A DNA stretch of 64,000 nt from Catenaria anguillulae PL171 (Eukaryota > Blastocladiomycota > Blastocladiomycetes > Blastocladiales > Catenariaceae): positions 29,035 through 93,034 of the forward strand of contig MCFL01000091.1 of NCBI GenBank assembly GCA_002102555.1, written 5' to 3'. Below, piece by piece: positions 1-64,000 of the stretch (position 1 is the first letter of the stretch; each line of letters starts with the position of its first letter). The notes beneath the pieces were generated by a model. The model did no database searches. It saw only the letters and a program-made list of their open reading frames with translations, and had not been told where the DNA came from. The translations under genes were made by a program, and so were the position numbers.

Positions 1-1074
1 GTGTGCTTCGCGCCGTTCTGCAAGTCCATGCTCTCTCGCGTTCAACTGAATACTAACCTGCGCATGCTCCTTGAATCAATCGCAGCTCCGCTCGCGGATC
101 AAGACCCAGCACCGACCGCACCGCCAATGTACCTCGAGCTCGAGTCCACGCCCCTTCCACGCGCCAAGAGCCTGCCACTTCCGCCGGCTCCTGCCGCCGC
201 GGCACCTCTGCTCTTGCGTTCAACACTCCTCAAGCCGAGCACCAAGCGCAAACGTTCGCGGTCTCCTTCTCCCGACACGCTTCCCCAAACGTCTGCCTCG
301 TTGTCGGCATCGTCACGCGCACCGCTTGCTCCCACGCGTCGTTCGCATGTCCAGCCGGGTGCATGGGCTCCGCGGCGCGTCCACACGTTGCCTGCGCCGC
401 CGTCGGCACTCACCGTGTCGCCAACCAAGGCGCTCGAGTGGTGGCAATGGGCCGAGGATAAAGAGAACATTGATCCGGAAACGTGGCTTAGGCAGTATGA
501 GGCAAAAAAGAAGCAAGTGCGGCCAGCGGACCAGGACGTGCAACGGCACCGGCCGGCCGGGTGTGGGGACGGCGGGTTGGCAAGCAGTGCAGCTACTGGT
601 GGAAATGGTGGCGGAGGCGCGGCAAGTGGAGCACGGTCACGCAACTCTGCGCCGTCGTCATCGACGAGCGCGTCAAAGTTGTCGGGGCCGCACACGAGCA
701 CGGGCGCACAAACGCTGTCGATTTTGGCGTGCCGCTCATCCAATGCGTGCTTGGACACGCTGGCCAACAGCGCCATGAAGCCGCCAAACAAGCGCCAGCG
801 CACGGGCTACGTGACGGCGTCGGCCGCCGTGTCGTCGTCGGCGTCGGCGTCGGCGCTGGGATTGTCGTCTTCGTCAACGCTCGTGTCTCTGTGTCTCGCA
901 TCGTCCCCCATGCGACCCACGTCTCCGTTGTGCCGCGGCGCGGCATCGGCAAACCCCTGGTTGGCGCGCAGGCCCGTGGACGGGAGTTTGACGACGGCCG
1001 CCGACAGTGTGCATAGTAGTCCTGTTGCGGCGGCGTTGATGATGCGCATGCGGAACAGTCAAGCGATTCGGTGA
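1..1074 (+). CDS. Low-complexity protein with KEN-like motif, 5' partial
   Basis: The frame is open from the window edge to a TGA at 1072-1074, giving 357 residues, so the true start may lie upstream. The protein is rich in Ser, Ala and Pro and has basic patches such as TKRKRSRSPSP and NKRQRTG that could act as nuclear localisation signals. The only ordered-looking part is around residues 147-170, with WWQWAEDKENIDPETW followed by a basic helix-like stretch. The KEN tripeptide resembles an APC/C degron of cell-cycle proteins, but this is only motif resemblance. No catalytic domain is visible and I do not recognise the family. It converges with the minus-strand ISN1 gene. Confidence 0.5.
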   Translation: MCFAPFCKSMLSRVQLNTNLRMLLESIAAPLADQDPAPTAPPMYLELESTPLPRAKSLPLPPAPAAAAPLLLRSTLLKPSTKRKRSRSPSPDTLPQTSASLSASSRAPLAPTRRSHVQPGAWAPRRVHTLPAPPSALTVSPTKALEWWQWAEDKENIDPETWLRQYEAKKKQVRPADQDVQRHRPAGCGDGGLASSAATGGNGGGGAASGARSRNSAPSSSTSASKLSGPHTSTGAQTLSILACRSSNACLDTLANSAMKPPNKRQRTGYVTASAAVSSSASASALGLSSSSTLVSLCLASSPMRPTSPLCRGAASANPWLARRPVDGSLTTAADSVHSSPVAAALMMRMRNSQAIR

Positions 1075-1679
1075 GTGGTTTGTCCTCAGGCGGTGTATGT
1101 TGAGAGGGCATGTAATTGTTACTTGGTTTGTTGGACTCTGCCTTTCCATTCTTGCTTCCTTTGCTGATTCTTTTCACACAGAATCGCGCACATTTTCATG
1201 TACATTTCCTTCCTCTTTCTCATTTTTCCTACTGCTTTTGTCTTTTGCGCCTTTTTATCCCTCTGCAATGGTGTGGGTCATTGCCCGCATATGTAGCTCT
1301 TGTTGCTTGACCTTGCCATGTTGCCTGATTTCCCCCACCTTGCTCATTCTCCCGTCTTGTACCTCGAGTACTTATCACTACCCTAACCCGACTCTGCTGT
1401 TCCAGTCTCAAATATCCCATTCAGCAGACCAGCACCCCCGGTTCAACCCGAGTCTATTGTTTTCGTACCTATCCCACGCCCTCTTACCAATTAACGCACC
1501 CAGTATGTATGCCCTGCTTGCCCATTTAGGCACAGTTTGCTCAGAGTCCTGTAAATACATGCATTCGGCGAGTTGTATTATATCATATGTATGTGCAAGA
1601 AACAAAGTAGAATTGTGGACAAACACACGCGAGAAAACAACCAAGGGCTTCCTCCATCGTGCTCATCGAGGTAAACACC
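1075..1679. other. Convergent intergenic region
   Basis: This stretch lies between the stop codons of the KEN-motif ORF and ISN1. It is pyrimidine-rich on the plus strand. The long open frame across it on the plus strand has no coding-like composition. I read it as the two 3' untranslated regions. Confidence 0.5.
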
Positions 1680-3546
1680 CTATCCACTCATTTGTACCTC
1701 GCCACCAACCTCCTTCCTGCCCTCACTCCTCATCATGGCAATTAACTCTCTCAACGCCTCAGCTGTCTCCTTTGGACTCGCAATCCACAACGTCGGACAC
1801 CCCCTGCGCGCGGCATAGTCGTTGCCCGTACTCAAAAACTGATCGCCCACATGCACAATGTTGGCGGCATGCACGCCAATGTACTCGGCAACAATCTTGA
1901 CACCGATCAACTTGTTGCCAATGTCGACCCACACGTCCGACCCGCCATTGAATGCGCAAAACGGAATGGCCGTGCCTTTGGCCCTCTGCCACAATTGCAG
2001 CGCGTGTTGCAAGGAGAGGACGCACTCGTCAAGCTGCTCGCGTGTCATCTTTTCGCCCGCGTTCGGGATGATGCCCACGGCACGAGGCTTGCGGATCACT
2101 TTGCCCGGAAGCCGCATGTTGGCGTGGCAACGGTGCAGGACTTGTTCGGCCACGTCCAGCAGCCGTGTCACGGCTTGGTCGTTGGGCATCGGGGTGGACA
2201 AAATGGCAGCGGCCTCCGAGTTGCGCGCATGAGTGTGCGAGGCCGCCGACGATGTCGCGCCCGAGGCAGTCGAGGCGAGTGCGGGCAAGTTGCCGCCCGA
2301 GTCGGAGCCGTTGCCCGATGCCGTGGAACCGGCAACAAAGGCTGCAGCAAGGTTCACGTCCGACGACCGGCGTGCAAGCGTATGGTGGAAGTAGGTTTCA
2401 GGCAAGAAGGGCATTTGCACGGATTCCAGGTGGTAGTCGGCGCGGCAGCGGAACAAGTAGTTGCATTCACTATACAGGACATTGAAAAATCGGGTCATGT
2501 CAGCAAACGCACGTTTGAGGAAGAGGGAAGAAAGAAAAGGGAGACGGACCCGCCCATGACCCAAAACTTTGTGACGGCTTCGGCGGGAAGCTTGTAGTGC
2601 TGGAAGCCGTCGAGCAGGCCACGCAGGCGGTGCTCGTACTTTTCGGCTTCGACGTATCCCGCGGCCGTGACTGTGATTGAGTTGCGTTGAGGTTGGTTTG
2701 CATGTGAGAACAGGAATCCACCAAACAGAAAAAGAGAATGGAAAATGGGCGGACCAATCGCCACGTTGAGGTCAGTGAAGGTGAGCAGGCTCACGAGCAG
2801 CTGGACCATGACCGAGTCGGATTCCAAGTTGCACCCGTCGTCGTCTGTAACACAATCGGTTAGCTGCCAATTCGTTCACAGCCATGAGAACGGAGCAAAC
2901 GTACAGAGCGTCACATCTCCATCGCTATGCGAGGACACAATTGCTCCTTGTCAGTCCCATTGAGCATCGAGCTGGGCAGCCAAACGTCAACGTACAAGGT
3001 AATCAACTGGATCGAGGGGGCCAACGCCATCAGTTGCGCCGTATTCAAAATGGCCCGAATCTCGTTAAAACTGGGCGGCACATGACGGCGCGCACTCAGC
3101 GCCAACTTGTCGTCGTGCGCCAAAAACGCCTCCCTAAGCGGCAGTCCCGTAAAGAACTTTCCGAGCGTCGGCACAAGCATCTGCAATCGCGACTCTGGCT
3201 TCTTCTTGTCCTGCTCGAGCTGGTGGTCCTTGACGAGGCGCTCGAGCGACGCAAACACAGAGGCATAATGGTCGCGGATGGCAGACTGGTCGTTGGCGGG
3301 CGCAAGCATGGACAGGTCCGACATGGACGAGTGCGCAGACATGTCGGCCGCCAGGTCGGACGACAGCGGGGCCGTGAGGGTGGCGGGCGATTCCGGGACG
3401 AGCGACGAGACTTCGCGGGCCGTGAGCGGGCGGATATGCAGCGAGAAGGGCCCCAGAAGCTGCGACTTGATGAATTCAATGAAGGCATCGCGCTTGTGGG
3501 CGCGCAGCGAATAGTTGACACGGTGGGCAGAGTAGAAGTTGGACAT
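1680..3546 (-). CDS. ISN1: IMP-specific 5'-nucleotidase (Isn1 family)
   Basis: Probable exons (minus): 3546-2996, 2924-2905, 2844-2755, 2670-2550, 2469-1680, giving 523 aa. Isn1 hydrolyses IMP to inosine in purine turnover and is a cytosolic HAD-type phosphatase found mainly in fungi and apicomplexans. The N-terminal exon starts MSNFYSAHRVNYSLRAHKRD, matching the family's opening helix. Joining exon 1 to a 20-nt exon restores LITF-DGDVTL-Y, the HAD motif I with the nucleophile and acid/base aspartates. Exon 4 reads TKFWVMGG and exon 5 carries AFNGGSDVWVDIG and HVGDQFLSTGNDYAARRG, the family's C-terminal acidic metal-site motif. The protein is longer than yeast Isn1 because of a Ser/Ala-rich insert at about residues 285-340. 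The start is the first ATG before the conserved helix. Confidence 0.93.
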
Positions 3547-4000
3547 TGTCTTCAAGTATATGGGTGTGTTTGCATGGGAGGAGACGAGACACTGGCGCAG
3601 GCGCAGGAAGAGGCAGGCAGGAGGACAGCAGAGGGAGGACGATGGTGGGCGATGCTCTGCCTTTATACGTTCGCGGGTGCGATAAGGAAATCCAAAGGGG
3701 ATCAATTGCACGATTTGCACGATGAAGAACGGCCAAAAGTGGATGCCCGCTTGTCCCTTGCATTGTCACCGTGGCATTGAGGATCACGATTGGTCAAGGA
3801 AGCCGCAGGGAAGCCTCAAAGCTCAAAACATAAGAAACGGCTTGCGCCTGCTCCAGATTCGAAGGACGCGTTGCAGTCCCAGAGACGATGCAGACAAGAT
3901 CACGATTGTTCGCATTTGTCAATCTCATACACCTATCCAACATGAGAGGTCGTTGTCTCTCGCGGTCACTCAATTTCATCATCCGATAAATGCATATGCA
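3547..4000. other. ISN1 upstream region
   Basis: Non-coding stretch between the ISN1 start and the F-box-like relic. I see no convincing TATA box or tRNA. It probably holds the ISN1 promoter. Confidence 0.4.
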
Positions 4001-4260
4001 GCATGACACTGCATCTACCACCATCGCCGCCGCGCCGCCGCCGCCGCCACTTGTGATCCTCCACCGCGACCGGCTGCTCCTGCCCGAACTACTGTATGTC
4101 AAAGTTTCGCTTGCTTGGCCCGGCTCCCACCTCTTTGCGGCGTCCAAGCGCATTCAGTGCATCTGTACTGCTGGTCAAACCATCGCAATCTCGTGGTGCA
4201 ACTGCCTCTTGTTCTGGGATGGCGTTCCACCTGCCGCTGGCCGTGGTGGCCGATGACCCA
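3990..4260 (+). pseudogene. Relic of F-box-like family (copy A)
   Basis: A short plus-strand frame reads LLLPELLYVKVSLAWPGSHL and then CTAGQTIAISWCNCLLFWD before a TGA at about 4255. It aligns with copies B (13.6 kb), C (58.2 kb) and D (60.8 kb): a Leu-Pro-Glu-Leu-Leu helix, a variable loop, Ile-Cys, then Ser-Trp-x-Asn. The Arg of the conserved Trp-Arg-Asn is replaced by Cys. The later parts of copy C have no clear counterpart here. The pattern resembles an F-box (SCF ubiquitin ligase adaptor) helix set, but this is inference from spacing only. Confidence 0.45.
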
Positions 4261-5311
4261 GCCACCGACGACCGAAGACTCTAGGAAATGCAGCCCGACC
4301 TCGATTCGTCCGACCTTGTCCTGATGCTCGAGTCCCTTCTCGGGCCACTTTGCAATGATGTCAATGGTAATTCATCCTTGGGCGTTGCTTGCTTCAACCG
4401 ATTCGCCGCATCATCCAACGACACCTTCAAACCGCATCTTGTCTTGTCATCTGCTTCGTATATCTTCTTTCCAGGCAAAAACGCAACGATCAGTCTGTCA
4501 AGTCGGTCAGCAACCCGGGTGCCGAACATCTTGCTACCTACTCCGTTCGCGGCATTTCTCCCGTCTGCTCCGCCTGCCGACTTCGCAATCATCCTCTTGT
4601 GAGGTTTCTTTGCTGCATCCATTTCCAACTCGCCGAGCACGAGTGCCATCCGTTCCCATGATATGCATCATGCGCGTAGAGATATGCACATTGATCAAGA
4701 CATTTACTCGTGCCTTTTTGGTTGTTTCCCGAGACTCGGGACCATCAAGGCGCTTCTTCTACATTCTCCGACGACATAGAGTCGCCAGCAAGACTTTCCT
4801 CACGCTGGTGTACAGGCAGGCTCAACAATCAAGGTCTTGCCGACATATTGCAGCAGGTGCGGCCGTCAACAGCGTCCACAAATCGGTGCTTGATGCCATG
4901 AATGCAACCTGGTGCCAGACCATCGGCAAAGACGGTTGCGGCAGACCCCCAGCGGCCATGTGTGTGGCTGTGTTAGTCCCGTGGCAGGCTGCGTTCGGGT
5001 GTGTTGAGTCCATGCCATGTACGCGGTTGATTTCTCCGTTATGTTGCGGCATCTGTCGACAATTCGAGGCTCACGAGATCGGTTCATGTTGGCGGGACAT
5101 TCATGTTTGTCCCGTCGTTGACGGATCAGTATGGCGAGCGGGAAAAATGCGGTTCAAGTTTTGGCCGATCGAGTTGGAGGTTGGCCGTGATGCGTTTTGG
5201 GTTCTGCCTCCGTGCAAAGAAAGGAAAGGGTAACTGCAGATGTATGTACAATTGTATGATGGCGAGAGCGAGCAAGGAGCTGAGGATGGGATGATGGTGT
5301 GCATGGGCCTA
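4261..5311. other. Degenerate region without a confident gene
   Basis: Several overlapping frames occur on both strands. The minus frame 4281-4649 (122 aa) has a charged, protein-like composition, and the plus frame 4355-5233 is Ser/Arg/Cys-rich. Neither shows a recognisable domain or splice pattern. The stretch follows copy A and may be its decayed remainder. The 3' UTR of the kinase gene overlaps its right end. Confidence 0.35.
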
Positions 5312-6603
5312 TTACGAAAAGGTATCGGGAATCCCCTCAAGCATCTGCAATACTTGGTCAATCTTTGGCCGGTCCGCCATTTGCACGCTTAGCATGTCCT
5401 TGACGAGCTGTCGCAACGGTCCCGCCTCTCTGTGTACACATAAAAACGCCTCAATCAGATGAGTTTTGCGCGACCAAGCAACCATTCAACTGTCTCAAAC
5501 TGAGCATCGTCACGTACGGAATGCCATCCAAATCAATCCTTGCCCTTGCGGAACTTTCAGTCCCATCAAATGCAGGTTTGCCACAGCACATGAAATACAA
5601 GACACATCCCAGGCTCCACATGTCTGTGCGCGTATCGAGCGTGCACTGCGACGGCACGGAAAAGCATTCGGGTGCACGGTACGGCGCTGTGATGGTCATG
5701 GCAAACTCGTCTTGCAATGTGTTGGCTTGTGCGCGCGAGGTGACGGGGCGAATGGCGGGGCACACGCTGCCGAGGTCGGTTAGGACGGTGGAGCGGCCGT
5801 CGTCTCCCAGCAGGATGTTGGCGGGCTAGTGGGTATTGAAGGTGCGTGACAATGCGAGTGAGAAGACATCCCGCCTTTGCAGGAAAGTCAGAGAGAATCG
5901 GACCTTGATGTCGCACAAGGCAAGGGGCGGCTCTTGACTGTGAAATGCACGCACGCCTTCGCAAATGGAGCGGAACAGCGTAATGATGAGTGACGGCGAT
6001 AGTGGTTGATTGCGCGAGTATCGGAGGTCGACAAATTGTTGCAAATCGCCATTCTGTGAGTATGGAGGAATTAGCCTGTCTGTGCGCAAGTAAGGATACG
6101 ACCGTCGCATGGAACACAAGTGCCCTACCCTCATGTACGGCATGACAAGAAACCCTTGCGCTCCGCTTGGCGCGCTGACAATGTCGGATGCCAACAATTG
6201 CATAATCCTTGGATGGCCTTTTGTCGACATGTGTGCCTGGACTTCACGGTGATACGCCTACATGCCGGTGGACACGTGCGCCAGCCAGCCATGCCGTCAG
6301 TAATGGCAGTCCGATTCCCGGCCGCTTGGCGACTTTGCAAGCAGCGCCGTGACGTACGTCGCGCATCTCATTGTCAGCCGCAGCTACTCGCTTGAGCGCC
6401 CACAAGTCGCCGTCCTTTGCGGCGGCCGCGGATGCCGCGTTCAAGTCACGCGCAAGAAACACGGTGCCGTATCCGCCCTCGGCAATCTTGGACTGGTACA
6501 GAAACTTGAAGTCGCCAAGCAACAGGCAGTGGTCGTGGTTCTTGTCGGTGGCGTGGTGCCAGGCAAAGAGCAAATGGCGGAAAGCAGAAACGAGTAGGTC
6601 CAT
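5312..6603 (-). CDS. STK16/Env7-like serine/threonine kinase (NAK family)
   Basis: Probable exons (minus): 6603-6358, 6257-6129, 6053-5904, 5825-5518, 5429-5312, giving 316 aa, close to the roughly 300 aa of STK16. These kinases act at Golgi or vacuole membranes (yeast Env7, human STK16). Visible motifs are the Gly-rich loop AEGGYGTVFLA, the ATP lysine in LWALKRV, the helix REVQAHMSTKGHPRIMQLL, catalytic CDIKPANILLGDDG (His-Arg of HRD changed to Leu-Cys, Asp kept), metal-binding DLGS instead of DFG, an activation-segment insert typical of NAK kinases, YRAPECFSV, and DMWSLGCVLY. All four introns keep frame. The N-terminus lacks Gly2, so it cannot be myristoylated like human STK16. It is divergent from FMN1 with about 300 bp between starts. 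Confidence 0.88.
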
Positions 6604-6904
6604 GGTTTTGCATTGGGTGTGTGATTAGATGGCGTCACTGGAGTTTATCGTAAATGTTTAGCCCAGAGTCGTCTCCGGCTTCGGGCTCGTCTATTTCAAA
6701 TGGACGACGGCAGCTGGCGATGAGGACGCGATCGGCAGCGACCGATGGATGAAGGAGGAGGCAGTGTTGCGTTGAGGGGCCGTGGCTGACATACGATGGG
6801 AGCTGAGGCTTTGCTCCGCGGCGCGCTTCTCCTCTCTTTCGTAGCGACCAATCCATGCACTCATGTATCCCTCGCAGCTCACGTATGCCACCTCGTCCTG
6901 TATC
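6604..6904. promoter_or_regulatory. Divergent promoter, kinase / riboflavin kinase
   Basis: About 300 bp separates the kinase ATG (6603, minus) from the FMN1 ATG (6905, plus). No strong TATA element is evident. Shared regulation is inference from spacing only. Confidence 0.4.
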
Positions 6905-7600
6905 ATGACCGACTCAGCCGCCGCCGCCGCCATCCCAGTCGACCCAACAACGTCCCACCCGCTCCTGGTGGACGCCCCAACCCCACAGGCACCCTACCCG
7001 ATCTTTGCCAAGGGCCCCGTTGAGCAAGGCTTCCAGCGTGGCAGCAAAGAGCTTGGCATCCCAACTGCCAACCTGCCACAGGCCGGCGCAGACCACATTT
7101 GTGAGGTTGCTGGGTCGCGATCGGGCATTTACTACGGGTGGGCGAGCGTGGGCGCCGAGACAACGGTGTATCCAATGGTCATGAGTGTTGGGTGGAATCC
7201 GTACTACAAGAATGAGAAGCGGACCGCCGTGCGTGTTGGATTTTGTTGTGGGCCAGGCACAGAGAACGACTGGCCGTTTCGCTGACTGCTTGCGCTTGAC
7301 ATTACAGGAGGTGCACATCATTCACAAGTTCGACAAGGACTTTTACGGCGACGAGCTGCGAGTCATTGTTGCGGGATACATTCGGGACGAGAAGAATTAC
7401 ACCTCGCTTGGTTCGTTCTTCCCTGGGCAACCTGTTTCTTCATGCTGACATGGCTGACTGACCTGTTTTGGTGCACAGACGACCTGATTCTTGACATCAA
7501 CACAGACATCAAGGTTGCCGAGCATTCGCTTGCTCGGCCCGATTACCTCGCACTCAAATCACATGCGTTTTTGTCACCGTCGCCCTCAACAGGAGCGTAG
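6905..7600 (+). CDS. FMN1: Riboflavin kinase (FMN synthesis)
   Basis: Probable exons 6905-7228, 7308-7410, 7479-7600 give 182 aa; an in-frame ATG at 6863 would add 14 residues. The enzyme phosphorylates riboflavin with ATP to FMN. The flavokinase signature is clear: [20 protein letters not shown], where the family has a GRGSK loop and the PTAN metal/ATP motif, then [23 protein letters not shown], the splice-joined [12 protein letters not shown] and DFYGDELRV. The final exon ends with the family's [20 protein letters not shown]. The length matches single-domain eukaryotic riboflavin kinases without an FAD synthetase domain. An Ala-rich leader precedes the domain; a mitochondrial targeting role is possible but not shown. 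Confidence 0.93.
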
Positions 7601-7828
7601 TGGAACATGAGGATTGAGCTCGACCCAGTGTTTCGCTTGTTCAGCCGCCAAGTTTTCGCTTTGAATCCATAGACGACAGTAGGGACATAATCCAATCAAG
7701 TGAGTGTCAAACTGACGCAGCATTGAAGAGCGTGTCATAGGGGAGCAAGGAGAATGTCAAAGCAAATACATTGTTCCAGTCTACAAACGACGATCCACAT
7801 GCTCACACTGTCCTGACATGAAGAAAGC

Positions 7829-9119
7829 TCATGCCGTGGTCCCAGATGCAAGCATGTCCTGGAACTCGCCGGCTTGCACCATCTCCTTGACAATGTCCAA
7901 TCCACCCACGAGCTCGCCCTTGATGTAAACTTGCGGGAATGTTGGCCAGTTGGAGAAGGTCTTGAGGCCTGTCAAACAAGACATCTAGGTGAGAGGTTGG
8001 GACATGCGAAAGAAAGAACAGTAATGCAGGACGGACCTTGGCGAACGTCGTCATCGGTCAAAATGTCAAAGTAATCGTACGTGACCTTGAGATCATTGAG
8101 GATTCCAATCTACAAGTATGTGGGTATGAGGGTGAGCGACCCTGTTCGCCCAATCAACGAGCTCGCAAAGCAAAACAGAACGAACCAATTGCTTGGAAAA
8201 CCCACACCTTGGCTGCGACGGCGTTCCCTTGATAAACACCATCAAGTCAGCCCGCTTGACTAACTGCGCCAACCTGTCATTCAATTCCAACTCCTTGGGA
8301 ATCAACTCGCCCAACTCGCCTGCGGCATCCATCTCCTTCAAAATATCCAATCCGCCCACCAGCTCGCCATTAATGTACAGCTGCGGATACGTCGGCCAGT
8401 TTGAAAACACCTTGAGCGCCTGCCTGACCTGATCGTCGGCCAAGATGTTGAACGTCGAGTACCGGGCATTGTACTTTGACAGCAGCTCAATGGTTTGGCG
8501 CGAAAACCCACACCTCGGCTGCTGCGGGGTGCCCTTCATGAACAACACCATGGGCGCCATGTTAATGAGTTGCTTGAGACGTGCCTCGAGCGCCGCCGGG
8601 GCAAGTGGCGCGGCTCCGGAACCGGATGCATCGGCGGCGCCGCCCGCGGCCGTCGATGCTGTATCCGAAAAGTCGGCATTGGCGCCCGCAGTCCGTGACT
8701 TTGCGGCCTTGGCGTGCTTTTCGACAACATTGGTCAGTTCAATGGCATTGGCGCCGTTGACGCGGTCGACGGGTTTGCCGGCCTTGAGCACGACAAACGA
8801 GGGCACGGCCGCAATGTCAAAGAGTTCCGAGGTGTCAGCAAGCTCTTCGGCTTCAATCTACCACAATCGATTTCGGAAGTCGTGTCAGTGGGCGCCGGTT
8901 GGCTGAAATTCCAGTCGGAAAGGCGGCACGCACCGAAATGAAGTCGACGTTCGGGTGCAGCTTTGCCAACTCCGCAAACACTTCATTCATTTGCTTGCAC
9001 TGCGGGGCCCAGTCGGCGTGAAAGTTGAGGACAACCACGTTGGACTGGACGCTCGATTCGAGCAGGTGGCCAAAGTGGTCGTCGTCGGTGGCTGTGTGCA
9101 GGTTGGCGGGCGAGGTCAT
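7829..9119 (-). CDS. Multidomain monothiol glutaredoxin (Trx-Grx-Grx)
   Basis: Probable exons (minus): 9119-8934, 8857-8186, 8109-8037, 7968-7829, giving 356 aa. Proteins of the Grx3/4 (PICOT/GLRX3) family bind Fe-S clusters as dimers and handle cytosolic and nuclear iron signalling. Residues 1-105 form a thioredoxin-like domain with a WAPQC site (a single Cys, as in Grx3/4). Two glutaredoxin modules follow, each with the motif KGTPxQPRCGFS: PRCGFSRQT in the first and PRCGFSKQL in the second. Each ends in an NWPTxPQ-YI-GELVGG element. An Ala/Ser linker separates Trx from the first Grx. Yeast Grx3/Grx4 have one Grx module, so this layout matches animal GLRX3. A longer frame upstream of 9119 is open but lacks conserved sequence, so the ATG before MTSPANL was chosen. 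Confidence 0.92.
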
Positions 9120-9438
9120 GGCGGCGCGGGGTGGGTTGGTGGCGAGAGAGGAGTGGCGGTGGGCAGTTGACGGTACGAGAATGCGCTGGGAGAAACACGA
9201 TTGCTTGCTTTGCATAGACGTTGGCCATATGACTCGTTGATTTGCAATTGTCTCGCAGAGCAAATTTGGATGAGCAATTCATCACATCACGTGCTGTTGG
9301 TGGTGAGTCGTCGATCAGAGACGACTGACTGCCGGTAAATACTTACGGATATAAACAAACATCATACATAAGTATGTTAACTTATGTTTAGGGAAGCTGC
9401 CGTGTGCATCTCATTTCGCACTCAGGCTCACTGCCAGC
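9120..9438. promoter_or_regulatory. Divergent promoter, glutaredoxin / kinesin
   Basis: A 319-bp spacer between divergent starts. It contains an AT-rich patch at about 9340-9400 with several TATA- and TTAAC-like tracts, the only such patch nearby. It probably holds both promoters. Confidence 0.4.
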
Positions 9439-12134
9439 ATGACCCGTGACCAACCCCCGCTACCTCGCCAGTGCAACTCGGCCCCAGCCAGCTCTTCGAA
9501 TTCTGCGCCTTCAAGTTCGCCACTCAACCATCCTACCCCCACTGCTGCAGACTCTGGTGCCGTGCCGCTTCCCTCGGCAGGAAACATGGCCGTCGGGATT
9601 CGTATCTGCCCACTCAACCAAAACGAGCAAGGCAAAGATGCCGACGTGGCCTGGGAAACGGACGGATATGTGATCCGGCAACGTCTCCCACACGACGCTG
9701 CTGCACATGTGACACCCGCGCAGTTTGCATTTGGTCCGCTTTTTTTTTTGGACCCTACCCTAGAGGCTTGTTCTCGTTTGGCATTGACCCCTTCCTCAAT
9801 AACCCAACATAGATCACGTCTTTGACGAGACTACCGATAACTCGGTCGTATACGACCGTATGGCACGCCACATTGTCGACTTATCGTTTGATGGATTCAA
9901 CGGGACCGTGTTTGTGTGCGGCCAAACGGCTTCGGGAAAGACGTTCACCATGCAGGGCACAAAGAACGATCAAGGCATCTTCCCAACAGCCATCGAGGAA
10001 GTGTTTCGGCTCAAGGCCCTCTCGTTGGTATGCTGTTTCTTTTGGCCACCGCCGTTGGTGCCCCATGTTTTCTGTTTGTGTTTGGTGGCCGTGTGACTCA
10101 CTCGTCAATGTCGCATTAGAACACGGAGCCCGTCACCGTCAAAATGAGCTACCTCGAGATTTACAATGAGGCGATTCGCGACCTGCTCGATCCAGCGCGC
10201 TCATCAAGCATTCGGATCATCCAACGTCCGAATTCAAATTCAGTTGTTGAGGGTGTCAAGGAGATTGAGTGCAAGACATTGGCAGACGCCATTGAAGCCA
10301 TGGTTGCCGGCCAAAGTCCGTCCCAATTCATTTGGTGCTGGATTCCAACTTGGTCGAACCACCCGAGTGACTCAACCCACGTCTCTTTCGTCATCATTCA
10401 CAGAGATTCGCGAAGTGGAGGATACATGGATGAACTACCATAGCAGCAGGTCGCACGCCATCTTGACACTGGTATGTCACGCTCTTCTCTCCTTTTTGCT
10501 TTTTCTTTGATGGCTCTTCAGTTTTTCTCAAGGCCTCTTCATCGCAACCTTGGGCCAGATTCTCGAGCGGTCAATCATCAACACGGAAACGGGCAAACCC
10601 ACGGGCGTCGTGAAATCGTCGCGCCTCAACCTCGTGGACCTAGCTGGCTTTGAGGGTGCCGGTCTGACGGGCGCTGAAGGCCAGCCTCTCACGGAGAGCA
10701 CCCACATCAACGAGTCGCTCCTCGCACTGTCGCCGGCCATTTCCAAACTGTCGTCCGTTGCCGACCGCGCCTCCGATGCGCACATTCCATACCGTGCCTC
10801 GAAACTCTGGCGCATTTTGCAAGGGTCGTTGGGCGACAACGCGCGCACGGCCATGATATGTACCATCACGCCCGCGTCGACACATGTTGATTAGTCCATC
10901 AGCACGCTCAAGTTTGCCATGCGCGAAAAGGTGATTCAGAACCAGCCAGTGTTGAACATGGCGGCCGTGGCCGGGGAAAAGGCGACCGAAGAGGATTTAC
11001 AGACACTTGTTCGGCTCCTACAGGAGCGCGATACCCGGATTACAAAGTTGGTCGAGGCGAATCGCAAGTTGGCTCAGGGATGCTTGGACAGTTTGCAAGT
11101 GTATGGCACCTCACGTCTCTTGATTTGTTCGACCAGCATGCGGCTCGCCAACACGTGCGCTGACTTTTTGTTGTGTACATGTCCCTCCTTTTTTTTCCAG
11201 GATGTTGCGCGATCACGCGCCGGCCGAAGTGCCCGTGTCATCGGCCAAGCGGCCCCACGATGCCTTGGATACCACCATCGATCCCACGACCGACGGCGCC
11301 GACCAAGACCACGACACTAACGATGGTGGCGACCACCTGCCCGCAACCAAACGCCAGCGGCTCAACTCGAGCGCGGCCGCGCCTACATCTACGTCAACCT
11401 CGTCTCCTCCTCCCCCACCGCCCAACCTTACCGACATGCACCAAGCAAAGTCGGCGCAGCTGTCCGAGTCCACGGCTCTGCTCGTGGCTGCGGAGGACCG
11501 GGTGACTCAGCTCCAGCGCGAGATTGAGGATTTGCAGACGGATTACAAGGCCAAGGTGGACGAGTTTGAGTCGCCTGCCGAGGATTGCGATTTGGCCATC
11601 AAGGAGGTCAAGCAGCTGAAGGCCAGCGCGGACACGTTTGAGGCTCAAGTCAAGGAAAAGGATTCGCGGATTGGCGATTTGAAAGCCGCCATCCAGCGTG
11701 TCAAGGACGACATGCAAAATGAACAAGCGGCTTGGGAAGTGGAGCGCAGGGAAATGCAGGCCGCGTATGAGCGAGCACAAGCCGCACTTGATGCGGCCAA
11801 TGGCCAGAGTGCTGAGCTGGCCGAGACCAATGCGGCTCAAGCTAAGGAAATAGCCCGGTTGACAAGTGTCGAGGCAAAGTTACGAGCCGAACTGGCTGTC
11901 CAGAAGCAACAGCACAAGGGCACAATCGCCGATCCGCAGATGGAGGGCAAGCACGTGTGCAGTACCGTCCGCCAGGAACGAGCGGCAGGAAGCCATGGCT
12001 CGCAGCAACAAGCCCAGCGTCCTCAGGCTGCAGAGTTGCTGGCTCAATTTGCAGAACTCCACCGTCGCAGCATAGAGCAGTCGCATGTACTTGCTGAATT
12101 GAAGAAACGAGCCATCAACGCGATTGGCAAATAG
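9439..12134 (+). pseudogene. Kinesin-7-like motor gene with in-frame TAG
   Basis: Probable exons 9439-9733, 9813-10027, 10120-10315, 10404-10471, 10559-11100, 11201-12134 form a frame of 750 codons broken once by TAG at 10892-10894. The motor is recognisable: GQTASGKTFTMQGT (P-loop), SYLEIYNEAIRDLLDP, NYHSSRSHAILTL (switch I), NLVDLAGFE (switch II) and SLGDNARTAMICTITPAS. After the TAG the frame continues at once with SISTLKFAMREK, the normal end of a kinesin motor, so the stop replaces a residue inside the motor. Downstream lies a nuclear-type linker (KRPHDA, TKRQRL) and a coiled coil of about 180 residues. DLAGSE has become DLAGFE and RDSKLT has become RASKLW, unusual changes that fit relaxed constraint. 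It resembles CENP-E/kinesin-7 in loop layout. It could be a pseudogene, a readthrough gene, or hold a base-call error. Confidence 0.75.
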
Positions 12135-13308
12135 ATTCAACGTTCTTGGAGCATTCTTTCCTTCCTAGCTTTCCTTCAGTTGCTATCCCTAGTTTTGTAT
12201 TTATGCATCAGATCAGAGAAACAATCGAGTTGTATTCCAAGTTGCTCGCCCTGATTATACTCACGCTCATTAATTGCCTCTTTGCGTCGGCCCCTTGTCC
12301 TCACTTGCTGTGCTCACACTTGCCCACCCATATTTGCCCGTGCTATATCTCGACCTGCTCCAATATAGACTCCGGTTCGCCGCCGCAATCGTTTCGTCCG
12401 TCGAAGCCGGTCGCGTTGCAACACGACATTGACCAGCGGCAAACCGGATTCGATGTGCGATATCGCTCAGTACTCAGCTGGTCGCGCCCTCGTGTCTGCA
12501 TCATACACCGGCAATGATTCAACGTGCGCATAGGATGGAAGCCACGCCTCGTGAACTGCCTGTGCTCAGCACGGGCGCGTTTTGGGAGGCAGATGCCGCG
12601 CGGTGGGCTGCCTGCCTGAGGGGGGCCAGCGACGTGGACCCGCGAGTGTCGACCTTGCCAATTCCAAATGGTAACAAGTTTCAGTTGACCGGTCCAAGTT
12701 GAGCCGAAAAGTGAATGAGGTTGTGAGTCGCGACCAACTGGACGAGCGGTGCGGATCGGGGCTGGGATGGAGTCGGCGCAAAACGGTTTGTCGTGAATGA
12801 AGGCATAGACGGATGGTGGGATGTGTGGATTGGGTCGGTCGAGCGCACGAATCTACAGTTTAGCCATATTTCCAGCACTCGGCACTGCCCTGCAAGGTAG
12901 TGTCCGACGAAAGTGGAACCAAACGGAATGGGCTGCGTTCCAAATGCATCGAGTGAGAGCAGATCCAGTGGGTGAGGAATATGTTGGACCGGTGTTCATT
13001 TGTCGTCAATTGAGAATGGACTTCATTCAATTGGTCGCATAAAGAGCCAGCATAGCTAGCAGTTGGCGAGAGCGTGTGGAAGAAGTGGCTAAAGTGGCAT
13101 CCGAGAACTGGGTCCATGCCCATTGGCCAACGTAAACAAACTCGTGCTATTCGTGCTGCGTTTGGTGGATTGTTGATAAGGCGATTCGCACCTAGCTATG
13201 GTTTGAAGGCCGCCAGTGAGCTCGTTGTGATCTTTGTAAATAGGTATTGTGTCAGGTGACGATGCGTTGAATTGAGAATGACATCAGAATACACTTGCAG
13301 CTTCCCGC
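12135..13308. other. Intergenic, no supported gene
   Basis: The stretch holds the 3' end of the kinesin-like gene. Only short frames occur, without domains or consistent splicing. The right part may contain decayed downstream sequence of F-box-like copy B, but I cannot align it. Confidence 0.35.
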
Positions 13309-13683
13309 TCATTCGCACCATTCCAATAACTTCACGACTGTTCGCCATGAGCGAGGATGGTAGATTTTCAGGCTGGTTTGACGGGCATTGCGGTATGTTT
13401 TATTTGCACATGAGTCGCGACACACCTCGTTGACATCCATTACCAAATTGAACGAGAATCGTTGACTCGGCGTGCGGCCAGCTGTTCGCAGGCGACGCGA
13501 CTTATCTACGCGAAGCATTCCGCTCGAACCTGAGGAACCACCAATCAAGACGCGATTACGCCAAATGAACTGGATATCTCGGCCACTTGTGCATATCGAT
13601 GCGAGCTCGGAGCATGCCATCGGAAGGATGGACCGAGGACGTGCAAGTGCCGCGGTCAAGTACAAAAGCTCGGTCGGGAGCGA
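13309..13683 (-). pseudogene. Relic of F-box-like family (copy B)
   Basis: The minus frame reads SLPTELLYLTAALARPRSIL, then a CSELASI segment and CTSGRDIQFIWRNRVLIGG, before running to a stop at 13309. These segments match copies C and D nearly residue for residue in the LPxELL helix and the Trp-Arg-Asn strand. No in-frame ATG precedes the conserved part: a TAG lies upstream in the same frame at about 13801. The C-terminal region of copy C is not recognisable. It is probably a truncated gene copy. Confidence 0.5.
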
Positions 13684-14076
13684 GGAAGCAAGGGTTTGCA
13701 GGTGGAACAGGGGAAATGTTGTGGCCGCACGAAAGGTGGGCGCGATGGCGGCGCTCTGGCCGATGATGCCGAAGCGGCAGACATTGTGCTGGTTATCATA
13801 CTAGTACGAGCACATGCGATTGCATCGGGTGATTGCATTGAAAAGTAGGTTGTATTCAATCCGATGTTGTCGTTTGCTTCGCAGTACTTTAGGCAATCTA
13901 TACCCATCCTATCAATCCACGGTAACCATGAACAGGGGTACATACTCAGGAACATCTCCGAGACTAGCCTCGTCGCACTTGCAAAACACACACGCCCGCC
14001 CTCCGTCCTACTCAGTTGGCAAGTGCAGCCGCCCACAATCGGAAATGCTCCGTGTATCCCGACAGCCTGCTGCAAT

Positions 14077-15512
14077 TCACTCATCCCCCTCGTCATCCAT
14101 CCGTTGCCCGCCCGACCTTGCCGGATCTGCAAACGACATGTTCCACCTCAATCGCTGATTGATATTCGTCACCCACCGATCCTTACCCTCGAGCCTAGTC
14201 GCATCTGGTGTAATCACCGGCACCGGATCACCATACCCATGAATCTAAGGCAATGCACACACGCAAACGTAAGTGTCCCTCAATCCATGATTCCAACCCG
14301 AAGGCCAGCACGTACATGAACCACATTATCTCTGGCCGCCAGCGTGCCGCGATACTTGCCGTCGACCATGAGCTCGAGCGGCAAACACCTTGCTCGTTGC
14401 GCGGGTCGCATCGAAATGAGCGAGGTTTGCGGGAAAAACACGGGCCGAAACGACAGCGACAGTGGGCACACGGGTGTGAGGAGGATGCCGGGGACGGTTG
14501 GGTGGATGATGGGTCCGCCAGCAGAGAGCGAGTAGGCGGTGGAACCGGTTGGTGTGGCGATGATGAGTCTGCAAGTCGGGCGGTGGTGGTTAGACGCTAT
14601 GCTACGAACTGAAGGCGAGGTGGGAATCAAATCAGCATACCCGTCAACAACCGCTTCCGTCATGACTTGTCCATTCACACGGCACTCGATGTTCGCCAAG
14701 GACGGATGGCCCGCCCGGTGGACAAGTACCTCGTTCATGACTTGGAACCGCTGTGCGCCAGAGATGCTTCGGAGATGCTCGAGCATGGACTCGGGCGAGT
14801 CTTGGACCTTGGAATAAATGGCTGCCGTGTCCGAGTCGTTGGCGACTTGACAGACAAGTCGTTCGCGGTTGGACAAGGTTATAGGGCCATCGTAGATGCG
14901 GTTGAGGATGGACTTGTATTCGGATATCCCTACGACGTGCGATTCCGTAGTGAGTGACGCTGTCGCCAAAAGCAAACGGGTCAAATCAATCGTACGAAAC
15001 GGCGGAAGAAAGTTTAGTGTGCCAAGCGAAAAGGATGCGACGGGCGGCACGGGACCTTGAAAGAGGGACGAGATGTGCAGCATGGTACCGTCGCCACCCA
15101 ATCCTATCACGAGGTTGATTTCCTTGGATATGTTTCCGATATCTTGAGGCAGAAACGAAACACCATGTCAACTCGTGACAAACCACCACCGCCGATACGA
15201 ACGAGAACACACACCTCCAGGCGCAACCAAATCGCACAACCCAGCCAATTCCCACACATCATCATGATTCTCCTCGGGCCGCTGGTGCGGTGGGCACACA
15301 GCCGAGGTCACTGCGCTCGCGCGCGGGACTTTCGGGTCCTCTGCCAGCAACTGCGTTCCTGGATGTTCCATGGCGATCCATTTGGCAATGTTGATGGCGT
15401 GGCGAAGCGCGGCGGGATCCCGGGGTTTGCGTACAATGAGAACTGTGGGTCGCGAAGAGAGTGGCGGCAGGACGGATTGGGCGGATGCCGCCGAGGAGAA
15501 CCAGCGGCGCAT
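14077..15512 (-). CDS. POS5: Mitochondrial-type NAD(H) kinase (Pos5-like)
   Basis: Probable exons (minus): 15512-15215, 15142-14641, 14568-14316, 14244-14077, giving 406 aa, close to yeast Pos5 (414 aa). It phosphorylates NAD(H) to NADP(H). The N-terminus [18 protein letters not shown] is basic and Ser/Ala-rich, a plausible mitochondrial presequence. Catalytic motifs are [12 protein letters not shown] (the GGDG phosphate-binding motif), [12 protein letters not shown], the MNEVLVHR segment (NE/D motif) and [16 protein letters not shown]. The [10 protein letters not shown] loop and the terminal [11 protein letters not shown] element also fit the family. Three introns of about 72 nt keep the frame. 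The 5' end lies 472 bp from a divergent plus-strand gene. Confidence 0.9.
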
Positions 15513-15984
15513 GGTATGATAGCGATACAGAAGCGTTGAGGGGTCGATGATCGCGGACGTGGATCGCGAGCAAGGTTAAAGAGCGCTCGCGGAACTAGGT
15601 TAGGCTCTTGCTGTGATACTGAGTGTCCGTATGTGAATGCCAAGAGTTGCATTCGTGTACATCAAAGTAAATATTGACTTGCCATGCATTGTTGTGTGTT
15701 GCAATTGGATGCATGAAAAGATGTTTGCTCGGTGATGGATCAGCCAGCTGGATCGGCGGACCGCGTCACAGACCAGGTGCGAACAAGTCTGCGAACAAGT
15801 TGCTTTCGTTCGCACCAGACCATGTCGCCAGGAACTGACGGCTACCAGCACAATTGGGACGGCCCGCCGTCGTGACCTGGATATCGTTCGATAAATGGCT
15901 CTAGATAGCTGCCCCAAATTGGCTGGCAACCGTATGCAATCCCACCTTCGTCACACCCAAAGCGTTTCACATTTTTGATCCATC
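15513..15984. promoter_or_regulatory. Divergent promoter, NAD kinase / four-TM protein
   Basis: A 472-bp spacer between divergent starts. It contains no coding-like frame. No specific element is recognised. Confidence 0.35.
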
Positions 15985-17154
15985 ATGGGCGTCTTTGGCA
16001 AAGTGCGTTGTCGCTCTCTTCATGAAGGATGAAAAACCACCGCGCTGACAATACTCGGATATCACAGAAAAAGGACAAGAAAGAGAAAGAAACAGGCGAA
16101 CCCTCGCCCGCGCCGTCGACCAATGCGGACGGTCCACGCAGCCGCAGCCCATCCAACGTCGCAGCTGCTGTCCCTTTGCCCGATTCGCCCATCAAGCAGG
16201 GTGCCACGTTGACTGCGACCAATGCAGAAGTTCCCGTAAAGTCCTCCAAATCAGACAAAAAGGAGGAAAAGAAGGCTACGAAAAGCGGTGGCGGTGATGT
16301 GTCGATTACAGTTCCCACGCCGGCGGACGCGTATGGCGCGGATGACCCAAAGCATCCCATGCCGACAAAGCCCAGGACCAGGTGTTGTTGCTTGTTTCAC
16401 ATGCCGACGTCGATTGTGCTGATGATTGTGCTGTTGCTCGTACGCATCTCCTTCTCTTGTCCGTCAGTCGTCCGGTCCATGTGGACTGTTCTCACCGAAG
16501 TCATGTGCGCAATAGTTCAACGACGTGTGGTTTGCATGGCATTCGATGAACCAGCGCGGTCAAGCGACCGAAATCTTTGAATCGATGCGCACATCGTGGC
16601 AGCAGTCGGGAGCAACAGCCACCATGGCCGATTTCTTCCGGCTTCGAACGATTTTGGATGCCAACGTGATTGTGGCATTGGTAGACATGGTGTTTACGCT
16701 CATTGGGTTGGCCGGTGTTGATACGGTTCGTTTGTTTGGATCCTCAAGGAAACTGAAGACGGCAGATGAAACTGACATCCTGGTACTTTCACCAGGAATC
16801 ATTCAAACTCTTTGTTGTCTTCACATTCTGGAAAGCCGCGCAATTCTGCTACTCGGTGTCGACGTCGATTGTGACGCTCACGATTATGGAGCATCTCAAG
16901 GGCGAGGCCAATGGGACGGACAAGGCAAAGAAATTGCTGAATTGGGAGACCGGCGTATCGTTTGCGGGATTGGTGCTTGAGCTGTACTTTTTCATCTTCC
17001 TCTGGTATGTTTTTATCGGTGTCCTGCTTGTGACGAGCTATGGAAGGTCAAGAAATGCTGACAGCGCTATGCTTATGTATCGTATTACAGCATCTTTACC
17101 CACTACTTGCGCAAGCTCAACAACTGGAAAGCCGAGACAGGCAGGACCACTTGA
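15985..17154 (+). CDS. Four-transmembrane protein of unknown function
   Basis: Probable exons 15985-16002, 16068-16439, 16516-16725, 16796-17004, 17091-17154 give 290 aa. The 18-nt first exon encodes MGVFGK, so Gly2 could be myristoylated, next to the basic KKKDKKEKE. Residues 10-105 are a disordered Ser/Pro/Lys tail. Four hydrophobic segments follow: about 118-138 (after a Cys-rich RCCCLF, a possible palmitoylation site), 165-188 (VIVALVDMVFTLIGLAGV), 200-222 (FTFWKAAQFCYSVSTSIV) and 245-268 (FAGLVLELYFFIFLCIF). The layout resembles tetraspan trafficking proteins, but I do not recognise the family. It converges with the EED-like gene. Confidence 0.72.
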
Positions 17155-17297
17155 ATATCGCGGACCCAGGATGTGATTGTCGAGTGTCAAACGGTTCATG
17201 TGAAAAGAAGCGAAGGCGTTTGACTCGAACTTCGGTAACTGTTGCTCTGCTTACGTTCAACACAGAAATAGAGACGAATCACTCGATAGATATACAA

Positions 17298-19362
17298 TTA
17301 TTCGCTCATTACATCTTCTTCGTCTTCACCCACCTCTGGAGCTCGGTCGCGCGCAACCGTAAGAATCAACTTGCCACTCTCGCTTACACCGGCCAAAAGC
17401 ATTGCCACTCCACCCTCGTCCTCGTCGTCTCCATCATAATCCTCATCACTCTCGCATCCGGCCACATGCGCAAACCTCACTTTTGTCCGTTCGTCATCCA
17501 TATCCATTGACTCGGCATGCTCGTCACCCATATCAAACGGTACAGCAACACACATCCGGACCAACTCGCCAGCAACTTCCTTTCCCATGGCCTTGCGCGT
17601 CCACACTACCGGTCCCGGCCCTTGCTTTCGGGTTCCCGTCCCCGATGAATACCTGTCAAGAAAGTCGGCCGTGGGCGTCACAACCGACGCAAGCGTGCGT
17701 GCAGCCACACCATGTGCATCCTCGTCCGATGACGAGTCTTCTAGGGTCATTGCATGTTGCAAAGCGGCGCGCGTGCGATCGCGCAAAATGTGCAAAGTGC
17801 GCACAAGGTTCCAAACAGCCATAGCACCCGTACCCGTGCCGAGCGCCAGGTACGGGTAGGTGAATGAGAGTTTGAAAAACCAAAGGTTATGTGCTGGGTA
17901 CGTCAGGATGGCGAGTATGGGCGGGCGTGGGCCTCGTTCCTGTTCAACGTTGAGAAAATGAGGTCAACCTCAAGACATACTTTAGAAAAAGTGCCAGGAC
18001 ATGCCTCGACATCGGCATTCAACTCCGAATGTGTAGCCCATGCTGGCCGGTCGCCGTTAGCCTCCCCGCCGTCCACCTCGACCGCCTCGATCACCATATC
18101 CGCTAACGGCCGCGTCTCGACCCGCCACACAACCGCCTCGCCATCGACTGACTTTGACACCACTGACATGCCGCCGTCCTCATCCTCATCACCCACAAAC
18201 GCGACCCCATCCACATAATTGGCATGCGGCCACTGCGTCCACCACGTACACCGATCCATCCTGACCTCGCCACCCTCGCCCTCGCCAACCCTGTCGGGCA
18301 CCCGCCATACGCGCACCGCACAATCCGCACCTCCGCTCACGACCCACCTACCGCTCGGATGCACACTCGCACACAAGACCTGACCTTGATGCCCGTCCAC
18401 CCCGCCCATCACAAGCACAGATCGCCCAAGGTGCAAGTCGACAATGCGCACGGTGCGGTCTTTACACGCAACAAGTACCCACTCTGGCCGTCCAGGGTAC
18501 GCCTGAATGTCATTGACATCCCCGCCGACTCCTGCACGCACCACGCGCACGTGTGCTTGCAAGTGCACGTTGAACACGTGCAAGTATCCCGCGTGCCCGC
18601 CAGTCACGCACACAATGTGGCCGGGTGCCCCGAGCGGGCCCGTGTATGTTGTCGGAAGCGTAAAGAGGCACAGTGTGTAGAGGGATTCGTTCGCGCGGCG
18701 GCGGCGGCCGCCGCCGCCGTGCCCAGCGCTTGCCAGGAGTGGGTGATCTGGAATGAGAAACCCGGCGTGAAAGGCGCATCCGGACGCATCGGCTCGGCGG
18801 CCGCACGGGTCCACCTCGTCCGACTCGGGGTCAACCTCAGTCGAGGGCACCAGATCCACGGGCGTCCATTCAACGAGCAGCTGTGTGTGCAAGTTGGATA
18901 CGCGCGTGCGTTGGGGCTTGTGGCGCGTATGGTCGTCGTCGGCAAGTCGTACGAGATACACCCAGAGTTTGTCGCCGGCTGCCGCAACGAGCATTTGGCG
19001 TGGGCCGATGGCCAGGGCTTGGATGGCATAAATGGGGTGGTCGCTGAGCTGGGAGAAGAGAACAAGGTGCGAGTGAGTCCAGTAGGCAATGGCGGTACAT
19101 GGGACAGTCGCACCTTTAGCGTCACCGGTGTATATGCAAGCATTGTCGGATGAATCTTGGCTCCAAAACCAATTGTGATCACTGAACAATGGGACAGTCT
19201 GGGCCGGGACGGACGTGCGAGGATTGACTTGGGGAGGACGGCGACTGCGAAGAGCTGACTGGTCCTTACCGAGGGCGACAATTGCTCTGGCTGATTTTTG
19301 AGGCTTTCTTTACATCGAGTGTATGGTGCCATTGTGAACAGTGAATTTGCTGCCGCGGCCAT
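17298..19362 (-). CDS. EED/ESC-like WD40 protein (PRC2 subunit homologue)
   Basis: Probable exons (minus): 19362-19114, 19048-17981, 17939-17298, giving about 652 aa. EED binds methylated H3K27 and activates the PRC2 methyltransferase. The splice-joined YTPVTLK-LSDHPIYAIQ fits the EED entry to blade 1. Later blades match EED: VTGGHAGYLHVFNV, GGDVNDIQAYPGRPEWVL with CKDRTVRIVDL, MGGVDGHQGQVL, GADCAVRVWRV, a HANYVDGVAFVGD segment, SKSVDGEAVVWRV, and the last blades NLWFFKLSFTYPYLALGTG and MAVWNLVRTL. The Trp-Phe in NLWFF sits where EED has the Trp-Tyr of its methyl-lysine cage. The second intron is only 41 nt. A long Asp/Glu-rich insert lies in the final blades. An alternative ATG at 19413 is in frame. 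Confidence 0.8.
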
Positions 19363-20427
19363 GTTGTCCGACGACAGCTGTTTGTCGACGATGGACTGCC
19401 GTAAACCATACAAAGGAAATAAAGATGATATTGACCTTCAGACAACATGTCTATTACAGTACTTATCGGTTGACCAATGTTACCATCGTCTTGCGACAAC
19501 ATTCGCACTCGCAACCCACGCCCAATATCAACCAAGCCAAGGGAACAAGAAAAGGAGGTGGGACGGTGACGAAGACGGACTGAACAAATGGACAAAACAA
19601 CAAGACCTGAGCTGAGCTGGTAAACGATGACGTGGGCTGTGTCTGGAACGTGATTGTCGTGTAGGCCATGAATCACAAGGTCAAATCAAGGACGAAAACA
19701 GGATGGCCAGTGGATCGGAAAGCAGCATGAGCGGCGCACTCAAAGTGAGTGGACCAAGTGCAGCGGCAAGCAAAATCGATCTGGAGCGGGCGCTGGCGAG
19801 GGCGAGGGCGGATGAGGGCCTGGGATTAAGCAAGCACGTCATCAAGACACGCAGCGTGGGCAAGGCGGGGCAGACAGGGGCATGGTACAAGTGACCAAAC
19901 AGTTGAGGGGAGAAGGCGTCAGCCGCCAACAGCGGCGCGAGAGCAAGGGGCAGGGGACGGATGGGGGCAGAGGGAGAGCCGTTGTGGGGCGAAACAGGGA
20001 GAAGTTGTGAGCGAGGGGTGAGGAGAGAAAAACAGGAAACAGGCAAGCATGCGGGTATCCAAGGCGGAACAAAGGTGAGAGGACGGCAAAGAGGAGCAGC
20101 GTGAACAATTACTTGGAAAGGGACAAAAAGGAACAGGAAGGTAATGACTGGCATCTTGAAGGGATCCAACAGGCGCGAGAAAGAAGAGGGCAAGAGTTGC
20201 GTAAGGTAAAAGAGGAGGGGGAGGAAAGGAGCAAGAATCTCACAAGCGGAATCGCCAGACACGCCAACACTACGAGGGGACAAGAAAAAAGGGGGGTCGA
20301 GGAGGGACGAGGAAAAGTGAAAAACAAAAAGAGTACAGCAAATGGAGAGATTCAAACAATCGCACATACACGGCGCTCAAAAAGCGAGAATCCACACCAA
20401 CATGATCCATTTCGGACGTAAATTTAT
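19363..20427. other. Intergenic between EED-like gene and DHH1
   Basis: This stretch holds the EED-like promoter and the 3' UTR of DHH1. It is purine-rich on the plus strand (pyrimidine-rich on the transcribed minus strand). A 63-codon plus frame at 19703-19894 (MASGSESSMSGALKVSG start) is open and compositionally plausible but has no known domain, so I do not call it a gene. Confidence 0.4.
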
Positions 20428-22181
20428 CTACGCATCCCTCCTGGGTTGCTGCACCTCGCGCCTCGGCGCGTGATACGTGCCGCTCGTCGGCGACTTTGGC
20501 CCATCCCTCGCTCCACCGCTCCCGCCACCGCCACCTGCAGCATTGGCGCCGTGATACCTGCGCCCACCGCCATCCCTGTCCCTGTTGTCATACGTGCGAT
20601 ATCCACCCGAATGATGCGCGGGAGGCATGGCCGGTTGCTGAACAGGATCCTTTTCGGGCTTTTGCGGCTCCTCATCGAGCATGTCGGGCGCCACGTACAG
20701 CGACTTGTCAATGGTGGACGGAATGGGAGAAATTTCGGTGCCGAGCTCGGTCTCGATGCGGTACAGATTGAAGCGGTCCTCGTACGTCAACAAATTGATG
20801 GCCACACCCAAGTGCCCGTAGCGGCCCGAACGGCCGATACGATGCAAGTACGTCTCGGTGTTTTTCGGGAAATCAAAGTTGATGACCACGTTGACGGCTT
20901 GAATGTCGATACCGCGCGTGAGCAAGTCGGAACAAACGAGATTGCGGCACACGCCCGCGCGAAAGTCGTGGAACACGCGGTTACGGTGCGCCTGCGGCAT
21001 GCGCGCGTGGATAAAGAAGCACGAGTAGCCGAGCTCGGTGATCTTTTTCGCGAGCAGTTCGACGCGGTTGGTCGAATTGCAAAAGATGATGGACTGGTTG
21101 ATTTGCAGCTTGGAAAAGAGCGTGTTGAGGCAGTGCACCTTTTGGCGCTCCTCCACAAACGCATAGTATTGGGTCACGCCCTTGAGAGTCAGGTCGTCCA
21201 TGAGGTTGATCTCGTACGGATCGTGCAGCCACTTGTCCTTGAACGTCTTGACGGTGATCGGGAACGTGGCAGAAAAGAGCATAAGCTGCCTGTCCTTGGG
21301 CAGGAAGCCAAGCAAAGACTCAATCACGGGCTCAAACTCGGTCGACAGCAACTTGTCGGCTTCGTCCATGACAAACGTCGTGCACTCGTCCAATTGCGCC
21401 ACACCCTTGCCCGCCAAATCCAGTAAACGCCCCGGGGTACCGACGAGAATGTGGACCGTGTCCTGCAAACGCATAATGTCCTCCTTCAACAGCGTGCCAC
21501 CCGTCGACACCATGACCTGAATGCCCAAGTGCTTACCAAGCGTCTTGCACACCTGCGACGTTTGCAATGCCAATTCGCGCGTCGGCACCAAAATCACGGC
21601 CTGAATCTTTGCCTTTGCCGTGTTGACCTTTTCGAGCGTCGGAATCACAAATGCAGCCGTCTTGCCCGTGCCATTCTTTGCACGCGCCAAAATGTCACGT
21701 CCGGCAAGCGCCAAGGGAATGGCCTCTTCTTGGATGGGCGAGGGCTTTTCGAACCCGGCTTCAAAAATGCCCATGAGCAGCTCGCGCTTGAGGTAGTAGT
21801 CTTCAAACTCGTTACCCTTGGTCGCCAGCACGTCCTCGGTTTGCGGGCGGTTGTCCTTTTTCGGCCGATGCAGGCTGCGCTTCCAGTCGGCTTCCGACGT
21901 TGGCGACGTCATGTCGTCGGCAGCGGCACCGGCTGATTCGGAGGCGTCTTGCAGCGACATGTTGGCGAGCGCGCCGTTGAGTTGTGTATCGTCGCGTCTG
22001 GACGACGAGGATGCTGGTCCAGCAGAGTCGCCGTTGTTGATCTTGGAAGAGCTGTTTCAATGACCCAGTAGGGCAGACGCAAGAGACGTAGAGGAAGCGT
22101 TGAGCATTTGGTGGTGCGACTCGGATGTGGCGATGATCAAGTGAGCGGGTAGTACCGTGTTGATTGAGAAGACCGGCTCAT
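20428..22181 (-). CDS. DHH1: DEAD-box RNA helicase Dhh1/DDX6
   Basis: Probable exons (minus): 22181-22156 and 22051-20428, giving 549 aa. Dhh1 promotes decapping and translational repression in P-bodies. All DEAD-box motifs are present: [14 protein letters not shown] (Q motif), [10 protein letters not shown] (I), PTRELALQ (Ia), TPGRLLDL (Ib), VMDEADKLL (II), LFSATFP (III), [16 protein letters not shown] (IV), [19 protein letters not shown] (V) and [13 protein letters not shown] (VI). [10 protein letters not shown] and a Gly/Arg/Asp-rich tail follow the core. A short first exon encoding MSRSSQSTR is proposed because its phase joins [11 protein letters not shown]; otherwise translation would start at 21960 (MSLQDAS). 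Confidence 0.95.
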
Positions 22182-23430
22182 GATGATTGAATGAATGAAA
22201 TTGCGAGATTGCAATTGCAGAGGCGAGGGGAGCAGAAGAAAAGTGTACAAGTCAAATCACTCAAAGGCCGGACTAGGGCGGAATGATTTGGATGGAGGTA
22301 GAGAGGGATGGGGAAGAAGAAGGAGAAGTGGAAATAGGTGCGGTACGACTGTTGTTGTAATCAAGCTGGAGACATGTTGGGCGATCGGATCAGCAGCAGT
22401 TCCAAGTCAGTCTCAAGTCAAGATTGACGTGGATGAGACGAAGAGGAAGAAGAAGAAGCGGACCAGAGCCGTTGATGAGAAAGAGCTGGAGCGCGCGCAA
22501 ATGTACGAACGGGGTTGCGCTGAATGAGGGCGGTGGCAGACACACTGAATCAAGGAGCGTGTGTGTGCAAAGTTGTGTTGTGTGTTGGGGGGACGGCGGC
22601 GGAGTGATGGCCAGAGGACGAGGCGGTGATGGCAGCGGGCGAGTGATTTGTGGGCAGGAATGTGTGGCAGCTGCACCGGACAGTGTGTTGCAGTGTGTTG
22701 GATGAGGCAGAGTGTCAAGGCCCAATGAGTAAAGACGGCGGCGTCGTCAGATGTTTTGTTTTGTGACCAACTGTTGAAAGCCAATCAATCTAGGAAAGAG
22801 AAAAAAAAATTGAACAAGGGATCTGCGTCGGAGAGATCGGCAGCCCACCGACCGCTTGCGTCTTGCTTCCAAAATTGCTTCCCAGAGAGTTCCTCGACCG
22901 AAGTCAAGAAGGCAAGATGAACAGGCGTGTCTCGCAGACAGAGAGTGTGTCACCGCTTGGCGCTGGTGCAGCCAGTGCGCTGCGGAAGTGACCATGGATG
23001 GGACCTATGAGATCGATGTATGGCGGAATGAATCTCCTTGCAAGCTGCCTCTGAACCTCCGTTGCGAAGCCGAGAGTAATATACCTCCCAGTCTTCAAGA
23101 TATTCTGTCACGCACCGCACGGTACTTCGTCGGATCAGGCCACATTTCACTTCGCTCCGCGACAATCATTGTGTCGGACGCATACACATTCATTCAGTGC
23201 CGCGTGCCAAGCACCCGCTGCTGGTTCAGTTCCTACATACTGGTGCCCGAGCAAGTATTCGGCCGTCGTGTGATATCTCACCAGCGTCCTTCAGCACTAC
23301 TGGCTGTCCTTCCTTTTCCGGAAAGTGTGGCGCTTGGGCTCACCCACCGTTTAGCCGTCTTGTCTCACATTGTCTCGCAGCCTCAGGCAGCCTACTGGCT
23401 TTGATTACCAACCTGTTGCCTTGAGTCACC
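22182..23430. other. Intergenic with doubtful 182-codon ORF
   Basis: A long spacer upstream of DHH1. A plus frame 22856-23404 is open for 182 codons, but its Cys/Trp/Arg-scattered composition and lack of domains do not support a gene. I see no tRNA or repeat. Confidence 0.35.
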
Positions 23431-24783
23431 ATGACGACCACTGCTTCACCTTCATCACAATCCGTTCCACATGCCTTGCACTCGCTCGGCTGCTCGCAGC
23501 ACTCATGCATGATGACTTGTGCCGCAAACGCATTCGGGATCCTGCTTACACACCTTGCCGCAATTCCGCCTGATCCTATCCAGTCGCATGGCAATTTCTG
23601 CCCACCTGGACTGTTTGCCTCTCATTCTTGTCCTTCACCGCCTCCAGTTTCTGGCGACCGATGCGACTACTCGCGTCCCGTTGCTTCACCACACCCAATG
23701 CATCCACCAGACAGAACCGCTCCGTGGCCAGAATGGGATCAGTGGCTGTCTGACGTTGTCCCACCGGATCATTCCGAACCGAATTCCTCGGCACCGGTTT
23801 CGGCAACGGGTCCTTGCACTCAGACGATTGGGACGCAAACATCTGTGACGCGTGTCCCAATGGATACGGCCAACCCTGGTTTGTCTGTTCTGGATACGAT
23901 TGGATCTCGTTGGGTAATGTTCTCGTTTCTCATCTTGCTTATTGCGCCTTATTCCCGTCCAGAAACCGCTCAGCGCACAACTCAATCCGCCGCAACGCCG
24001 CCTGCAACGGACGACACATCGTGCACGGCTGCGGAACTCGTCCAGGTCATTTCCAGCCAAGAGCGCACCATTCTTGACCTCGAATCCAAGTGCAAGGCGC
24101 TCACAGAGCAGCTCAAGTTGGCTCAACAGCAGAACAAGGAGCGTTTCGACCAGCTCAGCGCCGAGCTGACTCAGGCTCTGCAGGATAGGGCGGTTGCCGC
24201 TAGCTCGGCCCACGATGCCTCAGTTGCTGCTGGCGAAGCGCTCAATGCCGTCTCAAGCATGTATCAGCAAGTCGCAGCCGTTGCCAGTTCGATCCAACCA
24301 AAGCGGTCGAAACGCTCGCGCAAGGCGAGTGCCATGTCGCCGCATCCGTTCCCGACTGTCTCTCAAGCATCGGCAAATGGACCACCTGATCCATTTTGTT
24401 CTACGACACACGGATTATTGCGTCCAGCTCAATCGACGCACGACCCACAAGTCTCGCCTGCCAATCCATCTATTGCTTCACCTGTTTCGACGTCCACACT
24501 TTCGTCGTCTTGGGGCATCCTTGAACCCAATCCGTCACCTGTCCCCGTTTCCAGTCGTCCACCCACCTCTGATTCGCTTTGCCCGACACCTCCTCCATAT
24601 CCACCATTACCAACCGCTCGCCCTTCCTCGCAACAACCCCCAACCACGCTTCCGATCCATCCACCGCCCGGTTCACCACCCCTCTCCACATTCACACGTG
24701 CATATTGGCCAGCAAGTGCCACGCTTGGCCTCGGACTGGCACAATCGAAGCCTGGCACGGCTAGCCATTTACCCCACAAGTAA
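23431..24783 (+). CDS. Ser/Pro-rich coiled-coil protein, unknown function
   Basis: Single open frame of 450 codons from ATG 23431. The N-terminal 180 residues and the C-terminal 140 are Ser/Pro-rich and likely disordered. Residues about 200-290 form a heptad-like coiled coil starting AAELVQVISSQERTILDLES and continuing through LKLAQQQNKERFDQLSAEL. A basic cluster KRSKRSRKA follows, a possible nuclear localisation signal. A GTAATG...CCAG segment at about 23915-23963 looks like a 49-nt intron, but removing it breaks the frame, so I keep the single exon. No family is recognised. Confidence 0.5.
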   Translation: MTTTASPSSQSVPHALHSLGCSQHSCMMTCAANAFGILLTHLAAIPPDPIQSHGNFCPPGLFASHSCPSPPPVSGDRCDYSRPVASPHPMHPPDRTAPWPEWDQWLSDVVPPDHSEPNSSAPVSATGPCTQTIGTQTSVTRVPMDTANPGLSVLDTIGSRWVMFSFLILLIAPYSRPETAQRTTQSAATPPATDDTSCTAAELVQVISSQERTILDLESKCKALTEQLKLAQQQNKERFDQLSAELTQALQDRAVAASSAHDASVAAGEALNAVSSMYQQVAAVASSIQPKRSKRSRKASAMSPHPFPTVSQASANGPPDPFCSTTHGLLRPAQSTHDPQVSPANPSIASPVSTSTLSSSWGILEPNPSPVPVSSRPPTSDSLCPTPPPYPPLPTARPSSQQPPTTLPIHPPPGSPPLSTFTRAYWPASATLGLGLAQSKPGTASHLPHK

Positions 24784-26204
24784 GTTTCGCCATTACGAAT
24801 CATGTTTGTTCAACGTATACTTCCAATGTTCTGTTTCCATTCCCCTTTTGGTCGTGATTGCCCATAACCCACATCAGCGCTCGTCAATATCATCCGCTCG
24901 GGAGATGTCTGTATTGTCACCGTTTCATTTGTACATTTTCTCATTCATTGTCTCGATTCTGTATCATCCGTATTGTTCATTCAACATCTGCTGTCAATCC
25001 TGTTTTGGGGGGGGGCGACCTCACAGATTCTATGGAATGATTGGAGCTGTAGCAGACCGACAGTGGAGAACAGGGATCACCGGACAAATACTTGAATTGC
25101 ATGCCAGCATATCAGGACCAGTATGCCTGACAAGTGACAGCCTGTCAGCACATAAGGATGTGTGTGAGACAAGATGAAACCGACACACTGTTACGGATGG
25201 CCAAGTCATGAACGTGAAATGCACCTCGATCTCGAGAAACGAGGGAAAATCCTTGATTCGTTCTATGCTCGGCATCTCGGAATTCTGCTGAGCGAATTGA
25301 GCTAACCTTACATTACCTTCACACTGCGAAAGACCTGGTAGACAAGTGCACCGTAAGGACGTGACTCATGCCACAGCTTCGGCAACAACACGCGTTTCGC
25401 CAGCCACTCAGCCCCAGACAACACCCGCGCCACCCGCTCACCTGCTCCCACTTGCCTGGGTTGTCCGGTCGCCGCCAGTCATCATCCTACCCGGCCGACG
25501 CCGGAAAGTACAGAAATCATGCACGGAGCACACAAAGCTCTCTCTTCAGTTGCACTGAGCCACGACGCCAGTTTCGAGCTCCCCGCGCGCACACCGCGGG
25601 TTGACGCGATCGGCGGTCTCAAACGCAAACAGGGGTCTTGTCTCAGGTTCAATGGTCGGCCACTCACTCGAAGATCAGATTCGTCGTCTCACCAAAAGGC
25701 AAATCCATGCAGCTAGGCATACACACTTGCTTGCGTGGAGAAGCCCCACTCCACCTGCTCATTGGCTTGACCTTGCATGCGTCCGGATGTTTGTGTTTTG
25801 AGATGCCAGGGTCATGCCGCCCCATTCAATACCGATTTCGGTTACCTTTGGAAAGTCTCCCCACCATAATGCCGTAACGTTAGCACGTTTCTGGGTTTGC
25901 TCGCCGACACTGCAGCACAAGGTGCTGGAAGCAGAACCGAGCAACTTCCCATCGCCATACATACAAATAGGCCCGGCATTCCCCAGTGCATTCGCCTCTG
26001 AACTATGTCGTTCTCTACCCTGCTTTGCCGATACTCTCCCTCCTACAAAACTTCCCACGTTTACACATTGTCCTCTGGTTGCCGGTCTCCCATTGCACTC
26101 TGTGACTTCCTCCTTTTCTTCATACACATTGCAAGACTAGACGCAAAGTAGACGTTTCCCCCACCCACCAATCTTTGATCCGGCAACCCATCCGTCCAAG
26201 CAAC
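24784..26204. other. Intergenic upstream of subtilase
   Basis: A 1.4-kb stretch without a supportable gene. It contains a run of nine or so G residues near 25009 and several short frames without domains. The right part is the probable promoter of the secreted subtilase. Confidence 0.4.
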
Positions 26205-28241
<2,037 letters not shown>

Positions 28242-28550
28242 GTGGACTGGTGACTTGAGTTGGTGAGAGGAAGTGTGAACCATGGGCAAAGTCGTGAGAT
28301 TGAGGTTGGTGATGGATATTTGCATGTGTTTTTGTGGTTCAACTTGTCTTTTGCTTTGGGTGTGCTGTGCGTGTCCGATTGTGAGGCAATTGTACTTGCG
28401 AGAACCAATGCATTCATTCAAGTGGTTTAGAAACGCGGCGTCAGCGTTTTCTTGTTGCAATGTCCTCTCACGCGTGCTGATTCCCACGAACACTGTCAAT
28501 CACATCAGTCAAGCACGCCTAAGGACCGAACACCGAACCATGTACATGCG
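28242..28550. other. Subtilase 3' region
   Basis: Non-coding spacer between the subtilase stop and the ankyrin-like pseudogene. Nothing specific is seen. Confidence 0.4.
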
Positions 28551-29270
28551 ATGAATATGTCCAACGACAACCCACCCAGCGTCCATCTCCCGCTCGTGCT
28601 CACTGAGCACATGCTCGCCACCACATCAATGCTCATTTTCCCTTCTCAAGTCGGTGATGTTGTGCCTGACTTCGCAGCCAAGCACAGCTCCATGCTAGCC
28701 TTGCACCAAGTGCTGTCGAACCAATGTATCCCATCGACTCTCAAGCTCTTTCTCGTCCTGATCGCCTCCTCCGAGTCCACTTACGTCTAGGGCGTCGAGT
28801 CGACCCGCCATTCGAATGCGTCCATGCTGGCCTCAAGAATCGACCTTGGCCGCTTCCACTCTCACGTCAATCGCATCTGTACTCTTCAGCCGCGGCCCGC
28901 CCAAACGCGCGAATTGCTCAATTGGTACTGAACACAATTTGCCGCACCCGTCACCTCCCAACCAACCGCGTTTGGTCACAAGCTCATTGGCGTGTTGTGT
29001 CGCTACGGGAATCTCGGATTGCTTGAGTCGCTTCTCCACATCGAGTCTGTCCGAGCGTATGCTCAGAACAGCGCAGAGTGAGCGCTTGCGGTCGCATCTC
29101 ATGGCGGGCATTTGGGTGTTTTGGGATACTACTGGAAAGACCAGGGGCTGTCGACCGAAATGAGGGCAGAGTTTGGAGTGGGTTTCGAGTGTTTCGAGTG
29201 TTGTATGGCAGTGGATACTCGATCAAATTGCGAGAAGGAAAAGAAAAGGTCAACATATCCCACAATTTGA
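28551..29270 (+). pseudogene. Ankyrin-like repeat gene with three nonsense codons
   Basis: One frame runs from ATG 28551 (MNMSNDNPPSVHLPLVL) to a TGA at 29268-29270 with no frameshift. It is interrupted by TAG 28788-28790, TGA 28929-28931 and TGA 29079-29081. Near the end it reads LIGVLCRYGNLGLLESLL and then ALAVASHGGHLGVLGYYW. These look like ankyrin-like repeats of the Ala-Ser-x-x-Gly-His-x-x-Val-Leu type, which form large gene families in zoosporic fungi. Substitution-only decay in a single frame suggests a once functional gene. An alternative is exons separated by unrecognised introns, but no GT-AG pair removes the stops cleanly. Confidence 0.5.
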
Positions 29271-29779
29271 CGGACGTGTGCAGCGAGTTCGGGGCGAGTC
29301 GATACCGTCGAGTGCAGGATGGGAAGCACGCCAAGGGAAGAGTCGGGCTGCAGAGTACAGGTGGGGGAGAACGAGCGAGGCCGCGATCTTGCATGTATAG
29401 GCCAGATTGACGGCAGGGGCCGAAGGCAGGTAACCGCACAAAGGAGTAATCAACAATTCGAGCACGTCCGTGGGAAGGTCAAAGAGCCCAAGTCGGTCAT
29501 AAGGCTCCCGGTTCGAGTGGTGTTCGTGTTTGACGGCCCCGTTGGGCGAGGAGAAAGATTCACGGGCCGCAACGGTGTAATCGGGTGAGAGCCGTTACAG
29601 CATGGTGAGTGCGCTGGGTCATTTGACACATTGAAAAGAAATGCGTCGGGGAGGTGAATCTTTGTTTTTGACTATAGCTGGCATATGCATGTCACAATCG
29701 GAGGCATGGACGGCGGAGATCAACCTTCATGTCCGGACGAAGTCCAAGACTGTCCCGACCACGACACGATCAGAGACGA
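29271..29779. other. Intergenic, no supported gene
   Basis: Short frames only. It probably contains the 3' end of the SAM-like fragment on the minus strand. Confidence 0.35.
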
Positions 29780-30292
29780 TCAGACATGTGTTGAGCCACG
29801 AGTCCATGAGGCAACGCCTGCGCAGGTATACGTCGTAGAATCCTCGGAATAGCTAGCAGCGAGTTGCACGTCATGGGGTTTGTCGTATCGGCACAGCGAC
29901 GAGCGGTCGGCCGTGATGCACGAATGGACATGGCGCCATTTGTGGACTTTTGGGCAACAAGCATGCGCGAGACTTGCACTTTGCGCACGAGCTCGTTCCC
30001 AGTGACCGGCTCGAGGGCATCCAGGCCAACGAGAACCATTTCGGCATATTTTCTCGGCAGCGTAGCGATCGCAGAACTCGGCTGGAATGTTCTTGGCGAC
30101 TTGCGCAACGCAAAACTCAGAAACCTCTGCCGACGTCCACACGTGCAGGTCGTGCTTGTAGTCGGGCGGCGTTGGCTTGGGCGTGCTGTACTGGGACTCT
30201 TCGGCCGCAATGGTGGCTTCGCGCTCCTGGACCTTGGCCTTGAAAGTCGTGAGGCATGGTCTTGTGCTGGTCGACAGGGTGCGAAAAAACAT
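29780..30292 (-). pseudogene. SAM-domain-like protein, frame-broken
   Basis: From ATG 30292 the minus frame reads MFFRTLSTSTRPCLTTFKAK, a possible mitochondrial presequence. A SAM-domain-like start follows: LHVWTSAEVSEFCVAQVAKN with FCDRYAAE. At about 30060 the SAM-like second half, MVLVGLDALEPVTGNELVRK, appears in a neighbouring frame (one-base shift), so the domain is split. No short GT-AG intron explains the shift. It may be a pseudogene or contain an indel in the assembly. Confidence 0.4.
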
Positions 30293-31055
30293 CAACGAGC
30301 GGCGGCGGCGTATTGGAGCACAAGAGACGGCGGTTGATTCGCTTCCAGTGGAGGCATGGCATTCGGCGGACAGCGGAAGACTGTGCCCTCAGTTGGAATC
30401 GAATTGCATGAGAATGGCCTGCGTTATTGCATCAAGATTTCATTGACATTGAGGTCCTGCTATACTGGCGGTACGACGACTGTAATGTGTTGCCTTAAGC
30501 TTCATCAACTTGAATGGACGTGAATATTAATGCATGGTTGTCCCGCCGTGGAAAGGACTAATCCACAGTGGGAACACGGTGCATTCAAGTGAGGACACTT
30601 CGTGTTTGGTGGTCACACCGTGCATTGACGGTTTCATCACATTATTACCTTTACCACCGTGAATTCACCGTGGGGGCGAGTTGGGCGTGATGGTCTCGGA
30701 TTTGGACGTCGCATCATCATGTTGACACTGGCTGGGCTGGGTCAAACTGTAACGGGGGAAGATCTGCTGTGGATTCCACAAGACAATCACGACATTGACT
30801 ACCGTACCTATGCATGGATTTTGTATGTACAAGCATAAGTGAAAATGAACATGTGCTAACGATAGTGAGGAAATGGAACTGGGGGGCACGGATGTAACTT
30901 AGGGAATTGACAGCTCGTAAAGAAATCGAACGAATGAATGAAATGGAACAGAACGAGTGAGGTGGGAACAAACACCAGACTCTACTCGTCCTTGAGGGTA
31001 CGAACTGGGGGAAAAGAAAGGGGAACAGAAATAATAAAAAAAGAACCGGTGACAC
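30293..31055. other. Intergenic with CACCGTG-type repeats
   Basis: No gene is supported. At 30540-30675 a cluster of CACCGTG/CACGGTG-like heptamers occurs in both orientations, including a 10-bp palindrome GTGAATTCAC flanked by CCACC and CGTGG. The cluster could be a binding-site array or the relic of an inverted repeat. Confidence 0.4.
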
Positions 31056-32253
31056 TCACCACAAACAACCGGACGGCGACTCCATCAAGCACAGGGTGCG
31101 CCCAGACCCAAGCACCTCGCTCCACCTGCCCTCAACCCCACTTGATGATGTAGTGGCGGCCACACACACTGGCCGACCCGCCACGTCCTCCTCCTCCTTG
31201 ACCTGCGTGGTGACCTTGGCGTCACACACCACAACAACCACAGGCACCTGCTCCTCCTCCACGGCCTGCCTTGCCGCCGCCTCGTCCCGGAACAACGCGT
31301 CCACCACGGGCGCCAAAGCTGCCGCAAAGTCCTGCATGCTGCGCGCAACCTCCATCTGCACCTCGGCGCTCATGTGTGCCCGGTGCACCATGAACAGGCC
31401 CGCGGTCCAAACGCGCACAAGCCCCTCGGCAGTCATCTTATTGTGCTCCGTGTGTTGGAGCACGGCCAAGATGTGGGCGAGCACGGCGTCCCAGACGTGG
31501 GCGTGCGTGGTGTGGTCTCGGATTGCTTGCGCAATGTCGGCGGGCCGAGACGAGGAGCCGGCACGATGCGCGGCGACGACCGAGCGGAAAAACGACAGCG
31601 GCAACAGAGGCTCCGGCGCCAACCGAAGGCACTCACGGGCGAGCCAGGCGTACGCGACAGCGAGGTTGCGCGTCTCGTCCGACTCGACGTTGAACACGGG
31701 CGCCGTGGGCAGGCGGGCACCTGTCGTCGGGTCGTAGAACGACTTGACGAGCTTGTTGCGCAACACGCATGTGGACAGGCGGTGCACGCCGAGGTCGCGC
31801 AGCAACCATCGCTCGACCACGGCAATCGAGTGCGTGAAGCACTCGGGCAATTTGGCAAAGTCGATGGTGGGTACGTCCCTCGAGCCATAGGCGATGGCCT
31901 GGTACGCGCTAGGTGTGCCGAGGTCGGGAAGCGGCATGGCATGTGGGCCATGACCCTTCTTGATGGTACCATGCCCAGAGTCGGTGGCCGAGGGGCAGCG
32001 ACTCAATGAGGAGACGCGAGACTTGCCCAATCGCGTAGGCCGCAAACATGGACGCGACTTTGATGGGAACAGCGCCGGCCACATTCTTGACCTTTTGGGC
32101 AGCTGTGGATACCTTGGCGCACACATGGGTCTCTTTTGTGGGCTTTTGTGGCGAGCTACTGGTTTCCTTGGACGTTTTGGCTTTGGCCAGGCCGGCAGTG
32201 GAGGCGGCCGACAAGGCAAGGGCAGCGAGACGAGGGGCAGAGAATGGGTTCAT
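31056..32253 (-). CDS. RhoGAP-domain-like protein
   Basis: Probable exons (minus): 32253-31970 and 31908-31056, giving 378 aa. The N-terminus MNPFSAPRLAALALSAAS is hydrophobic and Ala-rich, perhaps a targeting sequence. After the 61-nt intron the protein reads DVPTIDFAKLPECFTHSIAV, the start of a RhoGAP-like fold. GVHRLSTCVLRNKLVKSF supplies an Arg at the finger position. LRLAPEPLLPLSFFRSVV and QHTEHNKMTAEGLVRVW match the LPEPL and NKMTxxNLA motifs. The usual Gly-Pro after the last motif is absent (VWTAGLFMV), so catalytic activity is uncertain. At the C-terminus a perfect GTGAGT donor overlaps the stop and is followed by a pyrimidine-rich tract and CCCCCAG; an extra last exon in 30.9-31.0 kb is possible. 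Confidence 0.65.
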
Positions 32254-34111
32254 TTTTGTTGCAAGATGGGGCTAGTTTGGATTGCATAAATGCGAGTTCG
32301 GAAGGGCTGCAGATATTGCCAGATTCCGGGTTGAGGAGAGAGAAAAGGGGGGATGACAGAGGGATGCCAAATCCTTTTGTCGATTTCCTCCCGGATCTGA
32401 CTGGCCGTGGCAGCAGCAAGCTCCGTCGCGAGCTCCAACGAAACACGATCATCTTGTTCCGGTTGGTTGAGCTTGAGCTCGCGATTCAACCGACCTAACG
32501 CCAATTCGTGTCTCCCACCCTTCGCGACCGTTCGTTCGTGCCCTCAAACGGGTAAGTGATAAAAAAGGAACCATGTGCATGGGCTCTGTCTTCGAGGTCT
32601 GAATTGGAACGCTCCACTTGAGTCACCCTGACACATGTATCCATTTGCGGCAAGATGCCCTTGTTAGAATGTCGCGCTGCAGGCGGAACAATGCATGCTC
32701 GGGTGAATAATAAAGGCCAGCTGCCTATCGACATAGAATTTCCACGGTTTCTCCGACATACTTGATGCTTGGTGCACATGGGGGGTATACGTGGATGAGC
32801 TGGCCCCAATCCCGAACCCGCAGCAGCAATATGGACATTGTGACTCTGCTCGAAACCTATGGCCCCATGGCGCGAAACGCAACAGGTTGTTCTGCATCCG
32901 ACAGCCGAAAACTGGATGAGGTAAAAAAAAACCCGTTGGACTCAAGTCATTTGGGGAAAAGAAACTGAGGACTCCTTCCGTCGTGAACACCAGCCAAAGC
33001 GAACCGCTAACGAACGAGCATGCAACATCTCAATTCCTAGGCGCACTTTCCTGCAACTCTTCCTGATACACACACATTATCACCTCAATGATGCACCAAC
33101 TCGATATAGAGCCAGTCTCGGGATCAACTCAAAGGATCCGTTGACATACATACCCCATCACGTGGTCGCGAGCTCAGTCAAGTGTATCACAGTTTTGGGG
33201 TCAATCATTTAGCTCAGATTCTGGTGAGTGTAGTGATGCCGAGGTTCTGCCTGTCACTCTGAATTGTTACCAGCCATGTTGCCTGCTCGCGAACGACGGG
33301 TCAAACCAACTGCTGCTGCCGAACTTGTGGCAAATGACGCCGAGAATTGATGTATGTGCTCGATTATCGATTGTTGCGGTGCCTTCTCCAGCTGGTAGCT
33401 GACACGTGATTGAGAGAAGAACAACCACAAGAGGCGCCGACTACCCTCACCGAGGATGACATGTCGCGCCTTTTTGTCCTAAAGCGATGCCTGACGTTCA
33501 TCTTCAGTCTTACTGGTCTTCACGAATGTGCAATTATGGTTGTCGCCCGAGAAATTGACGCGTCTGGGCAGCGGGAGGGGAGGATGGGTGAGAAGAAGGT
33601 GGACAGACATCATCAGCCATACCAACTCTGTACTTGCCTGGAAGATTGGGAGGAGGGGAGGGGGGGAATGCACCGGGTACATTGCTGGAGGTCGGAATGG
33701 CTTGACGTTGAGGTCGCTTGTGAGGACCGAATCGACGGAAGACGTCTTGACCAGCTGGAACCAGGTTGCTTGGGCGACCGGGTCAGAGCCCGAAAGCAGC
33801 GGAAAGCCGGACAGCTGGGAAGCAGAGAGGGCTGAACCATGTAGATCATCAGCTTTCCATTGTCATGGCAGCACATTTATGCACTGCATGGGCAAAACTG
33901 ACGCATGTGGCCTCTCAAGTATCGAGTCAAGTTTACGCAAAGGCCTCATCCATTCACATTTAACGCATTCCCTGCAAGTCCAACACTCCCCCGTCACTTC
34001 CGGAAAACTTCGGACTGTCGAGCCACCGGCAGTTGCAGCAGGCCCATGGCCATTAACTCGTCCATCCACCCAGCCGAAAACTAGCCTCAAGCCCAACGAC
34101 AAAAAGGAACG
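32254..34111. other. Intergenic, 1.9 kb
   Basis: No confident gene. A minus frame around 33480-33830 is rich in Pro and contains a coding-like stretch (SDPVAQATWFQLVKTSSVDS), but it lacks an initiator and a known domain. The right end is the promoter of the zinc-finger gene. Confidence 0.35.
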
Positions 34112-34702
34112 ATGCCGAAGAAAAAATCAGATCGGGGATACTGTCTATTGTGCCCTACCAAGGGTGAGCACCAAGGCCTAAAGAGCAAAAGTAGCTTCCT
34201 GTCCAGCCATGCACGTTCACAAGGGCATCAGCAGGCCTACGAGCAATGGCGATTGGCGCAGCGCGGCAGCGGCGGAACCTATGGCGAGTCTTTCACATTT
34301 GCCACGGCCAACGATTTCTTTATCGAAGCAAATGACATGGTATGCAGAATCTCTCGCTTTGACAGCGTCAGATGTGTTTACAGAACTAACGCTTAGTCAC
34401 GGATTGGCGTGCTTTACAGGTGAGGCCAGCTATTGTCAACAAATTCTTTGATTGGGATCTCTGGTATGAGCCCATCAAGACGAGTCGTACGGGCCGCCCA
34501 ACGTAGGTATGTCACTTTTTCGCACACCCACCAAGCGCGATTCTCGCTGATTCCCGCTTTTCGCACACCTCACAGAACTCCTCCTCCGCCTATGTTAACT
34601 CAGTCAGGCCTGCCTGACTCATCTCCTCGCTCGCCCCCGCCTCCGTTCACACCTCACCATCCAGCCCAACAACCATCCAGCAGCAGCAAGACAACGATTT
34701 AG
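34112..34702 (+). CDS. Small C2H2 zinc-finger protein
   Basis: Probable exons 34112-34339, 34420-34502, 34576-34702 give 145 aa. The N-terminus is MPKKKSDRGYCLLC. The zinc ligands are Cys-x2-Cys near residues 11-14 and His-x5-His in SSHARSQGH, as in dsRNA-binding or U1-like C2H2 fingers rather than classic DNA-binding ones. A second segment, VNKFFDWDLWYEPIK, is aromatic-acidic. The tail is Pro/Ser-rich. Intron 1 holds an ACTAAC branch-point-like site. Intron 2 uses a GTAGGT donor that removes an apparent TAG; without it the protein would end at 34506. The function is not recognised. Confidence 0.55.
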
Positions 34703-35003
34703 CTCCGCTGGCACTCGCCCATTCCTCTCAGCACAACCATCCTCGTCAAGAGTCGAGCTCATTTATTTATCCTCGCCTGTCAACGTTTCCCCAGGATTTC
34801 AACCAGCGCGATTTCGAGGAAGTCTCCATTTGTCAGACGAGCTCTCCAATCATGCGGCTAGACAGCTTTTTGGGACGAGGAGTCGATGGACACATTCCCC
34901 CACATGCAAACAACAAAATGAACAAGCATACATATGTACAATGTCATTCAGACAACACCAGCGTCAATATGGGAGAAACTCAAAGCGCAACCCATCGCCG
35001 TCC
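34703..35003. other. Convergent intergenic region
   Basis: The 3' ends of the zinc-finger gene and the 53-aa gene meet here. Nothing else is seen. Confidence 0.4.
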
Positions 35004-35243
35004 TCATCGCAAGTTCTTGATGTTGCGTTTCGCCTGCTGTGCAAACTCTTCTGCCTTTTTTGCCGCTACATACACACGTTATCATACCTACCATCAGACC
35101 TCGACGGTCTCAGTCCCAGACGACGACGAGCATATGTACGCACCAGCTTTACTGGCCTTGTCTACGTGAATTTCGGACTGCCGGACAAATGCATGAAACA
35201 TGGGTGACCGTAGCAACGCTTGTGTAATGTACTTTTGAGCCAT
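35004..35243 (-). CDS. Small conserved-looking protein, 53 aa
   Basis: Probable exons (minus): 35243-35144 and 35065-35004 with a 78-nt intron. The protein begins MAQKYITQALLRSPMFHAFV and, after the splice, ends AKKAEEFAQQAKRNIKNLR. It is amphipathic and strongly basic at the C-terminus and lacks a long membrane segment. Small fungal mitochondrial proteins often look like this, but I do not recognise the family. Each exon is too short to be found by ORF length. The clean splice, sensible composition and stop directly after a basic helix support it. Confidence 0.55.
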
Positions 35244-35999
35244 GGGTGCAAATGCGACGAGCGCGCTAGAAGGAAGTAATGCACAATCTTTGTGAGGCGG
35301 GGCTCGCAGGTTGAATGACGAGTGGGAAGGGGGACGAGCAGACGGACCGTGCGAGAATCGGAAACACCATGATGGGCTGGCTGGGATGTTGCTTCGAAAT
35401 CGAGTCGAGCTCAAGTGGGACTATGTGCGCGCAAATGCCCGGGATGCAAATGGATGGAGTTGGGAGGGCGACAGCGACAAGAGGGTTGGTCGACGTTGGA
35501 CACGATGCTGAGAATATCGGAGGTATGCTGTAGACCAGGCGCCAATGCAATTCGATTGCTCAAGGTATCATTTGGTCTGCATGGATGAAGTGTGTGGTTG
35601 GCAATATCATGATGACTTGAATTGACGATCGGCGACCCAGAGTTGAGTCGCTCTCGGAGCAGATCGGCCACCAACCGCAATCAACACAAAGACAAGGCCA
35701 GATCAAGATTCGTTCCATTTCATTTCCATTCATTCACTGTATTGAATCACCGATTTGTCGGGTGGATGTTTGGTGGTGGTGGGGACAGAAGCGCAACACA
35801 TGCGGGGCACACTTGGAGAGAGGAAAGAGAAAACCGAGAAGAAAAAATGTTTACTTCATACATGTAAAGGAGAAAAAAAACGCAAGGATGGGGAACTTGT
35901 GGCAAGATCAACAACAAAGAAACTAAGCGAATTGTGGGATTGCACAACACGGGGGCCCAGCAAAAAGTCCCAAGTTGCAAATGCAATGGCTAGTGAAAC
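35244..35999. other. Intergenic downstream of ATP2
   Basis: Holds the ATP2 3' UTR and the promoter of the 53-aa gene. Only short frames occur, and the plus strand near 35820-35930 is A/G-rich. Confidence 0.45.
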
Positions 36000-37670
<1,671 letters not shown>

Positions 37671-38207
37671 GGTGCTTGGTTTGGTGGAGTGTAGAGAGTG
37701 GCGAGGTGAGTTTGGGTGGTCGTCAATACAGTCACACTGAGCAACACTCCAAAAGCAGGCAGAGAGTGGGTGGAGGCGATGAGTGACGAGTGTGTTGTGC
37801 TGCGTGCGTTGACCCTGAGTGGGGGCGCCCGATGGCAGTCGACCTCAAGTGTTGATCCGATCCGATCATCTGATGTCAATCTGCCTACAGCTCGATCGGC
37901 GGCCCACCGCTTTCCGTGTTTTCGACGTTCCGAGGAGCAAGCCACATCGCCCGCACGTGCAAGCAACCGACCACCACAGGGGCCGCCGATCGATTCGCAC
38001 ACATAAGGACGATCCATCGCGTCTCACTGCTCGTGCACTCGTGTGTGTCCACCCAGTTGTCTCGCTCTGATTGATGAGATGTCTCAGTGTGAGTCCATGA
38101 CAAGTCTGCCGATGCAAGTCTACTTGATGCAACACTCATACCACCACTGCCCACTCTCCAGCTGATTGGTCCACACTCTCCGACCACTCAAGCATCCACC
38201 AACAATC
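37671..38207. promoter_or_regulatory. Divergent promoter, ATP2 / MND1
   Basis: A 537-bp spacer between divergent starts of a housekeeping and a meiotic gene. No element is recognised with confidence. Confidence 0.4.
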
Positions 38208-39251
38208 ATGGTCCGCTCGTCGACTGTCAGTTGACCTCAGGCTGACCCGACCACAGTGACTCACACCCAGAATTGCAACTAACCAACCAACAGGCCAAGG
38301 GAGTCTCTGCCGACGACAAGCGTAAGCGCATGCTTGAAATCTTTCACGAAACTGTACATGCTCTCCCCCCTTGATTCCTCCCTTGCCCAGACACCAACCG
38401 ACCTCCATCCCGCCATATTCGCTTCGCTCTCGTTTTTGCAGAAGGACGTCTACACCCTCAAGGACCTCGAAAAGATTGCACCAAAGACAAAGGGAATCAG
38501 TACGTTCGATGGATTGCTCTACCCGTCGTCGTCGTCGTCGTCGTTGTTGTCGTCTTGAGAATCGGGCCTGACTCTCGCACACGAAACCAATAACAACAAC
38601 TACAACCAAAGCTTCCCAGTCTGTCAAGGAAGTCCTACAACAACTCGTCGACGATGGTGAAGTCATGTGCGAAAAGATCGGCTCCTCCAACTACTTTTGG
38701 TCCTTTCCCTCGGCCGCCGTGAAAGCTGTACATGTGTTATTTCTCGATCAGCCATCACGTGATGTCCCCTTCTCCCAGTCAGTGGGTTTGCTCACCTACC
38801 GACGTGATCTATTCACATCCTATGATAGAAACGCCTGCAACTCGACTCCCTGACATGCCAATCTGCCGACCTGACCCAAGACCTGACCCAGCTGCAATCC
38901 TCGCTTGCCCGCGCCACCGCTTCACGCGAACCCACACCCGACCGGCTTGCCCTGTTGGCCGAAATCGAGCACTTGCAAGCAGACATTGCGGCCATGCAAG
39001 TGGAGCTCGAGTCGTACCGGGACTGCGACCCGGAAGTACATCAGCAAACACTTGCACAAGTGGACGTGTGCAAGCAAGGCGTGAATCGGTGGACGGAAAA
39101 CATGTTTGCGTTGCAAGGGTGGGTCAGGGACAAGTTTGGCAGTGAGAATGCGGATGGCTTGTTCAAGGGGTTTGGCGTGCCAGAGGATTTGGATACTGTC
39201 GCGATCTTGGTATCGGAGTTGTGCTGGTTAGGGACTGAGATCTCGTACTGA
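38208..39251 (+). CDS. MND1: Meiotic recombination protein Mnd1, 3' end altered by LTR insertion
   Basis: Exons 38208-38225, 38294-38353, 38442-38499, 38612-38727, 38829-39251 give 224 aa. Mnd1 pairs with Hop2 and stimulates Dmc1/Rad51 strand exchange in meiosis. The winged-helix N-terminus is clear: [66 protein letters not shown] coiled coil follows with [10 protein letters not shown] and the C-terminal [18 protein letters not shown] and FGVPEDLD. The retrotransposon LTR begins at 39197, within the codon after Asp-Thr. The last 16 residues ([16 protein letters not shown]) are encoded by the LTR. The original end, Val then TGA, lies beyond the element at 48241-48247. The protein core is intact, so function may persist. 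Confidence 0.93.
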
Positions 39252-39866
39252 CAACAAAGTAAATCATGTAGATTACCATGTCAGTAAAGATACGAATAGT
39301 CCGGCCGTTTATTACAGATCCAACAATAAAAGAACGTGAAGCGACAGAACTTGTCCAAAGATAACAAGGTCGGAAAGTAACAAACGATGAGAAAACGTGT
39401 AGAGAGATTGGGACAAGCCGAAAAAAGGAGACTCCACTGAAGATGAGATAAACTGACAGACCATTAAGAAACGTTGGAACGATAAACACTGGAATGGGAA
39501 TGAAACGCGCCAGTGAATCGGGACAGAATGTGACAGGAGGGACTGAGTCGGAACGGGGTATAAGAGAAACGATACACACGGCCAAAACGGGAATGGAAAG
39601 AGTAACACGAACCTGACAACAAAGTAAATCATGTAGATTACCATGTCAGTAAAGATACGAATAGTCCGGCAGAGCGCACAAAAAATGGGGGGCGACGAGG
39701 TTTTGATTGTTCCCCACAAAACGCGATGTTAGTATACATGTGCTTGCTGCCTGGACCATCGCAAGATCGATCCATTGAGATCCCGTTTCGCCAACACAGA
39801 CTGTACAGATCGACGGCCCGTTTACTTACACATGACGGGCATGTTTCGACCCATTGGGTCGTGACA
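39197..39866 (-). repeat. LTR, 3' LTR in element orientation
   Basis: 670 bp, TG...CA ends. Contains a 58-bp internal direct repeat (39248-39305 and 39613-39670). Its plus-strand start supplies the new stop codon of MND1. Confidence 0.93.
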
Positions 39867-39879
39867 CCATTCCCCCCTC
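39867..39879 (-). other. Polypurine tract
   Basis: On the minus strand the 13 bases before the downstream LTR read GAGGGGGGAATGG. This is the expected second-strand primer position of an LTR retroelement. Confidence 0.75.
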
Positions 39880-39893
39880 GGGTATCTGGAAAT

Positions 39894-42800
39894 CTAGGTC
39901 AAGAACGAAGGAAGCGGTTGTTCACCATCATGACCAATCACAGAATCGAATGCACGCCATTGATGTGCCCGCTTGCGCATTTGGGTAACGTTGGCGCGCG
40001 GGTTGTAACGCCGCTTGACAATGGTCTTGCGTAGCATGGACGTCATTGCTTGAAAAGCCATCCGTCTTGCGTGTTGACTTTGTGCATAGTACGGACGCAG
40101 TTGACGTCGGTGAAAGGTGCCTGCATAATCCCCAGTTGCAATGTCGCCCAAACGAAAGACGGGCAACGATCCACCACGCTGTGAAATGACTTGTTTGAGA
40201 ACAACGTAGGGACCAATGAATGGGGCCGCGAGCTTGCCGGATGTTGCAAATTTGGGATCACGGCGAAGGACCATGTCACCAGCATGCAATTGCTTTGAAG
40301 TCACAACTTGGGAACGTTCACGTTGAGCGCGCCGAACGCGAGACACGGCCTCAACTGCATCAAGACGGTCGTCGGCGAACCTCGACAATGCTTCCTGATG
40401 ACTGAGGGCTTGCACTACGGGCAGATTTTCTTGCGCTTGCAACCGGGCCTCGCGACCGTAAACCAGGTAGAATGGGGACCGGCCTGTTGCAGCTCTTGGT
40501 GTGACCCGATCCGCCCATAAAGCCCTATCAAGCAGCAACCTCCAAGATGCATGATACACGGCAGACATTTTGGCAAGCGAACGAAGCAAAATGGAATGTC
40601 CACGCTCGACTATCCCGTTGCCTTGTGGGTTGTATGCGGAAATCCGAACCAACTGGCTTCCTCGTAACTTTACAAAGGCTTCTGTTTCTTCACTCCCACA
40701 TTGGTTATCAACAACGATACGTTCTGGAATGCCATGACGAGAGAAAACGTATCGCTCGAGGAATGGAGGAATATGAACTGCTTCTGTCGACGGGACCTCG
40801 GCAGCTTCTACCCAACCAGAAAAATGACAACGGGCGGCCAGCACATAGCCGTCATCAATCTTGAGATGATCGAGACCAATTTCTTGCATGGGAAACGATG
40901 GTACAACTCGACTGCCGAACGCGACCTGGTCCTGGGCCCGACAATGTCGTTGGCAAGCATCGCAAAGCTTGATGAAATGTTCAACTTGACGCCGCTGGCC
41001 TTGCCAATACCATCGAGTTCGAATGGCAGCATACGTGGCGGAAAATCCCCGGTGGCCAAGCTCATCATGAACCGCGCGGATGGTCTTGAGTTGAGCTTCA
41101 GGGCAATCAATGACAAATCTTGGCAGGCGATCTGCATCATACCTGTACAATTGGCCTTCAATCACAACATACCCCTCGGCGTCTTGCAACAGCTCTTCTG
41201 GGAAAACCGACCCAGGATTCTGAAGCACACGGAGAATCAGGGAATGATGGTCGTTGAGTGATTGGGCCGAATGATGCAGCTCGGCATTGCCCACCAAAAA
41301 GCCACCCAGGTCAACAGCGAGGCAAAGTCGGTCAATGTTGACATCCACAAACTGGTCGAGCTCAGCTTCGGAATACGCTACCATGTTCTCGTAGCCAGAC
41401 GCAATGGTTTCCATCCTTGACAGTGCATCGGCAACTGGATTCTTGACGCGAGGAAGATGCTCGGCTTTTTCCACAAACCCACGAATCACCGTCACCCAAC
41501 GGAGCAACGTTGCATCGGGAGCATCACTGGGGTTATTGACCATCCCACATGCAGCAGACGAGTCAGAGTAAATAGTCAGTCTGCGATTGAACACAATGTG
41601 GTGAAGCTTCTTGATCGCAACGACCATGGCCAACAGCTCTCGTTTTGCTGCATGATACCCGCGTTGGGCCGTGTTCATAACAACCGACTCGAAACGAACT
41701 GGAAGCAACTTGCCTTGTTCTTCAATCATGAGTGCTGCACCACAACCAACGTCCGATGCGTCCGTAAACAACTTGAGCGGCGCTTCTGGGTGCTGGTCAG
41801 GGCAACGGAGTGGTTTGATCTTGGCAATTTGGTCCTTGAGAGCCGAGAATGCTTGCTCAGCTTGCAAAGTCCAGTTGATCGGGCTGGTGGGTTTGATGCC
41901 TGATGGCAAACCTCGGATAGGTTGCAGGAGGGGGTCAAGGAAAGTACTGAGTTGAGGTATGTACATGCGTACTTGAGAAACCAGAGCAATGAAACCACGT
42001 AACTCACGCAAATGCGTGGGGCGTCCCCAAGCGAGAATCTTGTCGACGAGCTTGTCGGCCGGCCGACGCCCAAACAAACTGACAATCGTTCCCAGGACAG
42101 TTGCAGTTGGGAATGCAATGTACATCTTGTCGACAGCGATAGTCAAACCGGCATCGGCAATGAGACCCAAGACTTTGCCGAGAGAATCCAAATGTTGCCG
42201 CACAAACACACGCAAACCATCCACACCAATTGTTGTGTCGCGTTCGCGACTCGGGCCACACACGACCACATCGTCCAGGTAAGACTCGGCGCAAACACCA
42301 CGCACAGGAGCCAGAATACGAGCCATGATACGATCATAGACCGCCACACTGTTAGTCCAACCTTGCGGTAATCGTGTCATCCGCAAAAGTCCCAAAGGGG
42401 TCCACAGAGCAGTCAAATCACGAGTCTTGACGTCAAGTGGGACTTGGTCGTACCCAGATTTCATGTCCAAAGTAGAGTACAATGGGAATCCAGCGACACG
42501 CTCCACAAGACTCTCCATAATTGGCGGGACGTTGGCATCGCGCAAAGTAACGGCATTGAGTGGACGCACATCTTGGATGAACCTGAATCCGCCATTGGAC
42601 TTTTTAACAAGAAACCAACGAGATGAGTAAGGACCATGTGAGTATTCAAGGACACCTTGCTCGATTCGCTTGCGCAGAATGGCGATTGCTGCTTCATACT
42701 CGGCTCGACCAAGTCGCCCGATGCGCTGCTGCCAGGGCTCATGTGGTGCTGTTCTGATATGTACAGGTAGCTCAACCGATGGCTTGAGTAGGCCAAGATG

Positions 42801-43892
42801 AGAGTCATCGAACGCGAGGGCTGCATCGTGCTGACGTAGCAAAGCAAGGAATGCATCACGCTCATGTTGGTTGAGTCCAGGGCCGAGGTGAATGCGAGAC
42901 TCGTTGTCGGAAGTAAGCCGTGGAGGGGGAGGAGGGTTGCAAGGCATGCGAGGTCGATAGTTGTGGTGGTGGTGGCCAACAGGTGCTGAACCATCATCGC
43001 TGGCCTTGTTGACGGGTCGCACTTTGACTGATACTCGCTTTGAGGCAGTGCAGCAGTCGTAGTTGCCATGCGAAATCGAATTGTGGAACTCGGCGGACAA
43101 CTTGCTGAAATCATAGGAAAAATCACACTGAAGGGAAGGTGGATCGGGATCAGGGCCTGATGTCTCAACAACCGGACATACCAACTCGGGCTCACTATTC
43201 CCAGGTGAGGTAAGCCCTTCTTCCCCCTCTCCAAACACAGCATCACGACCCTCTCCATCGACAATGTTGATGCAGTAAATGGCAATCGCATCAGGGTCGT
43301 TGAGCAAAGACAAGATAAACGGGTCGGCCACTTCAATAGGTAAAGTAGCCGCAATACGGCGCCAATTGCGTTCAGCGATCCACCGCCGAATCATGCGACG
43401 GCGTAACCGCCGACGTTGGCTTGACGACATAGTAGGATTGACGTTCCACGGAAGCACAGGTGGATACGGAGAAGTTTTCGGGATTGGGCTGATTGGGTGA
43501 CATGAAATGGAACGGCGTTGGTGAGAGTCAGCCGCAGATGAGCGTGAACATGGTGCCGAACGGGCTCGTTTTTCGAAATGACCTCCATCGTGGAAATTGG
43601 ATCGCGCTGAAGGGCGAAAGAAGGAAGCTGGAGTTGAACGAGAACGGAAACGTCGACGCCTGCAGTGTTTCTTTTTGCGGCGCCGAGAACGTCGGCGTTG
43701 AGACTGCCGTGGCCTACGACGATAAACAGGACGTCGGGGGCTCGGAGAAGTATGAATGTCAGAACTTGCGTGATCGTGAAGTGGTGGTACACATGAGCGT
43801 GGTTGGTGGGCCGCCTCAGGAGCGGCCCTTAGGCAAAACCCTCCCCTATGGACATGAGATAGTCCAATGAGAGGTCCGTCTCGTCCGCACAC
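39894..43892 (-). CDS. Retrotransposon pol: RT, RNase H, integrase
   Basis: The frame is open for 1332 codons and overlaps the protease frame by 64 nt, so it is probably entered by -1 frameshifting at 43835-43841. An Arg/Ser-rich leader comes first. The RT carries SRWFLVKKSNGGFRFIQDVR, TLDMKSGYDQVPLD, LPQGWTNS and the catalytic SYLDDVVV. RNase H follows with LKLFTDASDVGCGAALM, YHAAKRELLAMV and IYSDSSA. The integrase has an HHCC finger (HDELGHRGF ... CDACQRH), Asp in EIGLDHLKI and VVDNQCGSE, and Glu in YNPQGNGIVERGH. No chromodomain is obvious in the basic C-terminus. The RT-RH-IN order indicates Ty3/Gypsy. No internal stop or shift is present. Confidence 0.93.
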   Translation of the reverse strand: MCGRDGPLIGLSHVHRGGFCLRAAPEAAHQPRSCVPPLHDHASSDIHTSPSPRRPVYRRRPRQSQRRRSRRRKKKHCRRRRFRSRSTPASFFRPSARSNFHDGGHFEKRARSAPCSRSSAADSHQRRSISCHPISPIPKTSPYPPVLPWNVNPTMSSSQRRRLRRRMIRRWIAERNWRRIAATLPIEVADPFILSLLNDPDAIAIYCINIVDGEGRDAVFGEGEEGLTSPGNSEPELVCPVVETSGPDPDPPSLQCDFSYDFSKLSAEFHNSISHGNYDCCTASKRVSVKVRPVNKASDDGSAPVGHHHHNYRPRMPCNPPPPPRLTSDNESRIHLGPGLNQHERDAFLALLRQHDAALAFDDSHLGLLKPSVELPVHIRTAPHEPWQQRIGRLGRAEYEAAIAILRKRIEQGVLEYSHGPYSSRWFLVKKSNGGFRFIQDVRPLNAVTLRDANVPPIMESLVERVAGFPLYSTLDMKSGYDQVPLDVKTRDLTALWTPLGLLRMTRLPQGWTNSVAVYDRIMARILAPVRGVCAESYLDDVVVCGPSRERDTTIGVDGLRVFVRQHLDSLGKVLGLIADAGLTIAVDKMYIAFPTATVLGTIVSLFGRRPADKLVDKILAWGRPTHLRELRGFIALVSQVRMYIPQLSTFLDPLLQPIRGLPSGIKPTSPINWTLQAEQAFSALKDQIAKIKPLRCPDQHPEAPLKLFTDASDVGCGAALMIEEQGKLLPVRFESVVMNTAQRGYHAAKRELLAMVVAIKKLHHIVFNRRLTIYSDSSAACGMVNNPSDAPDATLLRWVTVIRGFVEKAEHLPRVKNPVADALSRMETIASGYENMVAYSEAELDQFVDVNIDRLCLAVDLGGFLVGNAELHHSAQSLNDHHSLILRVLQNPGSVFPEELLQDAEGYVVIEGQLYRYDADRLPRFVIDCPEAQLKTIRAVHDELGHRGFSATYAAIRTRWYWQGQRRQVEHFIKLCDACQRHCRAQDQVAFGSRVVPSFPMQEIGLDHLKIDDGYVLAARCHFSGWVEAAEVPSTEAVHIPPFLERYVFSRHGIPERIVVDNQCGSEETEAFVKLRGSQLVRISAYNPQGNGIVERGHSILLRSLAKMSAVYHASWRLLLDRALWADRVTPRAATGRSPFYLVYGREARLQAQENLPVVQALSHQEALSRFADDRLDAVEAVSRVRRAQRERSQVVTSKQLHAGDMVLRRDPKFATSGKLAAPFIGPYVVLKQVISQRGGSLPVFRLGDIATGDYAGTFHRRQLRPYYAQSQHARRMAFQAMTSMLRKTIVKRRYNPRANVTQMRKRAHQWRAFDSVIGHDGEQPLPSFLT
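43808..43841 (-). promoter_or_regulatory. Candidate -1 ribosomal frameshift signal, pro-pol
   Basis: The minus strand reads GGGTTTT at 43841-43835, with GGT and TTT as codons of the protease frame (X XXY YYZ). After a 6-nt spacer that includes the protease TAA, the bases GGGCCGC and GCGGCCC (43828-43822 and 43814-43808) form a perfect 7-bp stem with a 7-nt loop. The -1 frame reads GFCLRAAPE and is the pol frame. This is a textbook simple frameshift cassette. Confidence 0.8.
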
Positions 43893-45166
43893 AAATCCTC
43901 GCCCAGGACAGCCGTGACCAAAGCTTCATGTGCGCCAATCCCGACGAATTGCGACTGGTCGGCATACAACTGCTCAGACACAGGTGAACGGAGCAAGATA
44001 CCCGCCTTGGTCGGAATCAATTGGAGTTGATACTCGACGATGCCATTCAAACCAAAGATCATTGGGCGGGACAAACCCTGCATAACAAACAAAGTGACCC
44101 ATTTCAAGACACCGAGTACCTCCATCTTGTCAATAACGACACCAGTCAATCGCGCAACTGCCCCATTGGCGACTTTCACCGTCCGCAACCCACCCGGCAG
44201 AGGCCTTATCTGCAAACGACCGTTAATGGCTTGCTGCTCGTCAATAAGGCAAACTTGGGCACCAGTGTCCACGAGCGCGTTAATCTCACAAGTCCCAATC
44301 TTGCACTTGACTTGCAAACAACTGGTTGACATGCGCATCTGCGTTTGCGCCGTGGTCGAGTCCAGAGTGGTCGTCAAGGCGTGGTAAGAACCGTGGTCGC
44401 GGTGAGCTGAAGAGACTGATTCCGCTTCGTTGGAGGTGTCCAAAGTAGTCAGTAAAGCATTGACCAAGATTGCACACGATGGCACCAGAGCAGCAAACGC
44501 AAGACACAAATCGGCGTCGTTCTCGAGTGCTCTTATCATTGCAATTGCTCGTTGACGAAGCTGCTCTGTTTCCCACTGCTTTTGCTTTCCCGACAACTCC
44601 AAGGCAACCGCTTGCATCTCGTGCGAGGGTGGAGCAGCAGACTGGAGCATTTGCCGCAGCGTCTGCGACGACGGCTGCACGTTAGGTTGGGGAACAGGCA
44701 TGGGTCGTCGTTGATGCATTGGACGTAATGGAGGTGGGACCTGTGGGCCTGAGTTAGGCGCTTGCGGCGGACGACTCGGTCCTTCCAAGAGCATGCGATG
44801 GGCGGCACCGCGCATGAGAGACAGCAATTCAATCATTTTGACGTTGTCCTCAGTTCGAACAGGGGCATTCAAAATCTTTTTCAGTATTCCTGTGGTCACA
44901 GCCCGGTGAAGGTCATCTCGTGCCAAACGCACCGTGCGCCGTCGATCGCGAGCAGAGCTATCTTCAAACTCGAGACGGGACCGCTTGAGAGGACGACGGT
45001 CGACAGCCGCGACTTCGAAAAGGTCATCGAGAGTATCTGCCACCCACTGAAGATTCGCATCAGGGGACTCGTTTGCAATGGACATACCCTGAGAGAGTTC
45101 AATCAACTTTTGAAGGCCGTCTCGGCCATGCTGCGCAAATCTGAGTTGACTGTATCGACTCCACAC
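43829..45166 (-). CDS. Retrotransposon protease region
   Basis: The frame is open for 445 codons. The aspartic protease active site is CEINALVDTGAQVCLIDEQQ (Asp-Thr-Gly), with a second element LPGGLRTVKVANG and MIFGLNGI later, the usual flap and ILG/A positions. The N-terminal half is Pro/Gln-rich. The frame opens just after the gag-side frames end, with no ATG at its start, so it is probably translated as a fusion. Its stop (TAA 43829-43831) lies in the frameshift cassette. Confidence 0.85.
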   Translation of the reverse strand: MWSRYSQLRFAQHGRDGLQKLIELSQGMSIANESPDANLQWVADTLDDLFEVAAVDRRPLKRSRLEFEDSSARDRRRTVRLARDDLHRAVTTGILKKILNAPVRTEDNVKMIELLSLMRGAAHRMLLEGPSRPPQAPNSGPQVPPPLRPMHQRRPMPVPQPNVQPSSQTLRQMLQSAAPPSHEMQAVALELSGKQKQWETEQLRQRAIAMIRALENDADLCLAFAALVPSCAILVNALLTTLDTSNEAESVSSAHRDHGSYHALTTTLDSTTAQTQMRMSTSCLQVKCKIGTCEINALVDTGAQVCLIDEQQAINGRLQIRPLPGGLRTVKVANGAVARLTGVVIDKMEVLGVLKWVTLFVMQGLSRPMIFGLNGIVEYQLQLIPTKAGILLRSPVSEQLYADQSQFVGIGAHEALVTAVLGEDLCADETDLSLDYLMSIGEGFA

Positions 45167-45191
45167 ACGTCAAAGCAATTGTCGACAAGGT

Positions 45192-46682
45192 TCATGTTGA
45201 TGACAAACGTCGTGTCGTCCACTTGCTCTGTCCAAAGCGCATCCACCGAAGACACCTCCTTCGTAGTTGATGAGCCATGGGTTTGGCCAACTTGCGAGCT
45301 TCCACTTGTTGACGCAATGGTCGCCCGTCGAGCACTAGAGGGCATGGTGCACCACCTGATTGCGATAATGACGTCCCAAAACCCAGGCGAGACTTCTTGT
45401 CTTGGTCGGTGATCCAAGTGACCAGTTTGTCTCGCTTGTCGGCCTGCAAGGCTTGACATTGCCTGATTCGGTGGTCGGGAGCTCCACAGTACCAACAGCC
45501 TCGCACAGAGTCCATGGTTGCCGACAAGCACTCAAAGAACGGCTCATGCTGAGGTTCACATGTTGCACTTGCTACCGAAACCGTTGGGTGGAGGGGAGCT
45601 GACTGAAAAGACAAGGGATGTGAAGGAATAGGTGCTGCCTTTGCGAAGAACACATGATGGCGTTGCTGAAGGAGCAATTTGATGGCTCCACCGACGTAGG
45701 CAAGTGGAAGGTCGGTGCTGCGCCCGAGCGGCACGCCAGGAATAGTCATGGCCTGTTGAACAATTTGGGCTTGTACCAAAGGCGGAAATTTGGAAAGAAT
45801 GACTTGTCCGAGCTTGATAGAATGACGTTTCGAGCTGTCAGCAGTATCCCAGTGCTCGTCCAAATCCTCAGTTGCTAGGCGCAGCATTTCGTTGACATGG
45901 TCGGCAAAGTTCTTGCCGATGAACTCGACTTCGGTCGTGACAGTTGGGAGAGAACAACGCTCAATGCGCCCAGCCAATAATGATGGTTGGTAGTACGTGA
46001 CGTCCAAATAACGTGCCAAGTTGTAGACGGTGTGTGAGTCGACCCGATTTCCAAGAATCTCCGAAAACGGACCCACCACCTTCATGAGCACCTTGCCCAA
46101 ACTAAACGCGTCTGTCGGCGCGCGCGAATCTTTTGCAACCTTCAAGCACCGGAGAAGGAACCTACGAGGATCCTCTTTGTCATACTCGAATGGTCGATGA
46201 TGCCCGAGCGACTCCAGACGAAACTTGGGATCGGGCGGACCAGACAAATCGACATAGGTAATGGCATTGTTGATCCAGTTGTCGTCCAGTACTCGTTGGT
46301 CAAGGCGATTGTACCACTTGCATGCAGCATTTTTGACCGTTCCTTTGGTGTACCGCTGGTCAACGTCTTCAAATCCTGGCAAATCGGTTAGTCCAGGAGG
46401 AAGAGTTGCGATGGCCTCAAGGACGTCGAGTGAAGATTGTGCAGCCTCCATTGAGCGAACGGTGGTTACCGAACGACCAGATACTGCTGAATGGGGGGTT
46501 GGCTGCTGATTGGACCCGACTTGTTGTGCTTGAGGAGTGGTATCCAACTTCAAAGCAGAGGAATCCGACTTGGGTGCAAGAGGATCATGCTGTTGCGGCA
46601 AGGGTGGAGCATTGGCCCGAGCGGATGCAGGAACCCAACCACGGCGTTCTAGACGCTCAACAGCGGTGTTGTTGGTTGCCAC
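45192..46682 (-). CDS. Retrotransposon gag with zinc knuckle
   Basis: The frame is open for 496 codons and starts at a GTG, so it is probably entered from an upstream frame. Capsid-like helical sequence occupies residues 90-330 (for example RFLLRCLKVAKDSRAPTDAF). The CCHC knuckle CWYCGAPDHRIRQC matches Cys-x2-Cys-x4-His-x4-Cys. Just after it comes GGGTTTT at 45384-45378, in frame. Beyond this point the gag frame becomes Arg-rich, while the -1 frame stays protein-like up to 45103. Confidence 0.85.
   Translation of the reverse strand: MATNNTAVERLERRGWVPASARANAPPLPQQHDPLAPKSDSSALKLDTTPQAQQVGSNQQPTPHSAVSGRSVTTVRSMEAAQSSLDVLEAIATLPPGLTDLPGFEDVDQRYTKGTVKNAACKWYNRLDQRVLDDNWINNAITYVDLSGPPDPKFRLESLGHHRPFEYDKEDPRRFLLRCLKVAKDSRAPTDAFSLGKVLMKVVGPFSEILGNRVDSHTVYNLARYLDVTYYQPSLLAGRIERCSLPTVTTEVEFIGKNFADHVNEMLRLATEDLDEHWDTADSSKRHSIKLGQVILSKFPPLVQAQIVQQAMTIPGVPLGRSTDLPLAYVGGAIKLLLQQRHHVFFAKAAPIPSHPLSFQSAPLHPTVSVASATCEPQHEPFFECLSATMDSVRGCWYCGAPDHRIRQCQALQADKRDKLVTWITDQDKKSRLGFGTSLSQSGGAPCPLVLDGRPLRQQVEARKLAKPMAHQLRRRCLRWMRFGQSKWTTRRLSST
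45378..45384 (-). promoter_or_regulatory. Candidate -1 slippery heptamer after gag knuckle
   Basis: GGGTTTT with GGT and TTT in the gag frame, identical to the pro-pol site. The -1 frame downstream (to 45103) is open and includes SSVDALWTEQVDDTTFVIN. No strong stem is obvious within 10 nt downstream. Confidence 0.5.
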
Positions 46683-46684
46683 AG

Positions 46685-47199
46685 CTATGCATTGGACTCC
46701 TGCTCGTGCGAAATGTTGTCTTTTGGGGTAGTAACTTGAGGGTTGGTTCCCTTGGTGATGCTACGTAGGAGAGGTAGCGCGCGGAAACGACTGAATTGGG
46801 ACACCATCTTGCGAATCAGGAAACCGTTCTCGGTTGACTCTGAGGCCCAACCGCAAAAACTCTCAAGTACTTCTTCGTTCTTGCGGGCAGCTTCATGTTG
46901 ACCATCGCAAAATTCCAAGCAGTAATCATTCCAGGCCGTGTGGAGCATAGGTCGGTCGGACGATCGCAAGTGAGATGACGTTCCCACTCATCGAAAACGT
47001 CTTGAAGGGCCAACGACCGAACAGGCAAAGGAAAATTTACAGTAGTGCCAACGACAGACGACGATGAAGAGCTGACACTAGAGGGGTTTTCATGAGCAGG
47101 TGACTCGAGCGACAGCGATTGCATTCCGTGTGCAAGGGAGTCGTCAGAGCTGCCAAGCTGAAGATCGTGACGCGGCTGAGTTGAACCAGGACGCGACAT
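46685..47199 (-). CDS. Retrotransposon gag N-terminal frames
   Basis: From ATG 47199 the frame encodes MSRPGSTQPRHDLQLGSS and a Ser-rich segment ending near VFDEWERHL. A second frame then carries coding-like sequence from about 46987 to 46685 (HTAWNDYCLEFCDGQHEAAR, LIRKMVSQFSRFRALPLL). It ends just inside the start of the main gag frame. Each step between frames is equivalent to one missing base. This is probably the gag N-terminus. Confidence 0.55.
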
Positions 47200-47544
47200 G
47201 ATTGTGTTTGAACAAATGACAGTGCGGGGTTGCGAACAAAAGAGTCGATGGCGACAACGAGGTCACAGGTTGCGCACGAAATCGAAACTTTGCTGGAATA
47301 GGACAGCAGAGATCTGCTGCGGACAATATACCAAGATCCGGAACCAAATAATCGGCAGGGGAGCTGTGGCTGTGGCAGAGTAAGTATGTACAAGGTGTGG
47401 TGCCAGTCAAGTCGGCAGTCAGGGACGACGGCGGACGCTGGCGGCGTTGTGAGAGGTTGCCGAGAAGGCGGGTGAGAGATGAGCCGTGAAGGCGAAGTTT
47501 GCTTTGATGAAAGGCTTGGTGAGGGGAGTCAATGGGCGGTTGCT

Positions 47545-47566
47545 GATGCCCGGATTCTCCACCATT
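47545..47566 (-). other. Primer binding site
   Basis: Just inside the upstream LTR, after two A residues, the minus strand reads TGGTGGAGAATCCGGGC, starting with the TGG expected opposite a tRNA CCA end. The primer tRNA is not identified. Confidence 0.65.
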
Positions 47567-48236
47567 TGTCGCGATCTTGGTATCGGAGTTGTGCTGGTTA
47601 GGGACTGAGATCTCGTACTGACAACAAAGTAAATCATGTAGATTACCATGTCAGTAAAGATACGAATAGTCCGGCCGTTTATTACAGATCCAACAATAAA
47701 AGAACGTGAAGCGACAGAACTTGTCCAAAGATAACAAGGTCGGAAAGTAACAAACGATGAGAAAACGTGTAGAGAGATTGGGACAAGCCGAAAAAAGGAG
47801 ACTCCACTGAAGATGAGATAAACTGACAGACCATTAAGAAACGTTGGAACGATAAACACTGGAATGGGAATGAAACGCGCCAGTGAATCGGGACAGAATG
47901 TGACAGGAGGGACTGAGTCGGAACGGGGTATAAGAGAAACGATACACACGGCCAAAACGGGAATGGAAAGAGTAACACGAACCTGACAACAAAGTAAATC
48001 ATGTAGATTACCATGTCAGTAAAGATACGAATAGTCCGGCAGAGCGCACAAAAAATGGGGGGCGACGAGGTTTTGATTGTTCCCCACAAAACGCGATGTT
48101 AGTATACATGTGCTTGCTGCCTGGACCATCGCAAGATCGATCCATTGAGATCCCGTTTCGCCAACACAGACTGTACAGATCGACGGCCCGTTTACTTACA
48201 CATGACGGGCATGTTTCGACCCATTGGGTCGTGACA
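47567..48236 (-). repeat. LTR, 5' LTR in element orientation
   Basis: 670 bp, reading as identical to the other LTR, with the same TG...CA ends and 58-bp internal repeat. It should hold the element's promoter. Confidence 0.93.
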
Positions 48237-48240
48237 ATAC

Positions 48241-49439
48241 GGTTTGATTTTGAGGGGGGATGATTTGCTGCGGTGGGTTGCTGCAGCGACTTCGTTTGTA
48301 TATCTATATCCAATGTATGTGCTCGTAAGTACTCTGCCCTTTGTCACTTGTGCAGCAAGTTGTGCTCCAGCTTGTAAATGAATGTGGTGGTTGGACGAGA
48401 ACTGGGAGGCGTCACAGATGAGAGGTTGAGTGCATGACCGGGCAAGGACGAGTTGAGTTCGGCCGAGTGGCGCCTCACGGCGTTGTCATGAAAGACACGT
48501 CAGGTTGGGCGCATGCCTCTCCACTCGGCCAGATGTTTCCTCGAGCCGTGAGACAATTTCGCATTCCCGCCACAAGTTTCTCGTCACAGCCAATAATCGA
48601 CTGTCGGGATACCTTCGCCATCCGTGCTCTTGTCGACCGACACCTTGGGTCCGCCATCGCGTATGTGTTGGCTGACAGTCAGTCACCGACAGGTTTTCTC
48701 GCACTTCTCTTTCGATTACTGCACAACCGATTGAATTCCATGTAACCAGTCATACTCCCGCTGGTAGACCAAGTTTACGACGGAGCGACGCCCCCATACA
48801 TACCCACCAGTCCCTGCCCGCCTTGCCGCTAGTAGTTGACCGCCGTGTCAGGTCCACACCCGCTTCAGTCACTCGAGTGCTGCGATCCATCATCCATTGC
48901 GTCGCCAGTCGCCACTCAGCGTGCCAAACCTACTGCTGCTGCGCTTCGCTGGCCAACCATTGCAAGAAATCATCCGCTTTCCGCTTGCATTCACATCCAG
49001 GCCAGGCCACTGTTCCTCATTCAAAGAGGTTGGCGCTGCCAACAGAGTTGCGGCGGGACCATCTACTGTGCTACAGTAGCAACCAAGCGAGCGCCACTTG
49101 CACAAAAGGCAATCGCTGCCCGGCATCCACCAAACGTGTGATAGACTGTTGTCTATTGACCATTGTCTCCTTACCTTCTGGTATGTCCACTTTCCAGTGA
49201 CTCTGTCCGGTGGTGAACCGACCAACCGTTTCTACATGTTTGTGGTGAAGTCTGGCGGATGGATGGATGGATCGCAGATTCGCTCATTTTTTCGTGTTTT
49301 GCTTTTGCTTCAATTTTTTGAAAGTGTGGCTGACTTCTTAATTTTTTTTTTCTTTTTTTCTTATTGAGGATGTCTCCCAGCGCAGCGCTCGCTCTTGCAT
49401 TATTCTTCAAACTCTGACTGGCAATTAAGCCATAATACC
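48241..49439. other. MND1 native 3' end and intergenic region
   Basis: The first bases continue MND1 as it was before insertion: with the ATAC target they read ACG GTT TGA, Thr-Val-stop at 48245-48247. The rest is the displaced MND1 3' UTR and the promoter of the ankyrin/DIL gene. The frame 48434-48745 shows no domain. Confidence 0.6.
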
Positions 49440-52400
49440 ATGCCATCGTCACCTCTCGCAACGGAAATGCCCCCGGCGCCACCCGCAATCACCACCAACA
49501 TCGATACCAACGCCATGACAGACCATCCGCCATTACCTCAACAACAACACACGCCACCGTCACCTGGGGCCACCACCGCCATTGCCCCACCTTCTTCCGC
49601 CTCTTCTGCCTCCTCCTCCACCAACAAAGTATCGCCGTCACCGGCAATCGACATTGAAGCTCTCAAGCAACAAGCCCTCGCCACACATCCGCGCCCGCCA
49701 CTCCCGCCACCGCCTGCACCCGACACACACTCTCCAGCGACGGCGTCGCCGTCGCCCTCTTCGGCATCCATCTCCCTGCGCCGCCGGTCCATCGTGGGCA
49801 TTCAAACCACGCCCGGGTCCGTCACGCCCGTGCTCTCGTCCACCCAGCTGCTTCCGTCAGCAGGTCCCTCGGCCGAGGACGCCCAAGTGGTGTTTGAGCT
49901 CGAACAACAACTGGACCTGGTGTACCATGACGACGATGTCAAGCACGAGTTGCAGGCGGCCTTTTTTCGCGCGTGCACGGCGGGCGATGCGCGCAAGGTC
50001 GGGTACTTGCTCAAGCATTGTGCGGGCGACGTCAATGTCAATGCAAAGGACGACTCGGGGTGCACTGGATTGATGCTGGCAGCGTGCTTTGGCCACGAGG
50101 CCATGTGTAAGCTTTTGGTCGAGGAGGGGCGGGCCGAAGTGGATGTTCAGGATAACAGTACGCTCTGGTTTTTCTTTTTTTCGTCTGCTCTCGAAACTTA
50201 TCTCATTTCTTTTCTCACGCGTGCCTTCTCTTGATTGGATGTAATAGATGGATGGACCGCGCTCATGTGGGCAACCAACAACAACCGCGACGCCATTGTG
50301 GAATACCTGCTGGACCACGGCGTCAACCCAGACATTTCGTCCACAAAGGGTCGCACTGTCAAAGACTTTCTCGAGCGCGCACACCTTCCGCAGCGTGACA
50401 AGCTCCAGTCCATCTTCTATTCGGACACCCGCTCCAACTACACATCAGGCCGGCGGTCGTCCACGGGCTCATCCGACGGTGAAGGCTCCCTTGGCGCCGC
50501 AACCTCCATCACGTCGCTCACGTCCGAGTCGTACTATGTGCCCTCCCTGTATGGCGTCGACTATCGCGAAATGTGCGACATTGTCGGCACCACTGTCCCC
50601 GCGCAACTTGTGCACATTGGCAAGGACAATCTCGGCAACGAAGAACTGCCACCGCCGCCGCCGCTCATTGACTTGCAAGTGTTTCTCAACGAAGAGGAAG
50701 AGGGACTCATTGACTTTGACTGGGACGGCACGTGCCCACCCGACCAAATGTTTGTGTTTTCCGAATCGGGCCTCGACCACCTGCTGCACGTGGCCATCCG
50801 GCGGCTTTCGGACCCGGCCGTGATCCGCTCGCAAAACAACAACCCGGCGGGCTTTACGCGCCGGCCCGTGTCTGCCAATGTGCTCTTCTTGGCCGCACGC
50901 TACGCGGGTTACTACGGGTCGCAAGACATGCTCGACACGCTGTTTGCACGTGCACTCGACATGCTCGAGCAAGTGTTGCGCCCCAAAAAGCACGACATGA
51001 TGTTTCTCGGGTACTGGCTTGCCAACTGCTCGCGCTTGCTTTACTTTTTGAAAAAGGATGCCGGCCTCGTGGTGTCGACGCTCGCTCATCAAGTGCGCCT
51101 CAACGAGTTGATTCAAGATATCTTCATGGCGCTCATCAAGGACGCACAGCAGCGGTTGGCAGGCATTCTCGATGCCGCGCTCTTGAATCATGATACGATT
51201 CCGGGGTATACCAGCATTCGGTTCAGGGAGCGCAAGACTGCCAGTCCGCCGCCAGAGCTCGCGGCAGATGACGACGGCGGGTTGGGCGGCATGTTGCGGC
51301 GAGCCTTGTCGACCAGTTCGGGACCTGCAGGCAACGGCGGCGGTTCGGGGCTCGGGTCGGCCAATGGAGCAACGAGTGCAAGTGGAAACACGACGCCGCC
51401 AAAGTTGTCAAACATCAACCGGTTGTCGTCCTTCTTCTCGTCGTCGGGCTCGATCCACGGCGGTATTGGCCGCGGCGGCGCATCCATTGGTGTTGCTTCG
51501 TCTTCGTCTTCGTCGTCGTCGACCGTTCCTGGCCGCCGCCGCGCAGGGACTAAATCGGGCGGCAAGCGCACTCCGCGCACCATCACCACGGTGCTCTCGT
51601 CCACACTCTATGTGCTGCAAACCTTCCAAATCCACCCGTCGCTTGTGCACCAAGCTATTGAGCAGCTCTTCTTTTACCTGGGCGCCGCCACATTCAATCG
51701 GCTGCTTGCGCGCCCCGAACTGTGCTGCCGGTGGAAGGCCATGCAAATTCGCATGAACCTGTCACACCTCGAAGACTGGGTGCGGTCCAACCCGATCCCG
51801 GCGCCCAATAAGGACTCGTTCACGCGCCACTTGCAGCCCGTGATCAGCTTGCTGCAAATGCTGCAAATCGTGACACACTTCAAGACACTCGAGTCGTTCA
51901 CGGACGCGCTGCGCGAATCCGATCACTTGGCCATCTTGAACTGGAGCCAGTTGCGGCGCGCGCTCGACCTTTACACGTACGAGGAGGACGAGGCCGAGGT
52001 GGCGCCCGCCATTGTCGAGTACATTGCCCGGTGTGCCGACCGTAGCATGAGCGATCCCAAGGCCGTGCGGCGCATGCAACGTGCCGGCGGCGATGATTTG
52101 GATGTGGACGAGGACGACCAAGAGTACGACTCGGACGAGGCCGTGGGCGGGGGCGTGCGTGGCCGGCGCCGGCGTGCCGGATCCGATTCTGCGCATTCGG
52201 CCATTGACTTGAGTATCACGGCCGATCTCGAACCTTCACGTGTTGCCGGTGATCCACTCGCGTCGCCGCCCTTGTCGCCGCCGCCCCTCGACGAGCATGG
52301 CGTGCCGATTTATCAAACACCCGAAGGGTCGCCCACCATCAAGGCACACAAGCGCAGGTCCAGCACACCCAACAAACCCGTCAAGGGGCCCATGGTCGTG

Positions 52401-52610
52401 ATGCACGCAAACACGCACGCGCACGCGCACGCCAATGCCAACCAGTATGCGTACTTTGTGCTGGACGAGGCGTATTGGATGCCGTTTGCCGTTCCGACCA
52501 ATGTGGGCGAGCGCGTCATCTTGCGCATTGTTGATGGCGACGAGAGTTATATTGAGGAAGCGCCCGTATTGACGCAGGAGGTGGTGGATATGTTGGATGG
52601 AAAGTGCTAA
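49440..52610 (+). CDS. Ankyrin and dilute (DIL) domain protein
   Basis: Exons 49440-50157 and 50248-52610 give 1026 aa. The first 160 residues are Pro/Ser-rich. Ankyrin repeats follow, crossing the intron: AAFFRACTAGDARKVGYLLK, SGCTGLMLAACFGHEAMCKL, NGWTALMWATNNN. The DIL domain, known from the cargo tail of class V myosins, covers about residues 440-860, split by a Ser/Gly-rich loop. It includes LFLAARYAGYYGSQDMLDTL, FLGYWLANCSRLLYFLKKD, LFFYLGAATFNRLLARPELC and MNLSHLEDWVRSNPI. The same architecture occurs in uncharacterised fungal ankyrin-DIL proteins, likely linked to membrane or transport tethering. The C-terminus has an acidic and Arg-rich linker and ends with VLDEAYWMPFAVPTNVGERV. The ATG at 49440 is the first in frame. 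Confidence 0.88.
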
Positions 52611-53324
52611 ACGGATCGATCATCTTGGGTGCTCTTTTTTTTTTTCTTTTTTTCTTTGTTCCCCTTCGTGTGTTGTTTTGTGCCCTGCTGGTGGATTGTA
52701 CCTCCACGCATCTTCATCTCGTTTTTTTTTTTTTTTTCTTCTTCTGTCCCTCTCTCGTCATTACCGTCGGAGTCGTCGCTCCTGCCATGTACCTTGCACC
52801 CACCCGCCTTTTCCTGATCGTTTAGTGTACCATCGCCCAATCCGGTCTAGACGACCTCTCGATGTTGATTGCTTTGCTTTTTGTCGCTTTGTATTTTTTT
52901 TTTTGTTTGTTCCCGTTGTTGTTGTCGTTGTCCATCTTCTCATTACCTACCTATGCCTCTTTGCCTTAAGATTACATCTACACCTCTTATACAGTCACAC
53001 ATTGTATTGATTTCTAATGCACATGCACGGTGACACATGGATTTGGTCTCACTATTTATATTTCACTCACATGTCAACCCCACATGTTCATTTCCGTTGC
53101 AAGGCATAAGCAACGCGATCTGGCGCCTGACACACACAGAGAGCGAGTTGAAAGAAGGGTGCCACTGGCTCTGAAGATTTATGTACGTTGAACAACTTTG
53201 CGATGGATCTCAAGCTTAACATCAAAGCTTCAAAAAGCCGGCCATCCCCCTTGTTGTTTGTTGTGCCCATCACGCCAACTCCATAGCCTCATTCAACAAC
53301 AGTCCCTCTTGAACTCATCTCACC
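52611..53324. other. Intergenic, T-rich 3' region
   Basis: Long T/CT tracts on the plus strand follow the ankyrin/DIL stop (for example 52637-52660 and 52720-52745). The frames here are only translations of these tracts. No gene is seen. Confidence 0.5.
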
Positions 53325-53893
53325 ATGCTGCGCCTTGCCACCGCCTTTCCACTCACCAACACCACCACGGGCGTCCTCATACGTGCTGTCCAACAACCCA
53401 TGGCCACGCTCGCCCGGCCCGCCATCTCGCGCCTGTCGCCGCCGCGCCCGCCCGTTGTGCCCGCGGGCCACGCGTTCCCATACGCTCCACGTATGCCGCC
53501 GCCGTCGCCTCCTCCTGTCGCTCAAACTCGCCACGCTGGGCCGCTGCGTGCAACGCGGCCCATCAAGCGCTACTATTCTGCGCCGCCTGGTCACCAGCAT
53601 CATCCGTTGACGGGCGAGCCGCCTGCGGGCGTGTCGGGATCGCACATGAACGCAAACATTCCCGAGGGATTGGATGAGGCGTTGCAGAGTAAAGGGAAGC
53701 GGTGGGTCGAGACGGCCGCCAGCGATTCGGAAGCGGTATCCCAATTCATTAGCGACACCGAGGTGTGTACGGGGGCACGAGCTGACATGTTGGGATCGTT
53801 ACATAGATTGTCAAGGCGGAAAGGTCGGGCAAGAAAATGACATCCGTCAAGCACATGCAGAGGGAGACGTTGAAGGGGCTGCGGTACGAGTAA
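53325..53893 (+). CDS. Small mitochondrial-type protein, unknown
   Basis: Exons 53325-53762 and 53807-53893 (44-nt intron) give 174 aa. The N-terminus MLRLATAFPLTNTTTGVLIR, followed by a basic Pro-rich stretch up to RPIKRYYSAPPG, is a plausible mitochondrial presequence with a cleavage-like RYYS site. The C-terminal part is more ordered: NIPEGLDEALQSKGKRWVET, AVSQFISDTE, then after the splice IVKAERSGKKMTSVKHMQRE. I do not recognise the family. Without splicing the frame ends at 53840 in an Arg-rich tail. Confidence 0.6.
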
Positions 53894-54214
53894 AGTGACC
53901 ACCGCGAGCAAGCGTGGGCCAGAGGCCATATTGTACATAGTTATTGAGGGGCCGGCGGCCAGAGATCCTTCGTCGATGGTTGATGTCGGATGTGTTCCGC
54001 TTCATTATTGTCCCAGTGTTTGGCTTTCAGATGTCATTCCGTTTCAATATATTCATTGTCACATTCCACCACACCATTTGAATGCACAGGTGGGCAAGCA
54101 CACGTGCCCGATTCATTGCCTTTTGCTCCATTTCCGCGCCATTGTCCTGCCCTGCCGTATGCCGACGTTACTTGATCTTGCAACCTCACGGACGGACGCT
54201 CTGCTCTCTTGCCT
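53894..54214. other. Convergent intergenic region
   Basis: The 3' ends of the mitochondrial-type gene (+) and the two-TM gene (-) meet here. Nothing else is seen. Confidence 0.4.
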
Positions 54215-54929
54215 TCAATTCCGCCGCTCCTCAACTGCAACAGCCAAAGGCACACTAAGCGATCCCGGTGGCGCTTGGCTTGCGTTCCGATCCACAGCAA
54301 ATCGCGACTCGGCCGGCCGAGCCGAGTCGGCTGTTGTCGAGTATACCGCTGCGTGCAAGTCGCGGCCCAGCGTGGTGGAGCATAGCTGAAAGTTGAGCGC
54401 GGCAGCGAAAAAGCCAACGAGCACACCGGCGCCTGAAACGCATCCACCACGTTGGTTAGTATGTACATGAGGCGACCGGCAACACGCTTGGGCCGTGCGG
54501 CATTTTGGCATCCAGTCGCTCCCATCGTCGACAAGTAAAACTCGAGCGAAGTCAACCACAACTGGAAAACGGCCGCGTCTGGAAATGCCAACCTGCCAGC
54601 GACGGCCAATCTGACCCAAATCACTCAACTCAAGGGTGGGCAGGAACAGCAGTACACATACCAGCAGCACTTGCCACTGCGGCGTTTGGCGACACCTTTG
54701 CCAATTTCGCCACCACAAGCGTGCCGACGGCTGCGCCACCCAAGTACTTGTACCCTTCTATCATGGCGAGCTCCTGGCACTTTTTCATCGGGACCAAGTG
54801 CGGGTTCCCGTGCGCGATGCGGTCGCGCAGTGAGCCGCCGCGGCCGGTTGGTGCGCCAAGCTGGTCGCGATCGGTCGCGGGTGGGGCTGGGGCGAGCGGG
54901 TTGTCAGGTGGAGGATGCGGAGGGTTCAT
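54215..54929 (-). CDS. Two-TM protein, possibly OCIA-domain-like
   Basis: Probable exons (minus): 54929-54662 and 54432-54215, giving 161 aa. The 229-nt intron is unusually long here; it ends in an ACTAAC branch site and TTTCAG. A disordered Pro-rich start precedes MKKCQELAMIEGYKYLGGAA. Two hydrophobic, Gly/Ala-rich segments follow: GGAAVGTLVVAKLAKV and AAGAGVLVGFFAAALNF, then a Cys. The Cys-Glu start, Tyr, two glycine-rich helices and later Cys recall the OCIA domain of mitochondrial and endosomal proteins, but similarity is weak. Another coding-like frame (LAVAGRLAFPDAAVFQLWL) lies inside the intron, so an additional exon is possible. Confidence 0.5.
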
Positions 54930-55136
54930 TGTTTACTGTGGAGTTCATGCATAGAACGACTGTAGATATTCTTTTGATATTCAATCTTCATAATCGCTTG
55001 ATGACAAGCCGGCCAGGGTTGCATGCATGCGTTCAAGGGGTGGTTGGTCCATGGATCGCAATCTCAGGGAATGGTCTCGCACTTGTTGCACTCAACCGAA
55101 AGTATACTGCTGGTCACTTTTCGCAATATCATCGCC

Positions 55137-55426
55137 ATGAGACAGTCATTCCGAGTACTTTTTGTGACATTTGCGGCCGTCGGCGGCGGCCTCGTCGGGT
55201 TTTACTACCAGGACAAGGCCAAACAGCGCATGATTGTACCTTGCTGGTCCAGATGTTGTCTCGCGCCATTATCTGCTCGGAAACTGACGACTGTTCTTGC
55301 GCTCAATGATAGGATCAATACATGAGCAGCTTATCGAATGAAGAACTCGTCCGTGGACTCGATATTCGGCACAAGGATCAGTCACACTCGGCGAATGGGA
55401 GCCGAGGGTCGTCAGAAAGAGCTTGA
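55137..55426 (+). CDS. Small single-TM protein, 70 aa
   Basis: Exons 55137-55235 and 55313-55426 with a 77-nt intron. The protein starts MRQSFRVLFVTFAAVGGGLV with one membrane helix, then GFYYQDKAKQRM and, after the splice, DQYMSSLSNEELVRGLDIR. The N-terminal helix followed by a charged segment resembles small mitochondrial inner-membrane assembly factors of the Pet117 type, but this is only a general likeness. The unspliced frame becomes Cys/Arg-rich, which supports the intron. Confidence 0.5.
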
Positions 55427-56114
55427 ATCGCCTTCTTTGCCAACCAGGGTGCATGCACAGATGGACAGGATATGCAAATATTGATACATCTTTACATGTT
55501 TAACACGCCTTCAACCTCATGTCTCTTGCCTTGTCCATTCGCCTCATGTGCACGTCATGAACATGTGTGATTCCCGATGCAAGTCCATGAAGGTGCCCAC
55601 TTGTGTGTCCAATCTCCACATGGACGTGGGCTCTGTCATAGGTAAGCATGTCCATTGCGATGTCCACAACTTCGTAAATCGCGTCAACGTGGAAATGTAA
55701 ACAGATGCACACAGATGTGGACAGATGTGGACAGATGTGGACAGATGTGGACAGATGTGGACAGATGTGGACAGATGTGGACAGATGTGCTGATCTTGAC
55801 GGTGTTGCGTCGCCGATTGGCCTCTTTTCGCAGGTCGCCACAGGTGACCGCCTGTGCAACAGGTCGAGGCAATATTGACTCAGATGTGAAGAAATCACTG
55901 CAGGTGCTTGCAGATGCTTGCAGATTCCAGGCTCGCATTTACACAGCGTGTACCCGCAGATGCACACGGATAATGATATCATGTGAGCGGCTCAAGAATG
56001 TCGGCGAGCGATGCCAGGAGCATGGAACAGGAAAATGACGAAATAAATCTATTTGTATAGTATCCACCATGCAATCTACCGAAGTACACGACACACGGAC
56101 ACATACACGCCCTT
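55427..56114. other. Intergenic with minisatellite
   Basis: No gene is supported. Contains the 10-bp tandem array at 55701-55790 and several CAGATG-like words around it. Confidence 0.5.
55701..55790. repeat. 10-bp minisatellite
   Basis: Nine tandem units of ACAGATGTGG, seven of them perfect (55711-55780), with variant end units. Flanking DNA holds degenerate CAGATG words. Confidence 0.9.
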
Positions 56115-57580
56115 CTAAATCCCCTGCCCTGCCGCCGGATGCAGCCCAATCTTCTTCCGCACCTCTTCCTCCAACAGCGCCACGAAGCTCGCCTCCAACT
56201 CATCCGCAATCCGCAAGACTTGCTCACTCGCCTGCTTGCAATCCAATCCGGCAACGAAACGCTTGTACAGGCCATCCACGCACGAGCCCACTGCCTTGCC
56301 GACCTCGGTCATACCCAAATGCTCCGCAAGCAATGGAGAGATCTAAAGACACGATATGGTAAAGAAAAAGGTAAGGAAGAATAAGGAGCTCCACTGAATC
56401 AACAATTGAAACCATTGTTCGTACGAGGGCAAAGAGACAGTTGCCACAATGGGCACGGCATACGGGCAGAGGCAATCCGAGCGAAGAGGGCCACCGTCAA
56501 CGGCGTGAGCAACGTCAATCGCGGCCTCGCCCAGCGGGAAATCTACAGGAATCAAAGGTGAGCAAACATAAGGAAAGTTCCAAGCGACAGACGAGGTCAA
56601 GATCAATGACGTACGAGATCCCTCCGGGATCAAAAAGTCCACAATGACGAGCCTCATCAACTCGCTGAGCGTGCCCGTGGCCCCAGTGAGGTCCTCCAAA
56701 ACGATCCCACGGCGCCAGATCGAACATTCAACAATGTTGTCTGCACACGCCGAGCCAACCGCGACTTGGGTCTTGTCCAAAACGACGGCACCGTTCTTGA
56801 CCGCAAAGCGACTCCCCTCCTTGGGCTTGGCGGCGGTCATGCGACCCAGGGTCTCCTTGACGCGGACTTTGGCCTGCGGTGTGCCACGGCTGAGGTGGCT
56901 CACGAACTGGAGTGTGCAAATGAGGATCCATGGTGGTCATGGTGAGAAATTGTCGGCATGCGAGACAACGATGGGAAGCAAAAAACATGATGGAGGTACC
57001 TTGGCCTTTGGAACAGGGCTCCTACCCTTCTACGGGAAACAGCCTTGGCCGACAAGTAGACCTGGTAGAGGCTGTCACCATCCCTCGAGCCGTTGTTGAG
57101 GCCCATTGCAGTGATCGTAATTGCGTACGTGGGCGATTGCGTGCAATAGACGCCTTGGTTGTCAAGTGGCGACGGGATCGCGCCCGGCTCGTCTTTGACG
57201 GCGGCGTATGCGCCGGTCGGCGGCTTGGGTGTGACCGGGGCGGTGGCGGTGGGTTCGACAGGCGCAGAGCCCAAGGTTGAAGGCGGATCCGACTCCCCAC
57301 CGGAGAACTTGACATCGACATACGACTGTGCAAGCTGTCTCCAACAACATTGCACTGCAGTTAACAGCGAGGAATACACCCCAACAAATGAAAGCAAGCA
57401 AAGAGAAAGTGGGCATACCGAATAGTCGTCCAAATGACTTGGAGCAGGATGCACGCCAGCACCAAACAACTCACCGACGCCGCAGACGCCACTGCTCCCC
57501 TCTCCTCCCTTGCTTTACTTCCTGGCGCTTCTTGCTCTTTTTCACCGTGCCGACCTTTTGGCTTGTATGTGCTCGCCCTC
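56115..57580 (-). CDS. Multi-exon gene of unknown function (5' end unresolved)
   Basis: Consistent exons (minus): from about 57580 to 57419, then 57334-57026, 56906-56615, 56542-56439, 56342-56115. All junction phases agree. Visible sequence includes LDDYS-LAQSYVDVKFSGGES, TYAITITAMGLNNGSRDGDS, TPQAKVRVKETLGRMTAAKP, RFAVKNGAVVLDKTQVAVGS, ECSIWRRGIVLEDLTGATGT, PLGEAAIDVAHAVDGGPLRS and the helical end QVLRIADELEASFVALLEEE. The central part looks like a beta-rich globular domain and the end is alpha-helical. I do not recognise a family. The start is unclear: a Pro/Ala-rich upstream exon and ATG near 57760 are possible. Confidence 0.55.
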
Positions 57581-57719
57581 GGGTATGGCATCGCTGGAGC
57601 TGAGGGCGTTCTTCTTGGACTTGTCGGCCGTGACGGGAGCATGCCCGAGGGGAGCAGCGGCGGCTGGAACAGGCGTGCCGGTGGGCGAGGTGGCGGCGGC
57701 TTAGTCTCTTAACCATACG

Positions 57720-58119
57720 ATAATACATACGTACCCCTGCAAACAAGTCTGCTCTGTTCATGAGTGGATCGTTGGATCGGAGATCCTGTTGCCGATCCAC
57801 ATTGGCACGCGACTCTGAGGAGCTTCAACGGCTGGCTGCACGTTTCGGGGAGGGCGACGAGAGGATATCGCAGCATACTAACTTACTTTCAGAGTCTTGA
57901 CTTGGAGTACCAAGTGTTCCTCTAATGTACCTATTTGTAATGATTGTGTGTATTCGTGTGTTGTTATGGAATGTTATAACATTCTCAACGGCAAACACTG
58001 ACAGATCTCTTCATCTTCGCCCGACGCAAGCGGAAGTCGTGCGTGACGTTTCTTCTCTCACGACAATGTAAACATTCTCAATAGCAATGACGAATCGGCG
58101 CAAGTAAATAGATGTAACC
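57720..58119. promoter_or_regulatory. Divergent intergenic region
   Basis: Spacer between the unknown minus-strand gene and F-box-like copy C. It contains two ACATTCTCAA words (about 57979 and 58071) but no recognisable core promoter. Confidence 0.35.
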
Positions 58120-60505
58120 ATGGCAGCTGCCCCGTCCGAGTCGTATGATCAATCGGCGGCGGCGCCCTCAACCAGCACCGACCCATCCTGCATTTGGTTT
58201 ATGCATACCGGCAATGCAAATCAACTTCTTCCGCCCGAGCTGCTCCACTTGACGCTTTCGCTCGCCAAGCCGAAGCCATCGATTCCAGTAGTGTGCTCCA
58301 TGTTCCACTCCATTTGCAGTAACGGCCATGACGTTTACATTTCCTGGCGCAACTTTGTCCTGCTCGGCGATGGATGGGTTCTCCAGGATCCAAACACGTT
58401 GGTTATGCTCTCCGACTTGCCGGAACATCTCAAGTCGCTAATCGTTGGTTCGTCCGCCCGAAGCTATTCGAAAGCGACGGGATTTGCGCCGACCCAACCA
58501 GCGCGATCCGATCCGGTCGTCACGGTGAAACTGCTGCGCCGATTGTACAAGAGCACGCTGCTTCGATACTCGCTCAAGCGGGGCGAGATTCCCGAGGACG
58601 AGCAAGTGGACGTTGACCCTGAATCGGACATGCTCGCCGCTCTCGACGCCCTCTTTGCGCCACACCTCAAAGAACTACCATTGGTGGCGCCCAATTACAG
58701 ATGCGCTGATTTTGCCCGTGTACTTGCTCCGTGCTGGCCAACTCGATCAGCTCGACGAGTGTTTGCAATGTCTGCTTGGGTCACCCATGGGCCGAGAATT
58801 GACACTAGCGACCATGACTTGGGCGTCGTGGCAGGCCATTTGCCTCGATGACCGATCCGAAACCAAGCACCTGTTTGAAAGGCTCGCAGAAACGCAAGGC
58901 AAGCATCGAAGAGCCCAGTATCCGATTGTTCTGGCAACTCTTGCATTGCTCGAGTGGTCCCTCCCAATGCTCTACCTTTTCATGCGCCATTTCCCTTCGG
59001 CACTCACCACGTCGGCCATCGCAACTTTTGCGACCTTGGGCTACCCTCGAGTTTTTTCGAGCATGCTGTCGCTCCTTGGATCGTCTCCCTCGCTGCCGGA
59101 CTCGGTCGATCGTAATGGACGTGCACGAGTGGCTCGAAGTGCATAGTGGGCGGCGGTTGGTGTCGCCATTGGCTAGCTTGTGTCGTCCACGTACGCCGCT
59201 CCAGTACCTCGAGCGGGTGCTGATCGACATCGATATCCCGCGTCTACGGATGGCCGAACAGGAACACAACGAAGCGTTGAGTACGGCGGAAAGGAAAGGC
59301 ATAGTGAAGTGCATTGGCACGGTTGGCTCGGTCGAATTGTTGTCGCTTGTCCTCAACCATGGATTCGCACTTGGACTGGTCGAGTGGGTCTTGTTGGTTA
59401 CGTGTGACGTCCAAAAGTGGTGGGTGGTATTGCAGCAGCACGTCGAGTCAAAGGACGAGCAGTGTAATGTTGCGTTTTCTGGTTCGTTCATCTGCCTCTG
59501 GACCCGCTGGTGTATGCATTTTGCCACAATCGCTTGATTTCCTATGTGTGTGTAGGACTTTGGCACGCTGTCCGTGACTCTGTTGTGCACTCAAAAAGCA
59601 TTCCTCAATACGCCCACTTACTACAAACTGTCTTTGACATCGACTTGCTTGACATGGTTCTGCAACGCCCGAAGGGACACGATTTCTGGCAAGTGATTAC
59701 CCTCTTCCGCGCACTCAACGGCACTCCCACGCTTCCAGACCCAACCACATCACTTGCCCGCATTCTCACACATTTGGAAACCTCATTTCCGCTCCATTCG
59801 CCCATGCTCTCACGCGAGCTGTGCTGCCTCGCCACCATCTTTTTCTTTATCGTTCATGCCCGAAACCCATCGTTGCCCGTTCACGAGCTCGATTGCATTC
59901 GCGCGCTTGGCCTGCCCCAACTCGCATCACTTGTCACCGCCGTCTTCATGACCTTGGCAATCTTCGACGAGGCGCTGGCAGACTTGATTGACTTTGGCCC
60001 GCAATGGCCCGTCGCGGAAGCGCTCGCTGCGTATGCTCTTGGAGTGCTCGAAGGCTCGCACGAGGACGAACCGCCATTCTTTGATTACCTTCATATCAAC
60101 CTGCAAGAAACACTTGTCGCCATGATCTCCAAATTGGCTCTGATTCCATTTGAAGATGACGTGGAGGACGAGTACTCGTATTCTCATGACCCGCAAGTCG
60201 TTTGCCGCATCCTTGGCCGATTTGCGCAACTTGACCTGCAGTTTGTTGCCATGGCTGCCGTGTACGACGAATGGGAGCCGGATGCGGTCCAGGGCGTATT
60301 CGAGTTGATTCCTGTGGCTGAGCAAGAGTGTGCCAAGTTGTGTCGGTCGATTGTGTTTGCGGCCATATCGACTTCTGAAGTGGAAGTCGACTCGATCGTC
60401 AAGAAGCATCAGGCGCACGCGGCTCGTGTACCAAGGGATTGGGTCGAGTCTATGGTCGCATGGGAACGTGCTTGTGTTTATATTGAGCGATTGTACATGC
60501 GTTAA
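58120..60505 (+). pseudogene. F-box-like family member with two frame breaks (copy C)
   Basis: From ATG 58120 the product starts MAAAPSESYDQSAAAPS and enters LLPPELLHLTLSLAKPKPSI and CSNGHDVYISWRNFVLLGD, an F-box-like helix-and-Trp pattern. The frame shifts near 58680, after which ILPVYLLRAGQLDQLDECLQ and TLALLEWSLPMLYLFMRHFP follow. It shifts again near 59114, where copy D has extra bases. A good 74-nt intron (59482-59555) then links AFSG to LWHAVRDS, and the remaining 316 codons to 60505 are clean and helical (for example QLASLVTAVFMTLAIFDEAL). The long intact 3' part suggests recent damage or assembly indels rather than old decay. SCF-type adaptor function is only inferred. Confidence 0.6.
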
Positions 60506-60711
60506 CTTTCTTGTTGTGCGACACAGATAAGGAGAAGTATTCCAATGTTTCTCCGTTGGTGCTGGTGAAAGGCGATCGAGAGATATTGGCCATTTGGGGC
60601 ATGTGCTTCATTCGGGACCGCTGGTGCGATCGCGAGACGAGGAGAAGCTGTTCAAGAAAGAAGTAACAACCAAACGATACAATGTAAGAGCTCCATGCAA
60701 TGTCCGCCGGT

Positions 60712-61916
60712 ATGGAAATCGAATTTGCTACACTCCCTCCAGCGCCGCCGAGGCAAGCAGACTCGTCACCGTCCGTCCCGCCCGAAACAGCCAGTCTCGC
60801 GCTCATCCCAGAGCTACACCAAATTGTGGTGTCTCTTGCTCGTGCACGGTCTTGCATTCCAGCAACTTGATCCGAAATCGCTTCACTCTGTATAAAGAGC
60901 CGCGATGTTCAATTCTCGTGGCGCAACCACCTGCTATTTGGGCCATTTACCTTGGACGATGGCTCTCAACGGAAGCGATTCGTGACCTTGCTCAAGTCCA
61001 TGCTGCCAAACGCCAATCCCGGGCTGGATCTGTCATTGGGCAAAGACTCACGGCGACTGGCTTTGCGCCTACCACTCCAGCGAACCCTGATCCGATCTTC
61101 ACCCCGCAGTACTTGTCTAACCTTTTCAAGCTTGTCCATCCGCAACAACAGAAAGTTTCCGAGCAGGGCTCGGCATCCGACAATCAGACTTTCAAACTCG
61201 GCCTTGGGCCTGCCTTGAGCCCGTTGCCCCATGGATTCAACTAGTGGATGCCAATCTCGCATGGATATCTTCTGCCCGTGTACTTGTTGCGTGCTGGGCA
61301 GCTCGTGTTGTTTGAGCAAAGTCTTGGTCTTTCGTCAACGCCGCCTCGGGTACCCCACACATGGAATCTGGTCGCCCGTGGACGTCATGGAGGGACATGA
61401 GATTGAACTTGGATGACCGTGTGTCGACTGCGCTGTTTTTCCATCGCTTCTGGTTTGCTCGCGAACCTGTACCGTTTCCACCTCTGCTGGCTACGTTCGC
61501 ACTCTTCGAATGGTCGCTCCCGTCGCTGCAACTTATCCTGCGCCATTTCCCTGCGTACTCGCCATTGGATATCGGCCAACACGCCTCTGCAAAGAACGGC
61601 GACATCATCAACACCATGGTGTCGCAGCTGTCACAGGTTACCGAGTCCTTGCCCGATTGCCCCGATCGAATTTTTTCCATGTACCAGTGGCTCGATTCGC
61701 TCAATATCCCACATTTGCCGTTTCCGTTGATTGGCGTCATTCCCAACCATGCACCGCTCAAGTATCTCAAGCAAGCGCTTATTCAAGTGGATGCCCCAAA
61801 GGTCCGTGCGGCGTCCGCTGCGGCGGATCAGGAGCTTGTGCCCGGGCTTGTCAGCTTGCGGGCAAGGCTAGTCCAGATGATGGTTTCATTCACCGACAGG
61901 GTCGGCGAGGAATAAT
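60712..61916 (+). pseudogene. F-box-like pseudogene (copy D)
   Basis: From ATG 60712 the frame reads MEIEFATLPPAPPRQADSSP, then LALIPELHQIVVSLARARSC. It is cut by TGA at 60868-60870, where copy B has Cys, and continues CIKSRDVQFSWRNHLLFGP. A shift near 61030 leads to TATGFAPTTPANPDP, matching TGFAPTQPARSDP of copy C. A TAG at about 61242 precedes LLPVYLLRAGQL, identical in protein to copy C with only synonymous base changes. A further shift near 61355 leads to LATFALFEWSLPSLQLILRH and the end at 61916. The 3' half of copy C is missing. It lies directly downstream of copy C, indicating tandem duplication. Confidence 0.75.
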
Positions 61917-62372
61917 TGCAACTCGCTGCGCTCGACCCGTGGTTTGTAGCGGCCGCGCTCGACTCTTTGTGTGGATCTGGGCGTCATGGGATGCGTCCTT
62001 GACCTGGTGTCGGAGAAGCTTCAAGCGTGTTCACGGGCGAGCCGGTGGATTGTGGCCATGGGTTTCAAGAGGCCGGGAGCGTGAGGTTGCCGAGGAATGG
62101 ATATCGCTTCGAGGCGAAGGGGCGTCGAAAGAGGGGTGCAGCGGATGGTTGGGTGGATGATGGAAGCGGCAACGTATTCAGGCCAGAATCGCGACCAGTA
62201 TTGGACAAGGTTGCAGGAGAAGGTGGTTGGGATTGTTGATGGGCTGAGTTGGGCTATGGACCAAATGCAAATTGGCACCGAAAAACGAACTTACATATAT
62301 GCCGACACAAAATGAAGAATAAACTATAGACACACCAAACGCCAAAAAACCCAACATTCCCTCAACCTTGTT
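61917..62372. other. Intergenic between copy D and ECT1
   Basis: Contains short frames that may be decayed F-box-family sequence, and the ECT1 3' UTR. No gene is supported. Confidence 0.35.

Positions 62373-64000
<1,628 letters not shown>

Follow-up and report, generated by a model that had tools for sequence, protein, structure and literature searches.

A putative -1 frameshift cassette located after the protease in a Ty3/gypsy-type retrotransposon family of the fungus Catenaria anguillulae

The protease and pol frames of an LTR retrotransposon in Catenaria anguillulae PL171, a blastocladiomycete fungus, meet at a short cassette that is very probably a programmed -1 ribosomal frameshift signal of a Ty3/gypsy-type element. 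Its layout, its phase, the frames on both sides and the conservation of the layout across diverged families are direct observations, from which we infer that ribosomes slip at this point, at some frequency and with an effect on the ratios of the proteins produced. What appears to be unusual about this signal is its position, since it lies after the protease and the elements compared below shift at the end of gag. The element was found in the window, that is, the whole stretch of 64,000 nucleotides that was analysed (assembly GCA_002102555.1, contig MCFL01000091.1, positions 29,035 to 93,034 of the forward strand), which belongs to contig C449 in our scan of the 41.07 Mb host genome (457 contigs). 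An ATP synthase beta exon of 457 residues, also present in the window, matches C. anguillulae PL171 at 100% identity.

The element is 9.04 kb long, lies on the minus strand (39197-48236) and is flanked on the outer side of both LTRs by ATAC, a target-site duplication. Its features, in window coordinates, are the following:

47567-48236, minus strand: 5' LTR, 670 bp, TG...CA, 100% identical to the 3' LTR
45192-46760, minus strand: gag open frame, not continuous with the protease in the window copy
43829-45169, minus strand: aspartic protease open frame, Pfam domain at about 44311-44045, continuous with gag in sister copies
39894-43925, minus strand: pol open frame, with Pfam reverse transcriptase (RT), RNase H and integrase zinc-binding domain
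43829-43925, minus strand: 97-nt overlap of the protease and pol frames, pol being the -1 frame
43835-43841, minus strand: slippery heptamer GGGTTTT, read G_GGT_TTT, in the X_XXY_YYZ phase of the protease frame
43829-43834, minus strand: 6-nt spacer GCCTAA, holding the protease-frame stop (43831-43829)
43808-43828, minus strand: hairpin with a perfect 7-bp stem and a 7-nt loop, GGGCCGC (43828-43822), TCCTGAG (43821-43815), GCGGCCC (43814-43808)
39197-39866, minus strand: 3' LTR, 670 bp

The Pfam matches follow the Ty3/gypsy order of protease, RT, RNase H and integrase, the last recognized through its H2C2 zinc-binding domain, and the integrase catalytic core gave no Pfam match in the window pol at E 0.01. 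A zinc knuckle is found in gag at about 45503-45453 with a Pfam score under the cut-off. By its LTRs, their TG...CA ends, the target-site duplication and the domain order we regard the element as a Ty3/gypsy-type LTR retrotransposon. Each LTR additionally contains a 58-bp duplication, with the two units 100% identical and 365 bp apart (39248-39305 and 39613-39670; 47618-47675 and 47983-48040).

On the minus strand the protease frame ends with GAG GGT TTT GCC TAA, so that a heptamer of the X_XXY_YYZ type precedes the zero-frame stop, and the 6-nt spacer and 7-bp stem agree with the arrangement expected of a -1 signal, about 5-9 nt followed by a stable hairpin or pseudoknot. The original prediction had described precisely these elements, namely GGGTTTT in the correct protease phase, a 6-nt spacer containing the stop, a perfect stem with a 7-nt loop and pol in the -1 frame, and every one of them was found at the coordinates given above. 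GGGTTTT is the only in-phase slippery heptamer within the 97-nt overlap, and G_GGU_UUU is listed as one of the heptamers most prone to slipping on mammalian ribosomes (PMC5009743). Taken alone, the fold of the window cassette is only modestly unusual: over 45 nt it reaches -18.1 kcal/mol (z -2.22), and 7 of 200 shuffled sequences fold as well. In long frames 91 of 30,923 in-phase positions (0.29%) were slippery under a broad definition, which was fixed after the families had been seen and applied to a pool of positions that includes the family loci, and a stem scoring 7 or more and starting at 4-8 nt was found at 83 of 6,000 random positions (1.4%). A chance origin is unlikely given the heptamer, the stem and their position at the end of the frame. 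The strong evidence is the recurrence of the cassette at the same place in diverged families, and it is this comparison of relatives that settles the question of chance.

Eleven loci of the clade were fetched from the Catenaria genome, of which eight retain the heptamer, the spacer and the stem and one, on C290, is damaged; in the other two, on C101 and C24 (L053 and L054), other sequence or decay lies between the protease-like and RT stretches. Four of these loci, including the window copy, are near copies at 99% identity or more (C449, C455, C172, C290). Heptamer, spacer and stem are as in the window in C455, with one different loop base, and in C172 (two of the three other near copies), and the C290 copy (L037) has lost the arrangement through an early protease stop and a damaged stem. 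The prediction had proposed looking at other copies for protease and pol in one frame or for a heptamer and stem that are not conserved: protease and pol share a frame in none of the eight readable Catenaria junctions, and the heptamer-spacer-stem layout is kept in 8 of the 11 loci, with different letters in the diverged families.

These diverged families, four in number, are represented by C334, by C403 together with C201 (99% alike in the protease), by C296 and by C90. With respect to the window element, RT is 71-77% identical and the protease 28-31% identical in C334, C403, C201 and C296, and in all four the gag-protease frame ends with G GAT TTT TGA and pol is in -1. GGATTTT is followed in C334 by a 5-nt spacer and a stem of 12 pairs, two of them G-U, with a loop of 11; in C403 and C201 by a spacer of 6 and a 7-bp stem with a loop of 7; and in C296 by a 10-bp stem that starts at 5 nt and has a loop of 3. 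C90 has an RT fragment 83% identical to that of the window and an unaligned protease, and its decayed protease frame closes with ...GVDF* (G GAT TTT TGA), followed by a 6-nt spacer and a perfect 10-bp stem, GGGCTGCCAA/TTGGCAGCCC, with a loop of 13 and a pol-like -1 frame. Thus, in the four families the spacer, stop included, measures 5-6 nt and the stems differ, ranging from 7 to 12 bp. The fold z is -2.13 for C334 and -0.72 for L039. GGATTTT deviates from the strict XXX rule; natural precedents exist, as G_GAU_UUU is the slip site of pea enation mosaic virus (PMC5009743) and GGAUUUU is mentioned in connection with totiviruses of Xanthophyllomyces dendrorhous, a yeast (PMC6797558). Since the protease and pol frames overlap only briefly in C403/C201 (28 nt) and in C296 (19 nt), the heptamer is the sole slippery site there.

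Furthermore, the stem keeps its pairing while its letters turn over. When the C334 and C90 cassettes were aligned and read by eye, one pair changed from G-C in C334 to U-A in C90, and C90 had C-G at the two G-U pairs of C334. A comparison of the window with C403, also made by eye with the pairs counted from the heptamer, shows G-C replaced by C-G at the third pair and by A-U at the sixth. Counting also a soil relative described below (L071), the signal is conserved in 8 of 11 Catenaria loci and in that relative, with L037 damaged and the stem of a second soil relative (L082) weak.

It could be argued that the element is decayed, that the break between protease and pol arose from an accidental indel and that the cassette is a product of chance, as accidental frame changes do occur between gag and protease in the window copy and other copies carry lesions. 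The -1 relation and the cassette are, against this, common to the near copies, the four diverged families and the soil relative, which makes an accident extremely improbable and bears out the reading of a -1 cassette.

The frames upstream required one correction to the prediction, which had treated the protease as a frame of its own. Gag and protease form a single frame in the three other near copies (977-1145 open codons in the fetched pieces from C455, C172 and C290) and likewise in C334, C403, C201 and C296; by locus, gag and protease are continuous in L035-L037, L038-L040, L042 and L082 and discontinuous in the window copy, the comparison covering loci other than L071, cut upstream, and the decayed C90. 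In the window the two frames differ and do not overlap, and the zone between them differs by two bases in length from that of C455. The window frames hinted at an additional programmed shift at the border of gag and protease, as in the MMTV plan; this candidate was rejected in view of the single frame in the three other near copies and in C334, C403, C201 and C296. Because sister copies and cousins run gag and protease in one frame, we take the break for a lesion of the window copy, which would be a young insertion that is already broken, or for an assembly error, and not for another recoding site. The continuous frame is lost at 45105-45290 (minus strand) although the two LTRs are still 100% identical.

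On this basis, the following course of translation is proposed. The majority of ribosomes would end at the TAA and release Gag-Pro. In a minority, brought to a pause by the GC-rich hairpin that begins 6 nt farther on, the tRNAs on GGU in the P site and UUU in the A site would re-pair to GGG and UUU one base back. The shifted ribosomes would then bypass the stop and continue into Pol (...E-G-F-C-L-R...). The Gag-Pro fusion applies to the family, since the window copy has gag and protease in different frames. Because the shift lies after the protease, protease output would equal that of Gag, and rationing would be confined to RT, RNase H and integrase.

The stimulator in this mechanism would be a simple hairpin. 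The same -1 shift could instead be stimulated by an H-type pseudoknot, in which the loop UGAG would pair with CUCA 10 nt past the stem, and these two motifs do stand beside the stem in the window copy; we regard this as unlikely, given that 235 of 500 shuffles pair as well and that the near copies L035 and L036 break the pairing. When the loop was compared with the 45 nt downstream in seven rows, with 500 shuffles, none stood out, and even the best of them (L039) was matched by 108 of 500 shuffles, so the pseudoknot was rejected as unsupported.

Two other routes from protease to pol do not involve slipping. A short spliced intron could join the two frames, the heptamer and stem being incidental, and our reading was made from DNA alone. 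We consider this very unlikely, as splicing leaves unexplained why heptamer, spacer and stem recur at the frame end in diverged families and the genomic RNA of a retrotransposon must remain unspliced to be copied. Alternatively, pol could have a start codon of its own close to the stop, reached by stop-coupled re-initiation of the kind used by some fungal viruses, and in C296 there is indeed a Met codon three codons into the pol frame. The window copy has no Met in the first 120 pol codons from the heptamer, and the first Met occurs at codon 101 in C334, 27 in C403/C201, 58 in L071 and 84 in L082, with no conserved start near the stop; in addition, re-initiation would turn the in-phase heptamers into a coincidence, and we judge it highly improbable. 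A -1 shift on the heptamer thus remains our preferred reading.

Outside Catenaria, the closest proteins (P0001-P0040) are 30-44% identical and nearly all of them are metagenome predictions. Of these 40, P0002 has a protease motif upstream of RT, and P0001 and P0029 have a zinc knuckle there, so that these three proteins seem to be fused in one frame. Neither feature was present upstream of the match in the other 37, which is weak evidence for a separate pol because gene starts and contig ends can mislead. No relatives were found among viral contigs in two scans (63 and 12 pattern matches).

Two relatives could be read at the DNA level, both in a soil metagenome-assembled genome labelled 'Bacteroidetes' and filed with the prokaryotes (VBAU01, G001). 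This genome seems to be contaminated by eukaryotic DNA, since many of its contigs (L071, L082-L089, of which L083-L089 were read for their frames) bear LTR-retrotransposon genes. In L071 the protease frame ends with TAT TTA AAA GTC TAG, which contains the heptamer TTTAAAA and a 6-nt spacer including the stop, pol is in -1, and the stem is a perfect 11 bp, GGGGTGCTTCT/AGAAGCACCCC, with a fold z of -3.75; this contig is truncated on the gag side, and farther on the pol frame is broken. In L082 gag and protease occupy a single frame and pol is again in -1, with T TTA AAC placed 18 nt before the end of the stop. Its stem is weaker and bulged, failed the gapless stem test and has a fold z of -1.36.

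Five Gag-Pro homologues of L082, of 815-1037 residues, were recovered, and RT is among the precomputed domains of none of the five; this search covered proteins up to about 1,460 residues, and longer fused relatives would fall outside it. Their C-terminal ends read ...DLNSKRGT, ...PLN, ...NLN and ...DLN, and ...HL in P0181. Leu-Asn therefore stands at the C-terminus or within five residues of it in four of the five, those that are 46-77% identical, with varying neighbouring residues, and it is what T_TTA_AAC would encode, an agreement read from the protein sequences. The fifth, P0181, is 100% identical to L082 over its length and ends before the Asn.

The original prediction considered a retrovirus-like -1 cassette noteworthy in a fungal element, because many Ty3/gypsy elements use one fused frame or +1 shifting. 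Fungal Ty3/gypsy elements are, however, no exception with regard to -1 shifting (PMC10085805), and we also observed it in other elements of this genome, so surprise at a fungal -1 cassette is unwarranted. A 2003 survey of LTR elements and their recoding signals, as cited in PMC5009743, had pol in -1 in 28 of 51 animal elements and a less skewed distribution in fungi. Within Catenaria, four Ty3/gypsy-like loci (L043, L045, L046, L047) have pol in -1, as in the window family, and carry GGGAAAA or GGGAAAC in phase ahead of the stop that closes the gag frame; unlike in the window family, their shift is at the end of gag. Inspection by eye showed a protease-like motif farther along the pol frame of L043 and L045, and none was located in L046 and L047. 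These four are the loci with a clear two-frame layout, in which the gag/pol junction was read, among twelve (L043-L054), the rest including single-frame and decayed loci. Both plans, a shift at the end of gag and a shift after the protease, are thus seemingly found in one host.

An RT tree of 65 rows unites the six rows of the Catenaria family with 38 foreign proteins in a single branch (support 100/100), outside which fall the Catenaria rows L019, L021, L022 and L024, whose matching loci are L043, L045, L046 and L047. The tree covered rows matching at least about 145 profile positions and left out nine names (duplicate or partial loci, L073 and L084 of C158, P0028 and P0038); it is rooted at the midpoint, which gives no order of age between the two plans, and has no named reference set.

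Among known systems, the Tf1/sushi group of Ty3/gypsy elements, such as grasshopper of Pyricularia, are LTR elements with pol in -1 like the window family, and differ from it in that the shift is at the Gag-Pol junction, whereas here the protease is in the gag frame and the shift follows it (PMC10085805). For fission-yeast members of the group, Pol is said in the same text to comprise protease, RT and integrase. The nearest likeness in frames is the '0/-1' plan of Rous sarcoma virus, an alpharetrovirus, with gag and pro in one frame and a -1 shift between pro and pol; chicken alpha ERVs are reported to have deviated from this '0/-1' pattern expected from Rous sarcoma virus (PMC1224870). Judged by its frames and cassette, the window family would work like this plan and is not assigned to Alpharetrovirus: alpharetroviruses are a different family, no pseudoknot is supported in the window element, and the likeness is likely a convergence. 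In MMTV, a betaretrovirus, a -1 shift at the pro-pol border is similar, and an additional -1 shift is present at gag-pro, which in the window family is one frame (PMC12789967). In the open-licence literature that was searched we recognized no description of a Ty3/gypsy element with the shift after the protease, which is no proof that there is none.

We consider it fairly probable that the window element belongs to a deep and widespread clade of Ty3/gypsy-like elements in fungi and soil eukaryotes that is marked by a pro/pol shift in place of a gag/pro shift. Such a clade would have arrived independently at the Rous sarcoma virus plan. The letters of its heptamer and stem would turn over freely on a layout that stays fixed, with 5-6 nt, stop included, between the heptamer and a GC-rich hairpin, and a few lineages would have fused the frames. 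Which enzymes are rationed depends on where the shift lies: in the window family each Gag would come with protease, as it does in Rous sarcoma virus, and at least L043 and L045 would ration protease too. In this regard, the two plans in one host, with slip sites GGGTTTT, GGATTTT and GGGAAAC, to which soil adds TTTAAAA and TTTAAAC, on a similar layout, offer a natural test set for studying the influence of slip site and stem on the frameshift rate and the reasons for the placement of the shift in retroelements.

Lastly, two minor observations concern the sequences around the family. Protease-like stretches related to the window family were found at six further loci (L065-L070, on C150, C124, C403 at 66.8k, C304, C453 and C135), with no readable protease-pol junction found in them and with 231 open codons in L065 and 291 in L066; these could be relics or domesticated proteases. 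The start of pol after the shift (43740-43630, minus strand) is very basic, with arginine runs. Lysine and arginine account for 28 of pol residues 6-105 in the window copy, 22 in C334 and 36 in C403/C201, and are lower in L071 (11), L082 (14) and the decayed C296 (6).
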